Source: Brachionus manjavacas
Taxonomy: Eukaryota; Rotifera; Eurotatoria; Ploima; Brachionidae
DNA: 64,000 nucleotides
Direction of reading: 5' to 3'
NCBI GenBank assembly: GCA_019054805.1
Contig: JAHQIY010000004.1
Coordinates: 8,855,840-8,919,839, forward strand
In this document: positions 1-64,000 of the stretch, one piece after another
Numbering within the stretch: the first letter of the stretch is position 1
Layout: every line of letters starts with the position of its first letter
Made by a program: the position numbers and the translations under genes
Notes under the pieces: model-generated
Databases searched by the model: none
The model's input: only the letters and a program-made list of their open reading frames with translations
What the model was told of the DNA's origin: nothing

Positions 1-1173
1 GAAATATTTTTTCAATTTTTCTTTAACTAGATAATTTTTTTAGATGTAATTCTACAAGTTTTTTTTAGTTTTTAAAATAACAAATATAAAATTTTTATTA
101 TCACTAATATTGTTGGAAAACGAATCTGAGGTGTCAATGGTAGTCACTTTTGACTGTTCAAATGAAAACATCTTTTTTGAATTGACAAAATGTCTACAAA
201 ATAAATCACAAACAAAAAAAATGATTTTTTGGACTTTTTTTTGTAATTAAACCAAATACAGACACGTCAAAGATGAAACCACTAATGCCACCTTGTCTCT
301 GTTTTTCAACACTAATCACTACTCATTGATTCAAAAAATTTTCTTTTTCATTTTTAAAAGTTAAATTAGTAGAGACAGAATAATTTGAACAAAAGTAACA
401 TTTTTTGTTTAAATTATTTTATGATCATGAAAACCTATCCTTTCAAGAAACCTATATACTTATCAAATCATAAGTTTACCTCGCGAAATATACCCAGATT
501 CTTTTCCATCAAAATTTTTATTTTTTACTATTTTTTTAAATTATAATCTTTAGATCATTAATTAGATAATTTGAATTATTTTTAAATAATTTTTTAATTT
601 AATCAACATTTTCACGTATTTAAATTTATTAAAAGGAATGCTTCAATCTTAGATGGAACCATTTTTTAAAAAAAAATTTCTTTTTGAAATTTTTCAAATA
701 TTTTATAGGTAATTGTTGTAATCAAAAAAAATTGGGGATAGGGTTTTTTAGCCAAAGGATTTACCTCAAATAAAAGGTTTAAAAACATATAAACAGCAGG
801 TCATGAAACTGATTTGCTTCTTATCTTTAGCTGAATGGCATTTTTTTGAACAAGAACAAAGTGTAATAATTTTTCTTGAAGCTTTATGAAAATCATTTGC
901 GCATTTTATTTTGTAGCTTGAGGTGCGTGAAATTAGCTTAACATATCTATAAAATAGACAATTTTATTTTTATGAAAAATATATCTTGCTTCATAAATAT
1001 TGAGTTGGCTAATTGTCGTTGATATATATGTGAAAAAAACTAGTTTATGGTCTATAAATAGTCAAGTCATTTAAGGTTTAGTTACATAATTACGCAACAG
1101 ACTGCAGATTCCATCATATTTATAACTAATTTTGTAAAACTTGCTTTTTATTTTTTTTATTGAAAATTTAGAG

Positions 1174-1635
1174 ATGAAAAATTTAATTCAGAAGTTTTTT
1201 AGTGAAAAAAGTGAAAAAACTTATGCCAAAATGGCAGAAATGAATGGCTCAATAAGTGAAGAGTTAAAATCTAGAGTTCGAAGCAGCACTGCCAAAACAA
1301 AAGGCTATGAAAAATTCGACAACACTTCTTTTAATGTACTTGCTGTTTTTTTTTTCCTTATAAAATAAAAAAATTTTAAATAATTTTTGTTTTAGTTTAT
1401 TGATTTTGAAGCGAATGAGGAAAATTCAGAATCGATTCAACAAGACTCGGACTATCAGTTAGACGCCAAAAATTATTCAAAGCTCGAAAAAGTCAAATCA
1501 AAACGATCTTTTCTTAAAATAAGTAACAAGAATCGTTGGATAGTACCGCCGATTTCTGAATATGTCTCTAATTTAGATTCACCTATTACATATTCGGTTC
1601 CGTCAATTTCAGTTATGGCAACAGTCGCAAATTAA
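1174..1635 (+). CDS. Two-exon gene of unknown function, left-arm copy
   Basis: I do not recognise this protein. Exon 1 (1174-1335, 54 codons from ATG) ends at a GTACTT donor. A 60-base intron (1336-1395) ends in TTTTAG. Exon 2 (1396-1635) continues in phase 0 to TAA, giving about 133 residues. The N-terminal half is lysine- and glutamate-rich and starts MKNLIQKFFSEKSEK. The C-terminal half has an acidic, glutamine-containing stretch followed by WIVPPISEYVSNLDSP. No signal peptide, membrane segment or known motif is visible. The reverse copy in the right arm (21568-22028) keeps the same exon lengths, splice sites and stop with only a couple of residue changes. That argues for a real coding gene or a very recent duplication. 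It may be a gene of the large element itself or a captured host gene. Confidence 0.55.
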
Positions 1636-1712
1636 AAAACCTTTAGATTAATTTAATTATGCAACACTTTAATGTGAACCCCTTCCTTTTTCTAATTAAG
1701 CATTTTTTGTTA

Positions 1713-1721
1713 TTTTGTATT
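1713..1721. repeat. Target-site duplication, left of nested transposon
   Basis: TTTTGTATT here is repeated at 5750-5758 on the far side of the inserted element. The uninterrupted right arm (reverse complement around 21478-21486) has one copy, so this is a duplication made on insertion. Length is 8 or 9 bp depending on whether the last T belongs to the element. Confidence 0.8.
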
Positions 1722-1809
1722 GGCTCACCAATTAAGTTAAACAAAAATCTTTTTTCACTTAAACAAAAAATAACCTAAATTAAATAAAATGTAAATATAG
1801 TTAAACAAA

Positions 1810-1970
1810 TTCTTTTCCATATTGAAGGAATTCAATGAAAAATAGGAAAATTTTTTGGGTTAAATTTTTTTTTTGATTGGTTAAAAGAAAAGACGTTTTT
1901 TTGTGAAACTTTTATTTTAATTGGTTAAACAAAGTAACAATATTTTCCAAAAAAAAATGAAATAAAATAA
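1810..1970. repeat. Left arm of inner inverted repeat around the two-gene module
   Basis: This stretch matches the reverse complement of about 4400-4560, with gaps. Shared words include TTTTTGATTGGTTAAAA, GAAACTTTTATTTT and CAATATTTT followed by A-runs. The arm ends just before the stop codon of the minus-strand gene. Exact outer ends cannot be fixed by eye. Confidence 0.65.
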
Positions 1971-1983
1971 AAATGATACAATC

Positions 1984-2487
1984 TTAATTTTTTTTGCTTT
2001 TTTTAACATAAAAACGGAAAAAAGCCTCGTTTGATGAAAATAAAGTTTTTTCTTGTAAATCCTTTCCGAGGATTTTTAAAATCCTGGGAGTTTTTAACTT
2101 AATTTGAAATGAATTTTCATCAATTTTAAAAAAATCGTTTTTATTGATTAACCTTTCCTTAATTATCCTATAATCTAAAAGAAAATCTGTTGCGTCGCTA
2201 TACCCTTTTTGAAAATTATATGTCTTTCTCAAATAACTAATATTTTTTTTTTCAATTTTGATTTTGAATTTTCTCAAAGCTGAATTTCTTCGATGAACTT
2301 TTAAAAGTTTGCCGATGTTGTAATTGATCTCATTGATAAACTCATTAAAATGATTGTCATTTTGTTTGATGTATTTTCTTGTTTTTCTAGGCTTTGTCGT
2401 TGAAATCTTTGGTGCGTCTTTTTGGAGTCTTTTTAAATTGTAGAAACCAGGTTTATATAAACCCAAATTTCGAGTATTATAAGGCAT
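1984..2487 (-). CDS. Uncharacterised basic protein, divergent partner of the RAG1-like transposase
   Basis: A 167-residue open frame from an ATG at 2487, transcribed away from the transposase gene. Only about 130 bases separate the two starts, so they may share a promoter region. The protein is very rich in lysine, asparagine and isoleucine, with basic runs such as TKPRKTRKYIKQ, and has no visible membrane segment or zinc motif. I do not recognise it. Its place between the inner inverted-repeat arms suggests an accessory gene of the same element, perhaps DNA-binding, but that is inference. Base composition makes long AT-biased frames more likely by chance, yet the length and the ATG start favour a real gene. 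Confidence 0.5.
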   Translation of the reverse strand: MPYNTRNLGLYKPGFYNLKRLQKDAPKISTTKPRKTRKYIKQNDNHFNEFINEINYNIGKLLKVHRRNSALRKFKIKIEKKNISYLRKTYNFQKGYSDATDFLLDYRIIKERLINKNDFFKIDENSFQIKLKTPRILKILGKDLQEKTLFSSNEAFFRFYVKKSKKN

Positions 2488-2620
2488 TCTAGATTAAAAA
2501 AAAATGATTTTTATTCAATTAGATGATTTTCAAATTTAATGTAATAGTGTTAACATATTACATCAAATAAACACTAGACTCAAATATGAGAACGATACAA
2601 AAGACGCGGTAATTGGAATT

Positions 2621-4282
2621 TTGAAAAAGGAAAAAAATGACCTGGCTGAACGAATCATTGATTTGGATTCAAAAAAGTGCCGGTGTTCACCTGGAGTTAG
2701 AGGAGTTCAAGAAAGAAAGAGAAAAAACTTTTTTAATCTAACTAATAGGCAGACAATTAATGTGAGAGGAAAAATAAATTTAGTATTAAATGAATTAAAC
2801 AATTATTTTGACTCATTTGAGCTAGATTTATATAAAGTAACACTGTTAAAAAAACAGTCTAGTGGTAAATCCCATGAACTTGAAATTTTACCGAAAATTA
2901 AAAAGAAATGTACAGTTCAAAGTTGTTTGTATTTTAAAGACAAATATTTAATTTCCGATCATACTTATAGATCGTTAAGAAAAAATTTAGGTTTAGATAT
3001 ACCGCCTACTGATGAATTGATTTTAGAAAGAAATAAAATTAATTCAATTTTTAGTATTTATCAAATTGACGAAGGTTTTTATACGGATGTGAGAAAGCAG
3101 ATAATTGATAGATTGACTTATCTGTATTCTACAAAAAAAATTTCGGATAATTTGATAAAAATTAAATTGACAGCTGACGGAACAGTGCTCTCACGTTCAA
3201 TGAAGGTGATCAACTTCTGTTTCTCTATTATCAATCAAGGAAAAACCGCTGCAGGTTTGAACGGGATATATCCAATCGGTATCTTTAAGATTGATAATGA
3301 GAATTATGAATTAATAAAAAATTGGATGAGCGAAATATGGGCTTCATTAAAAGATTTTGATTATTTTCAATTCGAAGAAAAAAAAATAACTATCGAGTAT
3401 TATTTTTCTTCGGATTGGAAGATGATGTCTATAGTCTTAGGCTTATATAGCGCTTCATCTAATTTTCCTTGTCTGTGGTGCGAGTGCCCAAAAATAGACT
3501 TATCAAAAATTCAGGTAAATCCGCGAAGGTCTTATAAAAGGAACAGGGAAATTCTCGAAAAAAGTTCAAAAACTAAACGAGAACATTTTGGATACAAAGA
3601 GTATCCATTATTAGAGGAGATATCTCATTCAAAGTTTATTATCGACTTACTTCACTTATTCTTACGAATAAGTGATGTATTATTCGAACTCTTAATACAC
3701 GAGCTATATAGAATAGATAAATTTTCAAATTCGAGTCAATTTAATGAAAAAAAACATATTGAGTTAAAGAAACTCTCCGACTTTATAAAAACAAAATGTG
3801 GTATTTCGATCAAATATTTTAATCAAGAGACCAAGTCGGTCTCGACGATTTTAAACAAGCTGCCAGCCATAAAGAGAATAGCGATTTTTGAAAAAATTGA
3901 TGATTCTATTTTTGAAAAGATAGAAAACGGCAAGAAAATAAAAGAAATATGGATCGAATTTTACAAAATTTACAAGTATTTGACGTCTATTACTCCGCCA
4001 TCTTCATCGCAAATCAAGTCAAGAACAAAAGACTGGTTAAAATTGTTTCTTCGAGTTTATCATGAGGCAGATGTGACACCTTACATTCATGCATTTGTAA
4101 ACCACTTACATGAATTTTACGAGTCAAATATCAACGTTAATCACTTCAATCAGCAAGGCTTAGAAAAATATAATGATATTATAACAGCGACATATCATAG
4201 AGGCTCAAATAAAAGTAAATTATGTTTGAAGCAAATTTTGATGAAACAATGCCGAATGGCTTATTTTAATAATAAATTTTAA
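2621..4282 (+). CDS. RAG1-like DDE transposase
   Basis: An open frame of 553 residues counted from a TTG at 2621; the frame is open from 2540. No in-frame ATG occurs before residue 194, so the true start lies on an upstream exon or has been lost. Visible motifs are D186 (LTADGT), D265 (FSSDWK), C284/C287 (PCLWCEC), H490/H495 (YIHAFVNHLHEF) and E515 (QQGLEKYND). In mouse RAG1 the catalytic and zinc residues are D600, D708, C727, C730, H937, H942 and E962. The spacings D-to-C (19, 22), H-to-H (5) and H-to-E (25) are identical here, and C-to-H is 203 versus 207. The first D is closer (79 versus 108 residues). The same order also occurs in hAT and Transib enzymes, so the family is RAG1/Transib-like rather than RAG1 itself. 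No stop or frameshift interrupts the core. Confidence 0.75.
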   Translation: MKKEKNDLAERIIDLDSKKCRCSPGVRGVQERKRKNFFNLTNRQTINVRGKINLVLNELNNYFDSFELDLYKVTLLKKQSSGKSHELEILPKIKKKCTVQSCLYFKDKYLISDHTYRSLRKNLGLDIPPTDELILERNKINSIFSIYQIDEGFYTDVRKQIIDRLTYLYSTKKISDNLIKIKLTADGTVLSRSMKVINFCFSIINQGKTAAGLNGIYPIGIFKIDNENYELIKNWMSEIWASLKDFDYFQFEEKKITIEYYFSSDWKMMSIVLGLYSASSNFPCLWCECPKIDLSKIQVNPRRSYKRNREILEKSSKTKREHFGYKEYPLLEEISHSKFIIDLLHLFLRISDVLFELLIHELYRIDKFSNSSQFNEKKHIELKKLSDFIKTKCGISIKYFNQETKSVSTILNKLPAIKRIAIFEKIDDSIFEKIENGKKIKEIWIEFYKIYKYLTSITPPSSSQIKSRTKDWLKLFLRVYHEADVTPYIHAFVNHLHEFYESNINVNHFNQQGLEKYNDIITATYHRGSNKSKLCLKQILMKQCRMAYFNNKF

Positions 4283-4399
4283 TATTTTTTGTTTTTTATT
4301 TGTTTTACTTGTGTGTATTTTTTGTGATTTTCAACCCGAACTATTTTTATCCTTAATATTTTTTTGTTAAACATTTTATAAAAATTTAATAAAATATTA

Positions 4400-4560
4400 T
4401 AATTAGCTCATTTTTTTTTGTAAAATATTGCAGTTTTGTTTAGCCAAAAAAAATAAAAGTTTCAGAAATAAATTTCTTTTTGTTTTAACCAATCAAAAAA
4501 ATATTTCAAATAAGAAAAATTTCCTATTTTCTTCATTATGTCTTTTTCAAACAATTTTAA
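4400..4560. repeat. Right arm of inner inverted repeat around the two-gene module
   Basis: Reverse-complement partner of about 1810-1970, lying roughly 120 bases after the transposase stop codon. Together the two arms bracket both divergent genes, as terminal repeats of a separate inner element would. The match is imperfect, with several short gaps. Confidence 0.65.
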
Positions 4561-4653
4561 ATTGCATCAAATAAAAACATATGATTTGCAAACAAAAAAA
4601 ATTCCAAACTAACATTTTTAACACAAATTAAAATATTATTCAACTAAACAAAA

Positions 4654-5506
4654 ATGAGTGATATCGAAAGCCAAGCTTCAAGTAATTCCGATGAATGGTT
4701 TGTTTTGAAGCAAGGAATTCACAAGATGGAAATTGATGAATTCATCCAAAAAGAATTGCCTCCGTCGATCGCCTATCAGACAAACCATTCAACGTATTGC
4801 TTATTTTGTGTTGATTTTTTAAACAGACACAAAGCAAAGACACAATTAAGAAAATGTAAATCGTGCCAAGTTAAATACAGTATAAAATACTGTGCAATAA
4901 AAAATATTGGATCAATTTCACAAAAACTTGATCACTTGAAATACAATTGAAAGATGGCAACAAAATCCAGAGTTAAATGAGTTTATAAAATATTTTACAT
5001 CTCAATGGATTAATAGTCAGTGGGTAAATTGGAAGCTTTTTTCGCGTCCTATAGGTTTTTCAACGACGAATAACAACACAGAGGGTTTTAATAAAATTTT
5101 TAAACAAATTTACACTAATTATGAGCGCACCAATGTATTGGGTGCTTGTAAATTGTTCGAAAAAATGTTGACTGATTTAAGTAAATCCCAAGATTCTTTC
5201 GAACTTAAGCATAAAAGAGATAATATCCCAATAATAGAAGCTGATAAGCTATCTTTAAGTGATTTTCAATTTATAAGTTCAAGCTCTGCCAATCGAATTC
5301 TTAATGGTCAAGTTTCTTGTCAAGTTTATTTAGAACCTAAATATTGTTCGTGTAAATACTTTTTAGAATTTGGTATTTGCAAACATTATATAGCCTTATG
5401 CAAATTAAGTAATAAAGAATTTGATGAAGCTGATCGTGAGTTTGCCAAACTTAAGAAAAAAGGTAGACCACCAAAATCAAATAATGGTGCTTTAAATAAA
5501 GACTAA
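4654..5506 (+). pseudogene. Mutator-like (MULE) SWIM-finger transposase, core deleted
   Basis: The first piece (4654-4950) starts with ATG and encodes 98 residues with CLFC and KCKSC cysteine pairs, a typical N-terminal zinc region. It stops at a TGA. The second piece is open in a different frame from about 4940 to 5506. It carries the post-catalytic Mutator signature (SRPIGFSTTNNNTEGFNK) and a SWIM finger CSCKYFLEFGICKH, which fits CxCx8CxH exactly. It ends with a KKKGRPPKS tail. The DDE catalytic domain that should lie between the two pieces (normally several hundred residues) is absent and the frame shifts at the junction near 4938-4950. It cannot encode an active transposase. An intron at the junction is less likely because no good splice pair replaces the missing domain. 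Confidence 0.82.
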
Positions 5507-5749
5507 TTTGTATAATTTGTTTGTTTAAATTACAGAAATTATTATTTATTAAAGATTTATTTTTTATATCAAACATTTATTTTTTATATTAAAAAAAAAT
5601 TTTTTTTATTTACAAATAAAAGTATTTATTTAAAAAAATAATTAGTTTATAACACCTTTTTTTTTGTTTAATTGTAGTGCAAAACTATTTAAAACTATAT
5701 TATTTTTGTTTAGGAAAAAATAATTCTTATTTAACTTAATTGTTATCTC

Positions 5750-5758
5750 TTTTGTATT
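5750..5758. repeat. Target-site duplication, right of nested transposon
   Basis: Second copy of TTTTGTATT (first at 1713-1721). The arm of the giant inverted repeat resumes directly after it. Confidence 0.8.
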
Positions 5759-6642
5759 TTGATATTAATTTAAGTGTAAAATTTGATAAAAATTTAATTA
5801 GAGAGTTTTTGGAAAGTTTGAATCAAAAAATTTTTAACTCGTTATTTTTTTAGATAATAAAACCTAAATTAATTTTTTAATCTAAATTTAATTTTTAAAA
5901 ATAAAAAATTGCAATCGTTTTCAGCCAACTTTTAATTCAAAGGGTTTTTAAAAAAGCTATATTAATTTAATTTTAAATATTCAATTAAAAATACTTATTC
6001 TTTTTCTTAAGTAAAAAAATTGTTAATTATTTTTTTGATGTTAGCCCCTTAAAGATATCAACTGGTATTATTAGCTTTTTTCCAAAGAGAAAAATAAGCC
6101 AACATCTAGCGATTTGTTTTTTAAATCCATACTTTTTTGTTTGTGAGAAAACAAACCAACTAATTTGGTTGGATTTGTTAAGCCATCAAGTGAGACTAAA
6201 TTAAAAATTTTTAAGCAAACATCTAGTGTGTGCTGTTCAGTAAATCGTCTAAAGAAATTTTTTTTTAATTTTCATCTAATTCTATTTTAACTTAGCAACA
6301 CAGTGTTGGTCAGACTCAGACAGTAAGGGATATCCATACAATTTTTGCTTAGAATTAAGTTTATGGAATGCTTTAAAAAATTCACAGTGGGGTGCTTAAC
6401 TAAACCTCGAAAAATGATGCATCACTTTCGGATAGAAAAAAAATTTCAAATAAATTTTTTATTGTATTTCTATTAAATTATTTTGAACATTTAGGGAACC
6501 ATGTCTGTCACTAAATTTTTTACCATTTTCAATGAGTGCGTGAGAAAAAATTAGTTGTTTGATTTTAAACAATTTAGCTTCAGAGCTACGACAGCTAACA
6601 CCAAATTAAAAGATGAACAAATAGATCGTCAAATATGACGTC
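5758..6642. repeat. Inner part of left arm of the giant inverted repeat
   Basis: Reverse complement of 20426-21478, apart from a roughly 166-base retroposon insertion present only in the right arm. Homology stops sharply at GACGTC near 6642 on this side and 20426 on the other. I see no protein-coding frame in this part; it is AT-rich. Confidence 0.92.
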
Positions 6643-6943
6643 GATGATATGATTATTTTTTAACTATTTGGAAACAGCAATGTTTTGTCATGCGAGTATT
6701 ATTGGATAGTTTAAAAGATAGAGTGTGCTATAAAAAAGAATAATGAATTTAATTGATTAATTGATAATCGATTACAACTTAGTAATTGATCCATCCTATA
6801 TTTTGTCTTAATTCCCATAAAATGATTCCTTCTTTTTTTGACAGTAATATTAGGGGTTAGGTTCTGGTTAGGTTCAATTTTAGTTTAAAACTCATTAACA
6901 TATTTAAAAAAAAAAATTTGTCAGTGAAAAGCTTCATATTGAC
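6643..6943. other. AT-rich spacer inside the giant element, no gene seen
   Basis: First sequence inside the left arm. It holds scattered TAATTGATTAATTGATAATCGAT-like AT words and a short GGGGTTAGGTTCTGGTTAGG stretch. I see no open frame or structured repeat. Confidence 0.6.
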
Positions 6944-7090
6944 TTTTTTCTAATTACAAGTGATTGCATTTGACCAAGAAAAACAAGTAATTTGTAGTCT
7001 TACTTTTTTCCGGTTTCTTTGGTGAAGTATTTTCTTGGCAAATAAGTGAGTTCACCTTATCACTAAAAGTTTGTTTTCAATAATCAACAA
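6944..7090. repeat. Duplicated block, copy 1
   Basis: About 150 bases nearly identical to the sequence into which the LTR retrotransposon inserted (8821-8906 joined to 12494-12550). Shared words include ACAAGTGATTG, AAACAAGTA and TTTCTTTGGTGAAGTATTTT. It provides the empty site that proves the GTAT target duplication of that retrotransposon. It may be a remnant exon, but no clear frame survives. Confidence 0.75.
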
Positions 7091-7289
7091 AAAATATTCG
7101 GTGGTAATCCTTTGAATTTATATAGAAAAAAAATTAAAATTAATTTAAACTGTCATTATTTGAAAGAAAATTGGTGGATTTATTTGTTTTAACTTTCAGT
7201 TGCCTAAAGTAAATTTATTTAAGAAATAATTTTTAATAAATTTTTCAATTTAAGGCTCTTTTTTTTTCCTTTAACCTTTTTTTAGGTAA

Positions 7290-7756
7290 AATTCAAAAAA
7301 GAAAATAAAACTGATGGCCTTGATAAGAAATCAAACAATCTGAAATGATCAAATAGGAAAATTTTAAAGATTCAGAGACACTTTATGATGGTTCATTTGT
7401 TTTTCTTATTTCAAAAGATCAATGCAAAGATAAAAATTATTAATTAAATACTATGAATCCGAATGCGTATCAAACGAGAAATTAGACTCGAGCATAAATG
7501 TTCTTTTTTCATGAACAATGAGTCAATTGTAAAGCACTTTGGACAATTGGTAGTTGCTATTTCTTTGAGACAGAATAACGCTATTTAACATGAAAAAAAA
7601 ACGCATTTTTTTAAAACTTTTTAATTATGTTTTAGATAGAGAAATATATATTTAGATGCGATGATGATGATTAAAGTGGATATTTTGGTGCTTTTGATGG
7701 ATATGATAGTGGTGATCAGTACATGATGGGCTATGGCAATTATAACTCTTAATATT
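7290..7756 (+). pseudogene. Degraded copy of the 14146-19714 gene, lacking its LRR exon
   Basis: 7355-7440 matches 14320-14400 (AAAGATTCAGA.ACACTTTATGATG), and 7455-7575 matches 14440-14585 (GTAAAGCACTTTGGACAATT). 7650-7756 resembles the last exon near 19600-19712 (TACATGATGG.CTATG). Several stops and frameshifts break the frame. A TTTTAG acceptor-like site lies at 7630-7635 between the two matching parts. The leucine-rich-repeat exon of the longer gene has no counterpart here. The sequence after the stop also resembles the region after 19714. This is a decayed paralogue from a local duplication. Confidence 0.65.
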
Positions 7757-8212
7757 GATTTCTGTAAATTTTTATCTTTAATTTATTCCGAAAGAATTAT
7801 TTTCTCTTAATCCAAAAAAAAAGCTTAATCTGTCAGTAATTTTTTAAATAATTTCTATTTTAAAAATCAATTACTGACTTGGTTTTTAAGTATTAAATCT
7901 ATCAAAGAAACTTATCAAACTAAATTTTATAAAAAAATTTCATTAAAAATTCTTTCCCACGCAATATTTAATAGAACATGTGTAAATTTTTTTTTAAATT
8001 TTGTCAAATCATTTGTACTTTGTATAGATTGAAATTTTTTTAATCTGCCATCAGACTATTTGTAAAACAAAGTGCTTACTCAAATCTGTGATGTCTTAAT
8101 TTTACTTTTTGACTTTTTACTTAATCATGTGATTTTTTATAAGACTCTTTTTATCAATAATTTTAAAACTGTTTGTACATATTTACAGTTATACACATTT
8201 TTACATAGTTAA
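7757..8212. other. AT-rich spacer, no gene seen
   Basis: The start is a 3' flank similar to that after 19714. Around 8053-8085, CAGACTATTTGTAAAACAAA resembles 14022-14045, just upstream of the LRR gene's first exon, which supports a local duplication. Otherwise nothing is recognised. Confidence 0.5.
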
Positions 8213-8452
8213 AATAGACAAATTAAACAGCATCATGATGAGCCAATTGACATATTTGTGAGTCGATTACGGGAATCGGCTTCTGGCTGTGACTTTCAAA
8301 ATCAGGACGAAGAAATATTATCTCAAATAATGGAAAACACTTGCTCAAACAACCTTAAAACTCAGTTAATTCTTGTCGAAAATCTCACTCTTAAAGATGC
8401 TTTGCGCTTTGGTTTTAAAATGTTGATTAAAATTACTTTGCATGATTTATAA
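8213..8452 (+). pseudogene. Gypsy-type gag fragment
   Basis: An 80-codon frame opens after a stop at 8210. It carries HDEPIDIFVSRLRESASGC followed by an EEILSQI and LTLKDALRFG pattern. This is the capsid-region signature seen in gag proteins of Gypsy/Ty3 retrotransposons (EPhxxFhxRLRxxAxxC, later a TLxxALxxG helix). The protein then stops; no zinc knuckle, protease or polymerase follows. It is an isolated scrap separate from the LTR element at 8907-12493, which lies on the other strand. Confidence 0.6.
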
Positions 8453-8467
8453 GATTTCACATTTAAA

Positions 8468-8530
8468 TATTTGTTAAATTTTTAAAGAAGGAGCGTATGC
8501 TCGAACAGAAAACAAAAAAATAATAATAAT
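8468..8530 (-). repeat. Short retroposon tail (GAGC...GCTC motif with A-rich end)
   Basis: Contains GAAGGAGCGTATGCTCGAAC, whose reverse complement recurs at about 18342-18362, 18700-18722 and (in this orientation) 20645-20680. Each copy has a small GAGC-loop-GCTC hairpin beside A- or T-rich sequence with TAAATAATAATAA-type ends. This fits the 3' end of a SINE or LINE family. I cannot name the family. Confidence 0.5.
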
Positions 8531-8628
8531 GATTAATTTTTAAAAGTAGAAGATTGATTTGTCTTAATTAAAAAAAAAACAAAACTCTTCTCTCTTTTAA
8601 TCTCCATTTTCTTAAATTCTCATTTTGA

Positions 8629-8706
8629 GGATTCCCTGGAAGAGCTGCTGTTCCTAGCGACTACGCTTCTGTTCCTAGCGGCATTAGGTATCTCTCCAGG
8701 CAATCC
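8629..8706. repeat. GC-rich 78-bp segment with terminal inverted repeat
   Basis: GGATTCCCTGGA at the left end is an 11/12 inverted match to TCCAGGCAATCC at the right end. Inside, CTGTTCCTAGCG occurs twice, 21 bases apart. It stands out sharply from the AT-rich surroundings. It could be a tiny non-autonomous element or the 3' end of an unrecognised retroposon. Confidence 0.45.
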
Positions 8707-8902
8707 CCTTGAAAATCTTAATAACACCCACTAGAATACTCTAGGCTTGTTTGAAAGTCAAACATTACATTATTAGTGGAATTAAAAAAAAAATTTAAAT
8801 TAAATACATCTAAATATCTTTTATCTCATTACAAGTGATTGAATTTGACAAAGATAAACAAGTATTTTGTAGTTTTACTTTTTTTCTGATTTCTTTGGTG
8901 AA

Positions 8903-8906
8903 GTAT
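8903..8906. repeat. Target-site duplication (GTAT), left
   Basis: GTAT flanks the left LTR and recurs at 12494-12497. The paralogous empty site near 7025 reads GAAGTATTTTC, with a single copy. Confidence 0.8.
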
Positions 8907-9160
8907 TGTAATATTTATGGATCTGCTGATAGACTTTTTTTTTCACCAGTCAGATTTCTCAAGTCCTATTCTAGACTCGAGGGTTTCGAATCAAAACAAA
9001 AAGGTTTTTTAATACCTTTTTTGGGACACGAGGTCCGAATCCAAAACAAAACCAAATTATATATAATCTAAACTATAAACTTCTGAAAAAACTAATAATT
9101 GTGCATGTGAATACAAGCTTCAAGTTGTGCAGAACAAACTTCTTTTTTGAGACGTCTACA
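8907..9160 (-). repeat. 3' LTR of the LTR retrotransposon
   Basis: 254 bp from TGTAATATTT to GACGTCTACA. It matches 12274-12493 except for a few substitutions and about 34 extra bases near 9000-9045. The extra bases look like a local duplication of the neighbouring GACTCGAGGGTTTCG-type sequence. Confidence 0.9.
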
Positions 9161-9184
9161 CAACTTACCCTTAAAAAACAAAAT

Positions 9185-10250
9185 CTATGGTGGGACGTCC
9201 TCGTCGCTGTCCAATCTAAGTGCCAACCGCTTCCTACTCTTCTCTTTCTCCTCTTGGATTTTCTTCAATGGCCAATCCATCATGTGAATCTTCATGCCGA
9301 ACCTCATTCGGCTTGGGTCGAGCTCACAGAGATCTTCAAGTGCAGCCTTCCTTGACTGCCAAGCACCAAGTTTTTTTCTCTTGCCGTGATTGAAGATGTC
9401 TTCCTCGTTGGTGTTAGTGCCCTGAACCGTTTTTACTGTTGGTCCATTTGCTAGGCTTGCCTCCCTCTCAATCTTTTCCTTTCTCCACATAGCTCTTGCT
9501 TCTTTTTGGTCGCCAATGTTGCGCTCCATCCATCTTTCGTGGACCTTCTCCTGTTCTTTTTACATTCTTTTGAGGGGCCAGTCCGTCATTTGACTCGTGT
9601 GGTGTTTGAAGGTTAGGGTTAGGTTGGATCCAGATCGGTTATAGTTTCCATTATCACTCTATTGGTCTGTCCTATTTCGGCCTCCTTCTGTTCGAAATCC
9701 AGTTCCAATCGATTGTTTTTGATTCACACTCGCTCCCATATTCGGTCGATCTTTTCTTTGAATGTCTTGGCCATGTACTTGGCGTAAAAATCGTCTAGGA
9801 ATTTCATACGCGAATGGCTTTTATCTTCAGGTTAGATGGTTTCCACGAGGGGTGTCTCAATGCTTCTTTCATATTTGTTTGAGTCTCTATACTCCTCTCG
9901 GTGGACCAGCCCGTCCTCTCTATGTAGGTCGTTTATTCTTACCTCGGTATGGGGGAACTCAAACTCGGCATCCAATGGTTATTCAGGTTGGTCTTGAATT
10001 GGATTCGGTGAGCTGGGTCGTACGGGTTTTTCAGACGTCCATACATTTTCTTCACGCATTTCTTGATGTTTTCTTGGTCATAAAATGCTATGAAGGCGAC
10101 GGTATCGACCCTGACGTGTTCTGCCAAGAATCGAGCATATCGTATAGGTCCGATTCTTGTTCTGAGGATGTCCAAAAATTCGCGGATTGTCTCTAAGTTG
10201 AGCGAGGATGGATAGCATCGTACCATTACTTGATTGGCTTCAGCTTGCAT
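9185..10250 (-). pseudogene. Broken 3' ORF of the LTR retrotransposon
   Basis: On the minus strand a frame opens at 10250 (MQAEANQVMVRCYPSS, 103 residues). Its pattern of short strands and helices, with RYARFLAEHVRVDTVAFIAF, is vaguely like an RNA-binding fold. It breaks, continues in other frames through 9940-9560 (KFLDDFYAKYMAKTFKEKI), and ends in a highly charged helical part from 9529 to 9185 (WRKEKIEREA, WPLKKIQEEKEKSRKR). A repeated TDWPLKRM / MDWPLKKI motif near 9575 and 9260 suggests internal repetition. It lies in the env position after pol, yet no signal peptide or fusion-type hydrophobic stretch is seen. Function unknown. Several stops and frameshifts make it non-functional. Confidence 0.5.
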
Positions 10251-10468
10251 TCTGGTTTTTGAAGTTGAATTTAAATTTTATGAATAATTTTAGAAAAAAT
10301 TATTATCGATTTGCGAAATTATGAAAATTGTGTATGAATTTTTAATTTAATTGTTGTGGGATTTTTTTTTGACTTATGATACATTTGATTTTAATTAATT
10401 TAATATTCGTAATGTATTATTTACAATATGATTGTTCAAGGATACTGTACTTAGAATAACAAGGCGTC

Positions 10469-11030
10469 TTATGTTTCTTTTTGCCCGAACCAATCGGGCT
10501 TCTTTCGGTTTCTTACCGGTCTATCTGGTGAGAATATGTCGTCTATTTTTTTCAAAGTCGTAAATGTTGGGTCCTCTTTCTTCTCATCACCCTGTTTGTT
10601 AATTTGGGTAATTCTGTGCTTGACTTCGGTATCATCATCGTGGGGAGTTTGTCCATTCGATGTCAGACTTTGTAGGTCGATTCCAGGTGCTTGTTCCGGC
10701 TGCAGAAGCCCTTTTATATTTTCGATTTTTTTTGTTTCTGATCGTTCCTGATCGACTTGTTTTTTCTTGTTTTCTTAGCTCTTTCTACTATTTGTTTGGC
10801 TCTTTTCGATTGCCAAGTTCCAATTCTCTTTCCCGGATGTGAATGCTTTCTTCATTTACTTCGTTTATGGGTTGATCTGTGCTGCCGAAATGCTTTTTGA
10901 GCCTGACTCGGTTTGCTGTTATGGGACGTCCTTTGTTTTTGTACAGCGGTTTAATTATATAGTTGATGTTGTTTGAAGCGATGAACATATCGAAGTCTTT
11001 AATTCACTGTCTGACGTCTGTTCTTTTGGG
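10469..11030 (-). pseudogene. C-terminal end of retrotransposon pol (integrase tail)
   Basis: On the minus strand the sequence reads NYIIKPLYKNKGRPITANRV followed by RLKKHFG, the usual end of the Gypsy integrase GPY/F region. After a stop near 10788 another frame carries the acidic tail and ends RNRKKPDWFGQKET with TAA at 10469-10471. That RNRxKPDxFG ending is common in Gypsy pol proteins. At least one stop and one frameshift break the frame. Everything N-terminal of this part of pol is gone, presumably deleted near 11030. Confidence 0.65.
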
Positions 11031-11031
11031 G

Positions 11032-11385
11032 TCAAATTTGTGATGGTGAAACAAATAATATCGGTGGTGAAACAAATAATATCGGGTATGGATTGATTGC
11101 CTCAGTTTTTCGTCCGGGTTTGTCTTGGCTCAATGTGTCTGGCATTTTAAATCGCACTTGTCTACACAGGTCGACAAAAGTATTGTCCGCTCTCGGTGCA
11201 GTAGGGTTCACTTCCTCGATGAGCACTTCTTTTGGCTGACCTTCAATCCTGTTTTGGTCATTGTGCCATTCTTTCCCTTGTTTTGTGGTCGGTGTGCTAC
11301 AGCTCTTGGGTGTTCCAATATCAGACGTCTGGGTTTTTGATGTTCTGTCTGAAATTTCCGGCGATGTTTGCCTCCTTGCTTTCAT
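11032..11385 (-). CDS. Small retrotransposon ORF, 117 residues
   Basis: Starts at an ATG at 11385, four bases after the preceding ORF ends, so the two could be read as one transcript. It is polar and rich in Thr, Ser, Pro and Lys (TSKTQTSDIGTPKSCSTPTT), with a middle motif DNTFVDLCRQVRFKMPDTL. It ends in a short duplicated stretch PILFVSPPILFVSP caused by a roughly 21-base tandem repeat near 11040-11085. It is probably a gag or pol N-terminal remnant; not otherwise recognised. Confidence 0.4.
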   Translation of the reverse strand: MKARRQTSPEISDRTSKTQTSDIGTPKSCSTPTTKQGKEWHNDQNRIEGQPKEVLIEEVNPTAPRADNTFVDLCRQVRFKMPDTLSQDKPGRKTEAINPYPILFVSPPILFVSPSQI

Positions 11386-11388
11386 GGA

Positions 11389-11760
11389 TCATGTCCTTGT
11401 AGTCTCTACTGCTTTTTTGATGTCCAACCTGTTGGTGTAAACATTTGAGCATATGAAGTCTTGAGGTCTAATATTGATATTTCCCATCAATTGATCGAGT
11501 CTCGCGTCGATTCTGTTGAACATATCGTCTAAAGTTTTGTTCCGACGCCTTGTTCCATACCACGTGCTGATCACTATAATGCTGAATAATGTCGCTATGA
11601 ACCCGATGTAATAATTGGTCCACGTGGTTTCCACTATCTCCAAATAGTGTTCGAACCACGCTTTTGGTACCACGACCTCTTCAAATACCTTCTTTGTTTC
11701 CCTCTGTATTCCGGACAAAGCTGTTGCTATGATCGACAGGAGTTCCAATGTTTCGTCCAT
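11389..11760 (-). CDS. Retrotransposon ORF with one membrane segment, 123 residues
   Basis: First ORF with an ATG (11760) after the leader of the LTR element. The N-terminal part is a predicted helix (ETLELLSIIATALSGIQRE). A single hydrophobic stretch at about residues 51-68 (YYIGFIATLFSIIVIS) is followed by RRRNK, as in a type I or tail-anchored membrane protein. The remainder is a helical, charged segment (DDMFNRIDARLDQLMGNI). A membrane-spanning protein in the gag position is unusual. It could be an accessory protein or a rearranged env piece. Intact, no stops. Confidence 0.45.
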   Translation of the reverse strand: MDETLELLSIIATALSGIQRETKKVFEEVVVPKAWFEHYLEIVETTWTNYYIGFIATLFSIIVISTWYGTRRRNKTLDDMFNRIDARLDQLMGNINIRPQDFICSNVYTNRLDIKKAVETTRT

Positions 11761-11839
11761 TTGAATGGCTTTTTCCTAGAGTTTTTTTTTTTTTTATACG
11801 CTGATTAAAAAGGATATGATAATAAACCTCTACACAGTT

Positions 11840-12160
11840 GTTTACAGTGACGTCACGTCGCTGCGTCCCTGGTCTTGTAATTTTTAAACCCAATAACAAT
11901 TAAAGATTCAGTCTTTCTCTTGTTGTCTTTTCTCTCGTGTTTCCAACACTAAATCGCTCAGATAGAAGTCTCGTCGCTGCGTCTTTAGTCTGACTGATTT
12001 CCAATTGATTTTCTTTAATTTTTTCTCCACGTGTATCGCTAAGTCTATAGTCGATTCGCCAAATCAGATCACCCTTATTTGGTTTCCTACACGTGTATTC
12101 AGTCTTGCACAACTTCTTTGATTGTAAGATGTCTCGTGGCTGCGTCCCTAGTCTACACAA
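11840..12160 (-). repeat. Three short repeats in the retrotransposon leader
   Basis: Near 11850-11880, 11968-11992 and 12128-12155 the plus strand carries variants of CGTCGCTGCGTCCCTGGTCT. They lie between the 5' LTR and the first clear ORF, so they are probably leader elements such as packaging or dimerisation signals. The 93-codon frame at 11900-12181 running through them shows no protein features and I do not annotate it. Confidence 0.5.
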
Positions 12161-12258
12161 ATCCACTCGCTTCTTCAGCAAACTAACCTACACTACCACC
12201 TGAGTTCTTTCTGTCTCGTGAGTTCGTTCCGAACGTTTACTGTTCGTAAACTGTTCAG

Positions 12259-12273
12259 CAAATTGGGCACCAC
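12259..12273 (-). promoter_or_regulatory. Primer-binding site of the LTR retrotransposon
   Basis: On the minus strand, one or two bases after the 5' LTR end, the sequence is TGGTGCCCAATTTGC. This starts with TGG, the complement of a tRNA CCA end, as expected for a minus-strand priming site. The matching tRNA would end in TTGGGCACCA; I cannot identify it. Confidence 0.55.
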
Positions 12274-12493
12274 TGTAATATTTATGGATCTGCTGATAGA
12301 CTCTTTTTTTCACCAGTCAGATTTCTCAAGTCCTATTCTGGACTCGAGGGTTTCGGATCAAAACAAAAATATTAACAAACAAAACTAAATTATATATAAA
12401 CTAAACTATAAACTTCTGAAAAAACTAATAATTGTGCATGTGAATACAAGCTTCAAGTTGTGCAAAACAAACTTCTTTTTTGAGACGTCTACA
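12274..12493 (-). repeat. 5' LTR of the LTR retrotransposon
   Basis: 220 bp, TG...CA ends, same order as 8907-9160 but lacking about 34 bases. Only about five substitutions separate the two, so by eye divergence outside the indel is a few percent. Confidence 0.9.
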
Positions 12494-12497
12494 GTAT
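12494..12497. repeat. Target-site duplication (GTAT), right
   Basis: Matches 8903-8906; the interrupted duplicated block continues directly after it. Confidence 0.8.
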
Positions 12498-12718
12498 TTT
12501 CTTGACAAACAAGTGGGTTCACCTTATCAATAAAAATTTTGTATTCAATAATCATAAAAAATTGAACCAAATGGAGTAATCAGCCAATTCGGCAATAAAA
12601 TATACAAATTAAATAATTCAGATTAACCTATCCTTAGATTAAACCGAATTTTAAAGGCAATTATTTTTATTACAATTATTATTATTTAATTATTATTACG
12701 AAAAATTAAATACATTAA

Positions 12719-12857
12719 TCAATTTCTTTCTTGGTTATTTTGTTTTGAATAGGATCTAGTCAAAGTTGTCAGGTTTGATTCAAAAACACAGTCGTCCTCA
12801 TCATCTGAGTCTAAAAATTTTTTTTTCGGATCGTTTACTTCTTGTCCTTCTTCTTGT
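12719..12857 (-). CDS. Orphan C-terminal exon of an unknown acidic protein
   Basis: On the minus strand a frame of about 45 codons reads GQEVNDPKKKFLDSDDEDD and ends NNQERN with a TGA at 12719-12721. The acidic cluster followed by a Ser/Thr/Gln tail looks like a natural protein end rather than AT noise. Possible acceptors (TTTCAG, AACAAG) lie just upstream on the minus strand. I found no matching upstream exon between 12858 and 14145, so this may be the last exon of a broken gene. Confidence 0.35.
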
Positions 12858-14145
12858 TAGAAATTAAATATTAATTTCTGAAAGATTTGATTTAATTTAA
12901 TTAATAATTTTTCAGCGGAAAAAATATAATAAAAAGCAAAAAAGAAAGAATTAAACTAACGAATTAGATAAATTAAATAATAAAATTAATGATAAACGCT
13001 AATTTTGATTTAAATAAATTAATAAAATTTTTTGTTAGTACAAATTTTAAATTTATTTACGTTTAAACAACTCTTTAAACAGTCTTTTTTAAAATAAAAA
13101 TTTTATTTTTTATGAATTTAAGCAAAATTATAAAATTTTTGTCAACTTTTGTTTAAGAAAATTTACAATATATAATTCCTCTGAAAAATTCTATGATCAA
13201 CTTTCTGTGAATTACTTTTTCTTTATTTTATCCCTTCAAAAAATTTAAATGAAAATAATTCATATTATTCTATGATTCATATTCTATAAATTGAACATTC
13301 ACCATATCTTTTTCTAACTATTGTATTTTTTTCCACAAAAAAAATTTATGTTTCTAGAATGCATTTTCATCCATAAAAAAATTGTTAAACATTCGAAAAA
13401 TGTTTCATGATTTAAAAGTATGCTCAAAAATCAAAAGTCACTTATACATAAACAATTATAGAAAATTATATATATTTTTATCTGAAGTTAAAATTAAAAT
13501 CGTTATTAATGTTTTTAAATTTTTAAATAAAAAATTTAACTTTGTCTTGTCCGAAAAGAATAAATTAAAGATTAATTAAAAAAAAAATTAAAATAATAAA
13601 CATCTTATGTTTAATTTAATGTTAATAAAAAAAAAAGCTAATTTCATTGTTTTTTATTAAGATCCTAATCAATTAAATTTTGATAATTTGATGATGATCA
13701 TAAACTTCAACTTCCCTTTTGAATTAAATATTCTTTTACATTTTTGATGAAAATTTACGATTAATTACAGAATTTTACCAAAAATTCAGTTAATTAAACA
13801 TTTTATTAAATATTATAATAAATCAAAGATATAAAAAAATTGAAGATAAATTTTGAAATTCTTTTTGGACTTGTAGGATTTTTATTTTTATATAAATTAT
13901 AATCAAATTTTTTTAAAATTATTTTTTATAATCAATTTTGTATTGTAAACACATATCCATAGATTCAAATGAGATATAAAAAAAAATTTCTTTAATGTTT
14001 TGCATTTTAAAATCTTCTATTAGACTTTTTGTAAAACAAGATGCTTAAATTTTTAATTTATTTTAATTTTTAAAAAAATTTCAAACTTTCAAAAAACAAT
14101 TTCTTTCCAAATTAAAATTAGAAAAACAATTAAAATTTAAAGAAA
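12858..14145. other. AT-rich spacer upstream of the LRR gene
   Basis: No gene is supported. A 65-codon frame at 13382-13579 is compositional noise. Around 14022-14045 the sequence resembles 8053-8085, part of the local duplication. Promoter elements of the downstream gene would lie here but none is distinctive. Confidence 0.5.
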
Positions 14146-14606
14146 ATGAGCAAACAACGAGAAGAAATAATAGATTATTACTCTAATTTAATCAATGAAA
14201 TTGATATTATTTGTGAGAAGGCAATTTTGTTCTTCAAAACAGAATATGTTGTTACTGAGATCCAAGCCAATCGTGAAAAAATTATTTCAAAAATCAAACA
14301 AACTGAAATGAGCAAATTGGAAAATTTTAAAGATTCAGAAACACTTTATGATGACACATTTGCTTTTTTTATTTCAAATGATCAATCCAAAGGTAAATCA
14401 AATAATCCTTTCCAATTTCGTCAAAATTTATTGTCTAAATACAATGAATCAGATCAGGCATCAGACGAGAAACTAGACTTGAACAATAATGGTCCTTTTT
14501 CATGGACAATGAGCCAAAAAAAGGGTGAAAAATTCGAATTTGTAAAGCACTTTGGACAATTAGTAGTTGCAAGTTCTTTGGAAGAGAATATTGTCAAAAA
14601 ACTAAT
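14146..14606 (+). CDS. First exon of a multi-exon LRR-containing gene
   Basis: Starts at ATG after an A-rich leader. 153 codons run to a GTGAGT donor at 14607, ending in phase 2; the TGA at 14608-14610 lies inside the intron. The N-terminal half is a predicted helix or coiled coil (REEIIDYYSNLINEIDIICE). The second half is polar, with KLENFKDSETLYDDTFAFF and FVKHFGQLVVASSLEENI. I do not recognise a named domain. The degraded copy at 7290-7756 joins a version of this exon to a version of the last exon (19359-19714), which is the best evidence that these belong to one gene. Confidence 0.6.
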
Positions 14607-14722
14607 GTGAGTAAAATTAAATAATTTTTTAAAATTGCCAAATTTAAATTCATGGTCGAATTTCAATGATCACGATCAAAATAATTGTTTTGAATAATTT
14701 TTAATCATAATATTAAATACAG

Positions 14723-14855
14723 AGATTTACCAACTAGGCAAACCAATTTTGACCAAAATAAGTGTTATTTCTTATCTTCACACAAAAAATGTTTGCACAG
14801 TTTTACATATGAAAAAATTGATTAAAACATTCAATGCCAATCAAAAAAATGGCTA
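14723..14855 (+). CDS. Candidate second exon of the LRR gene
   Basis: After an ATACAG acceptor a frame compatible with the phase-2 end of exon 1 reads IDLPTRQTNFDQNKCYFLSS and then KKCLHSFTYEKID before a TAA. The composition is protein-like, but no good donor precedes the stop. Either this exon is broken or the prediction is wrong. Confidence 0.3.
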
Positions 14856-15038
14856 GCATAAATCGTTTAGCCAAAATTAATTTACCAATTTTTGTTTGAT
14901 ATTTTAGATGATCAAATTTAAAATTATATTTCAAAAGTTTTTATTAATAATATGTATTGTATTAAAAATTATGTTATTACTTAACCTAGACTTTTTTGAG
15001 AAATAGTCAAAAAATGTGAATATTTATTTAAAATAGTA

Positions 15039-16556
15039 AAAATTTGACTTTTATAATTTTTTCGTTTTGGTGTAAAAAAAATATAAAATTATTTTAGCAT
15101 ATAAGTTGACATGAGACTGTTCCTTTTTAAATTTTTTTGTCAAGTTTTTAGTTGTGTTTAGTTTTTTTTTGGAAATTGGAGCTTGTTTGTTATTTACGAT
15201 CAGGATACTTTTTAAAGCACCCTCAAGATTAATAAACACACTTTAAAAATTTGTTGAAAAGTCTTTTTTTCTACTGTAAATAACTAATTTTTAGCTCAAA
15301 ATAATTGGCCAACCAAAATAAATGACTTTTATAATAAATATTATAATTAAAAAACACTTCAAATTGTTTTTAAAAATTCTTTTTAATAATCAAAATTCAA
15401 TTTTGAACAATAACCTTAAGTTTTCCCCAAAGTTATTAAAACCTAAAAAAGGCACTCAGTAAAAAGAAATATTTTTTTTATTATCAAATAGATAATATAA
15501 TATGTCCCTTTTCTATCCTAGTGGATAATGAGGAGGCGCTTATCTCCTTTTCCTGTACCTTTCTGAGTTAAATAGATAATATGATGAAAATTAATTTTTG
15601 GACAAATCAAATCGAAAGCACAAAATTTTAAAAAGAATTATCTAAATTTTTTATCGTTGACACTTTTTAACTTATGGAAAAATTATAAAACGACTATAAA
15701 ATTAAAATTTTTATAAATGTTGTAATTTCTGGTTTATTATTTCCTCTTGTTTTTCAAAACCTCTCAATTCTTGAACATGTAAAACCTGTCATTCCTTAGT
15801 TTAATTTATCGTTTTTAATTTAAAAATTTAATTTATTTCATTTTTATTTAATCTGAAAGAGCATTATATCGAAACAGAGAAAAATAAATGTTAACAATAG
15901 GCTTTTTAAATGTCTAGTTTCTTAAGTATTTGAAAAAAAATAATATTTTGTATATTTTGATTTCAGTTAATTTATTAGCATCTTGAATTTAAATTCAATT
16001 CACAGATCATTTCTTTTCAAAGAGTTTATCTTTAGATATTAAAATTAATCATTAAATTTATTTAAAAAATTTTAATGTGATATTTGATAAATGTGGTACT
16101 CGGACTAAATTTTTCCTTTTTTTAGATTTAGCATGACCATATATTCAAGTAAAATTTAAACTCGATTTATAAAAATAAATTGTTTTGACAAAAATTTCAG
16201 TTTTTTCGTTCCAGATTTTATTTTACTTATAATTATTACCATTCAAAAATAATTTTAAAAATTATTAAGGGATCTAGAAATAAATGATCATAATGAAAAA
16301 ATATAACTAAAGAAAATGTTTTATTTATTTTCTAATTAATAAGGTTAGTGCAAAAATTAATTTTTTTTATTTTGTAAGCACTTTATATCAAACTTAATTA
16401 TTAATATATGCAAAAAAAATTAAAATTTTTAATTAAAAATTTAATTTTTTTTAATTTAAAAGAAATTGTCGATTAAATTCCAAATTTGAATCTAATTTTT
16501 TAGAGGTAAGGCTCAAAATTTTAAATTGAATTGAAAATTAAAAAATTTTAATTTAG
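15039..16556. other. AT-rich intronic or spacer sequence with a partial SINE
   Basis: Probably intron of the LRR gene. Around 15508-15570 it holds a partial copy of the SINE at 23735-23850 (shared word TATCCTAGTGGATAATG). A 62-codon minus-strand frame at 15051-15239 has no recognisable features. The 3' end at 16546-16556 is a TTTAATTTAG acceptor. Confidence 0.5.
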
Positions 16557-17782
16557 AAGGAATCAACAAAATTTCAAGTGTATCACCAATTGATCAAAAG
16601 TAAAAATGATAATGTGATAATCGATTTATCTCAAAAAGAAAGAAATCAAATTGATAGCTTAAAGCTTACAAGTAATTCAGGAGATGAAATTCTTATGACT
16701 GAGTCAGGCTTTGAACTTATTCCAACATATCTAGACATGGAAAGTGTCAGAGAGTTGAAAATAGTTGGTTATTGTGATACGGAATTTCCCACTCAAATAT
16801 TTAGACCCTTTAAAAATTTAACTAGGCTTAAAATAGATATGTTTAACTTACATTTATTGAATGAAAACTCATTTATTGGTTTGGAAAGCTTGGAAATATT
16901 GGAACTAGCTAAATTGCTTATTGATATTGATGAAAATGCATTTAAGGCCCTTATCAATCTAAAGCTGCTTATTTTTACCAAGTGCTATTTTGGTACTTTT
17001 CACAAGAAAAGTGGACTAGAGAACCTCAAAGCATTAAAGATAAAACATAGCAATTTTGTAGATTTTCGACTTGAGTATTTACAATTATTTAAGAACCTCG
17101 AAAATATACAAATATTCAGGAGTGAATTTGCCAAAAGTAAAATCAAATCGTTCAATGGATTGGAGAATTTGAAAATTTTAGAGACAGACTTAAAAGAAGA
17201 AATATATCTCAAAAGCAATCTAGAAATTTTGAGTCTTGACTTCCAATCTTTTAAGCCTCATGCTTCCTTTAATGGACTCAAATTTCTTCACATTAGAGAT
17301 GGATGTCTTAACCAAATTTTTAACCAAATAGAGCATTTGAATCAATTGAATCAGCTTGAATTTTTGGACTTTGAATTGGACGACAAATTAGTAGATGATT
17401 TCAACCAAGTTAATTTGCAAAGTTAAAGTATTTAGTTTTGATTTGTAATAATACACCAAATTTTAACCGATCGCTGCAGAATTTACAAGGATTGGAACTG
17501 AAAGGAGCCAAATTTATGCCTCGTGACAAGTTTATTAATTTAAAAAGTCTTGATTATCTGGCTATTACAAACCCAGCAAGGTCAATGTTAGAAACATTTT
17601 GTGGAACAACTTTTAGTACAATCAAGAATTTGAAATTTTTAAAAATCGAAAATTGCTTGTATGATTTTTCTTATGATGATGATAAAAAGACTGAAATATA
17701 TGAAAAATTGTCTAAGCTTTTTGAGACACCGGAAAATGTGTTGTTTAATGATAGTATGTGTGACAATGAATGTCTCTTTGAA
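16557..17782 (+). pseudogene. Leucine-rich-repeat exon, broken by one missing base
   Basis: The exon follows an AATTTAG acceptor and opens KESTKFQVYHQLIKSKNDN. Leucine-rich repeats then run with spacing near 24 residues. Examples are FKNLTRLKIDMFNLHLLNEN, FIGLESLEILELAKLLIDID, FKALINLKLLIFTKCYF and FNGLKFLHIRDGCL. At about 17422-17425 the frame stops: AGTTAAAG would read SLK if one T were restored. The next frame resumes exactly in register (KYLVLICNNTPNF), with more repeats to a GTAAGA donor at 17783, phase 0. That donor matches the phase of the last exon at 19359. One missing T in a T-run could be a true mutation or a sequencing error. LRR proteins bind protein partners; the target here is unknown. 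Confidence 0.65.
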
Positions 17783-18290
17783 GTAAGAAATTTATTTATT
17801 TCATTTTGACTGTTTATCGTGAATTAAGGAACAATATTGAAGAATTCAATCTTTTTTTTCTAAAATACCTAAGAGAGTAAATTTAAATAGCTGCTTCAAA
17901 TGGGAAATTTTTTGATCTAGATTTATTTTGTTAGTGATTCAATTAAATGGCGAAGAATTAGACTAATAGAATTTTGAAAATAAATAAGAAAGTAAAATTC
18001 ATTATGAGATTGATTCAATTTTGATTACTTTTTTTTTTATTTCTTATATTCAAAGATACGATGGATTAAATTTTTTTTTAATGGATAAAAAATTTAAAAA
18101 ATAAATATCAAAACATTACAACGCCTAAAATTTAAAATTTGTAATCTTTTAAAAAACTATAGTAAAACATTTTCAAGCTATTTTTGGACCTGATAGATAT
18201 TAAAATATTTATTTATGTAAAATAATAAACTTCATTTGCTCCTTCTTGATACAATTAACACGCAGATCCAAATCATTGGCTTTTTTTGAG
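17783..18290. other. AT-rich intron or spacer, nothing recognised
   Basis: Starts with the GTAAGA donor of the LRR exon. No open frame or structured repeat is seen. Confidence 0.5.
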
Positions 18291-18460
18291 ACAAAAATTA
18301 CAAATTATTATTTATTTATTAATTATTTGTTATATCTGTGCCGAGCTAAAGCTCCTTCAGATTAAAAAAAATAAAAATCAAGACAAAATAAAATAAAATA
18401 AAAATGAAGAAAAAATAAGTTAAAATATAATATAGAAGAAAGTTAAAATTGATAAATTGT
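18291..18460 (+). repeat. Retroposon tail copy with A-rich end
   Basis: TTATTTATTAATTATTTG leads into TCTGTGCCGAGCTAAAGCTC and CTTCAG, then about 100 bases of A-rich sequence with repeated AAAATAAAAT. Same family as 8468-8530, 18661-18840 and 20525-20690. Confidence 0.55.
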
Positions 18461-18465
18461 AAGAG

Positions 18466-18840
18466 ATGACATGTGCAAAATGTTTAAGTATTGAACAGTT
18501 CAGGAAAGAAAGAAGAAAAAGTAAGATAGTAATTACAGAATGGAGTTGGGTATTCAACATATCTTTATTTAGAACCCGCTTTATATTCATCAACCAGCTT
18601 GATAACCAATGGAACAGAATGACGCAGTCTTCCCGCTACATATCTTTTTCTCAATTAAAAAAAATATCATTTATTTATTATTTATTTATTTGTAAATCTG
18701 TATCGAGCGTTAGCTCCTTCAGAGAAAAATAAAAAATAAAAATAAATAAAAAAAATGATTAAAATAAAAGTTACTGAATAAAATAAGAATTAAAAAATAA
18801 AGTTAAATAATTGAAATTTGAAAAGGAAATAAAAGAAAAG
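18466..18840 (+). repeat. Second retroposon copy with GC-richer body
   Basis: 18470-18650 is clearly less AT-rich than its surroundings. It is followed by TTATTTATTTGTAAATCTGT, then ATCGAGCGTTAGCTCCTTCA and an A-rich end. The layout of body, hairpin motif and A-rich tail fits a SINE or the 3' end of a LINE. An 88-codon frame crosses it (18466-18732) but shows no family signature, so I do not call a gene. Confidence 0.5.
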
Positions 18841-19358
18841 AAAAAAAAAATCGTTTTTGAAATGCAGAAAATGGACACAAAAGTTACAAAAGTTGAATAA
18901 ATGAAAAAAACACTTTAAGAATATAAATTGTAATTAAGCATACAAATTTTTGGTAACAAATTTTAAAAATGTTTCATACTCTTAATGTATCTTGGTAGCA
19001 AATTCTTTGGTTAGATGTCAGATGAAAAGAGTTGGTTTCCTATTATTTATAATTGTGTTAATCAGATAATATAAAAAAACTTAATTGAATGTATAATCAG
19101 CTGATAAAATTAAGAGAAAAAATCTTGATACTGCTACTAATATCTTGGTCACAAACTCTTTGGTAATATTTCATGTGAACAAGATATATCACCTATTTTT
19201 AAAAATTGTGTTGATAATATTAAAGATAGAATCGTATTTTTATGTATCAGCTGATACAGTTTAGAGAACCAATTATTGAATTCTAAAAAAAAATTTGAAA
19301 ATTTTTATTTTGTTCCAAAAATTCAAATTATCTTAATTAACTAAATTCTGATTTTAGC

Positions 19359-19714
19359 TAAGTGCCAAATTAAGTGGAGAGCAGATAACTGAAAAAGTTT
19401 ACTTTGAGAAATATTTGAAAGTATCGGAATGTATTCGTGAGTTTGTTTTGAACAATGAGTCAAATTATTATAAAGAATATTTGAGAAACACAATAAGACG
19501 ACAGTCAAATTTTGGTTTAGATGAAGAATCAAATAGTGAGATGGAAAGTTGTGAAGGCGAAGTTGATTATTATATGAGTTATGAAGAATTTTTGAGTACT
19601 TATCATGAACATGAAGAGTATGAATATAATAGTGATGAAAGATACATGATGGACTATGAATACACGATTATTAATGACAATGGTGAATATGACTATGACT
19701 ATGGACAGCTTTAA
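19359..19714 (+). CDS. Terminal exon of the LRR gene, acidic Tyr/Glu/Asp tail
   Basis: After a GATTTTAG acceptor the exon reads LSAKLSGEQITEKVYFEKYL in phase 0, matching the donor at 17783. A helical part (CIREFVLNNESNYYKEYLRN) is followed by a strongly acidic, tyrosine-rich tail (HEHEEYEYNSDERYMMDYEY, later GEYDYDYGQL) and a TAA at 19712-19714. A related, broken tail is present at 7650-7756. No catalytic domain is seen. Confidence 0.55.
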
Positions 19715-20425
19715 TGTATTATGGCTGCTATTCATTTTTGTTTTTTGTTATCTCATAATTATTCTTAGTGAATAATTTTTCTCTAAATCCAAATAAACTA
19801 TTTAATCCCTCAATAAATTTTCCAAATACTTATTTCTCTTTAAAACTACTAATCTCAACCCAAACCTACTGCATTTCCTTCTCTTAAAACAAGAAAAATC
19901 ATGGTGTTCATTGATCGTGATTTACTTTACTCCTAAATATGGCACTTTTTTTCTAAAAGAATAACTTTATAAAAGTAAAAATTTAATTTTAATAATATCA
20001 ATTTTCATCGATCTGTTAAAATATCAAAGATTTAATAAACATTAAAAACAAAACTTTAAAATTAAAGCAAATAAATAATATTTAATTGATGATAATTAGC
20101 TTCTATTTAATAAATTAAAGAATCTTAATATATTAAAAATTTCCCAGTGTGAAAAAAGTTAGCTGACTTTCTAACACATTAAACGGTTTTGGAAAGCATA
20201 AAAGTTAACTTTGGAGAATTCCACCAAAAATTTAAATACTTTTTTTAAGGTCTTTATTAAAGGAAATATTTAAATCTGAAAATTGATCGTGGAAAAAATA
20301 TAGCAATTGGCAAATTTTTTTTTCTATTTAACTTTTTGTAAATTTTGAAATTACGTTTTTTAATTTAAACTCAATACTTAAGAATGTTAAAATTTGAAAT
20401 TTAATTACGCAATTATTTCCAAAAA
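19715..20425. other. 3' flank of the LRR gene and AT-rich spacer
   Basis: The first 150 bases resemble the flank of the degraded copy at 7757-7900. The remainder up to the right arm of the inverted repeat is AT-rich with nothing recognised. Confidence 0.5.
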
Positions 20426-20524
20426 GACGTCATATTTGACGATCTATTTATTAATCTTTTAATTTGGTGTTAGCTGTCGTAGCTCTGAAGCTAAATTGTT
20501 TAAAATCAAACAACTAATTTTTTC

Positions 20525-20612
20525 TTTAATTATTATTTTTGTATCTCATCCTTTAATTCATAAATGAAAAAATAACTTATTTAAAATTTAAAAGTTTTTA
20601 AACTGTTTTAAT

Positions 20613-20647
<35 letters not shown>

Positions 20648-20690
20648 CTGAAGGAGCCTATGCTCGAACAGAGAAGCAAATAAATAATAA
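20525..20690 (-). mobile_element. SINE-like retroposon inserted in the right arm
   Basis: About 166 bases absent from the left arm, flanked by TAATTTTTTC (20515-20524) and TAATTTTCTC (20691-20700), a near-perfect duplication of the empty site. It contains a run of about 30 Ts and then CTGAAGGAGCCTATGCTCGA, the tail motif shared with 8468-8530 and 18291-18840. Transcribed from the minus strand it would be motif followed by poly-A. Confidence 0.7.
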
Positions 20691-21567
20691 TAATTTTCTC
20701 ACGCACTCATTAAAATGGTAAAAAATTTAGTGACAGACATGGTTCCCTAAATGTTCAAAATAATTTAATAGAAATACAATAAAAAATTTATTTGAAATTT
20801 TTTTTCTATCCGAAAGTGATTCATCATTTTTCGAGGTTTAGTTAAGCACCCCACTGTGAATTTTTTAAAGCATTCCATAAACTTATTTCTAAGCAAAAAT
20901 TGTATGGATATCCCTTACTGTCTGAGTCTGACCAACACTGTGTTGCTAAGTTAAAAAAGAATTAGATGAAAATTAAAAAAAAATTTCTTAAGACGATTTA
21001 CTGAACAGCACACACTAGATGTTTGCTTAAAATTTTTTAATTTAGTCTCACTTGATGGCTTAACAAATCCAACCAAATTAGTTGGTTTGTTTTCTCACAA
21101 ACAAAAAAGTATGGATTTAAAAAACAAATCGCTAGATGTTGGCTTATTTCTCTCTTTGGAAAAAAGCTAATAATACCAGTTGATATCTTTAAGGGGCTAA
21201 CATCAAAAAAATAATTAACAATTTTTTTACTTAAGAAAAAGAATAAGTATTTTTAATTGAATATTTAAAATTAAATTAATATAGCTTTTTTAAAAACCCT
21301 TTGAATTAAAAGTTGGCTGAAGACGATTGCAATTTTTTATTTTTAAAAATTAAATTTAGATTAAAAAATTAATTTAGGTTTTATTATCTAAAAAAATTAC
21401 GAGTTAAAAATTTTTGATTCAAACTTTCCAAAAACTCTCTAATTAAATTTTTATCAAATTTTACACTTAAATTAATATCAAAATACAAAATAACAAAAAA
21501 TGCTTAATTAGAAGAAGGAAGGGGTTCACATTAAAGTGTTGCATAATTAAATTAATCTAAAGGTTTT

Positions 21568-22028
21568 TTAATTTGCGACTGTTGCCATAACTGAAATTGA
21601 CGGAACCGAATATGTAATAGGTGAATCTAAATTTGAGACATATTCAGAGTTCGGCGGTACTATCCAACGATTCTTGTTTCTTATTTTAAGAAAAGATCGT
21701 TTTGATTTGACTTTTTCGAGCTTTGAATAATTTTTGGCGTCTAACTGATAGTCCGAGTCTTGTTGAATCGATTCTGAATTTTCCTCATTCGCTTCAAAAT
21801 CAATAAACTAAAACAAAAATTATTTAAAATTTTTTTATTTTATAAGGAAAAAAAAACAGCAAGTACATTAAAAGAAGTGTTGTCGAATTTTTCATAGCCT
21901 TTTGTTTTGGCAGTGCTGCTTCGAACTCTAGATTTTAACTCTTCACTTATTGAGCCATTCATTTCTGCCATTTTGGCATAAGTTTTTTCACTTTTTTCAC
22001 TAAAAAACTTCTGAATTAAATTTTTCAT
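21568..22028 (-). CDS. Two-exon gene of unknown function, right-arm copy
   Basis: Exon 1 is 22028-21867 (ATG, 54 codons) and exon 2 is 21807-21568 (to TAA), with a 59-base intron using GTACTT and TTTTAG. Exon lengths equal those of the left copy at 1174-1635. Changes include Ile to Asn in the PPISEY motif and Ser to Arg before NKNRW. Both copies stay open across the intron boundary. The function is unknown. Confidence 0.55.
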
Positions 22029-23200
22029 CTCTAAATTTTCAATAAAAAAATAAAAAGCAAGTTTTACAAAATTAGTTATAAATATGATGGAATCTGCAGT
22101 CTGTTGCGTAATTATGTAACTAAACCTTAAATGACTTGACTATTTATAGACCATAAACTAGTTTTTTTCACATATATATCAACGACAATTAGCCAACTCA
22201 ATATTTATGAAGCAAGATATATTTTTCATAAAAATAAAATTGTCTATTTTATAGATATGTTTAGCTAATTTCACGCATCTCAAGCTACAAAATAAAATGC
22301 GCAAATGATTTTCATAAAGCTTCAAGAAAAATTATTACACTTTGTTCTTGTTCAAAAAAATGCCATTCAGCTAAAGATAAGAAGCAAATCAGTTTCATGA
22401 CCTGCTGTTTATATGTTTTTAAACCTTTTATTTGAGGTAAATCCTTTGGCTAAAGAACCCTATCCCCAATTTTTTTTGATTACAACAATTACCTATAAAA
22501 TATTTGAAAAATTTCAAAAAGAAAATTTTTTTTAAAAAATGGTTCCATCTAAGATTGAAGCATTCCTTTTAATAAATTTAAATACGTGAAAATGTTGATT
22601 AAATTAAAAAATTATTTAAAAATAATTCAAATTATCTAATTAATGATCTAAAGATTATAATTTAAAAAAATAGTAAAAAATAAAAATTTTAATGGAAAAG
22701 AATCTGGGTATATTTCGCGAGGTAAACTTATGATTTGATAAGTATATAGGTTTCTTGAAAGGATAGGTTTTCATGATCATAAAATAATTTAAACAAAAAA
22801 TGTTACTTTTGTTCAAAATATTCTGTCTCTACTAATTTAACTTTTAAAAATGAAAAAGAAAATTTTTTGAATCAATGAGTAGTGATTAGTGTTGAAAAAC
22901 AGAGACAAGGTGGCATTAGTGGTTTCATCTTTGACGTGTCTGTATTTGGTTTAATTACAAAAAAAAGTCCAAAAAATCATTTTTTTTGTTTGTGATTTAT
23001 TTTGTAGACATTTTGTCAATTCAAAAAAGATGTTTTCATTTGAACAGTCAAAAGTGACTACCATTGACACCTCAGATTCGTTTTCCAACAATATTAGTGA
23101 TAATAAAAATGTTATATTTGTTATTTTAAAAACTAAAAAAAACTTGTAGAATTACATTTAAAAAAATTATCTAATTAAAGAAAAATTGAAAAAATATTTC

Positions 23201-23734
23201 AAATATAATAAAATTTTTATTTTGGTAGAAATTTTCTACCGACAGCAACTTAAAAGCGTATCAAATATAAAAAAAAGAAAAAAATTTTATTTTTTTAAAA
23301 ACCAAAAAGACTGAAAATAGACTTAATTTTTATTAACGAATAGAAAATTAAAAAAAAGAATCTAATGTAAAAACATATTCATTTTTAATGTTTTCACAAA
23401 AAATTAAATAAAATGAATTATTTATACTTTCAGATCTCTTAATATTTAAGGAAAAACAAATTATCTATCATCACATTCAAGCAAATTTTTCCTGATTTAT
23501 TTTAATTTTTATTAAAAAATGTAAACTTAATTGGTTGTGGTTCATTGGTTCTTATTATTTTCTAAAAAAACTATTTTTAATATCAATAATACTCTTTTTC
23601 TTATTTTAAAAGAAATTTTGTATTAAGTGAAAAATTTATATTTTTATTAACTTTTACTCAAAATTAAATTTAAATCCAAACATGAGAGATTAAAAATTAG
23701 TCATTAAGTCTTTCTTGAGAACCTTATAATTATC
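23201..23734. other. AT-rich flank of the giant inverted repeat
   Basis: Begins with the GGTAGAAATTTTCTACC palindrome at 23224-23240. No gene is seen. Confidence 0.5.
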
Positions 23735-23850
23735 CCTATTCTATCCTAGTGGATAATGGGGAGGCGCTCATCTCCTTTACAAATACCTTTTTGAGCAACG
23801 GCTCCGATCTGACACAGAGGCTACTGTATCGAGTTGATCATTTACACCAA
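23735..23850 (+). repeat. tRNA-derived SINE-like element
   Basis: CTATCCTAGTGGATAATGGG resembles a tRNA A box. About 55 bases later, GGCTCCGATCT resembles a degenerate B box (GGTTCGAATCC), the spacing expected of a tRNA-type promoter. GGCGC and other GC-rich words stand out from the AT-rich flanks. A head-only copy lies at about 15508-15570. It does not fold into a convincing tRNA cloverleaf, so SINE is preferred over a tRNA gene. Confidence 0.5.
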
Positions 23851-25240
23851 CCTTAGTCCTTTAATATTTTTTAAATAAATAAATTAATAATTTATTTGTT
23901 TATCTGTGCTGATCTTCAAACTTTCTAATAAAAAATGAAAAAAAATAACTATCAATTTTGTTTTTTCTTGTTCAATTAATACAAATTTACTGTGCTTATT
24001 ATATTTAATGCCTATAAATTATATCTAGCATCAGTTTTTTTGTCCTTTTTATTAATAGTTAATAATTATGCGCCATTTTATTAATAACTGTTCACATAAA
24101 AATTATAAATTAAACTTTTTATTAGTCTGGTCAAATCAATAGATAACCGATTAGTCACATAAGATAATAGTCCCAAATATCCAAACTAAGTAATTATACA
24201 AAAATCATAAAAAAAATAGCATCAATTTTCAACTAAATTATTATTTTTTTATTTTATTAGTTGCTAATAATTTTAATAAAGTTAAAAAAGATGATTAAAA
24301 AGTCACAAAATTTAACTCTTCCAAAAGTCAAAGCTTTTCAAAATTTTGATGAAATATTTAAATATTTAGCTTCAAAGGCAAAAAACTGATTGAAAATTAG
24401 TAATTTTTACTCGAAAAGCGATTTTTTCTTTTCGATATTTTCGAGAGAATAAATAGTAAAATAATATCCGAAAGAAAAAATTCATAAAGGTATGATTTTG
24501 GGTGGTAAGACTAGTGTGCTATTTTCAAAAGGAAAATGTTTCTAATTAATACAAAGTATTGACATTTATAGAAACTCATGTCTTTCGGATATTTGGTCAT
24601 TTTAATTGTGACCATCATATTGAGTACGATCAGATCGATAAAATCAATAAAGTATTAACTTTAATTTAATCACGTCAGTAAACAAAGTTTCCTTTAGCTT
24701 CAATTGAGCATTTTTAACAAAGATTTGAATGCTTTTAAAAGGTAAATATCAATTGTCAACAATGGATTAATTGGTCTCAAGATTTTGACAAATATCTTTA
24801 AATGAAAGTAATTTTATTTCAAAGAAAGTATTTATTTGTGTAGACTTAGAAAGCCTTTAAAAATTCCTTAAATGAACCTATAATTATTTTGAAATATTTT
24901 TATTATGAAATCGTTAGCTAACAAAATCTAATTATATCATGAGCGATTTTATAAAATCAAGCGCTTATCAAAATATTTATTAGAACTTTATTACTCAAAA
25001 TTATCAAGCAGCATCTTATTTTTGGGTGGTACAAGGTGAATTAACCTTAAAATACTGTAAATTGTTTACTTTGCACAATCTTATCAAATTATTAGATTTT
25101 GAAAAATTTATTTTTGTTAAAGGTTAATATCAAATGTCGACACACATTATAATATTCAGTGTAAAAATTCTTTTTTAAAAAATTAAATTTAAACACTAGA
25201 GAATTTTTTTCTCTTTTAAAATGAATAAAAAAATAATTAC
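23851..25240. other. AT-rich intergenic DNA
   Basis: No supported gene. One 32-codon frame at 24291-24389 (MIKKSQNLTLPKVKAFQNF...) looks a little protein-like but stands alone. TTTGGGTGGTA occurs twice (near 24488 and 25021), without other structure. Confidence 0.5.
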
Positions 25241-25247
25241 CTCTATT

Positions 25248-25332
25248 CTAATATTGGTTTTTATCTACAAATTGTTTGGTCCAGTTGGGATTAGTTGACG
25301 GCACACCATGAGGAGCAATAGGAAAAGATGAT
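25248..25332 (-). CDS. Candidate last exon of a small secreted protein
   Basis: After a TTTAAG acceptor on the minus strand, one frame reads SSFPIAPHGVPSTNPNWTKQ then FVDKNQY and TAG. A GTAATT donor follows the stop at 25240. The composition (Pro, Asn, Trp, Gly) is unlike AT noise. Joining it in frame to the signal-peptide exon at 25791-25907 needs a weaker donor (GTTAAA) four codon bases before the good GTAAAT site, so the pairing is uncertain. Confidence 0.35.
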
Positions 25333-25790
25333 CTTAAATAAAAAATTAAAAATAAATTTTGAGACTTTAAAATTCTGATTTTTTATTTAAAAAATGTTTT
25401 GTACTTTTTTCATAACTTGCATTAAATTTGATTTTTAAAAAAATAATTAAAAAAATCAAGGTCCTCCTAGACAATTAAATTTATTTTTAATTGAAATTTG
25501 GATAAAATTCAATTAAAAAAAAAATCTTTTCACTGCACATTCAAAAAAATGCAATAATTGATTGTTTCGTTTCTTTTTTTTTTAGAATTCAATATATCTA
25601 ATATTTAAGGTCTATTAAACTTTTCATCATTTTTTCAAAATGAACTAATTAATACAAATATCAAATTCTTAAATAACTTGTGAGAAAAAGCTTTCAAATT
25701 GAATTTTTTGCTAAATTTAACGAACAAATAAAAAATCTTCTTTTTCCTTTGGTCATTCATAAAGAAATGAGAGGAAAAGAATACATTTAC

Positions 25791-25907
25791 CTTTAACTTT
25801 GCATTGTTTTTATTGTAATTAATTATAATTAAAAAATTTTCATCGGACAGTATAGTTAAGATGAGTAGCGCAGATGCAAATTGCAGAAAGATAATAAATT
25901 TTTTCAT
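25791..25907 (-). CDS. Signal-peptide exon of a candidate small secreted protein
   Basis: From an ATG at 25907, 39 codons begin MKKFIIFLQFASALLILTIL: a short basic start, then a hydrophobic stretch of about 16 residues, a good signal peptide. The exon ends at an AAAG/GTAAATG donor. The first 29 bases lie inside the left arm of a foldback repeat, so the start codon region exists in inverted form at 26138-26166. The mature peptide and its function are unknown. Confidence 0.35.
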
Positions 25908-26166
25908 GAAGCTTCTTAAAGTTGTTTAAGGAAAGAAATGTTAAATTTAACATTAAAAGATCTACAGGTTTTCTAAGATCTTTTTTTTGAAAATTGTTTT
26001 CAATTTCAATTTGAAAACAAATTTTTTTAAGATTTTTATACAGTTTTTTAGAAAAAAAAGATCTTAGAAAACCTGTAGATCTTCTAGTGTTAAATTTAAC
26101 AATTTTTTTCTCCCTATACAACTTTAAGAAGCTTCATGAAAAAAATTTATTATCTTTCTGCAATTT
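25879..26166. repeat. Foldback element with arms of about 110 bp
   Basis: 25879-25988 and 26052-26166 are inverted copies with a few mismatches and a small indel (shared words GATCTACAGGTTTTCTAAG, CATGAAGCTTCTTAAAGTTG, AGATAATAAATTTTTT). A spacer of about 63 bases, T- and A-rich, separates them. It sits just downstream of the MFSD6-like gene's stop and overlaps the start of the candidate secreted-peptide exon. Confidence 0.85.
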
Positions 26167-26318
26167 CAGAATGTCTAAAATAAGTAATTATTTTAAAAGT
26201 GATTAAAAATATTTTAAATGTTAAATAAATTATGTGACCAAAAAATAATGACTAAAGACCGGCTTTTGCGGTGACTATGAATAAAGCACGTGGGCAGACA
26301 TTATATTAAATGAACTAT

Positions 26319-28664
26319 TTACTTGCTAGTTGAATTAAATTGAAATTGAGAATTATTGGGACTATCTTCATGATTACCATTTTGATTTGAGGGCTGGTAA
26401 TAATAATTCGAGTCAAATAAATTTGGATTAATGGTGCTGTTTATCTCGGTAATTTGACTTGGATCAAAATTAGGGTTATAAATTGTATTAGGGCTATCGA
26501 AATTTTCCTCATTAACTAGCTCATTTTGATTATAAGCCAAATTTTGTCGGGCCACAGTGTTTAATAAATAATTATTTATTGATATGTATGCAAACATTGA
26601 CACCAAACATAAGATACCATAAGCTGCAAAGGTCGCTTTTGACCCAAAGCTGGTTACAAAAATACCTCCGATTAGAGCGCCACATCCTCTGCCAAGTCCA
26701 AAATGTATAGCTTGAAGAATACCCTGGGCCGAAGGCCTTAAATCTTCAGGAACCGATTGAGCAAAATAAGAAGTCGCTGTTGCCCAAACCAAAGCATGAG
26801 TGACCCCTTGAATTAACTCGAAAGGTAGAATCCAATAGGGCTCAGTCAATATGGACACGTAAATAAAGCGAGCTGCATTGCCTAACAAACCAGCGTAGAA
26901 AACTCTTACATGACCATATTTTCTGACTATTTGATGAACAAAAAAATACGCCATTAGCTCACTCATGTGATTAATGACGCTGGCAATGCCGTACAACGAG
27001 GGCGTTCCGCCCATGTCCTGCAAATGCCAAAACAAAAAAGTAAAAGCCAAACCAACTCCTATGCCCATGAACCATACCACAAATAAAAATGTAATTAACT
27101 TCCAGGTTTTACACGCCTCACATAGTTTTCTTATCTTTGAATTTTCATTTAGATCAAGCGGCTGTTGTTGCGGTACGTGATCCACTTCTTCCGCATTATC
27201 ATCGTCATCACTTTCATTGACAAATTTTTTTCTGCCAAATTGATCTCCTCTTATGTTGTTTACTTTTTTCTTGATAGAGTGTGCCATCGATTTCAAGGGT
27301 ATTTCCTCTTCTTCATAATTAAATTTAAACTGAGTAGCTATTATCAATGCACAGCCCATTAGGACCGAATAAATAGCGAAGCAAACAGTATAATTTCGTT
27401 CATCAGGTCCAGCTTTGCCACAAGGATGATCCGTAAAAGCCTTGGAGTTGTCGAGTAAAAGACCGACTGAAAACATGGCCAACGCCCACCCCAGACTCCC
27501 AAACATTCTTTGTCGACCATACAGATCAGAGCGAGATGGGCCCAGATATTGAAGAGTGCACGTATCTACCAGAGTGATTGCTGGAGCACTGAAAAATTCA
27601 CCGGCCAAAATAAATATCAAAAATACCAAAAATACCTTGTTAACATCACTTTTGTGATAAACTATGCTTGTCTCAAGAGATGGTTTAACCAAGCGCATTG
27701 TAGAGTCATTCATGTAGATTATTTTTGATCTTGTTTTGCTCGAGTCCAATGGCTCTGGGTCAAAATAATGTGTTTTTTCAACTTTTTTTAAATTTTCTTT
27801 GCTAGTTATGTGCATTGGTCTGGCTTCTGTGACTAATCTAGAACTTTTTTCAGTAATTTTAGTATTTTTTTTTGTCTCAATGACGTGATTGAGAGTGGTC
27901 TTTGCAGTGGTGGTCGTTGTTGGAGTCTGAAAAGTTGTTGACTGAGAAGTCTTGGTTTTTCTTATCTTAATCACTTTAGTAATGTTGATGTATCTAAATT
28001 TTGATTTATCGTAGCTGTGTTCAGAATTTGACTCTATGTTCTGGTAGAGCTGATCCAGACTTCGCTTGTAGACCACATTTTGTCCACCTTTGATAATTTT
28101 ATTCGCCGCAGGACCATTGATAAATGCTGTCTTGGATTTTTCCAAAAAAATGTGACTATCATTATGCATTAGACAAGAGTGGACCGGTGGTTTTACGAAA
28201 CCAATAGCGAGAGTAAACACTATCCAACAAACTAACGAGCCCAGCAATATAAGCTTTCCTTTTTTCCATCGTTCACTAAAGTTTGCCCAAAAAGGAACGC
28301 TTAGAAACTCAATGAAGGGTTTAAAGCCGAACAAAATTCCAACTTGGACAGGTGACATGGCCATCTGTTTGAAATAGATTGCCATCAAGGGAAAGAGAGA
28401 GCCGAAAGCTGCGAAAAAGAAGAAGTAGAAAGCCTTGGGAATTAATAAGGTTTGATTTATTTGCGAGCACAAAGAGTCAATGAAATCGCGTCTGTATTGA
28501 TGGGTCGAATGGTTGTCATCATTCGAAGTCTTGAGCTGCACAGATCCTAGAAAATTTTTCATTTGATTTGCGATACCTTTGGGTTCGGCATCGTATTCGT
28601 ATAAATCACTTTCATCGTACTGGCCAGTGTTGGTCTGTTCTTGATAAAGAGAATTTTGCGCCAT
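26319..28664 (-). CDS. MFSD6: MFSD6-like major facilitator superfamily transporter
   Basis: 781 residues in one uninterrupted frame from ATG at 28664. The first helices (about 76-97, 106-125, 136-157) carry FKPFIEFLSVPFWANFSERW, the MFSD6 version of the MFS loop motif. A long Thr/Ser/Lys-rich loop (about 158-345) follows, as in MFSD6 proteins. The second half holds the hallmark GILQAIHFGLGRGCGALIGG and ends with an Asn-rich cytosolic tail. Length is close to that of vertebrate MFSD6 (about 790). It is a multi-pass membrane protein; the transported substrate is not settled for this family, so I assign none. A charged EEDDDDNAEE-type linker (ESDDDDNAEEVDH) lies between the two helix bundles. 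There is no intron, which is unusual for a gene this long. The start is fixed by the only upstream in-frame Met near the first polar residues. Confidence 0.93.
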   Translation of the reverse strand: MAQNSLYQEQTNTGQYDESDLYEYDAEPKGIANQMKNFLGSVQLKTSNDDNHSTHQYRRDFIDSLCSQINQTLLIPKAFYFFFFAAFGSLFPLMAIYFKQMAMSPVQVGILFGFKPFIEFLSVPFWANFSERWKKGKLILLGSLVCWIVFTLAIGFVKPPVHSCLMHNDSHIFLEKSKTAFINGPAANKIIKGGQNVVYKRSLDQLYQNIESNSEHSYDKSKFRYINITKVIKIRKTKTSQSTTFQTPTTTTTAKTTLNHVIETKKNTKITEKSSRLVTEARPMHITSKENLKKVEKTHYFDPEPLDSSKTRSKIIYMNDSTMRLVKPSLETSIVYHKSDVNKVFLVFLIFILAGEFFSAPAITLVDTCTLQYLGPSRSDLYGRQRMFGSLGWALAMFSVGLLLDNSKAFTDHPCGKAGPDERNYTVCFAIYSVLMGCALIIATQFKFNYEEEEIPLKSMAHSIKKKVNNIRGDQFGRKKFVNESDDDDNAEEVDHVPQQQPLDLNENSKIRKLCEACKTWKLITFLFVVWFMGIGVGLAFTFLFWHLQDMGGTPSLYGIASVINHMSELMAYFFVHQIVRKYGHVRVFYAGLLGNAARFIYVSILTEPYWILPFELIQGVTHALVWATATSYFAQSVPEDLRPSAQGILQAIHFGLGRGCGALIGGIFVTSFGSKATFAAYGILCLVSMFAYISINNYLLNTVARQNLAYNQNELVNEENFDSPNTIYNPNFDPSQITEINSTINPNLFDSNYYYQPSNQNGNHEDSPNNSQFQFNSTSK

Positions 28665-29730
28665 TATATCTTTTCAGGTGGCATCTATCACTAATTTTGA
28701 CTCAGCCTAATTTTGATCATCTCTATTCTAATTTTACACAAAGATTTTCTAAATTTATTTAAAATTATTAAAAAAGAAAAAAATCGAAAAAAAATCACTT
28801 GATTATAGATTTTAAAATAAAAATTTAATTATACATTTAATGTAGAAAAAAAAAAATTTTCAATCAAATACAAACTGGCATATTTCTTAAAACCATATAT
28901 TCAATTTATACGAAAATCCTATTAGTAAGGTTTATAAAGGTTTTTGCCTTAAGGCTTTCCGAGTTTAATTTCCATGTTTTCACCAAATCTGATAAAAAAT
29001 GACTATATTTTAAAAAACCTATTCCATAATTATCTATTATTATTTAGAACTGATTTGAAATAACATTTTCATTCAAAATTTATGCAAATTAACTATTATG
29101 AAAAATATCAAAAAGATAAAATAAAAAATAAAAATCTTTATATAATATATTTTCTCTTTTAGATATTTTTTAATTGAATTTTACTTGTAAAAATTATTCA
29201 ATTTTCGAAACATTTTCAAAAATTTTAAAATGAGTCAGAATCTTTTAATGACATCTTTAATTTAAATTCAAATAAAATAACCTTTTTAAAATAATTTCAC
29301 TAAAATTTTATTTTGAATTTAATTTATAAATTTTTATCGCGGGATTTATAGTTTTTAGAAAATACGAAACTAAGAAAAAGAGTTAATAAAAAATTTATTG
29401 TATAATTATTTACTTTTAAACATATATTTTTATAAAATAATCAAATTTTTAAATTTTGAAAATTTAATTTTAGAAACGGTAAAATTACATTTTCAAATTT
29501 AGGAAATTTATAAAATATATAACACTTTTGAACATCTCCTTGAGATCTTATTAATAATAATAAAATTATAAATTTGTATTTTAAGCCTAATTTAATTTTT
29601 TGTTGGCTTAAAATTCAGTGATTCGTGCCTGATTTTCTTTTTTTAAAACTTGATATTGCAAAATCGATTTAGTCAAAAAAAATTTCAAAATAATGAAAAT
29701 TTTTTCAACCAATTTTTATTTTATATAAAT
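28665..29730. other. Upstream region of the MFSD6-like gene, AT-rich
   Basis: Presumably contains the promoter and 5' untranslated region. An ATTAG acceptor-like site lies about 28 bases before the ATG on the minus strand. No other gene or repeat is seen. Confidence 0.5.
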
Positions 29731-29734
29731 TTCT

Positions 29735-30110
29735 TAAAATTGAGGATGAAATTTTGCGAGGTTGAGAAGTTCGTTTCAATTCGCTCGTTTAAGTTCGTTT
29801 TTTTGTTGAAAGTTTTTGAATGGAAAAAAAATGGATTCTGCGCAATGTTACAACCTGTAAAAAGTTTGTTATCCCTCAAGATAGAGTCTGCAAAATGGCG
29901 TGCAAACTTATGCATTTTGCACTCGATAAAAATGATTTGAAAGAGTTGAGCTAATACTATGCCCAGTTATTGCGGACCAAAGTCTCATGTGTAACAAACT
30001 TGTTACAGGTTGTAATATTTTGCAGAACCAGTTTATTTCATTCCATTCAAAAGTTATTAGCAAAGAGCCAAATTGAAACGAACTTCACAACCTCCAATTT
30101 TAAAATTTGA
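29735..30110. repeat. Second foldback element, imperfect arms of about 125 bp
   Basis: 29735-29875 and 29985-30110 are inverted copies sharing GAAGTTCGTTTCAATT, TTTTGAATGGAA, TACAACCTGTAA and AAGTTTGTTA. The spacer (about 29880-29985) includes TGCATTTTGCACTCG and CCCAGTTATTGCGGACC. The two overlapping short frames here, one per strand, are shadows of the repeat. It looks like a MITE-type non-autonomous element. Confidence 0.75.
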
Positions 30111-30261
30111 ATCAAGAATAAAATTTTTAAAATTAAAAATTTTAATTTTTTTAAAAATTTTTGTTTTACTTTACAAATTTAACACAATAAATGATTTTTT
30201 TTCTTTCTATAAAATCATGGATAGACAATGAGATCAAACTTTTAAAAAATCATTTTCCTTT

Positions 30262-30310
30262 CTTTACTTTTTGTACTTTTTCAGAATATTATTTTATTTG
30301 GCCCTGTTTC
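30262..30310 (-). repeat. Inverted single copy of the 61-bp repeat
   Basis: CTTTTTGTACTTTTTCAGAA through TTTGGCCCTGTTTCTG is the reverse complement of the repeat unit at 30458-30601, separated by about 150 bases that include a GC-rich hairpin. Confidence 0.8.
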
Positions 30311-30349
30311 TGTGATTAATGATAATTTTAATAATTTTATTAAAACTTA

Positions 30350-30400
30350 AACGGGGTCCGGGGCGGAGCCCTGGTTTAGGGATTCGGGTATGCTGAAGGT
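30350..30400. other. GC-rich hairpin sequence
   Basis: ACGGGGTCCGGGGCGGAGCC followed by CTGGTTTAGGGATTCGGG. GGGC-GGA-GCCC can form a tight stem-loop. It is a strong GC island in DNA that is otherwise about three-quarters A and T, lying between inverted copies of the 61-bp repeat. Confidence 0.6.
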
Positions 30401-30457
30401 AAGAAAAATATTAGTTAAATATTAATAAAAGGTTTTTTTATTACCATTAAGAACCAA

Positions 30458-30601
30458 AAGTACAAAAAGTACAGAAAGTACAAAAAGGAACAGGGCCAAA
30501 TAAAATAATATTCTGAAAAAGTACAAAAAGTACAGAAAGTACAAAAAGGAACAGGGCCAAATAAAATAATATTCTGAAAAAGTACAAAAAGTACAGAAAG
30601 G
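30458..30601 (+). repeat. 61-bp tandem repeat, about 2.3 copies
   Basis: The unit begins AGTACAAAAAGTACAGAAAG and includes GGAACAGGGCCAAATAAAAT and AATATTCTGAAAA. The two full units are almost identical. The 67-codon minus-strand frame here only reflects the repeat. Confidence 0.88.
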
Positions 30602-30619
30602 ATTTTTATTTTTAAATAT

Positions 30620-32743
30620 TTTCATTGTCTATACCTCTATAAAATTCCCTAATAAAATTTATTCTATTTATTGTTTTCTAGCTTCGTTAAAAAAGGATCA
30701 AATTAGTACACTAAAAATACATTTAAAAATGTTAATTTCGATCCAGAAAGTCTTTTAATCAAAAAAGGATTTAACTTTTAATTCAAATTTATTTAATTAT
30801 TAATTAATTTTTATCAATAAAGCCCTAGTATTTAATTAAAATACGATTATCAGAATTAATTCGACTTTGTCTAGTACGTTTAGCTAATTCTTCTGTCTGA
30901 TCAAAATCTTGTCTTTAAAAAATTATGCTCCTAGATAGTTGGTAAAAAACTTGAAAATAAATTCGATTTTATAATTTTAAATGAATAATTCGCACAATAT
31001 AAGTTCTATTGCTCATATTTGACATAAGTAGGAATAAAAATCAATAATATATTAATTGAAAAATAAAAGACACATTAATGATCCAGAAATAATTTTGAAC
31101 CTTTATACAGTAACCGATCGAGATAAATAATTTAAACATTTGATACTTAGTTTTATTTTTTCCTATCTGAAAATAGTAATTTAAATTATGATGTCTTAAT
31201 CAAATTTTATTAGTTACTCTTTTAAAGCGTAATAAAAAAATTCAAAATTTTATTGATTGTCAAAAAATATAATTATGAAGTGTTGACATTGCGCAACAAA
31301 ATAATTAAGCCCAAAAATTATTTTTTTTACATTATTAAAGCTTCATTTCTAATTCTTTCCAATTTTACAAATCGATATTCTCTTGATTAATATACCTTAA
31401 AATCTAATTAGTTTTAATGAATTTTGTATTACTTCCGAGTTTTAGACTCAGCTAAATGAGGTAGACAAAAATGCTTAATTTTTCTAATTAAAAAAAATTT
31501 GCTCAAGGACAATATTTTCGAGATAAAATATAAAATTGTTAATTTCACAACTTTTGTTCAAAAACAAATTATAAATTTAAAAAAATTAATAAAAGATTAT
31601 TTTTTCAAGCTCACTTTTTACGTTAGATTCCGGTTGAATAGCTAAAATCTAATTTAAAAAAATTGAATTTTGCTTATTTTTTATATGTATTTTGAGTCTG
31701 TCAAAAAAATAGCGAAATTTTTATTTGAAGAGAAAATCATTAAATATTAATTATTTGACTAAATTTCAATTTTTAAAACTAACAAAATCAAAGAAAAACA
31801 AAGAACATATAAATTTAAAAGAACTTAAACAAATCTTAAAATAAAACATAATTTGAGCAAAGCAAGCAATAACAAGGAACAAAATTTATAATTATCAAAA
31901 ATTTTAGCAACTCAAAAAGATGCTTTAAGTTTTAGTTTAATCTTAGCCAATATTTGTTCCTAATTCCAGTTTGTAGATTCATTATTAGCAAACAATCACG
32001 AAAATGCTGAATATACATCATTTCTTATTTTGAAAATTTATTCATAATCAGTCATTGTATCTACATGACTAAAATACTTATCTTTTATTGATTTTGAATT
32101 TAGCTTTCCGTTTCTAATGAATCAAATATTCAAATTATATAACGATTTGAATAAAGCGTTCAATTTTAATGACGAGCTCAATTTAATTATAGAAATGTCA
32201 TTACATATTTGTAACATTTTCAATTAAACTCAGAATTTTAGGTCTAAAATGTACTTAATTACGATAATTGAATGGTTGCTGAAAAAATTTATTTTTTTAA
32301 AAAAATTTTATTTAGAAACAGTTTATTTTTTATTTTAATTGTCTCTTTTAATATAAATTAAAATCTCTTTTTTCACAGGAAACAATTTATATTAATAAGA
32401 AATCCAGGAATTAAATTATATAAATCAATATTCTAAAGATTTCAAAAATAAAATATTTTACTTTCAATTTATTATGAAAAAAAAATTTAATTTGTTTTGT
32501 CTTACTGTAAAATTTAATTTCAAAATATTTACTTAATTTAATTTAAACTAAATTTTTATTTGAGTCAAAAAATATATGAAAAATACCTTTTCGATGCTTT
32601 TAAAAATAATGATTTTATTTATTAAACAAAAAGAAAACTCTTCAGTTTTCTTTTGATTTTTAAAAAATTAAAAAATTTATGTTTTTTTTTAAATAAAAAC
32701 TAAGAGATTCAAATATAATTTATTAAAATAAAAGAAGTTACTT
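30620..32743. other. AT-rich intergenic DNA, nothing recognised
   Basis: Over 2 kb with no supported open frame, RNA gene or clear repeat on either strand. Confidence 0.55.
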
Positions 32744-32756
32744 AACTTTAGGTATT

Positions 32757-33165
32757 AAAAGCAACACTGTTGTACGGAAGTGAATGTTGGGGATGTGTGA
32801 ATCTGACAGGAGAAGTCTTAAAATCTTCCACACGGGAAGCCTGCGGAGGATTATCGGAATACACTGATCTGAGACATTGTCGAATGCTGACCTATACAGA
32901 TGATGCGATGGCTCTGGCATGTACTTAGAATGAAAGAAACACGGATACCAAAAAGAGCCCTTCAATGGACACCTCAAGGGTGACGTAAGGTAGGAAGACC
33001 AGCAGTAACATGGAGGTCAACAATTACGAAAGAGCTCATCGAAATGGGAATGACATGGGGAGAAGCAAGAGTAAAGGCAAAAGATCGACTTGAGTGGAAA
33101 TCAAAAGTAATGACCTTATGCTACACAAGGGTTGAATAAGGAAAAAGAAAACAAAAAAAAAAAAA
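32757..33165 (+). pseudogene. 5'-truncated LINE, C-terminal end of its reverse-transcriptase ORF
   Basis: The plus strand reads KATLLYGSECWG at the start. In a second frame it reads LRMKETRIPKRALQW, then VGRPAVTWRSTITKELIEMG, TWGEARVKAKDRLEWK and LCYTRVE with a stop. This is the typical tail of non-LTR retrotransposon ORF2 proteins (LYGxExW, LxWxPxGxRxxGRPxxTW, W). A frameshift and an internal stop (QG-stop-RKVGRP) disable it. It ends in an A-rich tail (33141-33165). AACTTTAGGTATT before it and AACTTAAGGTATT after it (33166-33178) are a probable target duplication. Confidence 0.78.
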
Positions 33166-33179
33166 AACTTAAGGTATTT

Positions 33180-35020
33180 TAATTTCAAATTTAAAAATTG
33201 CCTTATATAGGAGCTTTTTATTAAAAAAGCAATTTTTTTTAATTTAGACTAAACCTTAATATCTATTCTTTCATTTCCTTCTAATTTACTTATCGGATTT
33301 ATGCCATGACTAAGTCATGCCCATATTTTCAAATTTCACTTATTATAATTATTTGCAAAATTTTTCTGAGAAGCATTTAGTAAGCCTTTTAACATTTTTA
33401 CTAGTGTGTAAAAATTAACTTAATTCAAATTACTAAAAATTATAAAAAATTTAATCAAGCATTGATTAAGCATTAAAAATGATCTTTCGGAATTTAAGGT
33501 TGATTCTATTACGCTCATTTTTTTCATTTAATTTTTTTTTCGTAATTAATGCAAAATAAGTAATAAGAACATTAGCTTCCATTCATATCAAAATTTGTTT
33601 TAAAAATTATTCGAATTCGATATTTTTCTTTAATACCTTTTAAACAAATAAAAACTAAAAAAGACATATAAAGATTATGATTATTGATCAACATTAGATG
33701 GAGCACAAGGATTTGGTAAAATTCTAAAATGGATTCCAAACTTGAACGGTATTGAAAAAGCAACTTTCATACTTTCAAAACACTCTTAGTTTAAATTTTA
33801 GAGGATCTTTTAAACTTAGACTCCTTTGGTAAAAATCGAAATTTTTCAACTCTCTAAAATTTGGTAACTTGAGCTTTTTATATTTGGAAAATAAAGCTAT
33901 TTTTTTAGATTTTGTAAATAAGAATGTGCAAAAAAATTTAAAGTCCTTGTGTAAAATTCAAAAAGTACAAAACAGTAAGTAAAGTACAAAACTTACTGCC
34001 AAAATTTTATAGACACTAATTCTACAGGAAAATGTTTTAGAGAAGTTTTTATATCCAAAATCGAAAATAAAGTTATTAGCTTTTACCAGTAGCTAATTTA
34101 ATTGGCGATTTCGAAATGAGACATTTCAATTATAAGACAACTTTTCCTAGTTCTAAAAATATTTAAGTAATTTAAAGACATATAATAAATACTGATTGAA
34201 ATAAATATTAAATTTTTTTACTAATTTGCTTTCTTTTTAATTTGTGTCATTTTCAGAATTTTCGTAAATTAAAAATAAGTAATACTATTAATAATCAATA
34301 TTAAAAAGCGTTTTTTATAGAAAATTAATTCTTTATTATGAATTTTCATGAATCTAAAGATTTTTCAATCAGTATCTTAATTGTTTTATCAAAAACATTA
34401 TAATGAGCTTAAAAAAAATTTACTATTATCATGATAAATTTTTCTAAGCATTCCAATAAAATCATCGAAACTATTAAATTAATTTTTAAAAAGATCAGTT
34501 AAAAATTGGAACACTGTTTTAAATTATTCAAAAAACTGTCTAAAAAAATAAAAAATAAAATTCTCGTTAATTGATTGTGTTATTTCTTTCATAAGACATT
34601 AAAGTTAAAAAATTTTACAATTGCTTTATAAAATTCACTACAAAATTTTTTTCGAAATTTTGATCAATATTAAAAAGTTACATCATATACAATCTGTAAA
34701 AAATCAAATTATTTTGTTGATTTTCTTTTTAAATTCTTAAGAATATTTATCCAAAGTACCTTATGAGGTTGTAGAAAAATAAGTCAAGTTGAGGTAAAAA
34801 ATTTACCAGAAATTAAAAAAAAATTCACATTTGAGTTCTTTGATCTATTGTCATGCTTTTAATTCAGAAAAATCTAATGATTTCTCAGTTATAAGCATAA
34901 TTTTTAATTTTTATAATTAGCCAAAAAAATTGAAAAAGATATATTTCTATTTACAATAATAGATTTAACAACAGAAATGTTTTTTTTTTTCATTTTCTAA
35001 AATTACTAAAATTATGAAAA
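33180..35020. other. AT-rich intergenic DNA with a possible LRR scrap
   Basis: At about 33855-33975 one plus-strand frame reads FNSLKFGNLSFLYLENKAIF, which resembles one leucine-rich repeat of the gene at 16557-17782; upstream is a stop. This is weak. The rest holds nothing I recognise. Confidence 0.35.
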
Positions 35021-35040
35021 ACAAAGATACATTAGAAATA

Positions 35041-35085
35041 AAAAACAAGATAGCAAGTACTTCAAGTACTTGCTATCTTGTTTTT
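35041..35085. repeat. Perfect 21-bp hairpin
   Basis: AAAAACAAGATAGCAAGTACT and its exact reverse complement are separated by TCA. The outer few pairs are A/T, and the inner stem is mixed sequence. Either strand of RNA would form a tight stem-loop. Confidence 0.9.
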
Positions 35086-35089
35086 GTGT

Positions 35090-35870
35090 TTTAGTACTAA
35101 AAGTTTTAGTTAAAAAAAGATAAAAAATTCAATCAATATACAAAAATGACTTTCTTAAATTCCAGTATTATGAAACTATAATATTTCATGGTTTTATAAC
35201 AAAATCGATTTTTATATTTATGGTCTTGTCTTTATTTTTTAGAAAAATAATCACGACGATGTTTGTATATTATTTACACTAGAAAAAAAATTGAAAAAAT
35301 ATTTCTAATCAAAATTTTAAATAAAAAAAGAATTATTCAAACTGGCATTAAATTCAAGTCTATAAAAATTCTAAAAATTTGAAAAAATTTTTTTAAAACT
35401 TTTTTGAGGTTTAAATCTTTGGTAGAACATTGTATTACTTTTCCAGAAAATTTTTAATTTAACAAAGAAAATCGGCTATTTTTTAAATTGAATTTGGCTC
35501 ATTAATTTTAAATTATTAAATTTTGTTAAATAAGTTACATCTCACCCCTCTTGTCTAAAAATTTAAATCATGGAAAATTTGGATTAATTTTTTCTTACAA
35601 AAATCTAAATAATCAGTTTAAAGACAAATTTAAATATCATTTATTAAAAATTTATTAAAGAAATTAACATTTCTTTTTTATTTTAAATAAATTATTTGTA
35701 ATATTTTATTTTTACTTTAGAATGATGCTTGTGTGTGTAAGAGCTGAGCGAATCGCATAATTTATATTTTGAAATTTTTTGCATAATAAAATAAATTATT
35801 GTGAAATAAATTGTTATAAAATAAATTATTTTTTTTGAATTCTTTTAATTTTATTTTATTTTATTGTACA
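35090..35870. other. Upstream region of RIOK1
   Basis: AT-rich, presumably with the RIOK1 promoter. A pyrimidine-rich run of TTTTATTTTATT ends in TTGTACAG at 35870-35871, a strong 3' splice site 26 bases before the RIOK1 start codon. Confidence 0.5.
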
Positions 35871-35872
35871 GG
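35870..35872 (+). promoter_or_regulatory. 3' splice (or trans-splice) acceptor before the RIOK1 start
   Basis: TTGTACAG/GTTAAG with a T-rich run upstream, 26 bases before the ATG. It implies either a 5' UTR intron or addition of a spliced leader, which is known in rotifers and flatworms. The sequence alone cannot decide. Confidence 0.45.
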
Positions 35873-35897
35873 TTAAGATACCTTAATTTCAATAAAA

Positions 35898-37572
35898 ATG
35901 AGTGCAATACCCAATTCATGTCCTTGGGCCAAATTATCTCAGACTCCTGTTGTTCATTCACTAAATGAAGTAATGAGCGAACAGCTAGCTTTAGACTTGA
36001 ATGAACAAGAATACAAATATGATGACAGTAAATTTTCTTCAGGAAATAAAGCTAAAACCAATAACAATGAATTAGTTATTCCGTCTGAATTTCTAGATTA
36101 CGATTCAAAAACTGATAATGATCTAATTTTGGCCCAACTTTTACAACTAGAATTTGACAAAGAATATGACAATTTATTAAGGTCAAAAGAAAGCCATGAA
36201 AATAAAAACAGCCACATTTCTATATCTTATGAAAAATTCAAGTCAGTTCATCCAATTGATGCCAAAGAGGAAAATGAACTGAACTTTTCGACTAAAGAAG
36301 AAATTTTCACTTCAAGCGATTCGGAAGATGGTCAGTCAAGATTTGAAAAATTTTATGAAAATTTTTTGATTAATTTTATTTTTAGAATTTCAAAAAATTG
36401 TTTTTAAAAATGGCATTAGTGGCAAAGGAGATAAAATGATTTCAAAGCATGACTTGCTTCTCAATTATCGTCACAATGCATCCAAGATAATGAACCTATT
36501 TCCACCAGAGTTTGAAACTGGCGATAGTCACGGAATCGACATGAAATTATCAAACCAAGTTTACAATACCCTAAAAATGCACTCACAATCGGAAAAAAGA
36601 AGAATCAATCGAGTCCATGACAAACAAGATAAGTCAACCAACATGATGGCTCTTGATCCAAAAACAAAGCTTGTCTTATTCAAACTTGTAAACGCAGACA
36701 TTTTAGATTCGATCGGTGGTGTAATTTCGACCGGCAAGGAAGCAACCATTTTCTATGCACCAGGAGGTAGGACACAAGAAATTCTAGTGCCCAAAGAATG
36801 TGTGGCAAAAGTGTTTAAAACAACTTTAAACGAATTCAAAACCCGGGAAAAATACATAGCTGAAGATTATAGGTTCAAAGATAGATTCAAGCATTTGAAT
36901 CCTCAAAAGGTGGTGCGCCTCTGGGCTGAAAAAGAAATGCACAATTTGATGAAAATGAGAAAATTTGAGATCCCTTGTCCCGATGTTGTTGTCTTAAAAA
37001 AGCAAATTTTGATTATGTCATTTATAGGAAAAGACAATGTACCAGCACCTAAGCTTAAAGATGCCAATTTAGATGAAATTCAACTAGTAAATGCTTATCA
37101 CCAATGTATTCAGCTAATTAAAGATCTTTACCATAAATGTAACCTTGTTCATGCTGACTTCAATCAGTTTAATTTGCTATGGCACGATGAAAAAGTCTGG
37201 GTGATTGATGTATCACAATCGGTCGAGCCTATTCATCCCATGGGCTATGAATTTTTACTCAGGGACTGTCAGAACATTTTCAAGTTTTTCACTAATCGCA
37301 AGCTGGAAAAGGTTAAAACTGGGGAGGAAATATTCAATGAAGTAACTGGAACGAAGTTTACCGGCGAAGGCGAGTACTTTTTGTCACAAATTCAAAAATA
37401 TACGAAAGATAAACAAATGGAGCTTAAGACTCATTTAAAGGAAGAGAACCCGAAAAAAAGCAAAGAAAAAGAATTCAATTTTGATTATTATTATGAGCTA
37501 AGCATGCAACGACTAAAAGATAAGACTAATTTTGATTGTCAGGATTTAAGTGATAATCAAACAGAAAATTAA
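35898..37572 (+). CDS. RIOK1: Serine/threonine-protein kinase RIO1
   Basis: Two exons: 35898-36330 and 36386-37572, with a 55-base GTCAGT...TTTTAG intron in phase 1. The joined protein is about 539 residues (human RIOK1 is 568). Its acidic N-terminal region is followed by the RIO kinase domain. Visible motifs are the phosphate-binding ISTGKEATIFYA at about 257-268, the catalytic lysine in CVAKVFK at about 286, the catalytic loop LVHADFNQFN (His400, Asp402, Asn407) and the metal-binding IDVSQ (Asp419). RIO1 is an atypical kinase or ATPase of late 40S ribosomal subunit maturation in the cytoplasm. The C-terminal part is lysine- and glutamate-rich, as in relatives. All key residues are present, so it should be functional. 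The ATG at 35898 lies just after a splice acceptor. AATAAA-type signals occur near 37626, shortly after the stop. Confidence 0.96.
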
Positions 37573-38779
37573 ATTAAAATTTCTAAATTTATCCAAAAAA
37601 TAATTGTTTTGAGTGATTATTAAAATAAAATAAAATTGAAACATTCGTTTTTTATTCAGGACACTAAATGTCGGATAAAAGAAAATTGAGAATTAAATTG
37701 GCAAAATACAGGTTTTTTTGAGAAAAAGATTTTGAGACAATTTTGACATCATTTTTTTAATTTAGTTAATTTAGAATAATTTAGTTCGACAAAAATCAAA
37801 TTCAATTATTGATTTTCACCATTCGAAAATTTTCTTTGTAAAAATGGCTCACTATTATCAACATATAATCACATTTACATTTGTTAAGACTTTATTTAAT
37901 AAGCAGATTAAATCTGATGTAAAAATCGAATAATTTGTTTTTTTTGATCACAAAGAATGTAATAATTGTTAAATGATCATATTTATTTAAAAAATGTAAT
38001 ATCAATAAAAAAAACTATTGTTGTTTGAATTTTTTTTAATTTTTTTTAATAAAAATTAAATTTATTTCTTTATTGGCTTCAAGAATGAAATGAATTATAA
38101 TTAATTATATTTGATTTCAAATTTAAAAAAATTTAAATAATTTTTTGGGCTTCAATTTAAACTGATCCTAAAAATTCTCTTAAATTTAAACTCAGATTTA
38201 AAATTAAATTTAACTATTCAAAAGTCAATTCAAATTCTATTTACAGCACTTAAAAAAAATTTCGTTTCAAATTTTCCTGTTTTGAACTGTAGACAATTTA
38301 ATCAAAAAGGAATTGATTCCCAGCTGTCAGTCCCGTTTAAGGAAAAAGATGAATACTGAAGATATTTTATATTTTCCGATTTAGTCAATTTTTTATCAGC
38401 TATTTTTTCAATAAAGAATATACCGGTGCTGTCCTATTTGATTTAAAGCTTCAGATAAGGCTTCAATTTGATACATTTTTCATAAATTTAAAAACTTAGA
38501 TAGAATAAATACTTGCTTATTTTGAATCAAAATGTCTTAGACAACAGAAAATTCTAAGTTTCAGTAAATAACTCTTTCTCAAGCCATCTCCTCCATGAAA
38601 TAATTTTCACTTTTTTTCAGCTGAATAGTAAAAGTTATATCTAATGGAATTAGAAAGGCATTATATGAAAAAAATTTACATATTTAATGATCAAGCGAAT
38701 CAACAAAATTAAGTGAAAAAATTATGTGATCGCAAAAATTGCGATTATGCGATTTTTGTAAAAAATTAATATCAACAAA
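37573..38779. other. AT-rich spacer between RIOK1 and the satellite
   Basis: Starts with the RIOK1 3' UTR. No gene or repeat is recognised up to the start of the 336-bp tandem repeat. Confidence 0.55.
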
Positions 38780-40294
38780 ATATTGAGCTCTTGAATTTGA
38801 TCTACTAATCATGCTCGTAGCAAGGAAATTGACAATTCTGCAGTGTTTTGAAAACTACGTAAATGTTGATCTTTTGTAAGTTTCCCGAGTGCATAACTTT
38901 TCGAATCTTGGACCTTTATTTGATCTGTAAAAGCAAAAGTCAAGAAAATCCCAAGTTCTTTCTAGTAGTATCTTCGTTTACCACAAATCAAAAAATTCAT
39001 TTCAAAAAACCTATCTGAAAAAGGTTAAAAAATGACTTTTTTGCTCTTTTTCGAAGTCGCCTAAAATCTTGTCCTTTTAATTCAATTGACTTCTGTAAAT
39101 TGTATCATGTAGAACTTTTTGAGCTCTTGAACTTAAGATAATAATCATTATCGTAGCTAGAAAATTGACCATTCTGCAGTGACTTGAAAACTACGTAAAT
39201 GTTGATCTTTTGTAAGTTTCCCGAGTGCATAACTTTTCGAATCTTGGACCTTTATTTGATCTGTAAAAGCAAAAGTCAAGAAAATCCCAAGTTCTTTCTA
39301 GTAGTATCTTCGTTTACCACAAATCAAAAAATTCATTTCAAAAAACCTATCTGAAAAAGGTTAAAAAATGACTTTTTTGCTCTTTTTCGAAGTCGCCTAA
39401 AATCTTGTCCTTTTAATTCAATTGACTTCTGTAAATTGTATCATGTAGAACTTTTTGAGCTCTTGAACTTAAGATAATAATCATTATCGTAGCTAGAAAA
39501 TTGACCATTCTGCAGTGACTTGAAAACTACGTAAATGTTGATCTTTTGTAAGTTTCCCGAGTGCATAACTTTTCGAATCTTGGACCTTTATTTGATCTGT
39601 AAAAGCAAAAGTCAAGAAAATCCCAAGTTCTTTCTAGTAGTATCTTCGTTTACCACAAATCAAAAAATTCATTTCAAAAAACCTATCTGAAAAAGGTTAA
39701 AAAATGACTTTTTTGCTCTTTTTCGAAGTCGCCTAAAATCTTGTCCTTTTAATTCAATTGACTTCTGTAAATTGTATCATGTAGAACTTTTTGAGCTCTT
39801 GAACTTAAGATAATAATCATTATCGTAGCTAGAAAATTGACCATTCTGCAGTGACTTGAAAACTACGTAAATGTTGATCTTTTGTAAGTTTCCCGAGTGC
39901 ATAACTTTTCGAATCTTGGACCTTTATTTGATCTGTAAAAGCAAAAGTCAAGAAAATCCCAAGTTCTTTCTAGTAGTATCTTCGTTTACCACAAATCAAA
40001 AAATTCATTTCAAAAAACCTATCTGAAAAAGGTTAAAAAATGACTTTTTTGCTCTTTTTCGAAGTCGCCTAAAATCTTGTCCTTTTAATTCAATTGACTT
40101 CTGTAAATTGTATCATGTAGAACTTTTTGAGCTCTTGAACTTAAGATAATAATCATTATCGTAGCTAGAAAATTGACCATTCTGCAGTGACTTGAAAACT
40201 ACGTAAATGTTGATCTTTTGTAAGTTTCCCGAGTGCATAACTTTTCGAATCTTGGACCTTTATTTGATCTGTAAAAGCAAAAGTCAAGAAAATC
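38780..40294. repeat. 336-bp tandem repeat, about 4.5 copies
   Basis: AAAACTACGTAAATGTTGAT recurs at 38851, 39187, 39523, 39859 and 40195, exactly 336 bases apart each time. The first unit differs at its left edge (around 38783-38850); the next three appear identical. The last copy stops at GTCAAGAAAATC (40294). The identity points to recent amplification or gene conversion. No coding potential; an 81-codon minus frame at the right edge is a by-product. Confidence 0.95.
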
Positions 40295-40379
40295 GACCTA
40301 TTGACAAAGGGGGCTAAGATATCCTCTCTAGTTTGAGAGAATGTTCTTTTCAAAATTGACTTTACTAAATAATTGACAT
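40295..40379. other. Junction between the two satellites
   Basis: About 85 bases with no match to either repeat, including TATCCTCTCTAGTTTGAGAG. Confidence 0.6.
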
Positions 40380-43300
40380 TCCTTTTATCCTTTCTGACTT
40401 TTAAACTCAAAAAGGATGTTCTTTTTGTACTTTTTATTTTTCAATCAAAGTCTTTGTCTAAAATAGACGGACTTTCTGTCCTTTCTGACTTTTTACACTC
40501 AAAAAGGATTTTCTTTTGTAATTTTTATTTTTCAATCAAAGTCTTTGTCTAAAATAGACGGACTTTTTGTCCTTTCTTACTTTTTACATTCAAAAAGGAT
40601 GTTCTTTTTGTACTTTTTATTTTTCATTCAAAGTCTTTGTCTAAAATAGACGGACTTTCTGTCCTTTCTGACTTTTTACACTCAAAAAGGATTTTCTTTT
40701 GTAATTTTTATTTTTCAATCAAAGTCTTTGTCTAAAATAGACGGACTTTTTGTCCTTTTTGACTTTTTACATTCAAAAAGGATGTTCTTTTTGTACTTTT
40801 TATTTTTAAATCAAAGTCTTTGTCTAAAATAGACGTACTTTTTATCCTTTCTGACTTTTTACACTCAAAAGGGATGTTCTTTTTGCACTTTTTATTTTTA
40901 AATCAAAGTCTTTGTCTAAAATAGACGTACTTTTTATCCTTTCTGACTTTTATACTCAAAAAGAATGTTCTTTTTTTACTTTTTTTTTCAATCAAAATCT
41001 TTATCTAAAATAGACGGACTTTATGTACTTTCTGACTTTTTACACTCAAAAGGGATGTTCTTTTTGCATTTTTTATTTTTCAATCAAAGTCTTTGTCTAA
41101 AATAGACGGACTTTTTGTCCTTTCTGACTTTTTACATTCAAAAAGGATGTTCTTTTTGTACTTTTTATTTTTCAATCAAAGTCTTTGTCTAAAATAGACG
41201 TACTTTTTATCCTTTCTGACTTTTATACTCAAAAAGAATGTTCTTTTTTTAATTTTATTTTTCAATCAAAATCTTTATCTAAAATAGACGGACTTTTTGT
41301 ACTTTCTGACTTTTTACACTCAAAAGGGATGTTCTTTTTGTACTTTTTATTTTTCAATCAAAGTCTTTGTCTAAAATAGACGTACTTTTTATCCTTTCTG
41401 ACTTTTTACACTCAAAAAGGATGTTCTTTTTGTACTTTTTATTTTTAAATCAAAAGTCTTTTTCTAAATTAGACGTACTTTTTATCCTTTCTGACTTTTT
41501 ACACTCAAAAAGAATGTTCTTTTTGTACTTTTTATTTTTCAATCAAAGTCTTTGTCTAAAATAGACGGACTTTCTGTCCTTTCTGACTTTTTACACTCAA
41601 AAGGATTTTCTTTTGTAATTTTTATTTTTCAATCAAAGTCTTTGTCTAAAATAGACGGACTTTTTGTCCTTTCTTACTTTTTACATTCAAAAAGGATGTT
41701 CTTTTTGTACTTTTTATTTTTCATTCAAAGTCTTTGTCTAAAATAGACGGACTTTCTGTCCTTTCTGACTTTTTACACTCAAAAAGGATTTTCTTTTGTA
41801 ATTTTTATTTTTCAATCAAAGTCTTTGTCTAAAATAGACGGACTTTTTGTCCTTTTTGACTTTTTACATTCAAAAAGGATGTTCTTTTTGTACTTTTTAT
41901 TTTTAAATCAAAGTCTTTGTCTAAAATAGACGTACTTTTTATCCTTTCTGACTTTTTACACTCAAAAAGGATGTTCTTTTTGTACTTTTTATTTTTAAAT
42001 CAAAGTCTTTGTCTAAAATAGACGTACTTTTTATCCTTTCTGACTTTTATACTCAAAAAGAATGTTCTTTTTTTACTTTTTTTTTCAATCAAAATCTTTA
42101 TCTAAAATAGACGGACTTTATGTACTTTCTGACTTTTTACACTCAAAAGGGATGTTCTTTTTGCATTTTTTATTTTTCGATCAAAGTCTTTGTCTAAAAT
42201 AGACGGACTTTTTGTCCTTTCTGACTTTTTACATTCAAAAAGGATGTTCTTTTTGTACTTTTTATTTTTCAATCAAAGTCTTTGTCTAAAATAGACGGAC
42301 TTTTTGTACTTTCTGACTTTTTACACTCAAAAGGGATGTTCTTTTTGTACTTTTTATTTTTCAATCAAAATCTTTATCTAAAATAGACGGACTTTTTGTA
42401 CTTTCTGACTTTTTACACTCAAAAGGGATTTTCTTTTTTTACTTTTTTTTTTTCAATCAAAATCTTTATCTAAAATAGACGGACTTTTTGTACTTTCTGA
42501 CTTTTTACACTCAAAAGGGATGTTCTTTTTGTACTTTTTATTTTTCAATCAAAGTCTTTGTCTAAAATAGACGTACTTTTTATCCTTTCTGACTTTTTAC
42601 ACTCAAAAAGGATGTTCTTTTTGTACTTTTTATTTTTAAATCAAAGTCTTTTTCTAAATTAGACGTACTTTTTATCCTTTCTGACTTTTTACACTCAAAA
42701 AGAATGTTCTTTTTGTACTTTTTATTTTTCAATCAAAGTCTTTGTCTAAAATAGACGGACTTTCTGTCCTTTCTGACTTTTTACACTCAAAAAGGATTTT
42801 CTTTTGTAATTTTTATTTTTCAATCAAAGTCTTTGTCTAAAATAGACGGACTTTTTGTCCTTTCTTACTTTTTACATTCAAAAAGGATGTTCTTTTTGTA
42901 CTTTTTATTTTTCATTCAAAGTCTTTGTCTAAAATAGACGTACTTTTTATCCTTTCTGACTTTTTACACTCAAAAAGGATGTTCTTTTTGTACTTTTTAT
43001 TTTTAAATCAAAGTCTTTGTCTAAAATAGACGTACTTTTTATCCTTTCTGACTTTTTACACTCAAAAAGAATGTTCTTTTTTTACTTTTTATTTTTCAAT
43101 CAAAATCTTTATCTAAAATAGACGGACTTTTTGTACTTTCTGACTTTTTACACTCAAAAAGGATGTCCTTTTTGTACTTTTTATTTTTCAATCAAAGTCT
43201 TTGTCTAAAATAGACGGACTTTTTGTCCTTTCTGACATTTTACACTCAAAAAGGATGTCCTTTTTGTACTTTTTATTTTTCAATCAAAGTCTTTGTCTAA

Positions 43301-46300
43301 AATAGACGGACTTTTTGTCCTTTCTGACTTTTTACATTCAAAAAGGATGTTCTTTTTGTACTTTTTATTTTTCAATCAAAGTCTTTGTCTAAAATAGACG
43401 TACTTTTTATCCTTTCTGACTTTTTACACTCAAAAAGGATGTTCTTTTTGTACTTTTTATTTTTAAATCAAAGTCTTTGTCTAAAATAGACGTACTTTTT
43501 ATCCTTTCTGACTTTTATACTCAAAAAGAATGTTCTTTTTTTACTTTTTTTTCAATCAAAATCTTTATCTAAAATAGACGGACTTTTGTACTTTCTGACT
43601 TTTTACACTCAAAAGGGATGTTCTTTTTGTACTTTTTATTTTTCAATCAAAGTGTTTGTCCAAAATAGACGTACTTTTTATCCTTTCTGACTTTTTACAC
43701 TCAAAAAGGATGTTCTTTTTGTACTTTTTATTTTTAAATCAAAGTCTTTGTCTAAAATAGACGTACTTTTTATCCTTTCTGACTTTTATACTCAAAAAGA
43801 ATGTTCTTTTTTTACTTTTTTTTTTTCAATCAAAATCTTTATCTAAAATAGACGGACTTTTTGTACTTTCTGACTTTTTACACTCAAAAGGGATGTTCTT
43901 TTTGCATTTTTTATTTTTTAATCAAAGTCTTTGTCCAAAATAGACGTGCTTTTTATCCTTTCTGACTTTTTACACTCAAAAAGGATAGTCTTTTTGTACT
44001 TTTTATTTTTCAATCAAAGTCTTTGTCTAAAATAGACGGACTTTATGTACTTTCTGACATTTTACACTCAAAAGGGATGTTCTTTTTGCATTTTTTATTT
44101 TTCAATCAAAGTCTTTGTCTAAAATAGACGGACTTTTTGTCCTTTCTGACTTTTTACATTCAAAAGGGATGTTCTTTTTGTACTTTTTATTTTTCAATCA
44201 AAGTCTTTGTCTAAAATAGACGTACTTTTTATCCTTTCTGACTTTTATACTCAAAAAGAATGTTCTTTTTTTACTTTTTTTTTTCAATCAAAATCTTTAT
44301 CTAAAATAGACGGACTTTTTGTACTTTCTGACTTTTTACACTCAAAAGGGATGTTCTTTTTGTACTTTTTATTTTTCAATCAAAGTCTTTGTCTAAAATA
44401 GACGTACTTTTTATCCTTTCTGACTTTTTACACTCAAAAAGGATGTTCTTTTTGTACTTTTTATTTTTAAATCAAAGTCTTTTTCTAAATTAGACGTACT
44501 TTTTATCCTTTCTGACTTTTTACACTCAAAAAGAATGTTCTTTTTGTACTTTTTATTTTTCAATCAAAGTCTTTGTCTAAAATAGACGGACTTTCTGTCC
44601 TTTCTGACTTTTTACACTCAAAAGGATTTTCTTTTGTAATTTTTATTTTTCAATCAAAGTCTTTGTCTAAAATAGACGGACTTTTTGTCCTTTCTTACTT
44701 TTTACATTCAAAAAGGATGTTCTTTTTGTACTTTTTATTTTTCATTCAAAGTCTTTGTCTAAAATAGACGGACTTTCTGTCCTTTCTGACTTTTTACACT
44801 CAAAAAGGATTTTCTTTTGTAATTTTTATTTTTCAATCAAAGTCTTTGTCTAAAATAGACGGACTTTTTGTCCTTTTTGACTTTTTACATTCAAAAAGGA
44901 TGTTCTTTTTGTACTTTTTATTTTTAAATCAAAGTCTTTGTCTAAAATAGACGTACTTTTTATCCTTTCTGACTTTTTACACTCAAAAGGGATGTTCTTT
45001 TTGCATTTTTTATTTTTCAATCAAAGTCTTTGTCTAAAATAGACGGACTTTTTATCCTTTCTGACTTTTATACTCAAAAAGAATGTTCTTTTTGTACTTT
45101 TTTTTTCAATCAAAATCTTTATCTAAAATAGACGGACTTTATGTACTTTCTGACTTTTTACACTCAAAAGGGATGTTCTTTTTGCATTTTTTATTTTTCG
45201 ATCAAAGTCTTTGTCTAAAATAGACGGACTTTTTGTCCTTTCTGACTTTTTACATTCAAAAAGGATGTTCTTTTTGTACTTTTTATTTTTCAATCAAAGT
45301 CTTTGTCTAAAATAGACGTACTTTTTATCCTTTCTGACTTTTATACTCAAAAAGAATGTTCTTTTTTTACTTTTTTTTCAATCAAAATCTTTATCTAAAA
45401 TAGACGGACTTTTTGTACTTTCTGACTTTTTACACTCAAAAGGGATGTTCTTTTTGTACTTTTTATTTTTCAATCAAAGTCTTTGTCTAAAATAGACGTA
45501 CTTTTTATCCTTTCTGACTTTTTACACTCAAAAAGGATGTTCTTTTTGTACTTTTTATTTTTAAATCAAAGTCTTTGTCTAAAATAGACGTACTTTTTAT
45601 CCTTTCTGACTTTTTACACTCAAAAAGAATGTTCTTTTTGTACTTTTTATTTTTCAATCAAAGTCTTTGTCTAAAATAGACGGACTTTCTGTCCTTTCTG
45701 ACTTTTTACACTCAAAAAGGATTTTCTTTTGTAATTTTTATTTTTCAATCAAAGTCTTTGTCTAAAATAGACGGACTTTTTGTCCTTTCTTACTTTTTAC
45801 ATTCAAAAAGGATGTTCTTTTTGTACTTTTTATTTTTCATTCAAAGTCTTTGTCTAAAATAGACGTACTTTTTATCCTTTCTGACTTTTTACACTCAAAA
45901 AGGATGTTCTTTTTGTACTTTTTATTTTTAAATCAAAGTCTTTGTCTAAAATAGACGTACTTTTTATCCTTTCTGACTTTTTACACTCAAAAAGAATGTT
46001 CTTTTTTTACTTTTTATTTTTCAATCAAAATCTTTATCTAAAATAGACGGACTTTTTGTACTTTCTGACTTTTTACACTCAAAAGGGATGTTCTTTTTGC
46101 ATTTTTTATTTTTCAATCAAAGTCTTTGTCCAAAATAGACGTACTTTTTATCCTTTCTGACTTTTTACACTCAAAAAGGATGTCCTTTTTGTACTTTTTA
46201 TTTTTCAATCAAAGTCTTTGTCTAAAATAGACGGACTTTTTGTCCTTTCTGACTTTTTACATTCAAAAAGGATGTTCTTTTTGTACTTTTTATTTTTCAA

Positions 46301-49300
46301 TCAAAGTCTTTGTCTAAAATAGACGTACTTTTTATCCTTTCTGACTTTTTACACTCAAAAAGGATGTTCTTTTTGTACTTTTTATTTTTAAATCAAAGTC
46401 TTTGTCTAAAATAGACGTACTTTTTATCCTTTCTGACTTTTATACTCAAAAAGAATGTTCTTTTTTTACTTTTTTTTTTTCAATCAAAATCTTTATCTAA
46501 AATAGACGGACTTTTGTACTTTCTGACTTTTTACACTCAAAAGGGATGTTCTTTTTGTACTTTTTATTTTTCAATCAAAGTGTTTGTCCAAAATAGACGT
46601 ACTTTTTATCCTTTCTGACTTTTTACACTCAAAAAGGATGTTCTTTTTGTACTTTTTATTTTTAAATCAAAGTCTTTGTCTAAAATAGACGTACTTTTTA
46701 TCCTTTCTGACTTTTATACTCAAAAAGAATGTTCTTTTTTTACTTTTTTTTTTTCAATCAAAATCTTTATCTAAAATAGACGGACTTTTTGTACTTTCTG
46801 ACTTTTAAACTCAAAAAGGATGTTCTTTTTGTACTTTTTATTTTTCAATCAAAGTCTTTGTCTAAAATAGACGGACTTTCTGTCCTTTCTGACTTTTTAC
46901 ACTCAAAAAGAATGTTCTTTTTTTACTTTTTATTTTTCAATCAAAATCTTTATCTAAAATAGACGGACTTTTTGTACTTTCTGACTTTTTACACTCAAAA
47001 GGGATGTTCTTTTTGCATTTTTTTATTTTTCAATCAAAGTGTTTGTCCAAAATAGACGTGCTTTTTATCCTTTCTGACATTTTACACTCAAAAAGGATGT
47101 CCTTTTTTTACTTTTTTTTTTTCAATCAAAATCTTTATCTAAAATAGACGGACTTTATGTACTTTCTGACTTTTTACACTCAAAAGGGATGTTCTTTTTG
47201 CATTTTTTATTTTTCAATCAAAGTCTTTGTCTAAAATAGACGGACTTTTTGTCCTTTCTGACTTTTTACATTCAAAAAGGATGTTCTTTTTGTACTTTTT
47301 ATTTTTCAATCAAAGTCTTTGTCTAAAATAGACGTACTTTTTATCCTTTCTGACTTTTATACTCAAAAAGAATGTTCTTTTTTTACTTTTTTTTTTTCAA
47401 TCAAAATCTTTATCTAAAATAGACGGACTTTTTGTACTTTCTGACTTTTTACACTCAAAAGGGATGTTCTTTTTGTACTTTTTATTTTTCAATCAAAGTC
47501 TTTGTCTAAAATAGACGTACTTTTTATCCTTTCTGACTTTTTACACTCAAAAAGGATGTTCTTTTTGTACTTTTTATTTTTAAATCAAAGTCTTTTTCTA
47601 AATTAGACGTACTTTTTATCCTTTCTGACTTTTTACACTCAAAAAGAATGTTCTTTTTGTACTTTTTATTTTTCAATCAAAGTCTTTGTCTAAAATAGAC
47701 GGACTTTCTGTCCTTTCTGACTTTTTACACTCAAAAAGGATTTTCTTTTGTAATTTTTATTTTTCAATCAAAGTCTTTGTCTAAAATAGACGGACTTTTT
47801 GTCCTTTTTGACTTTTTACATTCAAAAAGGATGTTCTTTTTGTACTTTTTATTTTTCATTCAAAGTCTTTGTCTAAAATAGACGGACTTTCTGTCCTTTC
47901 TGACTTTTTACACTCAAAAAGGATTTTCTTTTGTAATTTTTATTTTTCAATCAAAGTCTTTGTCTAAAATAGACGGACTTTTTGTCCTTTTTGACTTTTT
48001 ACATTCAAAAAGGATGTTCTTTTTGTACTTTTTATTTTTAAATCAAAGTCTTTGTCTAAAATAGACGTACTTTTTATCCTTTCTGACTTTTTACACTCAA
48101 AAAGGATGTTCTTTTTGTACTTTTTATTTTTAAATCAAAGTCTTTGTCTAAAATAGACGTACTTTTTATCCTTTCTGACTTTTTACACTCAAAAAGGATG
48201 TTCTTTTTGTACTTTTTATTTTTAAATCAAAGTCTTTGTCTAAAATAGACGTACTTTTTATCCTTTCTGACTTTTATACTCAAAAAGAATGTTCTTTTTT
48301 TACTTTTTTTTTTTCAATCAAAATCTTTATCTAAAATAGACGGACTTTTGTACTTTCTGACTTTTTACACTCAAAAGGGATGTTCTTTTTGTACTTTTTA
48401 TTTTTCAATCAAAGTGTTTGTCCAAAATAGACGTACTTTTTATCCTTTCTGACTTTTTACACTCAAAAAGGATGTTCTTTTTGTACTTTTTATTTTTAAA
48501 TCAAAGTCTTTGTCTAAAATAGACGTACTTTTTATCCTTTCTGACTTTTATACTCAAAAAGAATGTTCTTTTTTTACTTTTTTTTTTCAATCAAAATCTT
48601 TATCTAAAATAGACGGACTTTTTGTACTTTCTGACTTTTAAACTCAAAAAGGATGTTCTTTTTGTACTTTTTATTTTTCAATCAAAGTCTTTGTCTAAAA
48701 TAGACGGACTTTCTGTCCTTTCTGACTTTTTACACTCAAAAAGAATGTTCTTTTTTTACTTTTTATTTTTCAATCAAAATCTTTATCTAAAATAGACGGA
48801 CTTTTTGTACTTTCTGACTTTTTACACTCAAAAGGGATGTTCTTTTTGCATTTTTTATTTTTCAATCAAAGTGTTTGTCCAAAATAGACGTGCTTTTTAT
48901 CCTTTCTGACATTTTACACTCAAAAAGGATGTCCTTTTTTTACTTTTTTTTTTTCAATCAAAATCTTTATCTAAAATAGACGGACTTTATGTACTTTCTG
49001 ACTTTTTACACTCAAAAGGGATGTTCTTTTTGCATTTTTTATTTTTCAATCAAAGTCTTTGTCTAAAATAGACGGACTTTTTGTCCTTTCTGACTTTTTA
49101 CATTCAAAAAGGATGTTCTTTTTGTACTTTTTATTTTTCAATCAAAGTCTTTGTCTAAAATAGACGTACTTTTTATCCTTTCTGACTTTTATACTCAAAA
49201 AGAATGTTCTTTTTTTACTTTTTTTTTCAATCAAAATCTTTATCTAAAATAGACGGACTTTTTGTACTTTCTGACTTTTTACACTCAAAAGGGATGTTCT

Positions 49301-52300
49301 TTTTGTACTTTTTATTTTTCAATCAAAGTCTTTGTCTAAAATAGACGTACTTTTTATCCTTTCTGACTTTTTACACTCAAAAAGGATGTTCTTTTTGTAC
49401 TTTTTATTTTTAAATCAAAGTCTTTTTCTAAATTAGACGTACTTTTTATCCTTTCTGACTTTTTACACTCAAAAAGAATGTTCTTTTTGTACTTTTTATT
49501 TTTCAATCAAAGTCTTTGTCTAAAATAGACGGACTTTCTGTCCTTTCTGACTTTTTACACTCAAAAAGGATTTTCTTTTGTAATTTTTATTTTTCAATCA
49601 AAGTCTTTGTCTAAAATAGACGGACTTTTTGTCCTTTTTGACTTTTTACATTCAAAAAGGATGTTCTTTTTGTACTTTTTATTTTTCATTCAAAGTCTTT
49701 GTCTAAAATAGACGGACTTTCTGTCCTTTCTGACTTTTTACACTCAAAAAGGATTTTCTTTTGTAATTTTTATTTTTCAATCAAAGTCTTTGTCTAAAAT
49801 AGACGGACTTTTTGTCCTTTTTGACTTTTTACATTCAAAAAGGATTTTCTTTTGTACTTTTTATTTTTAAATCAAAGTCTTTGTCTAAAATAGACGTACT
49901 TTTTATCCTTTCTGACTTTTTACACTCAAAAAGGATGTTCTTTTTGTACTTTTTATTTTTAAATCAAAGTCTTTGTCTAAAATAGACGTACTTTTTATCC
50001 TTTCTGACTTTTATACTCAAAAAGAATGTTCTTTTTTTACTTTTTTTTTTTCAATCAAAATCTTTATCAAAAATAGACGGACTTTATGTACTTTCTGACT
50101 TTTTACACTCAAAAGGGATGTTCTTTTTGCATTTTTTATTTTTAAATCAAAGTCTTTGTCTAAAATAGACGGACTTTTTTGTCCTTTCTGACTTTTTACA
50201 TTCAAAAAGGATGTTCTTTTTGTACTTTTTATTTTTCAATCAAAGTCTTTTGTCTAAAATAGACGTACTTTTTATCCTTTCTGACTTTTATACTCAAAAA
50301 GAATGTTCTTTTTTTACTTTTTTTTTCAATCAAAATCTTTATCTAAAATAGACGGACTTTTTGTACTTTCTGACTTTTTACACTCAAAAGGGATGTTCTT
50401 TTTGTACTTTTTATTTTTCAATCAAAGTCTTTGTCTAAAATAGACGTACTTTTTATCCTTTCTGACTTTTTACACTCAAAAAGGATGTTCTTTTTGTACT
50501 TTTTATTTTTAAATCAAAGTCTTTTTCTAAATTAGACGTACTTTTTATCCTTTCTGACTTTTTACACTCAAAAAGAATGTTCTTTTGTACTTTTTATTTT
50601 TCAATCAAAGTCTTTGTCTAAAATAGACGGACTTTCTGTCCTTTCTGACTTTTTACACTCAAAAGGATTTTCTTTTGTAATTTTTATTTTTCAATCAAAG
50701 TCTTTGTCTAAAATAGACGGACTTTTTGTCCTTTCTTACTTTTTACATTCAAAAAGGATGTTCTTTTTGTACTTTTTATTTTTCATTCAAAGTCTTTGTC
50801 TAAAATAGACGTACTTTTTATCCTTTCTGACTTTTTACACTCAAAAAGAATGTTCTTTTTTTACTTTTTATTTTTCAATCAAAATCTTTATCTAAAATAG
50901 ACGGACTTTTTGTACTTTCTGACTTTTTACACTCAAAAGGGATGTTCTTTTTGCATTTTTTATTTTTCAATCAAAGTGTTTGTCCAAAATAGACGTACTT
51001 TTTATCCTTTCTGACATTTTACACTCAAAAAGGATGTCCTTTTTGTACTTTTTATTTTTCAATCAAAGTCTTTGTCTAAAATAGACGGACTTTTTGTCCT
51101 TTCTGACTTTTTACATTCAAAAAGGATGTTCTTTTTGTACTTTTTATTTTTCAATCAAAGTCTTTGTCTAAAATAGACGTACTTTTTATCCTTTCTGACT
51201 TTTTACACTCAAAAAGGATGTTCTTTTTGTACTTTTTATTTTTCAATCAAAGTCTTTGTCTAAAATAGACGTACTTTTTATCCTTTCTGACTTTTATACT
51301 CAAAAAGAATGTTCTTTTTTTACTTTTTTTTTCAATCAAAATCTTTATCTAAAATAGACGGACTTTTTGTACTTTCTGACTTTTAAACTCAAAAAGGATG
51401 TTCTTTTTGTACTTTTTATTTTTCAATCAAAGTCTTTGTCTAAAATAGACGGACTTTCTGTCCTTTCTGACTTTTTACACTCAAAAAGAATGTTCTTTTT
51501 TTACTTTTTATTTTTCAATCAAAATCTTTATCTAAAATAGACGGACTTTTTGTACTTTCTGACTTTTTACACTCAAAAGGGATGTTCTTTTTGCATTTTT
51601 TATTTTTCAATCAAAGTCTTTGTCTAAAATAGACGGACTTTTTGTCCTTTCTGACTTTTTACATTCAAAAAGGATGTTCTTTTTGTACTTTTTATTTTTC
51701 AATCAAAGTCTTTGTCTAAAATAGACGTACTTTTTATCCTTTCTGACTTTTTACACTCAAAAAGGATGTTCTTTTTGTACTTTTTATTTTTAAATCGAAG
51801 TCTTTGTCTAAAATAGACGTACTTTTTATCCTTTCTGACTTTTATACTCAAAAAGAATGTTCTTTTTTTACTTTTTTTTCAATCAAAATCTTTATCTAAA
51901 ATAGACGGACTTTTTGTACTTTCTGACTTTTTACACTCAAAAGGGATGTTCTTTTTGTACTTTTTATTTTTCAATCAAAGTCTTTGTCTAAAATAGACGT
52001 ACTTTTTATCCTTTCTGACTTTTTACACTCAAAAAGGATGTTCTTTTTGTACTTTTTATTTTTAAATCAAAGTCTTTTTCTAAATTAGACGTACTTTTTA
52101 TCCTTTCTGACTTTTTACACTCAAAAAGAATGTTCTTTTTGTACTTTTTATTTTTCAATCAAAGTCTTTGTCTAAAATAGACGGACTCTCTGTCCTTTCT
52201 GACTTTATACACTCAAAAAGGATTTTCTTTTGTAATTTTTATTTTTCAATCAAAGTCTTTGTCTAAAATAGACGGACTTTTTGTCCTTTCTTCCTTTTTA

Positions 52301-53879
52301 CATTCAAAAAGGATGTTCTTTTTGTACTTTTTATTTTTCATTCAAAGTCTTTGTCTAAAATAGACGGGACTTTCTGTCCTTTCTGACTTTTTACACTCAA
52401 AAAGGATTTTCTTTTGTAATTTTTATTTTTCAATCAAAGTCTTTGTCTAAAATAGACGGACTTTTTGTCCTTTTTGACTTTTTACATTCAAAAAGGATGT
52501 TCTTTTTGTACTTTTTATTTTTAAATCAAAGTCTTTGTCTAAAATAGACGTACTATTTATCCTTTCTGACTTTTTACACTCAAAAAGGATGTTCTTTTTG
52601 TACTTTTTATTTTTAAATCAAAGTCTTTGTCTAAAATAGACGTACTTTTTGTCCTTTCTGACTTTTTACACTCAAAAAGAATGTTCTTTTTTTACTTTTT
52701 TTTTTTCAATCAAAATCTTTATCTAAAATAGAAGGACTTTATGTACTTTCTGACTTTTTACACTCAAAAGGGATGTTCTTTTTGCATTTTTTATTTTTCA
52801 ATCAAAGTCTTTGTCTAAAATAGACGGACTTTTTATCCTTTCTGACTTTTATACTCAAAAAGAATGTTCTTTTTGTACTTTTTATTTTTAAATCAAAGTC
52901 TTTGTCTAAAATAGACGTACTTTTTATCCTTTCTGACTTTTTACACTCAAAAAGGATGTTCTTTTTGTACTTTTTATTTTTAAATCAAAGTCTTTGTCTA
53001 AAATAGACGTACTTTTTATCCTTTCTGACTTTTATACTCAAAAAGAATGTTCTTTTTTTACTTTTTTTTTTTCAATCAAAATCTTTATCTAAAATAGACG
53101 GACTTTATGTACTTTCTGACTTTTTACACTCAAAAGGGATGTTCTTTTTGCATTTTTTATTTTTCAATCAAAGTCTTTGTCTAAAATAGACGGACTTTTT
53201 GTCCTTTCTGACTTTTTACATTCAAAAAGGATGTTCTTTTTGTACTTTTTATTTTTCAATCAAAGTCTTTGTCTAAAATAGACGTACTTTTTATCCTTTC
53301 TGACTTTTTACACTCAAAAAGGATGTTCTTTTTGTACTTTTTATTTTTAAATCAAAGTCTTTGTCTAAAATAGACGTACTTTTTATCCTTTCTAACTTTT
53401 ATACTCAAAAAGAATGTTCTTTTTTTACTTTTTTTCAATCAAAATCTTTATCTAAAATAGACGGACTTTTTGTACTTTCTGACTTTTTACACTCAAAAGG
53501 GATGTTCTTTTTGTACTTTTTATTTTTCAATCAAAGTCTTTGTCTAAAATAGACGTACTTTTTATCCTTTCTGACTTTTTACACTCAAAAAGGATGTTCT
53601 TTTTGTACTTTTTATTTTTAAATCAAAGTCTTTTTCTAAATTAGACGTACTTTTTATCCTTTCTGACTTTTTACACTCAAAAAGAATGTTCTTTTTTTAC
53701 TTTTTTTTTTTAAATCAAAGTCTTTGTCTAAAATAGACGTACTTTTTGTCCTTTCTGACTTTTTACACTCAAAAGGGATGTTCTTTTTGCATTTTTTATT
53801 TTTCAATCAAAGTCTTTGTCTAAAATAGACGGACTTTTTATCCTTTCTGACTTTTTACACTCAAAAAGGATGTTCTTTT

Positions 53880-56800
53880 TGTACTTTATAATATTCAAAG
53901 TAAGTTCTCCTTTAAAATAAACGTACTTTTAATCCTTTCTGACTTTTTACACTCAAAAAGGATTTTCTTTTGTAATTTTTATTTTTCAATCAAAGTCTTT
54001 GTCTAAAATAGACGTACTTTTTATCCTTTCTGACTTTTTACACTCAAAAAGGATGTTCTTTTTGTACTTTTTATTTTTAAATCAAAGTCTTTGTCTAAAA
54101 TAGACGTACTTTTTATCCTTTCTAACTTTTATACTCAAAAAGAATGTTCTTTTTTTACTTTTTTTTTTTCAATCAAAATCTTTATCTAAAATAGACGGAC
54201 TTTATGTACTTTCTGACTTTTTACACTCAAAAGGGATGTTCTTTTTGCATTTTTTATTTTTCAATCAAAGTCTTTGTCTAAAATAGACGGACTTTTTGTC
54301 CTTTCTGACTTTTTACATTCAAAAAGGATGTTCTTTTTGTACTTTTTATTTTTCAATCAAAGTCTTTGTCTAAAATAGACGTACTTTTTATCCTTTCTGA
54401 CTTTTTACACTCAAAAAGGATGTTCTTTTTGTACTTTTTATTTTTAAATCAAAGTCTTTGTCTAAAATAGACGTACTTTTTATCCTTTCTAACTTTTATA
54501 CTCAAAAAGAATGTTCTTTTTAAACTTTTTTTTTTTCAATCAAAATCTTTATCTAAAATAGACGGACTTTTTGTACTTTCTGACTTTTTACACTCAAAAA
54601 GAATGTTCTTTTTTTACTTTTTTTTTTTAAATCAAAGTCTTTGTCTAAAATAGACGTACTTTTTGTCCTTTCTGACTTTTTACACTCAAAAGGGATGTTC
54701 TTTTTGCATTTTTTATTTTTCAATCAAAGTCTTTGTCTAAAATAGACGGACTTTTTGTCCTTTCTGACTTTTTACATTCAAAAAGGATGTTCTTTTTGTA
54801 CTTTTTATTTTTCAAAGTAAGTTCTCCTTTAAAATAGACGTACTTTTTATCCTTTATGACTTTTTAAACTCAAAAAGGATGTTCTTTTTGTACTTTTTAT
54901 TTTTCAATCAAAGTCTTTGTCTAAAATAGACGTACTTTTTATCCTTTCTGACTTTTTACACTCAAAAAGGATGTTCTTTTTGTACTTTTTATTTTTAAAT
55001 CAAAGTCTTTGTCTAAAATAGACGTACTTTTTATCCTTTCTGACTTTTATACTCAAAAAGAATGTTCTTTTTTTACTTTTTTTTTCAATCAAAATCTTTA
55101 TCTAAAATAGACGGACTTTATGTACTTTCTGACTTTTTACACTCAAAAGGGATGTTCTTTTTGCATTTTTTTATTTTTCAATCAAAGTCTTTGTCTAAAA
55201 TAGACGGACTTTTTGTCCTTTCTGACTTTTTACACTCAAAAAGTATTTTCTTTTGTAATTTTTATTTTTCAATCTAAGTCTTTGTCTAAAATAGACGTAC
55301 TTTTTATCCTTTCTGACTTTTTACACTCAAAAAGGATGTTCTTTTGTAATTTTTATTTTTAAATCAAAGTCTTTGTCTAAAATAGACGTACTTTTTATCC
55401 TTTCTAAATTTTATACTCAAAAAGAATGTTCTTTTTTTACTTTTTTTTTTCAATCAAAATCTTTATCTAAAATAGACGGACTTTTTGTACTTTCTGACTT
55501 TTTACACTCAAAAGGGATGTTCTTTTTGTACTTTTTATTTTTCAATCAAAGTCTTTGTCTAAAATAGACGTACTTTTTATCCTTTCTGACTTTTTACACT
55601 CAAAAAGGATGTTCTTTTTGTACTTTTTATTTTTAAATCAAAGTCTTTTTCTAAATTAGACGTACTTTTTATCCTTTCTGACTTTTTACACTCAAAAAGA
55701 ATGTTCTTTTTTTACTTTTTTTTTTTCAATCAAAATCTTTATCTAAAATAGAAGGACTTTATGTACTTTCTGACTTTTTACACTCAAAAGGGATGTTCTT
55801 TTTGCATTTTTTATTTTTCAATCAAAGTCTTTGTCTAAAATAGACGGACTTTTTGTCCTTTCTGACTTTTTACATTCAAAAAGGATGTTCTTTTTGTACT
55901 TTTTATTTTTCAAAGTAAGTTCTCCTTTAAAATAGACGTACTTTTTATCCTTTATGACTTTTTAAACTCAAAAAGGATGTTCTTTTTGTACTTTTTATTT
56001 TTCAATCAAAGTTTTAGTCTAAAAAAGACGGACTTTTTATTCTTTCTAACTTTTTACACTCAAAAAGAATGTTCTTTATTTACTTTTTATTTTTCAATCA
56101 AAATCTTTATCTAAAATAGACGGACTTTTTGTCCTTTCTGACTTTTTACACTCAAAAAGGATTTTCTTTTGTAATTTTTATTTTTAAATCAAAATCTTTA
56201 TCTAAAATAGACGGACTTTTTGTCCTTTCTGACTTTTTACATTCAAAAAGGATGTTCTTTTTGTACTTTTTATTTTTCAATCAAAGTCTTTGTCTAAAAT
56301 AGACGTACTTTTTATCCTTTCTGACTTTTTACACTCAAAAAGGATGTTCTTTTTGTACTTTTTATTTTTAAATCAAAGTCTTTGTCTAAAATAGACGTAC
56401 TTTTTATCCTTTTTGACTTTTTATAGTTAAAAAGAATGTTCTTTTTTTACTTTTTTTTTTTCAATCAAAATCTTTATCTAAAATAGACGGACTTTATGTA
56501 CTTTCTGACTTTTTACACTCAAAAGGGATGTTCTTTTTGCATTTTTTATTTTTCAATCAAAGTCTTTGTCTAAAATAGACGTACTTTTTATCCTTTCTGA
56601 CTTTTTACACTCAAAAAGGATGTTCTTTTTTTACTTTTTTTTTTTCAATCAAAATCTTTATCTAAAATAGACGTACTTTTTATCCTTTCTGACTTTTTAC
56701 ACTCAAAAAGAATGTTCTTTTTGTACTTTTTATTTTTCAATCAAAGTCTTTGTCTAAAATAGACGGACTTTCTGTCCTTTCTGACTTTATACACTCAAAA

Positions 56801-59800
56801 AGGATTTTCTTTTGTAATTTTTATTTTTCAATCAAAGTCTTTGTCTAAAATAGACGGACTTTTTGTCCTTTATGACTTTTTACATTCAAAAAGGATGTTC
56901 TTTTGTACTTTTTATTTTTCATTCAAAGTCTTTGTCTAAAATAGACGGACTTTTTCTCCTTTCTGACTTTTTACACTCAAAAAGGATTTTCTTTTGTAAT
57001 TTTTATTTTTCAATCAAAGTCTTTGTCTAAAAAAGACGGACTTTTTATCCTTTCTGACTTTTTACACTCAAAAAGGATTTTCTTTTGTACTTTTTATTTT
57101 TAAATCAAAGTCTTTGTCTAAAATAGACGTACTATTTATCCTTTCTGACTTTTTACACTCAAAAAGGATGTTCTTTTTGTACTTTTTATTTTTAAATCAA
57201 AGTCTTTGTCTAAAATAGACGTACTTTTTGTCCTTTCTGACTTTTTAAACTCAAAAAGGATGTTCTTTTTGTACTTTTTATTTTTCAATCAAAGTCTTTG
57301 TCTAAAATAGACGTACTTTTTATCCTTTCTGACTTTTTACACTCAAAAAGGATGTTCTTTTTGTACTTTTTATTTTTCAATCAAAATCTTTGTCTAAAAT
57401 AGACGGACTGTTTGTCCTTTCTGACTTTTTACACTCTAAAAGAATGTTCTTTTTGTACTTTTTATTTTTAAATCAAAGTCTTTGTCTAAAATAGACGTAC
57501 TTTTTATCCTTTCTGACTTTTTACACTCAAAAAGGATGTTCTTTTTGTACTTTTTATTTTTAAATCAAAGTCTTTGTCTAAAATAGACGTACTTTTTATC
57601 CTTTCTGACTTTTATACTCCAAAAAGAATGTTCTTTTTGTATTTTTTTTTTTTCAATTAAAATCTTTATCTAAAATAGAAGGACTTTATGTACTTTCTGA
57701 CTTTTTACACTCAAAAAGTATGTTCTTTTTGTACTTTTTATTTTTCAATCAAAGTCTTTGTCTAAAATAGACGGACTTTTTGTCCTTTCTGACTTTTTAC
57801 ATTCAAAAAGGATGTTCTTTTTGTACTTTTTATTTTTCAATCAAAGTCTTTGTCTAAAATAGACGTACTTTTTATCCTTTCTGACTTTTTACACTCAAAA
57901 AGGATGTTCTTTTTGTACTTTTTATTTTTCAATCAAAGTCTTTGTCTAAAATAGACGGACTTTTTATTCTTTCTGACTTTTATACATTCAAAAAGGATGT
58001 TCTTTTTGTACTTTTTATTTTTCAATCAAAGTCTTTATCTAAAATAGACGGACTTTTTGTACTTTCTGACTTTTTACACTCAAAAAGGATAGTCTTTTTG
58101 TACTTTTTATTTTTCAATCAAAGTCTTTGTCTAAAATAGACGTACTTTTTATCCTTTCTGACTTTTAGACTCAAAAAGGATGTTCTTTTTGTACTTTTTA
58201 TTTTTCATTCAAAGTCTTTGTCTAAAATAGACGTACTTTTTATCCTTTCTGACTTTTTACACTCAAAAAGAATGTTCTTTTTTTACTTTTTTTTTTTAAA
58301 TAAAAGTCTTTGTCTAAAATAGACGTACTTTTTATCCTTTCTGACTTTTTACACTCAAAAAGGATGTTCTTTTTGTACTTTTTATTTTTCAATCAAAATC
58401 TTTGTCTAAAATAGACGGACTTTTTGTCCTTTCTGACTTTTTACACTCAAAAAGGATGTTCTTTTTGTACTTTTTATTTTTCAATCAAAGTCTTTGTCTA
58501 AAATAGACGTACTTTTTATCCTTTCTGACTTTTTACACTCAAAAAGGATGTTCTTTTTGTACTTTTTATTTTTCAATCAAAGTCTTTGTCTAAAATAGAC
58601 GTACTTTTTATCCTTTCTGACTTTTTACACTCAAAAAGGATGTTCTTTTTTTACTTTTTATTTTTAAATCGAAGTCTTTGTCTAAAATAGACGTACTTTT
58701 TATCCTTTCTGACTTTTATACTCAAAAAGAATGTTCTTTTTTTACTTTTTTTTTTCAATCAAAATCTTTATCTAAAATAGACGGACTTTTTGTACTTTCT
58801 GACTTTTTACACTCAAAAGGGATGTTCTTTTTTGCATTTTTTATTTTTCAATCAAAGTCTTTGTCTAAAATAGACGGACTTTTTGTCCTTTCTGACTTTT
58901 TACATTCAAAAAGGATGTTCTTTTTGTACTTTTTATTTTTCAATCAAAGTCTTTGTCTAAAATAGACGTACTTTTTATCCTTTCTGACTTTTTACACTCA
59001 AAAAGGATGTTCTTTTTGTACTTTTTATTTTTAAATCAAAGTCTTTGTCTAAAATAGACGTACTTTTTATCCTTTCTAACTTTTTATACTCAAAAAGAAT
59101 GTTCTTTTTTTACTTTTTTTTTTCAATCAAAATCTTTATCTAAAATAGACGGACTTTTATGTACTTTCTGACTTTTTACACTCAAAAGGGATGTTCTTTT
59201 TGTACTTTTTATTTTTCAATCAAAGTCTTTGTCTAAAATAGACGTACTTTTTATCCTTTCTGACTTTTTACACTCAAAAAGGATGTTCTTTTTGTACTTT
59301 TTATTTTTAAATCAAAGTCTTTTTCTAAATTAGACGTACTTTTTATCCTTTCTGACTTTTTACACTCAAAAAGAATGTTCTTTTTTTACTTTTTATTTTT
59401 CAATCAAAATCTTTACCTAAAATAGACGGACTTTTTGTACTTTCTGACTTTTTATACTCAAAAAGGATGTTCTTTTTGCATTTTTTATTTTTCAATCAAA
59501 ATCTTTGTCCAAAATAGACGTACTTTTTATTCTTTCTGACTTTTTACACTCAAAAAGGATGTTCTTTTTGTACTTTATAATTTTCAAAGTAAGTTCTCCT
59601 TTAATATAGACGGACTTTTTCTCCTTTCTGACTTTTTACACTCAAAAAGGATTTTCTTTTGTAATTTTTATTTTTCAATCAAGTTTTAGTCTAAAAAAGA
59701 CGGACTTTTTATTCTTTCTAACTTTTTACACTCAAAAAGGATGTTCTTTTTGTACTTTTTATTTTTAAATCAAAGTCTTTATCTAAAATAGACGGACTTT

Positions 59801-60900
59801 TTGTCCTTTCTGACTTTTTACACTCAAAAAGGATTTTCTTTTGTAATTTTTATTTTTAAATCAAAATCTTTATCTAAAATAGACGGACTTTTTGTACTTT
59901 CTGACTTTTTACACTCAAAAAGGATGTCCTTTTTGTACTTTTTATTTTTCAATCAAAGTCTTTGTCTAAAATAGACGGACTTTTTGTCCTTTCTGACTTT
60001 TTACACTCAAAAGGGATGTTCTTTTTGCATTTTTTATTTTTTAATCAAAGTCTTTGTCCAAAATAGACGTACTTTTTATCCTTTCTGACTTTTTACACTC
60101 AAAAAGGATAGTCTTTTTGTACTTTTTATTTTTTAATCAAAGTCTTTGTCTAAAATAGACGTACTTTTTATCCTTTCTGACTTTTTACACTCAAAAAGGA
60201 TGTTCTTTATGTACTTTTTATTTTTCACAGTAAGTTCTCCTTTAAAATAGACGTACTTTTTATCCTTTCTGACTTTTTACACTCAAAAAGGATGTTCTTT
60301 TTTTACTTTTTTTTTTTCAATCAAAATCTTTATCTAAAATAGACGGACTTTTTATCCTTTCTGACTTTTTACACTCAAAAAGGATAGTCTTTTTGTAATT
60401 TTTATTTTTCAATCAAGTTTTAGTCTAAAAAAGACGGACTTTTTATCCTTTCTGACTTTTTACACTCAAAAAGGATGTTCTTTTTGTACTTTTTATTTTT
60501 CAATCAAAATCTTTGTCTAAAATAGACGGACTTTTTGTACTTTCTGACTTTTTACACTCAAAAAGGATTTTCTTTTGTACTTTTTATTTTTCAATCAAAG
60601 TCTTTGTCTAAAATAGACGGACTTTTTATTCTTTCTGACTTTTTACACTCTAAAAGGATGTTCTTTTTGTACTTTTTATTTTTCAATCAAAGTCTTTGTC
60701 TAAAATAGACGGACTTTTTGTCCTTTCTGACTTTTTACACTCAAAAAGGATGTTCTTTTTGTACTTTTTATTTTTAAATCAAAGTCTTTGTCTAAAATAG
60801 ACGTACTATTTATCCTTTCTGACTTTTTACACTCAAAAAGGATGTTCTTTTTGTACTTTTTATTTTTCACAGTAAGTTCTCCTTTAAAATAGACGTACTT
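53880..60900. repeat. Variant monomers with an AAGTAAGTTCTCC core
   Basis: In six places (about 53892, 54814, 55912, 59585, 60228 and 60870) the usual AATCAAAGTCTTTGTC is replaced by CAAAGTAAGTTCTCCTTTAA or a close form (CACAGTAAG at the last two), before the common AATAGACG. I do not see this variant before 53880. Confidence 0.8.
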
Positions 60901-62280
60901 TTTATCCTTTATGACTTTTTAAACTCAAAAAGGATGTTCTTTTTGTACTTTTTATTTTTCAATCAAAGTCTTTGTCTAAAATAGACGTACTTTTTATCCT
61001 TTCTGACTTTTTACACTCAAAAAGAATGTTCTTTTTGTACTTTTTATTTTTTAATCAAAGTCTTTGTCCAAAATAGACGTGCTTTTTATCCTTTCTGACT
61101 TTTTACACTCAAAAAGGATAGTCTTTTTGTACTTTTTATTTTTCAATCAAAGTCTTTGTCTAAAATAGACGTACTTTTTATCCTTTCTGACTTTTTACAC
61201 TCAAAAAGGATGTTCTTTTTGTACTTTTTATTTTTCAATCAAAGTCTTTGTCTAAAATAGACGTACTTTTTATCCTTTCTGACTTTTTACACTCAAAAGG
61301 ATGTTCTTTTTGTACTTTTTATTTTTCAATCAAAGTCTTTATCTAAAAAAGACGGACTTTTTATCCTTTCTGACTTTTTACACTCAAAAAGGATGTCCTT
61401 TTTGTACTTTTTATTTTTCAATCAAAGTCTTTGTCTAAAATAGACGGACTTTTTGTACTTTCTGACTTTTTACACTCAAAAAGGATGTTCTTTTTGCATT
61501 TTTTATTTTTCAATCAAAGTCTTTGTTTAAATTAGACGTACTTTTTATCCTTTCTGACTTTTTACACTCAAAAAGAATGTTCTTTTTGTACTTTTTTTTT
61601 TTCAATCAAAATCTTTATCTAAAATAGAAGGACTTTATGTACTTTCTGACTTTTTACACTCAAAAAGGATTTTCTTTTGTAATTTTTATTTTTCAATCAA
61701 AGTCTTTGTCTAAAATAGACGTACTTTTTATCCTTTCTGACTTTTTACACTCAAAAAGGATGTTCTTTTTGTACTTTTTATTTTTCAATCAAAGTCTTTG
61801 TCTAAAATAGACGTACTTTTTATCCTTTCTGACTTTTTACACTCAAAAGAATGTTCTTTTTGTACTTTTTATTTTTCAATCAAAGTCTTTGTCTAAAATA
61901 GACGTACTTTTTATCCTTTCTGACTTTTTACACTCAAAAAGGATGTTCTTTTTGTACTTTTTATTTTTCAATCAAAGTCTTTGTCTAAAATAGACGTACT
62001 TTTTATCCTTTCTGACTTTTTACACTCAAAAAGGATGTTCTTTTTGTACTTTTTATTTTTCAATCAAAGTCTTTGTCTAAAATAGACGTACTTTTTATCC
62101 TTCTGACTTTTTACACTCAAAAAGAATGTTCTTTTTTTACTTTTAATTTTCAATCAAAGTCTTTGTCTAAAAAAGACGGACTTTTTCTCCTTTCTGACTT
62201 TTTACACTCAAAAAGGATTTTCTTTTGTAATTTTTATTTTTCAATCAAGTTTTAGTCTAAAAAAGACGGACTTTTTATCC
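55999..62280. repeat. Variant monomers with TTTTAGTCTAAAAAAGACGG
   Basis: Near 56005, 59680, 60415 and 62245 the unit reads TTTTAGTCTAAAAAAGACGG in place of CTTTGTCTAAAATAGACG, often with TTTTATTCTTTCTAAC after it. Again I see it only in the distal part of the array. Confidence 0.75.
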
Positions 62281-64000
62281 TTTCTGACTTTTTACACTCA
62301 AAAAGGATGTTCTTTTTGTACTTTTTATTTTTCAATCAAAGTCTTTGTCTAAAATTGACGTACTTTTTATCCTTTCTGACTTTTTACACTCAAAAAGGAT
62401 GTTCTTTTTTTACTTTTAATTTTCAATCAAAGTCTTTGTCTAAAATAGACGTACTTTTTATCCTTTCTGACTTTTTACACTCAAAAAGGATGTTCTTTTT
62501 TTACTTTTTTTTTTTCAATCAAAATCTTTATCTAAAATAGACGGACTTTTTGTACTTTCTGACTTTTTACACTCAAAAAGAATGTTCTTTATTTACTTTT
62601 TATTTTTCAATCAAAATCTTTATCTAAAATAGACGGACTTTTTGTCCTTTCTGACTTTTTACACTCAAAAAGGATGTTCTTTTTGTACTTTTTATTTTTC
62701 AATCAAAATCTTTATCTAAAATAGACGTACTTTTTATCCTTTCTGACTTTTTACACTCAAAAAGGATGTTCTTTTTTTACTTTTTTTTTTTCAATCAAAA
62801 TCTTTATCTAAAATAGACGGACTTTTTGTACTTTCTGACTTTTTACACTCAAAAAGGATGTTCTTTTTGTACTTTTTATTTTTAAATCAAAGTCTTTGTC
62901 TAAAATAGACGTACTTTTTGTCCTTTCTGACTTTTTACACTCAAAATGGATGTTCTTTTTGTACTTTTTATTTTTTAAATCAAAGTCTTTGTCCAAAATA
63001 GACGTGCTTTTTATCCTTTCTGACTTTTTACACTCAAAAAGGATAGTCTTTTTGTACTTTTTATTTTTCAATCAAAGTCTTTGTCTAAAATAGACGTACT
63101 TTTTATCCTTTCTGACTTTTTACACTCAAAAAGGATGTTCTTTTTGTAACTTTTTATTTTTCAATCAAAGTCTTTGTCTAAAATAGACGTACTTTTTATC
63201 CTTTCTGACTTTTTACACTCAAAAAGGATGTTCTTTTTGTACTTTTTATTTTTCAATCAAAGTCTTTGTCTAAAATAGACGTACTTTTTATCCTTTCTGA
63301 CTTTTTACACTCAAAAAGAATGTTCTTTTTTTACTTTTTATTTTTCAATCAAAATCTTTATCTAAAATAGAAGGACTTTATGTACTTTCTGACTTTTATA
63401 CTCAAAAAGAATGTTCTTTTTGTACTTTTTATTTTTCAATCAAAGTCTTTGTCTAAAATAGACGTACTTTTTATCCTTTCTGACTTTTTACACTCAAAAA
63501 GGATGTTCTTTTTTTACTTTTTTTTTTTCAATCAAAATCTTTATCTAAAATAGAAGTACTTTTTGTACTTTCTGACTTTTATACTCAAAAAGTATGTTCT
63601 TTTTGTACTTTTTATTTTTCAATCAAAGTCTTTGTCTAAAATAGACGTACTTTTTATCCTTTCTGACTTTTTACACTCAAAAAAGGATGTTCTTTTTTTA
63701 CTTTTATTTTTTCAATCAAAATCTTTATCTAAAATAGACGGACTTTTTGTACTTTCTGACTTTTTACACTCAAAAAGGATGTTCTTTTTGTACTTTTTAT
63801 TTTTAAATCAAAGTCTTTGTCTAAAATAGACGTACTTTTTGTCCTTTCTGACTTTTTACACTCAAAAAGAATGTTCTTTTTTTACTTTTTTTTTTTCAAT
63901 CAAAATCTTTATCTAAAATAGAAGGACTTTATGTACTTTCTGACTTTTATACTCAAAAAGAATGTTCTTTTTGTACTTTTTATTTTTCAATCAAAGTCTT

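Follow-up and report, generated by a model that had tools for sequence, protein, structure and literature searches.

A copy of what is very probably a cut-and-paste DNA transposon, with a RAG1/Transib catalytic core but of a lineage separate from both Transib and RAGL, lies within the window, by which we mean the whole 64,000-nucleotide stretch of the Brachionus manjavacas genome that was analysed. This level of confidence applies to the class of element and to what can be read directly from the sequence, as distinct from the rule for pairing of unlike ends that is discussed below. What is observed is that the element occurs in repeated copies with inverted ends, that one family (F2) has a 1-bp target duplication with matching empty sites, and that the ends are unequal by 11 bp in three families (F1, F2 and F3). 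The window copy belongs to F1.

Organisation of the window copy

The element is inserted in a host repeat spanning window positions 1722-1817 and 4541-5749. Its bounds (1818-4540), its ends (CATATTG and CATAATG) and the TC flank on either side could be assigned because five host-repeat copies (L028-L032) run on uninterrupted, without the element. The host repeat itself holds ORF fragments, one with a SWIM zinc finger, and is possibly a MULE-type element. The inverted ends of the transposon have the general form CATAnTGA, with two divergent genes between them. Inverted ends, target duplication, multiple copies and empty sites were all found, as for a cut-and-paste transposon. The features are as follows:

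1818..4540, + strand: whole transposon, family F1 copy, 2,723 bp, delimited by the empty host-repeat copies L028-L032
1816..1817, + strand: left flank TC, either a 2-bp target duplication or a 1-bp C with an additional base on the right-hand side
4541..4542, + strand: right flank TC, from comparison with the empty host-repeat copies
1818..1849, + strand: long end, CATATTGAAG, with the extra 11 bp GAATTCAATGA (1828-1838) and the inner block AAAATAGGAAA
4520..4540, - strand: short end, CATAATGAAG, then immediately AAAATAGGAAA
1834..2014, no strand: inner inverted repeat, left arm, 75% over 184 columns and 82% over the outer 130
4359..4537, no strand: inner inverted repeat, right arm, pairing with the left arm
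1984..2487, - strand: second gene, encoding 167 aa and running divergently from the transposase, no Pfam match above cut-off and no database relative found
2504..4282, + strand: transposase gene, RAG1-like, with likely start ATG 2504, TAA at 2537-2539, open from 2540 to 4282
3176..3178, + strand: putative first catalytic Asp, matching RAG1 D600 by position
3413..3415, + strand: second catalytic Asp, aligned to RAG1 D708
3470..3481, + strand: CxxC, aligned to RAG1 C727/C730
4088..4105, + strand: HxxxxH, aligned to RAG1 H937/H942
4163..4165, + strand: catalytic Glu, aligned to RAG1 E962

Elsewhere in the window, a 781-codon gene with a major facilitator transporter domain is located at 26319-28664 and a RIO kinase domain gene at 36436-37572. 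A 336-bp unit repeated 4.5 times with a 98% match (38783-40294) adjoins a 92-bp tandem array of approximately 258 copies, which occupies 40383-64000 and reaches the window end, the last base of contig C4. The 92-bp array is a chromosome-end or assembly-end satellite.

Transposase frame and conserved residues

The open frame at 2540-4282 on the forward strand comprises 580 codons. The original prediction placed seven residues in this frame (D186, D265, C284, C287, H490, H495 and E515), and these were borne out by a recount that takes TTG 2621 as residue 1; in the 580-residue numbering, which is higher by 27, they become D213, D292, C311, C314, H517, H522 and E542. The gaps of 19, 22, 5 and 25, and the gap of 203 between CxxC and H, were also counted correctly. 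The corresponding positions in mouse RAG1 are, in the numbering we assume, D600, D708, C727, C730, H937, H942 and E962.

A protein database search gave 20 relatives, the named ones being from Brachionus calyciflorus, B. plicatilis and the fungus Glomus cerebriforme. The two Brachionus species provide the closest named proteins, in keeping with the suggestion, made from the letters alone, of a probable rotifer genome. Viral contigs searched by pattern gave one pattern match and no relative. We scored residue conservation in an alignment of the window protein (P0001) with 17 of the 20 relatives, leaving out the partial sequences P0005, P0007 and P0009 (348-382 aa) and keeping other partials; rows in which a residue is not kept have gaps there unless stated. 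The first D is kept in 16/16 aligned rows that reach the position and the second in 17/17. The first C of CxxC is present in all 18 rows, and the second in 16 of them, with S or Y in the other two, while H, H and E are kept in 15/15, 14/14 and 15/15 of the aligned rows reaching each position. Because the residues are kept across the aligned relatives, their spacing is, on this sequence evidence, more than chance. When the database search was repeated with the alignment, it returned 19 proteins, including two new ones (P0022 and P0023) that are outside the alignment used here.

The residues had been described as lying in one uninterrupted frame. This holds from 2540 to 4282, but the gene is incomplete, with a TAA at codon 12 (2537-2539) counted from the likely ATG at 2504. 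The same codon is a sense codon in the sister copies L041 and L042, which are 96-98% identical to the window copy in DNA and are each broken at other sites. In view of the early in-frame stop, the window copy probably no longer makes a full transposase. A search for intact copies in the same genome, proposed as a check on the prediction, found an intact-looking relative frame, L002 (625 aa); both L002 and L008 are open from the first ATG, for 625 and 656 codons respectively, with all seven residues present. A long open frame would also be expected of a transposase that had been domesticated as a host gene. This explanation is scarcely credible here, given that transposon ends flank the gene inside another repeat, that it is multicopy, and that it has an early stop.

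Similarity to RAG1 and Transib

Pfam gave two matches for the transposase alone, both under the family cut-offs, and for all 18 aligned proteins there was no transposase family among the 25 of 38 matched families listed. When the single protein was compared with the PDB by phmmer, it produced one row (E 0.22, N-terminal residues 9-72) and no useful relative, hence a profile built from the alignment was needed. In an hmmsearch of the 18-protein alignment against the PDB, RAG1 came top (3jbw, which we take to be zebrafish RAG1, E 2.6e-6), followed by more RAG1 chains and the RAG1L entry 6b40 (1.9e-5); a histone H3 chain, at E 0.011, was the highest-ranking entry outside the RAG group. In the top 3jbw row neither matched stretch is strong by itself (0.11 and 0.24), and the significance comes from their sum. 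Comparison with mouse RAG1 by hhalign gave E 2.4e-6 and a probability of 88.9, with a single sequence on the RAG1 side and a Neff of 3.8 for the family alignment. In both the hmmsearch and hhalign alignments, six of the seven residues pair with RAG1 D708, C727, C730, H937, H942 and E962. The first D is outside both alignments, and its assignment draws on its conservation and on the whole-core structural match.

The predicted structure matched a RAG1-like core fold over 438 residues, on which D, D, CxxC, HxxxxH and E occur in that order. Residues 1-120 of the model, which concern the question of a nonamer-binding domain, were barely covered by the structural matches. Taken together, the sequence profile, the profile comparison and the predicted fold favour RAG1, RAG1L and Transib over the rest of the solved proteins listed. 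The profile search and structure prediction that had been suggested as a check found their best listed matches in this group. CACTA, Mirage, Chapaev and ESTA structures are absent from the matches listed, so the predicted structure gives no ground for ranking the family closer to RAG1/Transib than to any of these four. The transposase had been proposed to be either a RAG1/Transib-superfamily enzyme or a member of a related family with the same core. The second of these descriptions is upheld, but membership in Transib/RAG proper is unsupported because the target duplication, the terminal sequence and the second gene all differ.

Families and copies in the genome

A genome search with the transposase gave 75 match rows, some loci giving several. 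Family F2 (L043-L046) has a mutual DNA identity of about 95%, and its protein is ~50% identical to that of the window copy. Its ends are CATAGTGAGTG and CATCTTGAGTG, and both are found together in 27 further short copies. Twenty short copies are 94.8-100% identical (median 98.5%), and so F2 moved recently. In L043-L046, 138 bp of the D..CxxC coding segment are also duplicated, with ~84% identity, between the two genes (L043:4616-4753 versus 3436-3574).

F3 is represented by L050, whose protein is 32-34% identical to the window's and which is the sole F3 element with clear ends on each side. Placing the F3 ends at GACAT was considered and dropped, the inverted repeat running further out to CATATCAATTT. 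Four further F3 end matches at C1, C2, C4 and C5:5835922 were kept outside the end comparison. Ends were found on one side only for L041, L042 and L058 (F1), L046 (F2), and L049, L051, L053 and L055, the last four read by hand; no ends were recognised for L047, L048, L052, L054, L056, L057 and L060. When long ends were sought by motif, allowing 3 mismatches at most, the matches were mainly due to chance.

The two ends differ by 11 bp

In F1, the short end consists of CATAATGAAG followed by AAAATAGGAAA, and the long end has GAATTCAATGA inserted between the two. The F2 short end reads CATAGTGAGT then GAATCGTCCGAA, with the long end containing 11 extra bases, GAATTCAATGT-like, before GAATCGTCCGAA. 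For L050 of F3, the inner block begins at 29 in the end beside the transposase and at 18 in the opposite end, 11 bp apart. The long end is therefore on the transposase side in F3; in F1 and F2 it is on the opposite side. An ungapped offset scan found 11 bp to be best in 26/26 elements, with the opposite sign for L050, although these elements (the window copy, L059, three full F2 copies, 20 short F2 copies and L050) represent three families as opposed to 26 independent cases. The scan did not include the one-ended L041, L042, L046, L049, L051, L053, L055 and L058, nor L084. Among single F3 ends, L053 (29) and L051 (18) fit the pattern and L055 (31) has no exact fit. In L084, a degenerate short F3 copy, the inner block is found at 31 and 19, a difference of 12. 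The terminal letters are CATATTG/CATAATG in the window copy, CATAGTG/CATCTTG in F2 and CATATCA in L050; CAC-like exceptions are L059, with CACATTG on one side, and the degenerate L084, with CAC on two sides.

It is a serious possibility that the 11-bp difference is an inherited accident without a pairing role, such as the insertion of a promoter or regulatory segment in one of the ends. The inserted segment is alike between families (GAATTCAATG-like) and so may simply have been inherited, and the L084 value shows that the difference is not always exactly 11. Against this, the 11-bp length has persisted in three families whose proteins share 32-52% identity with that of the window copy, despite a differing inner block, and the long end changes sides between F3 and the other two families. 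A rule whereby a short end is paired with a long one, as suggested by analogy with the 12/23 rule, is put forward here tentatively.

Target site duplication

We examined 23 F2 insertions, made up of 20 of the 27 short copies, chosen blind to their flanks, and the 3 full copies with two ends. The flanking base is the same on the two sides in all 23, where the chance of a one-base match at such DNA composition is ~0.3. Two bases match in just 7/23, which rules out a 2-bp duplication for F2, and three match in none. When the 23 joined flanks were used to search for empty sites, full-length matches were obtained for three insertions (L077, L044 and L045) among the 40 of 2,793 candidates scored, and each revealed a 1-bp duplication. 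A Transib-type 5-bp duplication is ruled out by the F2 flanks and the three empty sites.

Because the F1 copy in the window reads as a 2-bp TC without any change, the length of the F1 duplication may differ from that of F2. The F1 copy L059 reads as 1 bp if one substitution is allowed and 2 bp if one deletion is allowed; for F3, L050 has T on each flank, on the flank letters alone. Within the reach of our literature search, beyond which most subscription papers lay, 1-bp target duplications were reported for LINE-1 retrotransposition alone and for no DNA transposon.

The second gene

The second gene product is a small basic protein. Against the protein database it gave 45 candidates, none at E 0.001, and against Pfam one match below cut-off, with no kelch or PHD match. 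A single-sequence fold prediction gave a pLDDT of 41.8 and is meaningless. A genome search with the second gene returned 31 match rows; those at C4, C5, C7, C10, C11, C13, C15 and C25 include copies that adjoin transposases, including transposases of other families, with the divergent layout kept. Other rows have no adjoining transposase match (e.g. C3:1226481). In the F1 sister copy L041, an additional ~0.6 kb lies at the 3' end of this gene (L041:1960-2587).

Comparison with known transposons

The core fold over 438 residues, the D-D-E triad and the C2H2 zinc residues are shared with RAG1 and RAG1L (V(D)J recombinase, ProtoRAG and RAGL). Asymmetric ends are a further common trait: RAG1 acts on 12/23 RSSs, and ProtoRAG needs an asymmetric pair of ends, their spacers being 27/31 bp, according to the available text of PMC8289069. 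Identity with a Transib or RAGL element proper would account for the shared core fold and the catalytic and zinc residues, and 12/23-like ends occur in some Transibs (accessible portion of PMC8355894), yet we consider it very improbable. The accessible portions of PMC7204232 and PMC8355894 describe RAGL and Transib duplications as almost always 5 bp and the ends as resembling the RSS heptamer (CAC), whereas F2 has 1 bp in 23/23 insertions and the ends here are for the most part of CATA type, L059 and L084 excepted. Transib carries just one gene, and in RAGL a RAG2L gene is oriented convergently (PMC7204232, as far as its available text goes); the element described here has instead a short divergent gene of 167 aa, and no RAG2-like gene was found in it.

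CACTA/EnSpm, Mirage and Chapaev transposons, which also have C and H residues in this arrangement, produce target duplications of 2-4 bp, in which they differ from the element here. What they have in common with it is the order of CxxC and H-H between the second D and E and the CA..TG termini (PMC12730594, available text). The same text defines the CMCT clade by mostly CA..TG termini, 2-5 bp duplications and C2C/HH motifs between the second D and E. The present element has both the termini and the motifs; its 1-bp duplication in F2 falls outside the 2-5 bp range, and the TC of the F1 window copy, if read without change as 2 bp, is within it. Placement inside the CMCT clade is likely, possibly near ESTA, which, compared by description alone, is the nearest published kind.

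ESTA elements are found in rust fungi, have TA duplications and encode transposases with similarity to RAG1 by HHpred, as described in the accessible part of PMC12730594. That the present element is itself a member of ESTA or another described CMCT lineage, in an animal rather than in rust fungi, is in our view rather unlikely. This assignment would suit the CA..TG termini, the short duplications, the RAG1 likeness of the transposase in profile methods and the relative in the fungus Glomus cerebriforme. However, ESTA is named for its TA duplications, whereas F2 has 1 bp and the window copy TC; no TET-enzyme ORF is present among the element ORFs of at least 60 aa, and the two divergent genes and the animal host are further differences from the published description. 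No paper linking Brachionus with RAG1 and a transposase turned up in a literature search whose reach excluded Repbase and most subscription papers.

Proposed mechanism and implications

We propose that a transposase dimer would bind one short and one long end, and that its D-D-E site would cut by nicking and hairpin formation, by analogy with RAG1 and Transib. The two ends would then be joined to the target almost opposite each other, with a stagger of 1 bp compared with 5 bp in RAG and Transib. The 11-bp difference between long and short ends parallels that between the 23-RSS and the 12-RSS. As it corresponds to one helical turn, it could lead to the ends being bound non-equivalently and favour the pairing of unlike ends, as in the 12/23 rule. 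The second protein may assist in end binding or pairing. It is conceivable, and we advance it with caution, that these elements form a separate lineage of the RAG1 fold at superfamily level, with a 1-bp stagger and enforced pairing of ends that differ by one turn.

According to the available text of PMC8355894, some Transibs provide the only known case of 12/23 asymmetry apart from V(D)J recombination. For the question of how the 12/23 rule arose, an 11-bp asymmetry that swaps sides in a different RAG1-core lineage offers another testable case. If the proposed pairing is true, a rule of the 12/23 type operates in a RAG1-related system that lacks RAG2 and has different ends. A 1-bp duplication made by a RAG1-fold protein would, in addition, reveal how much latitude this core allows in strand-transfer spacing.
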